A stretch of 16,536 bases of DNA from Candidatus Eiseniibacteriota bacterium (GTDB taxonomy: Bacteria; Arandabacterota; Arandabacteria; JAGLYR01), in NCBI GenBank assembly GCA_023132135.1, contig JAGLYR010000077.1:1-16536 (forward strand), read 5' to 3'. Positions 1 to 16,536 of the stretch are shown in pieces. The notes beneath the pieces are model-generated. The model was given only the letters and a program-made list of their open reading frames with translations. It was not told where the DNA came from and ran no database searches. Within the stretch, counting starts at the first letter, position 1, and each line of letters starts with the position of its first letter. The translations under genes and the position numbers were made by a program.

Positions 1-27
1 TTCATCCCGCGGGGCCCTCAATGCCAT
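1..27 (-). CDS. Possible start of a further minus-strand gene, cut by the window edge
   Basis: Downstream of the histidine kinase stop, the minus strand shows an AAGGG Shine-Dalgarno-like run (34-38) six bases before an ATG at 27. The frame reads M-A-L-R-A-P-R-D-E and stays open to the window edge. A second in-frame ATG lies at 33 but leaves no room for the ribosome site. Only nine residues are visible, so no family can be named. Its position directly behind a histidine kinase makes a response regulator or another signalling gene a reasonable guess, but the residues seen do not resemble the usual start of a receiver domain. It may be no gene at all. Confidence 0.22.
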
Positions 28-50
28 GGACATCCCTTAATAAATCCGGC

Positions 51-2027
51 CTACAACGTCCCTTCGTCCCCTCGCGCCCTCTCCCTGTCGCGCCCTCGCG
101 CCCTCGCCTGTTGCCCTGCCGGAAGATAGATCACGACTGAGGTTCCTTCTCCGGGCCGGCTCCGGACCTGCACCGTTCCCCCATGATTGGTCACGATGCC
201 GTAGACCATGGGAAGTCCCAATCCCGTGCCGCCGGATTCCTTGGTCGAGAAAAAGGGTTCGAAGATCATCTTCTGGAGATCCGCGTCCATTCCCCGACCG
301 CTATCCGTTATTTCGATTTCCGCCCACTGCCCGGCCGAGAGTCCCGGAATTCCCCGGGCCGCCGATGCATCCAGATCCAGGCAACGGGTCCGGGCCACCA
401 GGGTGCCTTCATCCCCAATCGCCTCCCTGGCATTGAGGGCCAGATTCATGATGGCCTGCTGGATCTGTGTGACATCGCCCTCCACCGGGCATAGGTCCGG
501 GGCCAGATCCAGAACCATCTCGATTCTCGGGCCAAAGGACCGTCTAGCCAGACCCAGAGTTTCCGTGACAACAGCGTTGATATCCAGGAGCTCGGAGCTG
601 TATTTCCCCTTCCGGGCAAAGCCGAGAAGCTGCTGGACCAGCTCCGCAGCCCGAAGCGCGGATGTCTCGATCATCTCGGCCAGTCCCCCGATCTCGCTCC
701 GGCCCGCCGCTCTCATTCGAAGCAGCGACGCGTTGCCCAGGATGCCCACCAGAATGTTGTTAAACTCGTGAGCGATCCCTCCGGCCAGGTTTCCCAAACT
801 CGCCATTTTCTGCGATCCGAACAACTGTTCCTCGACCCGCCGCGACTCGGTTGTGTCCACAACAAGGAATCCGCAGAGCCCACTCTCCGAAGCCAGGGGG
901 AATGCACTGACATTCCAGACCCGCTCCTGCTCTCCCCGCATTGCCTGGACTTCGAAGTTACCCTCTCTGTTCGCCGCCCCGCTTTCGCTATCCTTGAGAT
1001 AGCACTCCAGTTCCTTCCGGCGTTCAGGGCCCGTCACTCTCTCAACCAGTCGAGACAGGTCCGCTCCCTCGAGAGGCTCTCCTACGATCTCGGTCAAAGC
1101 CGGATTGACCTCAAGGATCACTCCTGCACGGTAGACGGCCATCCCCGCCTTGGAATTGGCCATCACGCTTCGATAGATCTGTTCGGATTCCCGGAGCCGC
1201 CGAGTTCGCTCCTCGACCTTGACTTCCAGCTCACGGCTGTACTGCTCCAGTCGGAGTTTTGACTCCTCCAGCTTTTCCATTGAAACCTGCAGCGCCTGTG
1301 TCTTCTCGCGGACCCTATTCTCCAGGTTCTCATTCGCGCTGAGGAGTTCCATCTCGGCTCGCTCGAGTTCCTCCTTCTCCCTCTGAAGGTGTTCGTAGAG
1401 CTCCATCTTGTCGAGCATGAAGGCAACCTGCCGGGCGATGGTCAAGAGAAGCGCGGCGTCTTCCCCCTGGACCTGCCGGTAGTACACCCCGCGTTTCAGA
1501 GTGTTGCCGAGGATCATCGCGCCCATCGGAATCGACGACTCGATCCCAAGCGGGACAATGAGAAGGGTCTCAAGGCCAAACGCGGTTATCGGGTCTCCCT
1601 CCGGCAGACCTTGCTCAACCACAACCGGATGGTTCTCCTCCAGGGCGGTCCACAGGAGACTCTCCCTCTGTTTCAGGTTCTTGACCTCTATGGTCTTCGG
1701 AGTGAATTCCGATCCGCCGGCCTTGGCAGCCACGGAGATGGTCTTCAGGCTGCCGTCGAGGAGCAGGATGAATCCCATCTCGTAGGAGAACTCGCGGACT
1801 ACGAAATCTACTGTCTCGTCCAGCATCCCGCCGGGGCTTCTCGCTGCGGACAGGATCTTGCCCAGATCGTTCACCTTATGGAGAAGTTGCAGCTGCTGCC
1901 CGAGATTGTGCTTCGCCTCGCAGGCTCTTCGTTCAGCGACGAGGAGCGTTTTTGCATGCTCCTCGAGCTCGGCAATCCTCTCGTGGAGGCTTGCAATTTC
2001 GCTGGTGGTGGCGCCTGGTTGATTCAT
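51..2027 (-). CDS. Soluble GAF-PAS sensor histidine kinase
   Basis: A 658-residue two-component histidine kinase that should autophosphorylate on histidine and pass the phosphate to an unseen response regulator. In order: N-terminal coiled coil (about 10-56), GAF-like sensor domain (about 57-205), long coiled coil rich in Glu, Arg and Leu (about 213-282), PAS domain (about 285-400), HisKA with the H-box GGIAHEFNNI (His420), and an HATPase domain with N-box (MNLALNAREAI, about 527-536), G1 (DSGRGM, from 575), F-box (FEPFFSTK) and G2 (GTGLGL, 600-605). No membrane segment or signal peptide is seen, so it is probably cytoplasmic. There is no attached receiver. The start at 2027 is preferred over an in-frame ATG at 2072 because it has an AGGTGA site five bases upstream and avoids overlapping the FIST gene. 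The last 20 or so residues are an Arg/Gly/Glu-rich tail encoded by a low-complexity repeat and are probably not part of the fold. Confidence 0.93.
   Translation of the reverse strand: MNQPGATTSEIASLHERIAELEEHAKTLLVAERRACEAKHNLGQQLQLLHKVNDLGKILSAARSPGGMLDETVDFVVREFSYEMGFILLLDGSLKTISVAAKAGGSEFTPKTIEVKNLKQRESLLWTALEENHPVVVEQGLPEGDPITAFGLETLLIVPLGIESSIPMGAMILGNTLKRGVYYRQVQGEDAALLLTIARQVAFMLDKMELYEHLQREKEELERAEMELLSANENLENRVREKTQALQVSMEKLEESKLRLEQYSRELEVKVEERTRRLRESEQIYRSVMANSKAGMAVYRAGVILEVNPALTEIVGEPLEGADLSRLVERVTGPERRKELECYLKDSESGAANREGNFEVQAMRGEQERVWNVSAFPLASESGLCGFLVVDTTESRRVEEQLFGSQKMASLGNLAGGIAHEFNNILVGILGNASLLRMRAAGRSEIGGLAEMIETSALRAAELVQQLLGFARKGKYSSELLDINAVVTETLGLARRSFGPRIEMVLDLAPDLCPVEGDVTQIQQAIMNLALNAREAIGDEGTLVARTRCLDLDASAARGIPGLSAGQWAEIEITDSGRGMDADLQKMIFEPFFSTKESGGTGLGLPMVYGIVTNHGGTVQVRSRPGEGTSVVIYLPAGQQARARGRDRERARGDEGTL
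60..110 (-). repeat. GC-rich low-complexity repeat with G-quadruplex-type motif at the kinase 3' end
   Basis: On the minus strand this tract is built from variants of GCGAGGGC, two copies in direct tandem, followed by related GAGGG-type units. Five G-runs on the coding strand (complement of 101-103, 93-95, 83-85, 77-79 and 68-71) are separated by loops of 5, 7, 3 and 5 bases, which fits the usual G3+N1-7 quadruplex pattern. It lies in frame at the end of the kinase gene and encodes its charged tail. Whether the structure forms in DNA or mRNA cannot be judged from sequence. Confidence 0.6.
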
Positions 2028-2032
2028 CGTTC

Positions 2033-2038
2033 TCACCT
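2033..2038 (-). promoter_or_regulatory. Ribosome binding site of the kinase, overlapping the FIST stop codon
   Basis: The minus strand reads AGGTGA five bases before the kinase ATG at 2027. The TGA of this motif is the stop codon of the FIST gene, so termination of the first gene and initiation of the second share the same bases. This favours translational coupling and supports 2027 as the kinase start. Confidence 0.65.
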
Positions 2039-3250
2039 GGTAGCTGCCTGCTCGTCCGGCATGATGACGCATATCGGGAGGGTGTAGTTATGAAAGTAGT
2101 TCACGCTACCCATGGGCGCGATTTCTCCCCACGCGTACATGCCCAACCAGGGGACATCGTGGCCAATTTCCTTCTGGATCTGAACAACCTCATCCCGCGC
2201 CGCCTGCGCTCCGAGAAACGGAGTTCCTCTGGCGCCGCATTCGAAACTGAGGGCGAAACAGGGTTGCCGGTCCCCGATACTCTTCCCCACACGCCGGGCC
2301 GTGGCTTGGGCCAGGTTCATCACCGCCTCGAAGGTCCGGTGGTGGAGGATGACTCGAGTTCCTTCCGGGATTTCAGATTGCAGGTAGATGCTTCCCTGCT
2401 CCCGGTCAATCTTGAAAAGGGTGCGGGTCACACAACCCGCGTACTCCCCGCCGACGCTCTCCGGCAGACGGATCCCGATAGCCCACGAAGCATGGTCCTC
2501 CGCCCTCAGGTCATCGCCGGCGCCGACGTGCTCCTTCCAGACGCTGTAGGCGGATTGCCCGTCAATCTCATGGATTATGTTTCCCTCTGCTCTGGTAATG
2601 GTCGCCTCCATGCCAAGTGGAACCGCACCGAGGGTCACCCCGAACTCCACCGCGGCCCTGCCGGAGATCAGAATGCACGTGGCTGCATCCCGGGCAACCT
2701 CGCCATCAAAGTACTGGCGGGTTGCAACCATCTTCCCCCAGGGCTGGGATGCGGCCCCACCGATGATGGGGATCGGCCGGGTGCTCTCGAGTCCCCGCAG
2801 AAGCTGGTCCACGTTCACCCCTGTCAGGGGGTCGTAAAGACACAGGAGCACTACAGGTTCATCGGCCGGCGAGACCAGCAGGTCATCGCTGATTCTGCAA
2901 CCCACTTCGTATGAATCGTGGCCCAGGCCTTCGCGCAAGCTGTGTGTGAAGGTCATATCACCGGAAGCTACCGCCATCACACCCACCACACGGGGAGACT
3001 CCCTGGCCCACGACCTCGCCACCACGCCTTGGGTCGAACATCCCGCCAGCGGCGCATCACCGGTAACGGATCTCACTCCCCGCAGCAGCTGCGGGTGGTC
3101 GTAGCCCATCCCGCCGTAGACAATCACAAAATCGCACGGTGCGTCTCCGAGATCCGCCACCGCCTGTTCTGCTGCTCGAGTCCCGGCCTCCAGAGAATCC
3201 ACCGCCGTACTGGTCCCGACTCCGGCCGTTGTCGTATGTGTCTTCAGCAT
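2033..3250 (-). CDS. FIST-domain sensory protein (FIST_N + FIST_C)
   Basis: A 405-residue cytoplasmic protein made of FIST_N (about 5-215) and FIST_C (about 220-390). Recognisable marks are LAGCSTQG (68-75), matching the 'GCS-x-x-G' turn of FIST_N, a FIST_C signature near ALSFECGARG (333-342), and the closing block with GMYAWGEIAPMG and HNYTLP (about 370-391). FIST domains are a known small-ligand sensory family often linked to kinases, cyclases or chemotaxis proteins; the ligand is generally inferred, for example amino acids, and is unknown here. The protein stands alone with no output domain, and the histidine kinase gene starts 5 nt downstream, so the two probably act together. Start 3250 has a GGGGGAG site seven bases upstream and lets the FIST fold begin at once. 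A rival in-frame ATG at 3313 has AAGGAG and would add 21 residues. Confidence 0.88.
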   Translation of the reverse strand: MLKTHTTTAGVGTSTAVDSLEAGTRAAEQAVADLGDAPCDFVIVYGGMGYDHPQLLRGVRSVTGDAPLAGCSTQGVVARSWARESPRVVGVMAVASGDMTFTHSLREGLGHDSYEVGCRISDDLLVSPADEPVVLLCLYDPLTGVNVDQLLRGLESTRPIPIIGGAASQPWGKMVATRQYFDGEVARDAATCILISGRAAVEFGVTLGAVPLGMEATITRAEGNIIHEIDGQSAYSVWKEHVGAGDDLRAEDHASWAIGIRLPESVGGEYAGCVTRTLFKIDREQGSIYLQSEIPEGTRVILHHRTFEAVMNLAQATARRVGKSIGDRQPCFALSFECGARGTPFLGAQAARDEVVQIQKEIGHDVPWLGMYAWGEIAPMGSVNYFHNYTLPICVIMPDEQAATR

Positions 3251-3257
3251 GATTGTT

Positions 3258-3326
3258 CTCCCCCATCGCGCACACGAGGTACTCAGTTGGCGATGAAACA
3301 AGTGAGCGCACATGTCCACACTCCTT
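3258..3326 (-). promoter_or_regulatory. Two candidate ribosome binding sites for the FIST gene
   Basis: On the minus strand, AAGGAG (3321-3326) sits seven bases before an ATG at 3313, and GGGGGAG (3258-3264) sits seven bases before an ATG at 3250. Both ATGs are in the same frame. The inner site is preferred because FIST_N normally begins within a few residues of the start. The outer site is just as good by sequence, so a longer form carrying an extra Cys- and Arg-containing leader is possible. Confidence 0.5.
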
Positions 3327-3374
3327 CCAAGCATGCATATCGACATTTGCGCCCTGATTCTGAAGGAGGGAGCG

Positions 3375-3395
3375 AAAGACTGCTCTTGCTCAGTC
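3375..3395 (-). terminator. Weak candidate terminator after the spermidine-synthase-like gene
   Basis: Just past the stop codon, the minus strand has a GACTG/CAGTC stem of five pairs with an eight-base loop (3378-3395), followed by only three T residues. The stem is short and the T-run poor, so termination would be leaky at best, and transcription may read through into the FIST gene. Confidence 0.2.
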
Positions 3396-3396
3396 C

Positions 3397-5922
3397 TCAG
3401 TCGTGGAGTTTGGCTTTGAAGTGTTCTCTGAACTCCTCGCGGATTTCGTCAGACACCGACGAATCGAGCAGTTCGCTCAGACTCACCTTGCACTCTGAGA
3501 TCCACGCCCGATTCGCCTTCATCATGTTCCGGGTCATGGCATATGGGGAGAGGAATTCGACCCGGCCGTTGTCATCAGTGTTGGGAACATCATCGCGAAC
3601 CGCTTCCCGGAGACCTTCCGTTGTTCCTACGCACATCATCGCGATGTTTTTCCAATCCGTGATGGAGATGCGCGCGAGATCCCTGCGGACGCGCTCCGTC
3701 TTCATCAGCCGGTTCCATCGGGACTCGTCAATCCGAAGCGGACAGGACGAGCCGATGAGACAGTAATCCACATCCTCAATCTGGAACATGGACGCGTGGG
3801 GAAAGACCTCAAGGAAACTCTTCAGCAAGGACCGCATGACCTCAGGTTGCATGCTGTAGGATTCCACCCAGGCACACATCACCCCACCATCTTTGAGGGC
3901 GCTGCGGGCCGCCAGGAATGCCTCTCTCGTAAAGAGCTTGGCACAGCCCGGCATCCAGGGATTGGAGGGCTCGCTGATGATGACGTCGTACCGGCCCGGG
4001 TTCATCAGGAGGTGGTTTCTCCCATCCTCATAGACAATCTCCAGGCGCGGATCGGCCAGCGCGTTGTGGTTGGCGTAGGAGAAGTAGCGGGAGGCCTGAT
4101 TCATTTCCCGCGCAATCTCGGCACAAACCACGGATCGCACGCCCGGGTGCTGCTCCACCGAACCAATGGTCACACCGCTGGCCAAGCCGATGATCAGCAC
4201 ATCGCTGTGACTCCGGGCAGAGAACATGGGCACGTGTCCCAGCAGGGTCTGGGTCCTCATATCCGAGCCCCCGGGCATAGGAAGCCCCCTCATGGTACGC
4301 CGGGCCAGTACATCGGGGGCCCACGCGCTGGCGTCCGGTTTTCCTTCGATGCTGAGCAGCCGCAAGCCCGGTCCTTCCAGAACGGCCACCGTTGCGTTGA
4401 TCCCTTCCTCGAAGTAGAGGATCTTCCATCCCTTCTCCTTCATCTCCTCGAAGGTGGGCTGGTTTCGGGCCACAACCATGTAGGGAGGCGAGATGAGGAG
4501 CGTCCGGGGCCAACCGGGCAGGATGAGGGCCAGAGCTATGACTCCCAAGGTTGCAAACACCATGACTCCGCAGCGGCGACCGACCGGAACTTGCCCCTTT
4601 CCCCCCTTGCGCAGGCACACGTAGAGGAAGAGGAGGAGACCGAGAAACAGGTTCACAACAATGGCCAACCGGAGAGATCCCCGGATCCCCAGCGCGGGAA
4701 TCATGACGAAGCAGGCTACCAGGCTCCCCAGAACAGCTCCTGTTGCGTTTCCTGCGTAGAGCCTCCCAACCGATCCACCGATCTTCCCCCTCGGTGCCCG
4801 GAGAGTCTGGAACACCAGCGGAAACGTCCCGCCCGAAAACACCGTTGGGACAAGGAGCAGGAGAAACGCGAAAACGATCTCAGTCAGGTAGAGAAGAAGG
4901 ACTCTCTGGCGCAGCAGATCCATAATCTCTCGCAAGGACTCGTAGATCCAACCAACCATGTTCATGAGAATCAGCATGCTGATCCCTACCAGCACTTGCA
5001 GCAGCCCCAGCGAGACCCAGATGTTCCTGAAACGAGACGCGAACTTGCCGTATATAATGCTGCCCAAGGCCAGGCCGCTGATGAAAGCTGCCAGAACAAT
5101 GGTGAACGCATAGGTACTGGGTCCAATGAAGAGAGCGATGAGCCGGGTCCAGATGACTTCGTACGCCATGGCCGCGAATCCTGAGACCGCGAACACGATC
5201 AGGCCCACAACGAAGATCTCCCGCATATCCGCGGAGTCGCCCTCCGGCTCGTCCGTCGTGCCGGGGGCGGTGATGGAGAACTGGCCCTGGGCACGCCGGT
5301 TCAGAACAAGGGACAAGATCCCCACAATGGTGGCAACCGCCGCCGCCGCCGTGAGAGTCGTCTGGACTCCGAACGCAGGCACAAACAGGAACCCGGTCGC
5401 GAGGCATCCCGCAACCGCCCCAAGAGTGTTGGCGGCGTACAGGGTTCCCATGTCCTCGCCATAGGTTCCCGGAGCCCGGGCCACGAGTTTCGCCAGCACG
5501 GGAAGCGTCCCGCCCATCATGAAGCTGGGGATCAGCAGGAGGAGCAGCGCGATCAGGGCGCGACTCAGTTCCAGCACAGGGCCACTCCCCCCGGCAGAGT
5601 GATAGATCACCCGGAAAAGAGGGACCAGATTGGAGATAATCCAGGGGAGCGACAGGCAGTAAAGGGCCACAGCGATTTCCAGAACCCCGTAGATCCGGAG
5701 GTGATCCCTCCGCTGGTCCGCCCACCGTCCGATAAGCACGCTTCCCCCCGCCAACCCCGCCATGAAGGCCGCCAGAACCATGCCTATCACGTAGATGGTG
5801 TTTCCCAGAAGGACTGCGATCTGCCGTGTCCAAATGATCTCGTACGCCAGGCTGGAGGCGCCGGAGAAAAAGAAAAAGCCGAGGATGACGGGGCGAAGGG
5901 ACAGGTTCCGGTTGTGTTTCAT
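3397..5922 (-). CDS. Fused membrane transporter-like / spermidine-synthase-like protein
   Basis: An 841-residue inner-membrane protein. Residues about 10-210 and 237-440 are two copies of the same multi-helix unit, offset by exactly 227 residues: AYEIIWTR matches AYEVIWTR, MGGTLP matches SGGTFP, and GTLYAANTLGAV matches GRLYAGNATGAV. A soluble spermidine-synthase-like Rossmann domain follows (about 570-720), with VLIIGLASGVTIGSV at the nucleotide-binding loop, an acidic residue at the end of strand 2 (CAEIAREM) and EDGRNHLL. The motif ISEPSNPWMPG (about 649-659) replaces the catalytic Asp block of true spermidine synthases, and the loop lacks the usual GGGDG, so classical putrescine aminopropyl transfer is unlikely. 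Such fused proteins are widespread in uncultured bacteria and their substrate is unknown. Start 5922 has GGAAGGA a few bases upstream; the extra 25 residues from an ATG at 5997 look non-coding. Confidence 0.87.
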   Translation of the reverse strand: MKHNRNLSLRPVILGFFFFSGASSLAYEIIWTRQIAVLLGNTIYVIGMVLAAFMAGLAGGSVLIGRWADQRRDHLRIYGVLEIAVALYCLSLPWIISNLVPLFRVIYHSAGGSGPVLELSRALIALLLLLIPSFMMGGTLPVLAKLVARAPGTYGEDMGTLYAANTLGAVAGCLATGFLFVPAFGVQTTLTAAAAVATIVGILSLVLNRRAQGQFSITAPGTTDEPEGDSADMREIFVVGLIVFAVSGFAAMAYEVIWTRLIALFIGPSTYAFTIVLAAFISGLALGSIIYGKFASRFRNIWVSLGLLQVLVGISMLILMNMVGWIYESLREIMDLLRQRVLLLYLTEIVFAFLLLLVPTVFSGGTFPLVFQTLRAPRGKIGGSVGRLYAGNATGAVLGSLVACFVMIPALGIRGSLRLAIVVNLFLGLLLFLYVCLRKGGKGQVPVGRRCGVMVFATLGVIALALILPGWPRTLLISPPYMVVARNQPTFEEMKEKGWKILYFEEGINATVAVLEGPGLRLLSIEGKPDASAWAPDVLARRTMRGLPMPGGSDMRTQTLLGHVPMFSARSHSDVLIIGLASGVTIGSVEQHPGVRSVVCAEIAREMNQASRYFSYANHNALADPRLEIVYEDGRNHLLMNPGRYDVIISEPSNPWMPGCAKLFTREAFLAARSALKDGGVMCAWVESYSMQPEVMRSLLKSFLEVFPHASMFQIEDVDYCLIGSSCPLRIDESRWNRLMKTERVRRDLARISITDWKNIAMMCVGTTEGLREAVRDDVPNTDDNGRVEFLSPYAMTRNMMKANRAWISECKVSLSELLDSSVSDEIREEFREHFKAKLHD

Positions 5923-6131
5923 CGGATCCTTCCGGAGGATGCCATTGTCAAGCGCGTGACATCTATTACTGTAGGAGATCGCAAGGTGAGAATCCACATA
6001 TTACGCACACGAAGAAATGGGGTTCTCTGAGTCCCGGCGCTGGCTCTCGATTTAGCCTACCCTTCCCTCGCCGGATGCGCTACTCTGCCTCTAAGCATCC
6101 TTGACTCCTCCCCTGCACAGGCCGGATCACC
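5923..6131. promoter_or_regulatory. Divergent intergenic region, promoters for the fused membrane protein and the EamA transporter
   Basis: These 209 bases separate two divergently read genes and should hold both promoters. An AT-richer patch around 5961-6003 is the likely promoter area, but no convincing pair of -35 and -10 boxes could be fixed in either direction. The minus-strand GGAAGGA at 5927-5933 is the ribosome site of the leftward gene. A weak 6-bp inverted repeat (GGATGC at 6074-6079, GCATCC at 6096-6101) lies before the EamA gene. No small gene was seen. Confidence 0.35.
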
Positions 6132-7040
6132 ATGCTGACCGAACACCTCGGATACCTCGCTGGTCTTGCCACAGCCGTCTGCTGGACCGTCAGCGCCGTC
6201 TTTTTCACCCGCGCTGCCGGCCGTATCGGGGGAGTGACCGTCAACCACGCCCGGGTAGTTCTCTCCCTCCCCATGATGGCGCTCATACACCTGGCAACCC
6301 AGGGATCGCTTTCCCCTGTGCATGTTGAACCCTACCGCTGGGGATGGCTGGCCCTCTCCGGTGTTGTCGGACTGGCGTTGGGAGACTCCTGTCTCTTCAT
6401 TGCCTTCGCCCTCATCGGCCCGCGCCTGTCGCTACTGGTCATGTCTCTCGTTCCAGTGATCAGTACGACGGCTGCCTGGATCTTCCTTAGGGAAACGCTT
6501 GCACCGGTGGAGATCGCGGGGGTTCTCATCGCGGTCATCGGAATCGGATGGGTCGTCATGGAGCGGGGCGGCAATGATGACCCGGCGGATTCCCCGACTC
6601 CGCGGTATGGACTGGGTATCCTCTTGGCTTTCGGCGGCGCTCTCGGTCAGGCTCTGGGACTTGTCGTGGCAAAAAAGGGAATGGCGGGGGACTTTCCGGC
6701 AATCTCGGCTACCCTGATCCGCATGCTGGCCGCGGCCGCGACGATGTGGGGCGTCGCGGCCCTTCGTGGTCAGGCTCCCGCGGTCGCCCGGCGGATCTGT
6801 GACCGCAAGACTCTCGCACATCTCCTGAGCGCGGTCGCCATCGGGAGCGCACTGGGGATCTGGCTCTCACTCGTGTCCATCCAGTACGCCCGCCTCGGTA
6901 TCGCCACCACTCTCATGGCCCTTCCCCCCGTCCTCATCCTGCCCCTGGCCTACTGGCAGCTGCGCGAGCGCATTACGACAAGAGCGGTACTCGGCACCAT
7001 CGTGACCTTCGCGGGCATTGCGCTTTTGCTGATGAAATGA
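6132..7040 (+). CDS. EamA/DMT-superfamily transporter
   Basis: A 302-residue inner-membrane protein of the drug/metabolite transporter superfamily. Length and pattern fit the usual ten-helix form made of two EamA repeats (about 5-140 and 150-300). Helix ends such as TLAPVEIAGVLIAVIGIGWVVM and the C-terminal RAVLGTIVTFAGIALLLM correspond to the fifth helix of each repeat. The family exports amino acids, nucleotides or other metabolites; substrate cannot be read from sequence. It is the only plus-strand gene here, divergent from the fused membrane protein and convergent with the M16 operon. The ribosome site before the ATG is weak, but no better in-frame start exists without losing the first helix. 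Confidence 0.88.
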   Translation: MLTEHLGYLAGLATAVCWTVSAVFFTRAAGRIGGVTVNHARVVLSLPMMALIHLATQGSLSPVHVEPYRWGWLALSGVVGLALGDSCLFIAFALIGPRLSLLVMSLVPVISTTAAWIFLRETLAPVEIAGVLIAVIGIGWVVMERGGNDDPADSPTPRYGLGILLAFGGALGQALGLVVAKKGMAGDFPAISATLIRMLAAAATMWGVAALRGQAPAVARRICDRKTLAHLLSAVAIGSALGIWLSLVSIQYARLGIATTLMALPPVLILPLAYWQLRERITTRAVLGTIVTFAGIALLLMK

Positions 7041-7076
7041 CCGCACTGTGCAGAGCCCGCACTGGGGTGAGTATTG

Positions 7077-7257
7077 TAGCCTGGGTTATTCAGGAATCCC
7101 GTAGCGAGAGGGACGCAGGCTGTGACTGGCAAGGCGCGGGGTCGATTTCGACCGCAGGCGGGGCCGTAGCCCCGCTGAGGATCGAAATCGGTGCCGCAAC
7201 GCAGTCCAGACACATCCTGAGACCCTCGCAGCAGGGATTCATGAATAACCCAGGCTA
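7077..7257. mobile_element. 181-bp palindromic MITE-like element with 16-bp terminal inverted repeats
   Basis: TAGCCTGGGTTATTCA at 7077-7092 is repeated exactly, inverted, at 7242-7257. The arms continue to pair inward with interruptions: GAATCCC near the ends, GCGAG, TGTG/CTGG-type blocks, then CGATTTCGA (7143-7151) with TCGAAATCG (7182-7190) and GCGGGGC (7158-7164) with GCCCCGC (7169-7175) around a CGTA loop. The whole element can fold into one long imperfect hairpin. Each end carries TA, which could be a duplicated TA target, as for IS630/Tc1/mariner-type transposition. It has no open reading frame, so it would depend on an enzyme supplied elsewhere. Lying between convergent genes, it could also stop transcription from both sides. 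No second copy is visible in the window. Confidence 0.75.
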
Positions 7258-8739
7258 TCTCTCCAGGCTCAGCGGATCCGAAAGAGGCAGCTCCGTAATC
7301 CTGCCGAAGTCCGATACCTTCGCCGGGCTTTTCTCCGTGGTCCCGTTCCTGACGTCGTCGGCGTTCCCCACCACGAGGAAAACCATACGATCGGGGTGCA
7401 AGTACTTCCGCGCGGCTTCCTGGACTTCTTCGACCGTCACTGCCTGAACACTAGTCTCGTAGTTCTTCCAGTAATCCTTCGGCCGACGGGTAAGGAAATC
7501 GTTTGCCAGGGTCCGCACCGTGTTCCATTTGTCCACGAAATTGTTGACCAGCATGCTCCGGGTGTTTTGCTTGGCGTTCTCGAGGGTTTCCTGGTCCACC
7601 GGCTCCTCGCGAATTCGGTCGATCTCCTCCAGAATGATCGACGTGCCAAAGGCGACGGTCGAAGGTTTGGTCTGGAAGTAGGCGCGGAAGTCGCCATCGT
7701 ACCATACCGGTGTCGAAAAACGGCTGCCCTGACTGTAGGAGAGACCCTCGTCCGAACGAACCCGCTGGACAATCCGGGAGGCGAACCCCCCTCCGCCGAG
7801 AACGTAGTTCATCAACTTCACGGCAAAGTAATCCGGGGTGTCCCGGCGGATCCCGAGATGCCCGATCCGCACGCGGGCCTGATTCACATCTTCCTTGTTC
7901 ACGATGTAGACACCGGGAACCGGCGTGTGCATGACCTCCGGGATCTCAGGCAAATCGAGTTCCCGGCTCGACCAGCCCGAGAACACCCGGTCCAGCTTCC
8001 GGACCAGATCCCGGGAGTCGAAATCGCCGGCCGCCGCAATGATAAAGTTCCCCGGGAAGAAGTACTTCTCATGAAACGCGCGCAGATCATCGACGCTGAT
8101 GCTCTCCATAGACGCCTGCGTCTCGCGGAACTGCTTTGTGTAGGGGTGATCTCCATAGATCAGGAAAGCCCACTCACGGGCTTCGATTTTCCTCAGCTCG
8201 TTGTTCCTGAGCTTGAGTTCCTGGATCCGGTCCTCCCGCCGCCGTTCCACCTCTGTGGGGTCGAAGGCAGGGTACCGCAGGATCTCCAGCAGGATATCCA
8301 GGGCCTCGTCCATGTCCTTGCTCAAGGTCGAGATGGTTACCGTGGCCGAGGTCATTCTCATTGCACAGGAGATCGATCCGGCAAGGTACTCCACCCGGTC
8401 GTCCAGCTCCTCGGGGGTGAAGGACCGGGTTCCCCCATTTCTCATCAGGTAGGCCATCATGTCGGCAAGGCCGGCCTTGTCCGCGGGTTCGTAGGCGATC
8501 CCTGTTCTCACGTAGACTCGCAGATCGAATGTGGGGACTTCCCGGTCCTCGGCGATGAAGGCCGGAATACCCGAACCCAGCGTCACCTCGTACGATCCCG
8601 CGTCCGGTGGCGTGTACTCGAGATCCGGGAACTTGAGCTTGTCCGGGTGCTTCACCTTCCCGGCCAGACCGGCCTCGGGCAGAAGCAAACCGACCGATAC
8701 AACCATTACCAGAAGCAGTACAATCGCCGACTTCGTCAT
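7255..8739 (-). CDS. Secreted M16-family peptidase homologue, catalytically dead subunit
   Basis: A 494-residue M16 (pitrilysin / processing-peptidase) family protein with an N-terminal signal peptide (hydrophobic 5-20, likely cut after about residue 26). The segment that should hold the zinc motif HxxEH reads GLADMMAYLM (90-100), with Asp, Ala and Tyr in place of His, Glu and His, so it cannot bind zinc in the usual way. It retains the glycine-rich loop LGGGGFASRI (314-323) and DEGLSYS, typical of the non-catalytic partner that helps hold substrate in two-subunit M16 enzymes. It starts 12 nt after the active partner, with GAGGGAAG upstream of the ATG, so a heterodimer in the periplasm or outside the cell is likely. 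Its TAG stop lies in the end of the palindromic element. Confidence 0.9.
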   Translation of the reverse strand: MTKSAIVLLLVMVVSVGLLLPEAGLAGKVKHPDKLKFPDLEYTPPDAGSYEVTLGSGIPAFIAEDREVPTFDLRVYVRTGIAYEPADKAGLADMMAYLMRNGGTRSFTPEELDDRVEYLAGSISCAMRMTSATVTISTLSKDMDEALDILLEILRYPAFDPTEVERRREDRIQELKLRNNELRKIEAREWAFLIYGDHPYTKQFRETQASMESISVDDLRAFHEKYFFPGNFIIAAAGDFDSRDLVRKLDRVFSGWSSRELDLPEIPEVMHTPVPGVYIVNKEDVNQARVRIGHLGIRRDTPDYFAVKLMNYVLGGGGFASRIVQRVRSDEGLSYSQGSRFSTPVWYDGDFRAYFQTKPSTVAFGTSIILEEIDRIREEPVDQETLENAKQNTRSMLVNNFVDKWNTVRTLANDFLTRRPKDYWKNYETSVQAVTVEEVQEAARKYLHPDRMVFLVVGNADDVRNGTTEKSPAKVSDFGRITELPLSDPLSLER

Positions 8740-8743
8740 TGTT

Positions 8744-8751
8744 CTTCCCTC
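8744..8751 (-). promoter_or_regulatory. Ribosome binding site of the inactive M16 gene
   Basis: The minus strand reads GAGGGAAG four bases before the ATG at 8739 and directly after the TAA of the upstream peptidase gene. It fixes the start and implies translation by ribosomes leaving the active peptidase gene. Confidence 0.6.
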
Positions 8752-10539
8752 TTAAGAGTCCTTTTTCGCTTTGATCTTCCCCAGTCTCTCTTTCGCTGCC
8801 TTCAGCAGAACTTCGCCCTGCTGTTTCTCCTCGTCCGTCATGTCTTCCATTCGCATCTGGATCATGCCGAGCATTCTCCCCAGCTGCTCGGCGTCTTCCA
8901 TCGATTCAATCATGCCCAGAAACTGCTTCGTCTCAGGGTCCAGCCGAATGGCTCCCTCTTCCGTCTGCTTCGGATGGACGAGCAGTTCATTGCGCTTCCA
9001 TGGATCGAAGTACTTGTTGGCCACTCTCCGGATGTCTTCTGTCGTGACGGTCAGGAGCTTGTCCATCCCCATGTTGAACTCGCTGTAGTCACCAAGAGCG
9101 GCGTAGGATCCCAGGTAGAACATCAGTCCGATTCCCTGAAACTGCCGGATCCTCTGCACGTTGTTGGCAATCACCTGGTTCTTGACTTTCTCCAGTTCAT
9201 ACTCCGTAACCGGGTTTTCCTTCAGATCCTCGAGAATCCCGTGGATGGCACCCCCCAGTTCTTCGGGGCCGACATCGTCCTTCCCTTCGGCGCTGAGAGA
9301 GAAATACCCGCCGTATTTCCTCGAATCCTGCCCCGCGTCCACGTGGAGCCGTGTGCCCATCATTCCAGACACACTTCCGCTGAGCGCAATTCCATCCTCC
9401 AGGACCAGTTTCTTGTAGAGGCGACCGGACTTGCCACTCAGAACTCCGGCCAGGATCTGGAGCGGGTAACTGTCCGGATGCTGGAACGCAACCGTGTGGA
9501 ACCGCACCTCGATCTGGGGGGAGGTCTCCGCTTCGCCAACCAGCCGCTTTGCTCCAACCTGTTCGATCTCAAGGGTCACGACATCGGGCGGCGTCTCCTT
9601 GCCTCGGGGAATGGGGCCGAAGTACTTCTTGACCATCCCGAACAGCTCGTCCGGATCGAAGTCTCCGATGAACATGGCCGTGGCGTTGTTCGGAGCGTAG
9701 TACGTTTCCCGGTACCACCGGGCGTCTTCCCTCGTGATGGACCGGATATCGCTGGGCCATCCAAATACGTCCCAGCCGTAAGGACCTGATTCCCAGAACA
9801 TGGCGTTGAAGGATTCCTCCAGTCTCCCGGTTGGAGTCGACTCCAGGTTCAGCCGCCTCTCTTCCAGGACCACGTCCCGCTCAGAGTAGAATTCGCGAAA
9901 GGCGGCATTTTGAATGCGGTCCGCCTCCATCCACAGGAACAGTTCAATCTTGTTCTTGGGAAGCCGCACGAAGTACGCCGTCATGTCGTCAGAGGTGAAG
10001 GCGTTCAGGAAGTAGCCCCCGTGTTTCTTGTAAATCTCGCTGAACTCATCCTTGACGATGCTCTCTTTCTGCTGCTGGAGGAGATCGTTGAATTCCCCTT
10101 CGAATTCAAGATACCGGGCGGTCTTCGCCTCGGGGGCGTACATATCGTCACTCCGGCCGCGGTGGAAGTTCTCCCGCATGACCCGTTCTTCCTCCCGCAT
10201 TCTTTCCTTGAGAGCATCCAGTTGATCCATGATCTTCCGGTCTTTCCGGGAGTCTGCCGTGCCGATCACCTTGCTGCCCTTGAACATCATGTGCTCAAAG
10301 AGATGCGAGATCCCGGTGATTCCCGTGACCTCGTTGGCGGCGCCCACGTGGAAGAAGATGGCGCCGATGATGGTGGGCGCGTCGTGCTTTTCCACCATGA
10401 GCACCTGCATCCCGTTGTCCAGGGTACCCTCGACAATGTCGATCTTCTGCGCCCCGGCCGGGATCGCGTATAGCGAGACCGCGAGAACCAGAAGGATGAC
10501 CTCAAGGAAAACCCTCTTCGTGCCGGCTGAAACCATCAT
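8752..10539 (-). CDS. Secreted M16-family zinc metallopeptidase, catalytic subunit
   Basis: A 595-residue M16 peptidase with a signal peptide (hydrophobic 11-25, likely cut after AGA at about 30). The inverted zinc motif is intact: HLFEHMMFKG (His79, Glu82, His83). The third ligand should be a Glu in ERDVVLEERR (220-229), further downstream than in minimal members because of a helical, charged insertion (about 95-165) known in one bacterial M16 group. The C-terminal half (about 330-520) is the second M16 domain. After about 540 comes a Met- and Glu-rich helical tail ending KAKKDS. The enzyme should cut peptides or small unfolded proteins outside the cytoplasm, partnered with the inactive homologue just downstream. 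Its ATG overlaps the stop of the jelly-roll gene (ATGA). Confidence 0.93.
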   Translation of the reverse strand: MMVSAGTKRVFLEVILLVLAVSLYAIPAGAQKIDIVEGTLDNGMQVLMVEKHDAPTIIGAIFFHVGAANEVTGITGISHLFEHMMFKGSKVIGTADSRKDRKIMDQLDALKERMREEERVMRENFHRGRSDDMYAPEAKTARYLEFEGEFNDLLQQQKESIVKDEFSEIYKKHGGYFLNAFTSDDMTAYFVRLPKNKIELFLWMEADRIQNAAFREFYSERDVVLEERRLNLESTPTGRLEESFNAMFWESGPYGWDVFGWPSDIRSITREDARWYRETYYAPNNATAMFIGDFDPDELFGMVKKYFGPIPRGKETPPDVVTLEIEQVGAKRLVGEAETSPQIEVRFHTVAFQHPDSYPLQILAGVLSGKSGRLYKKLVLEDGIALSGSVSGMMGTRLHVDAGQDSRKYGGYFSLSAEGKDDVGPEELGGAIHGILEDLKENPVTEYELEKVKNQVIANNVQRIRQFQGIGLMFYLGSYAALGDYSEFNMGMDKLLTVTTEDIRRVANKYFDPWKRNELLVHPKQTEEGAIRLDPETKQFLGMIESMEDAEQLGRMLGMIQMRMEDMTDEEKQQGEVLLKAAKERLGKIKAKKDS

Positions 10540-11309
10540 AAACCAGAAACCTCCTTTGTTGCGGACACGTTATCCACGTAGAAAGTCCCCGCTCCATCAT
10601 TCCATGATGCGAAACTCAGATGCGTGAGCCGCTTGGGTACCCTCTTCCCCGCCCGGAAGGCATCCAGCGCAGTGGGTTCATCCATCACGCCCTTGATAGA
10701 CACTTCATAGATCTGGTCAGCGACGTGGATGTTGACGATGATGGTATGCCATTCCCCCAGTTCCAGATTCGGGGCCACAATGGTCTTGTTCTCCCACTTG
10801 GTCTTGCTTTCACGCGCGAACAGATTGATTTTGCCGGGTTCCGCTGCGTTCTCAAAACCCATAAAGACGAATCGCTCGACTCCCGTCGAGTTGGGACCCT
10901 TCTTGCCGTCTTTGTCGCTGCCCACCATGAAGAACGCGGATCGATTGTCGTCGGGAAGGATCTCCTTGATGTAGACGTCGAACTGGACCGTGAAATCCCC
11001 CTTCTGGCCGGAAGTGAACCGCTGGGTCAGGTAGGTGTTGAGCTCCGGGTGCGCCTTGATGATCGCTTTATGGGTCCTGTTCCCGCCGATCTTCCTGGTG
11101 CTGAGCTTCAGGAGACCACGGCCCTCCTTCGTGTCCAGCCGACTCTCGTACCAGTCCTGCCCTTTGTCGTCCCGGCGAAGGTACTTCCCCGCCTTGATGC
11201 CCTCGAAGTCGCCATCGACGATGAGCTGGGCGGCCACCGGGGCGGCGGCGACAAGAAACCCCAGCAGGGTCACAACCACAACCTGTCCGAAGAAACCTGT
11301 TCTCGACAT
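10536..11309 (-). CDS. Secreted jelly-roll (concanavalin-like) protein of unknown function
   Basis: A 257-residue protein with a clear signal peptide (hydrophobic 9-23, cut near AAAPVAAQ at about 28). The mature part starts with IVDGDFEG, then alternating beta-strand stretches such as DFTVQFDVYIKEI, ERFVFMGFEN, WHTIIVNIHV and a closing GTFYVDNVSA, a pattern of concanavalin-like or carbohydrate-binding beta-sandwiches. No catalytic residues of a known lyase or hydrolase could be assigned, and no lipobox is seen. It is the first gene of the M16 operon and its stop overlaps the start of the active peptidase, so it may be a partner, substrate or targeting factor; this is inferred from position only. 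The start at 11309 is chosen for its AAGGAG site six bases upstream; a longer reading from 11390 adds 27 residues that do not look like a leader. Confidence 0.75.
   Translation of the reverse strand: MSRTGFFGQVVVVTLLGFLVAAAPVAAQLIVDGDFEGIKAGKYLRRDDKGQDWYESRLDTKEGRGLLKLSTRKIGGNRTHKAIIKAHPELNTYLTQRFTSGQKGDFTVQFDVYIKEILPDDNRSAFFMVGSDKDGKKGPNSTGVERFVFMGFENAAEPGKINLFARESKTKWENKTIVAPNLELGEWHTIIVNIHVADQIYEVSIKGVMDEPTALDAFRAGKRVPKRLTHLSFASWNDGAGTFYVDNVSATKEVSGL
10550..10557 (-). promoter_or_regulatory. Ribosome binding site of the active M16 gene, inside the jelly-roll gene
   Basis: The minus strand has AAAGGAGG ten bases before the ATG at 10539. It lies in the last codons of the jelly-roll gene (the Lys-Glu of KEVSGL), and the ATG overlaps that gene's TGA. 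This is a strong mark of translational coupling. A second ATG follows immediately at 10536 and could also be used. Confidence 0.7.
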
Positions 11310-11470
11310 TTCGATCTCCTTGGTAGTCAGGGATACCAGAGCAACATCAGCCTGTGAGTTTACGACAGTCGGCGCGCGAAGTACAGGCAAAGCTGTTGTG
11401 CATTGCGCAGTGCAGAAATCCTGTTTCCTACTTTCTATTTCCTGTTACCTTCCTATTCCCTCCCTCGTCC
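11310..11470 (-). promoter_or_regulatory. Upstream region of the M16 operon, with a dyad and a purine-rich tract
   Basis: This gap lies between the addA stop and the jelly-roll start and probably carries the promoter of the three-gene operon. On the minus strand TAAACT (around 11360) is a possible -10 box, but no good -35 box is correctly spaced. A 16-bp near-perfect dyad, TGCATTGCGCAGTGCA on the plus strand at 11399-11414, could be an operator. The part next to addA (about 11421-11470) is a low-complexity purine-rich tract on the minus strand. AAGGAG at 11316-11321 is the jelly-roll ribosome site. Confidence 0.35.
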
Positions 11471-11480
11471 CTATCTTCCC
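11421..11480 (-). repeat. Purine-rich degenerate repeat with G-quadruplex-type motif at the addA 3' end
   Basis: On the plus strand the tract is made of variants of TTTCCTA/TTTCCTG, then TTCCTATTCCC and CCCTCGTCCC. On the coding (minus) strand the runs complementary to 11478-11480, 11469-11471, 11462-11464 and 11458-11460 give four GGG blocks with loops of 6, 4 and 1 bases, fitting a G-quadruplex consensus that spans the addA TAG codon. Its GGGACGAGGGA core resembles the GGGGACGAAGGGA at the end of the kinase gene. Confidence 0.55.
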
Positions 11481-14400
11481 GCTTTCGGACTTCTCACATC
11501 CACTTCCACAGCCTCCCCCGGCTGGAGAAAGTACAGGTAGGCGGCCTTGACCGGCTTCTTCAGAATAGAGCGAACGGCCCGGGCATACCAGGCCATCTGC
11601 TGTTCATACTCCCGAGCCCGATCCCCGACCTCTGCCGTCCCGATGTGGTCCGACTTGTAATCGATGAGGACATACCGGTCCCCCTCAAGAAATAGCGCAT
11701 CGATCACACCCTGGATGACGACGAAATCGTCCTCACATGGTTCCGGATCCGGAGCCAACTCGGAAGCAGCGATCTTCATGGTAAAGGGCAGCTCGCGCCG
11801 GAGGGTCTCTGCGGACGCCTGCATTCGCCTTCCGAGATCCGAGCGGAAGAAAGCGGCGATCTTCTGCTCGATGTTCTCGCGAACAAGCGCCGTGACGTGT
11901 TTATCCGGAATCAGTCCGTTCTCAACCATCGCTTCCATCTGCCGTCGAATCCCATCTTCATCCGGCAGCTCCGCCAACGAGAGATGTTCGAGGATCGTGT
12001 GAACGGCCGTCCCTCGCTCTCCGGGCGATAGGGAACCTTCATGGCTTGAGACGGAACTCGGCCCGCGTTCAAAGACACGGTGGAGGAGATCGGGCTCCTC
12101 GACGTCTTCGGTCCAGGGATTGAGTCGTCTCTCGATCTTCGTGACACTCTGCTTCCCCGGGAGATCGGCGGCCCGAGACCAGGGATACTCCCAGCGGAGC
12201 CGATCCAGGACCGTCGACGTGTTCTCGTCCGGTTCCATCCCCAACGGCTCGAGCCTCGCCAGCGCATCGATCAGGGGGGACTCCTTCTCCGGTCCCGGAT
12301 GTCCCACCTGCCAACCCCTTACATCGTCGGGTCGATAGACGTGAAGGACAAAGGGACCAACCTCGGCTCTCTCTGCCTTCCCCCGCAGTGCTTCGCATCC
12401 ACCCCGCTGAGAGGCCAGGACCGAACCCACCCAATCCATGGGTATCCGCGCCCTGCCAAACGGATTCCGCCCGGCCGCGGCGATCCACGTTTCCGGATCC
12501 TGCTCCGGATCCACCGTACCGCTCAGGATCAGATGTTCCTTCGCCCGCGTCATCCCCACGTAGAGAATCCGGAGTTCCTCAGCAAGGGATCGCCCGCGCA
12601 TTCGATCGCGCACAATCTGGAGCGCCACCGAGGACCGGCGTTCTCGCCGGACCGGATCCACGTCCGCACACGCCACACCCAGATCCCGGTCAAAGAGAAC
12701 GTCGCCCGTGAGGTCCTGCAGATTGAACTTCTTCCCCAGATCGGGGAGGAAAACGACGGGGAACTCGAGTCCCTTGCTCTTGTGGATACTCATCACCCGC
12801 ACCGCGTCCTCACCCTCTCCGGCGCCCGGAGGCTGGCCGAAATCACCCTCGGCGTCCAGCAGGCGGTCGATGAAAGTGAGGAACCGGCGGAGTCCCTGGG
12901 TTCGGAATCGGTCGAACTGGCGGGCGCGATCGTGGAGCTGAAGGAGATTGGCGCGGCGGCGATTTCCGTTGTCGAGTCCCATAACGTAGGCGGGATACCT
13001 CGTCTCGGAGAAGATCCGGCCGACCAGGTCGGCCAGGGGACCCCGGCGCGCCAGAGTCCGCCATATTTCCAGGCGAGCGAGGAAACCGTCAATCTTCTCC
13101 CGTAGATCCTCATTCGAACCGCTGTCCCGGTACTCCGCCAGGGCGTGGTAAAAGCCGTCATCCCTCCTCGCCAGGCGCACGCGAACGAGATCTTCTTCAC
13201 TCAAACCCACAAGCGGTGAACGGAGCACGGCCGCCAGCGGAATGTCCTGGAGCGGATTATCGATCACCCGGAGAAGCGACACCAGATCACGGATCTCCGT
13301 CGCCGTCAGATACCCCGACGCCGCCTCCGTATAGACAGGTATCCCCCGGTTCTGAAGGACATCCATATAGACGGCCGCCTTGTGCTTCGGGGCCCGGAGG
13401 AGCACCACGACATCCCGGTAGGCGAGCGGGCGGTATTCGTCGGAGCCGTGCACTCGAACCTGCATCCCCTCTCCCATGAGCTCATCGATCCTGCGCGCGA
13501 CGAAGAGCGCTTCACGCTCGGCCGTTTCCCAATCCTCGATCTCGCCGGGTTCCTCTGCTTCCCCACTGCGCCGCGCGATCTTCAGCGGCAGGAGATGGAC
13601 CTCCACCGGCAGCGGATCACGCGACGCCGGTCCTCCAGGACACGCAGGATACCCGGCCGCATAGACCAGCCGGGCACATTCGTCGTACAGGATCTCCGAT
13701 TCTCCGTCACGCATGAGAATCTCGAAGACGGCGTTCACGGCATCGATGACTCCCTGGCGCGATCGGAAGTTCTCCCGGAGATCGATGCACCGGTGGTCAC
13801 CCTCCGCTTCCGGGGAAGATCGTTTGTAGCGCTCGTGGAAAACCTCGGGCTCCGCCTGCCGGAACCGGTAGATACTCTGCTTCACATCGCCGACGGTGAA
13901 GAGATTCGGGTGAGCGTCGCCACCTGGAGGGCGCGAGACGAGACTGAGGATCCGCTCCTGGACCCGATTGGTGTCCTGGTATTCGTCAACCAGCACATGG
14001 TGGAAACGTTCCCGGAGTGCGCGGGCGACACCTTTCGAATCTTCCTCGAGGATTTCCAGGCACCGCCGCTCCAGGTCGTCGAAATCCACCAGCGCGCGCG
14101 ATGCCTTTGCCGACGCGTAGGCCTTCCCGAATTCCTCCGCCAATCGAAGGATTCGCGAGGCCAGGGGGGCAAGGGATTCAATCTCCGCGCGGGCCTGCTC
14201 CCACCCTCTTCCGGCCACTTCGGTCCTGAGATCCCGGAGCGTGTTCCGGACCTTGTCCATCGCTTTCCCCAACCCTTCGCCCCAGGTGTTGTCCTTCTTC
14301 GGAATGCCGGGCCGCCTGCCGGGATCACAGGCCCGGATACCTGCGAGCGCTGATTCCACCTCACCGCCATCAAGCATCGCCAGCCAATCCCCGGCCGTCC

Positions 14401-15160
14401 GTTCCAGGCCGCCGAGGTACGCCCGGTAGGGCTCTCCAATGGCGTCCGTGGGGATTCTCCCTCGGGCGCGGCCGGCGATATCCAGGTACTCCTCGATGCG
14501 ATTCCGAATGTATGCGCCGAAACCGTTTCGCCAGAGATCAAGGACGCTCTCTTCAACAGTCTCGCCGCGGACCTTCTTCAGGGCATCCCGATCGGGGAAG
14601 GTCTGGAGCTGGGAGTGAATCCGGAGCACCGTTTTCTTCAGCACGGCGTCCAGATCCCACCCTCCGTAGCGGAGGACCACCTCGCGAAAAAGCCGATCCT
14701 CCGGCTTGTCATAAAGATTCTCGAACAAATCCTCCAGAACATCCTGCCGGAGGATGTCTCCCTCTCCCTCTTCCATCACAGCGAATTCAGGATCCAGGCC
14801 AAGATGGTGGAAGTTCTGCCGGACTACCTCGTGGCAGAATCCATGGATGGTGGAGATGGCGGCCTTGTCCAGGAGTAGAACCTGGCGGGCCAGACGGGTT
14901 TCACCCGTCTCCCGCCACTTCTTCCGAAGCGCTTCACCGATTCGGGATTTCAATTGCTGCGCCGCTGCATCGGTGAAGGTCACCGCCAGGATCTCGTCCA
15001 CCTCCGACCGTGGCTCCGCCTCGGTCACGAGGTGAATGAAGCGGCCCACAAGCACCGTCGTCTTTCCGGCGCCGGCGGCGGAGGACACGATCAGGTTACC
15101 GCCGGTCTCGGTGACCGCCCGGCGCTGGCCGTCTGTCAGCTGTGGAGAATGCTCAGGCAT
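11471..15160 (-). CDS. addA: AddA helicase-nuclease subunit of the AddAB recombination complex
   Basis: A complete 1229-residue UvrD/Rep-type (superfamily 1) helicase with a C-terminal RecB-like nuclease. Helicase motifs in order: Walker A SSAAGAGKTT (about 26-35), VDEYQDTN (about 391-398), GDVKQSIYRFR (about 424-434), LRENFRSR, VMSIHKSKGLEF (about 789-800) and ILYVGMTRAKEHL (about 865-877). The nuclease has GTAVHTILEH, then GVIDALF with Asp at about 1154 and IDYKSD with Asp/Lys at about 1167-1169, a standard PD-(D/E)xK core. Length matches known AddA proteins. With AddB it unwinds and trims broken DNA ends and loads RecA at a Chi-like signal. Start 15160 overlaps the last 8 bases of addB and has G-rich ribosome-site bases upstream; an ATG at 15196 is inside addB and less likely. 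Confidence 0.95.
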   Translation of the reverse strand: MPEHSPQLTDGQRRAVTETGGNLIVSSAAGAGKTTVLVGRFIHLVTEAEPRSEVDEILAVTFTDAAAQQLKSRIGEALRKKWRETGETRLARQVLLLDKAAISTIHGFCHEVVRQNFHHLGLDPEFAVMEEGEGDILRQDVLEDLFENLYDKPEDRLFREVVLRYGGWDLDAVLKKTVLRIHSQLQTFPDRDALKKVRGETVEESVLDLWRNGFGAYIRNRIEEYLDIAGRARGRIPTDAIGEPYRAYLGGLERTAGDWLAMLDGGEVESALAGIRACDPGRRPGIPKKDNTWGEGLGKAMDKVRNTLRDLRTEVAGRGWEQARAEIESLAPLASRILRLAEEFGKAYASAKASRALVDFDDLERRCLEILEEDSKGVARALRERFHHVLVDEYQDTNRVQERILSLVSRPPGGDAHPNLFTVGDVKQSIYRFRQAEPEVFHERYKRSSPEAEGDHRCIDLRENFRSRQGVIDAVNAVFEILMRDGESEILYDECARLVYAAGYPACPGGPASRDPLPVEVHLLPLKIARRSGEAEEPGEIEDWETAEREALFVARRIDELMGEGMQVRVHGSDEYRPLAYRDVVVLLRAPKHKAAVYMDVLQNRGIPVYTEAASGYLTATEIRDLVSLLRVIDNPLQDIPLAAVLRSPLVGLSEEDLVRVRLARRDDGFYHALAEYRDSGSNEDLREKIDGFLARLEIWRTLARRGPLADLVGRIFSETRYPAYVMGLDNGNRRRANLLQLHDRARQFDRFRTQGLRRFLTFIDRLLDAEGDFGQPPGAGEGEDAVRVMSIHKSKGLEFPVVFLPDLGKKFNLQDLTGDVLFDRDLGVACADVDPVRRERRSSVALQIVRDRMRGRSLAEELRILYVGMTRAKEHLILSGTVDPEQDPETWIAAAGRNPFGRARIPMDWVGSVLASQRGGCEALRGKAERAEVGPFVLHVYRPDDVRGWQVGHPGPEKESPLIDALARLEPLGMEPDENTSTVLDRLRWEYPWSRAADLPGKQSVTKIERRLNPWTEDVEEPDLLHRVFERGPSSVSSHEGSLSPGERGTAVHTILEHLSLAELPDEDGIRRQMEAMVENGLIPDKHVTALVRENIEQKIAAFFRSDLGRRMQASAETLRRELPFTMKIAASELAPDPEPCEDDFVVIQGVIDALFLEGDRYVLIDYKSDHIGTAEVGDRAREYEQQMAWYARAVRSILKKPVKAAYLYFLQPGEAVEVDVRSPKAGR

Positions 15161-16536
15161 CGTCCCCCGCCTCCAGTGCGCGGACCACATCCTCACGTTT
15201 CACGGGGTCCAGTGTCCGGTAGTGGTTCTCCGGAGGTTCGAATCGACACACGGCCATGTAGTCGCAGTACGTGCAGGCAGCCGAGCGGCGGATTCTGCAG
15301 GGCTCGATCGCGACCCGGCCCGAGAGAATGGCGTCTCCGATGTCGCGCAACCGCTCCTCCGTGGTTCGGATCAGACGGTTCATGACGCCTTCCGGAAGGT
15401 GGTCCGAGCCCGAGAGCTTTCCGAGCCCCCCCTCCTTCTTCCGATACATCGAATGGAGCCGGGACCATTGTTGGGGCTCGATTTCCCGATCCAGCCGGAA
15501 GGCGCTCTCCTCACCGTAGACGCCCCGCATGCGGTATTCCTTCAGACCGGGAGGCTCGTCTCCTGCGTCGCCCCGCGGCTCGCCCTTCACTTTTCCCATG
15601 GGCCGCCGCAGCGGAGCGAAGAAGGCCCCGGCCGGTTGGACGGCGCCTACGCCGAGTGTCTCCCGCGGCACCGATTGCAGAGCCAGAAGATACGTCGTGA
15701 GCTGGAGCGCCAGCCCTTGTTCCATTTTCCAGAGATCCTGTTTTTGCTCGGAGAGCTTGTAGTCGATCACCCGCACAAGGAGCGGTTCGGTTCCGGGGAC
15801 CACGTCCACGCGATCGATCCGTCCCCCGATTCGCAGTCTTCGCCCTTTGCCCAAGTCGAGATCCGGAGCGTTTCGGAACCAGAGCTCGGCCGCCGCGGGC
15901 TCGAACTCCGTTCTTCTCGCCTGGAAGAGGAGAACCTCGATGTACTCTTCCAGTGTCCGCCTCGCCTCATCCAGAAGAGCCCGGTTCCGCGCACTGGCCC
16001 GAAACACATCGGCCTTGAGGCGGGGAACGGCCTCCTCCAGCTCCTCCCTCACAATCGCTTTGCCCGTTTCCGGATCGAGTTCCGACCACCGCAGGTTCTC
16101 CTCTCGCGTCCTCACAAAGAACCGGTGGAGCACCTCGTGATAAAGAGATCCGAGATCCAGCGGTCTGAGTTCGTATGTAGTGCGCTCGGCGAGACCGAGT
16201 CCGCTGCGGGCGTAGAACTGAAACGGACACCGGGCAAACCCCTCAAGACTCACCACGCCCGATCGGAGCACCTGACCGTAGAGATCCGCCGCCGGGTCAG
16301 GCCCGAGGACGGCCTGATTGCGATAGGCCAGTGCGGGTAGGATCTTCTCCAGCGTGTCCCGAATCTCCGGATCGCCCGCCCAGCGGTCGAAGCCCCGGGC
16401 CCACCAGAGCGCCTCCGGCTCATGTCTGGTGGAACGGGCCCCGCTGACGATCGCCAGGGCCAGGTCCGTTCCAAGAAGAACGTCGTCCGGCCCGGCGGGG
16501 GTCTCGTCCCGGTCCGGCGCTTCCCGTTCCATCTCC
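15153..16536 (-). CDS. addB: AddB subunit of AddAB, C-terminal part (5' end outside the window)
   Basis: The 461 visible residues are the C-terminal third or so of an AddB protein (family length about 1,100); the frame is open at the window edge, so the ATG at 16532 is probably internal. Counting from that Met: EGFARCPFQFYA gives Cys102, the first ligand of the AddB iron-sulphur cluster, and ACTYCDYMAVCRFE gives Cys420, Cys423 and Cys429 in the CxxCx5C pattern. Between them lies the nuclease core: LYHEVLHRF (His132), GGRIDRVDVV (Asp240), VIDYKLS (Asp257, Lys259) and LQLTTYLLAL (Gln277). All residues expected for an active nuclease and a 4Fe-4S cluster are present. It overlaps addA by 8 bases (ATGCCTGA), the common addB-addA order. 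Confidence 0.92.
   Translation of the reverse strand, partial: EMEREAPDRDETPAGPDDVLLGTDLALAIVSGARSTRHEPEALWWARGFDRWAGDPEIRDTLEKILPALAYRNQAVLGPDPAADLYGQVLRSGVVSLEGFARCPFQFYARSGLGLAERTTYELRPLDLGSLYHEVLHRFFVRTREENLRWSELDPETGKAIVREELEEAVPRLKADVFRASARNRALLDEARRTLEEYIEVLLFQARRTEFEPAAAELWFRNAPDLDLGKGRRLRIGGRIDRVDVVPGTEPLLVRVIDYKLSEQKQDLWKMEQGLALQLTTYLLALQSVPRETLGVGAVQPAGAFFAPLRRPMGKVKGEPRGDAGDEPPGLKEYRMRGVYGEESAFRLDREIEPQQWSRLHSMYRKKEGGLGKLSGSDHLPEGVMNRLIRTTEERLRDIGDAILSGRVAIEPCRIRRSAACTYCDYMAVCRFEPPENHYRTLDPVKREDVVRALEAGDDA

Follow-up and report, generated by a model that had tools for sequence, protein, structure and literature searches.

RUP of Streptococcus pneumoniae is a MITE of 107 bp, present in about 100 copies at TA targets, that is tied to IS630-Spn1 by its terminal repeats (PMC2229807). 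The enterobacterial ERIC/IRU and YPAL/RU-2 sequences are gene-free intergenic palindromes of 127 and about 168 bp, respectively, to which no IS is assigned in the same review; the termini of YPAL lack a TA motif and its repeats are internal (PMC2229807). Stable stem-loops are common in the vicinity of stop codons (PMC1590033). Members of the IS1380 family, including IS1380A and elements from Pseudomonas and Bradyrhizobium, have CTAGCCCGCATTTCTCAC as their terminal repeats and are bordered by CTAG at either end. In the literature, of which part was covered, no description of IS1380-associated MITEs of the kind reported here was found.

The element studied here, a member of what is called family 1 below, resembles RUP as a MITE assigned to an IS by its ends but differs from it in that the assignment of RUP is to IS630-Spn1, with TA targets and a length of 107 bp. 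It resembles ERIC/IRU and YPAL/RU-2 as a gene-free palindromic repeat, although YPAL differs by its TA-less termini. Homology with ERIC, considered on account of AAGGCG- and AACGCAG-like words, was rejected as local alignment scores for all seven representatives were within the range of shuffled sequences. GTAG-tagged REP sequences are also high-copy palindromes and share a superficial, one-sided GTAG foot with the element, which, unlike them, has two equivalent ends, a YTAR duplication, a length of 181 and no conserved tag. Compared with IS1380 elements of about 1.7 kb, the 181-bp element lacks a transposase gene, its interior is unrelated and the family-1 ends have diverged, whereas the IS1380 end itself recurs in a sister group, family 2.

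The window, i.e., the whole stretch of 16,536 nucleotides that was analysed, contained only one long palindrome of this kind, a family-1 copy of 181 bp (7077-7257, including the TAG/CTA borders) that was delimited from sequence, inverted-repeat, copy and folding analyses. Repeat and end-motif searches placed the left terminal inverted repeat, TAGCCTGGGTTATTCA, at 7077-7092 (plus strand) and its exact inverted copy at 7242-7257 (minus strand), 149 bases away; these terminal arms lengthen to 24 nt at 96% complementarity (one mismatch), and an inner pair (7136-7164 with 7169-7197) leaves CGTA as a 4-nt loop (7165-7168). The 16-bp ends, their spacing and the loop were therefore as described in an earlier note on this DNA. 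Folded as DNA, the whole 181 nt formed one near-complete hairpin of -67.6 kcal/mol, compared with -29.9 +/- 3.4 kcal/mol for shuffled versions (z = -11; 0 of 200 as good), and an Rfam search of the window matched no known RNA family. Alignment of copies from the same genome and from Verrucomicrobia identified conserved boxes on the plus strand, two in the 5' arm (CGTNGCGAG at 7100-7108, defined by invariant columns, and CAAGGCG at 7130-7136) and two in the 3' arm (AACGCAG at 7198-7204 and TCGCAGYAG at 7226-7234).

Two convergent genes flank the element. An EamA transporter gene identified by profile search (6132-7040, plus strand) ends 36 bp before it, and the native 3' end of an M16 peptidase gene (7255-8739, minus strand; Pfam PF05193/PF00675) lies at its right edge, where positions 7255-7257 read on the minus strand are the TAG stop of the peptidase. 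Because the predicted C-terminus (...LPLSDPLSLER) is comparable to that of homologues from the same class (...LPLRNPMTLEVE), the element supplies a stop codon at the native end of this protein. The earlier description of the element as having no ORF accordingly holds as far as a gene of its own is concerned but overlooked that its right-hand CTA/TAG belongs to the peptidase ORF.

Searches of the genome of origin, a 3.4-Mb assembly of 345 contigs, many of which end within element copies, returned 65 matches to the full element and 218 copies of the family-1 end motif at no more than 2 mismatches, while a reversed-pattern control returned 0. Copies lay at many loci, as opposed to a single locus at which a fixed terminator might have been conserved. 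Complete copies formed a size series of 180-182 bp, 50-68 bp and 21 nt, the last being a minimal unit, TAGCCTGGGTTATTCAGGCTA, that occurred 28 times. Both the 21-mer and a 65-mer would be the expected products of deletions between direct CAGG repeats located at the foot of the hairpin. The window element, multicopy, small and without a transposase gene, thus belongs to a population of hundreds of probable passenger transposons (MITEs) that this genome carries.

Family-1 left ends in this genome adjoin other repeat modules rather than unique sequence, and the genome therefore contains an entire collection of such modules between genes. Seven left flanks (L005, L018-L020, L028, L036 and L062) were a mosaic of such repeats, for example CGAGACGGCAACGCTGCCGTTG, GCGCTCTCCATSAATCAC, GTGACAGGCGACTGGGATTGGGGAATAC and AGTCCCTAGTCCGTAGTCC. 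Hairpins of the forms GTAGGGGCGACC...GGTCGCCC (flanks L017 and L035) and GGAGGGACGGC...GCCGTCC (flanks L020 and L057) also recurred beside elements and are probably true GTAG/GGAG-tagged REPs.

Similar elements were found in genomes of Verrucomicrobia, Planctomycetota, Armatimonadetes and Proteobacteria. A degenerate 20-mer end was present in 14 of 386 genomes, up to 89 times in one genome, and its reversed control in none; counts of exact family-1-like ends were 94 in a proteobacterium (G102), 72 in a planctomycete (G103), 57 in the genome of origin, 26 in a member of the Verrucomicrobia (G098) and 21 in a member of the Granulosicoccaceae (G106). Of the 70 exact matches to the 16-mer in named genomes outside the casp40 Verrucomicrobium, most are due to chance and lack the remainder of the element. 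The suggestion that the hairpin forms a distinct family in this lineage was thus too narrow, since the family crosses phyla. For comparison of empty sites, the 97 other genomes included relatives at class level only and no close relative.

The connection with IS1380 was most direct for family 2. One intact IS1380-family transposase was found in the genome of origin (contig C139; PF13701, E 1e-155), and the right end of this resident element is TGGTGAGAAATGCGGGCTA. The family-2 end, TAGCCYGCRTTTCTCACCA, is exactly the resident IS1380 end and was present in 216 copies at no more than 2 mismatches (control 0). Among the matches listed, eight inward-facing pairs of TGGTGAGAAATGCGGGCTA enclose exactly 181 or 182 bp, and these family-2 sequences are again hairpins with a centre similar to that of family 1. 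The resident element thus gives family 2 an IS1380 partner with the same type of end in its own genome, whereas no autonomous IS1380 with the exact family-1 end was found in this assembly, which breaks at repeats. Immediately upstream of the resident IS1380, which seems to have lost its left end, there is an IS3-type transposase (L066:262-1437 on C139). Elsewhere (L058:734-770 on C118), two family-2-type ends face outward with one CTAG in common (TGGTGAGAAATGTAGACTAGCCTGCATTTCTCACCA), an arrangement like a transposon end junction.

IS1380 loci from Pseudomonas (L291 and L294), Bradyrhizobium (L293) and Planctomycetota (L218) were compared with the element ends, which follow the pattern TAGCC[CT]GGRTTATTCATGA. 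Annotated elements ended in CTAGCCCGCATTTCTCACAG in Pseudomonas and CTAGCCCGCATTTTTCACAG in Bradyrhizobium, in each case with CTAG on both sides, and the same Pseudomonas transposase was seen at two separate sites, both bordered by CTAG. The planctomycete element, with a transposase 51% identical to that of IS1380A, had CTAGCCCGGATCCCTCAC ends and again CTAG on both sides. Direct comparison of the window end with the IS1380 end gave a match at only 11 of 17 positions; the link runs via intermediates, in a series from the IS1380 type to family 1 that reads CTAGCCCGCATTTCTCACCA, CTAGCCCGGATTTCTCACCA, CTAGCCCGCATTATTCATGA, CTAGCCCGGATTATTCATGA and CTAGCCTGGGTTATTCATGA. In addition, 78-bp elements of Armatimonadetes have one end of each type. 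Beyond the ends, no similarity was found between the interiors of IS1380 and the MITEs, and a simple internal-deletion derivative of IS1380 was ruled out on that ground. A search for PF13701 was negative for several carriers of the family, including G098, G099, G101 and G106, the assemblies of which are fragmented.

The best reading, at a probability of roughly 0.78, is that the 181-base palindrome is a non-autonomous MITE of IS1380 type that entered where the M16 peptidase gene ends. For family 2 the sequences lead all the way to IS1380; for family 1 this link would run by way of the intermediate ends. An IS1380-family DDE transposase acting in trans would recognise the terminal CC[CT]G[CG][AG]TT..TCA repeats, and the element would be inserted into a YTAR target, preferably CTAG, with duplication of 4 bp. 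Transposition itself, and the reliance of family 1 on IS1380, are what we infer from comparison of sequences. In support of the view that the hairpin is non-autonomous, transposase-dependent and MITE-like, copies were numerous and gene-free with transposon-like ends, and related IS1380 ends occurred in the same and other genomes, although the alternative class that had been proposed with it, REP, did not survive (see below).

Borders of the copies bear on the nature of the transposase. TA is present at both borders of the window element and of nearly all copies, as would be expected if a transposase of IS630/Tc1-mariner type had moved the MITE with duplication of TA, and two copies (L199, CTAG/CTAA, and L156, TTAG/CTAA) fit duplication of TA only. 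However, two other copies, whose borders do not both read TAG, were nevertheless flanked by identical 4-bp sequences (L216, CTAA/CTAA, and L113, TTAG/TTAG), and the duplication is therefore best read as 4-bp YTAR, usually CTAG, with CC...GG as the element proper, a reading not proven for each copy given the TA-only cases and the left ends in the genome of origin that adjoin other repeats. Complete copies in the planctomycete G103 had c|TAG at the left edge in 19 of 19 cases and CTA|g at the right edge in 18 of 19, so that the element targets CTAG and not any TA, and its ends match IS1380 and not a known IS630. Movement by an IS630-type enzyme thus appears improbable, and the TA duplication proposed earlier, while correct as to the bases at both borders, was too short, clean copies showing 4-bp YTAR that includes the TA. 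For the window copy, by analogy with the clean copies, the element proper would be 7080-7254 (CCTGG...CCAGG). The left and right target-copy positions, GTAG (7076-7079) and CTAT (7255-7258), are mismatched in their outer bases, and an intact 4-bp duplication is absent at this site.

Somewhat less probable still is that a Y1 (IS200/IS605-like) transposase moves the hairpin in the form of single-stranded DNA, as in GTAG-tagged REP/RAYT systems. Left ends in the genome of origin often read GTTG|TAG, i.e., they carry a GTAG foot, the repeated 21-nt unit could be taken for a REP, and the genome yielded a single Y1/RAYT-like transposase frame, truncated to 89 aa, on contig C145 (G000; L138:1384-1653). 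No link between that frame and the element was seen, and the 21-mer can derive from the long form by deletion between the two CAGG repeats. The foot is limited to one side of copies in this genome, right ends and other genomes reading CTAG, and the element has two equivalent inverted-repeat ends with 4-bp duplications in clean copies; Y1 transposition is not known to make such duplications. REP/RAYT was rejected on the unconserved tag and these duplications.

Association of the element with stop codons was seen in the reading frames that run into it. In the genome of origin, 30 right-type ends adjoined a long open frame; this frame ended exactly at the element TAG in 23, as opposed to 1 and 6 for the other two frames (p = 1.5e-6), and in G103 it did so in 31 of 46. 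At background CTAG sites, frames were split 20:16:12, so that CTAG itself favours stop codons and the excess over this background was modest (Fisher p = 0.03). Where the TAG of a target CTAG is the stop of a gene, its duplication leaves that gene with a stop codon after insertion, and such insertions would be nearly harmless and hence persist. On a viral contig, a 189-bp copy lies within a coding frame, and the flanks, when joined, read on across CTAG. That the host retains the hairpin as a bidirectional terminator or stabiliser of mRNA 3' ends, rather than its spreading as a transposon, would fit the overlap with stop codons, the convergent genes in the window and compensatory base changes, but is very improbable given that no T-run adjoins the hairpin, that no terminator was called at the element, that copies lie at many unrelated loci, one of them interrupting the viral frame, and that the preference of CTAG for stop codons explains part of the overlap. 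Such a role may be a secondary use of the element.

The centre of the hairpin was conserved. Between families the arms share little sequence, although within an element the two arms are complementary, and element lengths cluster at 180-182 with the loop at position 90-92. The conserved core, defined in the window at 7143-7190 (plus strand) by a covariance model and covariation, consists of an 8-bp stem with a 4-nt loop (CGTA in the window), an internal loop (GNA in the 5' strand, GA in the 3' strand), two base pairs and a 1-nt bulge. Unpaired G12, A14, G35 and A36 were invariant in nine sequences while stem bases varied with compensation; the covariation score was 0.50 compared with 0.22 in shuffles and 0.05-0.28 when the core was slid. 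The GNA/GA pattern could be a tandem G.A arrangement. In an alignment of 13 sequences from the genome of origin and Verrucomicrobia, double changes were seen in 7 of 35 pairs.

A covariance model (R1) built on copies from the genome of origin and G103 gave 59.9 bits (E 7e-15) for the window core, which is a training sequence. In held-out genomes, R1 matched G073 (E 2e-10), a class relative (G006, E 2e-10) and, weakly, G105 (E 0.002), and it also detected a 200-bp copy in G103; over roughly 30 unrelated loci no match was better than E = 0.1. Verrucomicrobial cores are related but have a different internal loop and gave no match to R1. The core in G073 (L139:1461-1639) is within a 179-nt hairpin with unrelated GGTTGGGGGGGGG ends, which begins directly at the TAG of a 479-codon frame. 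Tentatively, and with less confidence than an even chance would warrant, the core might itself be a functional module of nucleic acid (ssDNA or RNA) with a fixed geometry (about 180 nt, loop at 90-92, GNA/GA) that passed from phylum to phylum and exchanged its terminal repeats for ones suited to different transposases, as with the ends of family 1, family 2 and G073, and that spread harmlessly via insertion at stop codons.

Many bacterial palindromic repeats lack an assigned carrier; here a large set that crosses phyla can be linked by its ends and target to one IS family. If the target CTAG overlaps a stop codon, the duplication rebuilds the stop, which would be a simple reason for the occurrence of repeats at gene ends. 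Terminal repeats by themselves would not call for a conserved core, and its presence is a testable hint of an activity of the folded element, which may be to help transposition, to avoid cleavage of the palindrome or to act in the 3' part of mRNA.
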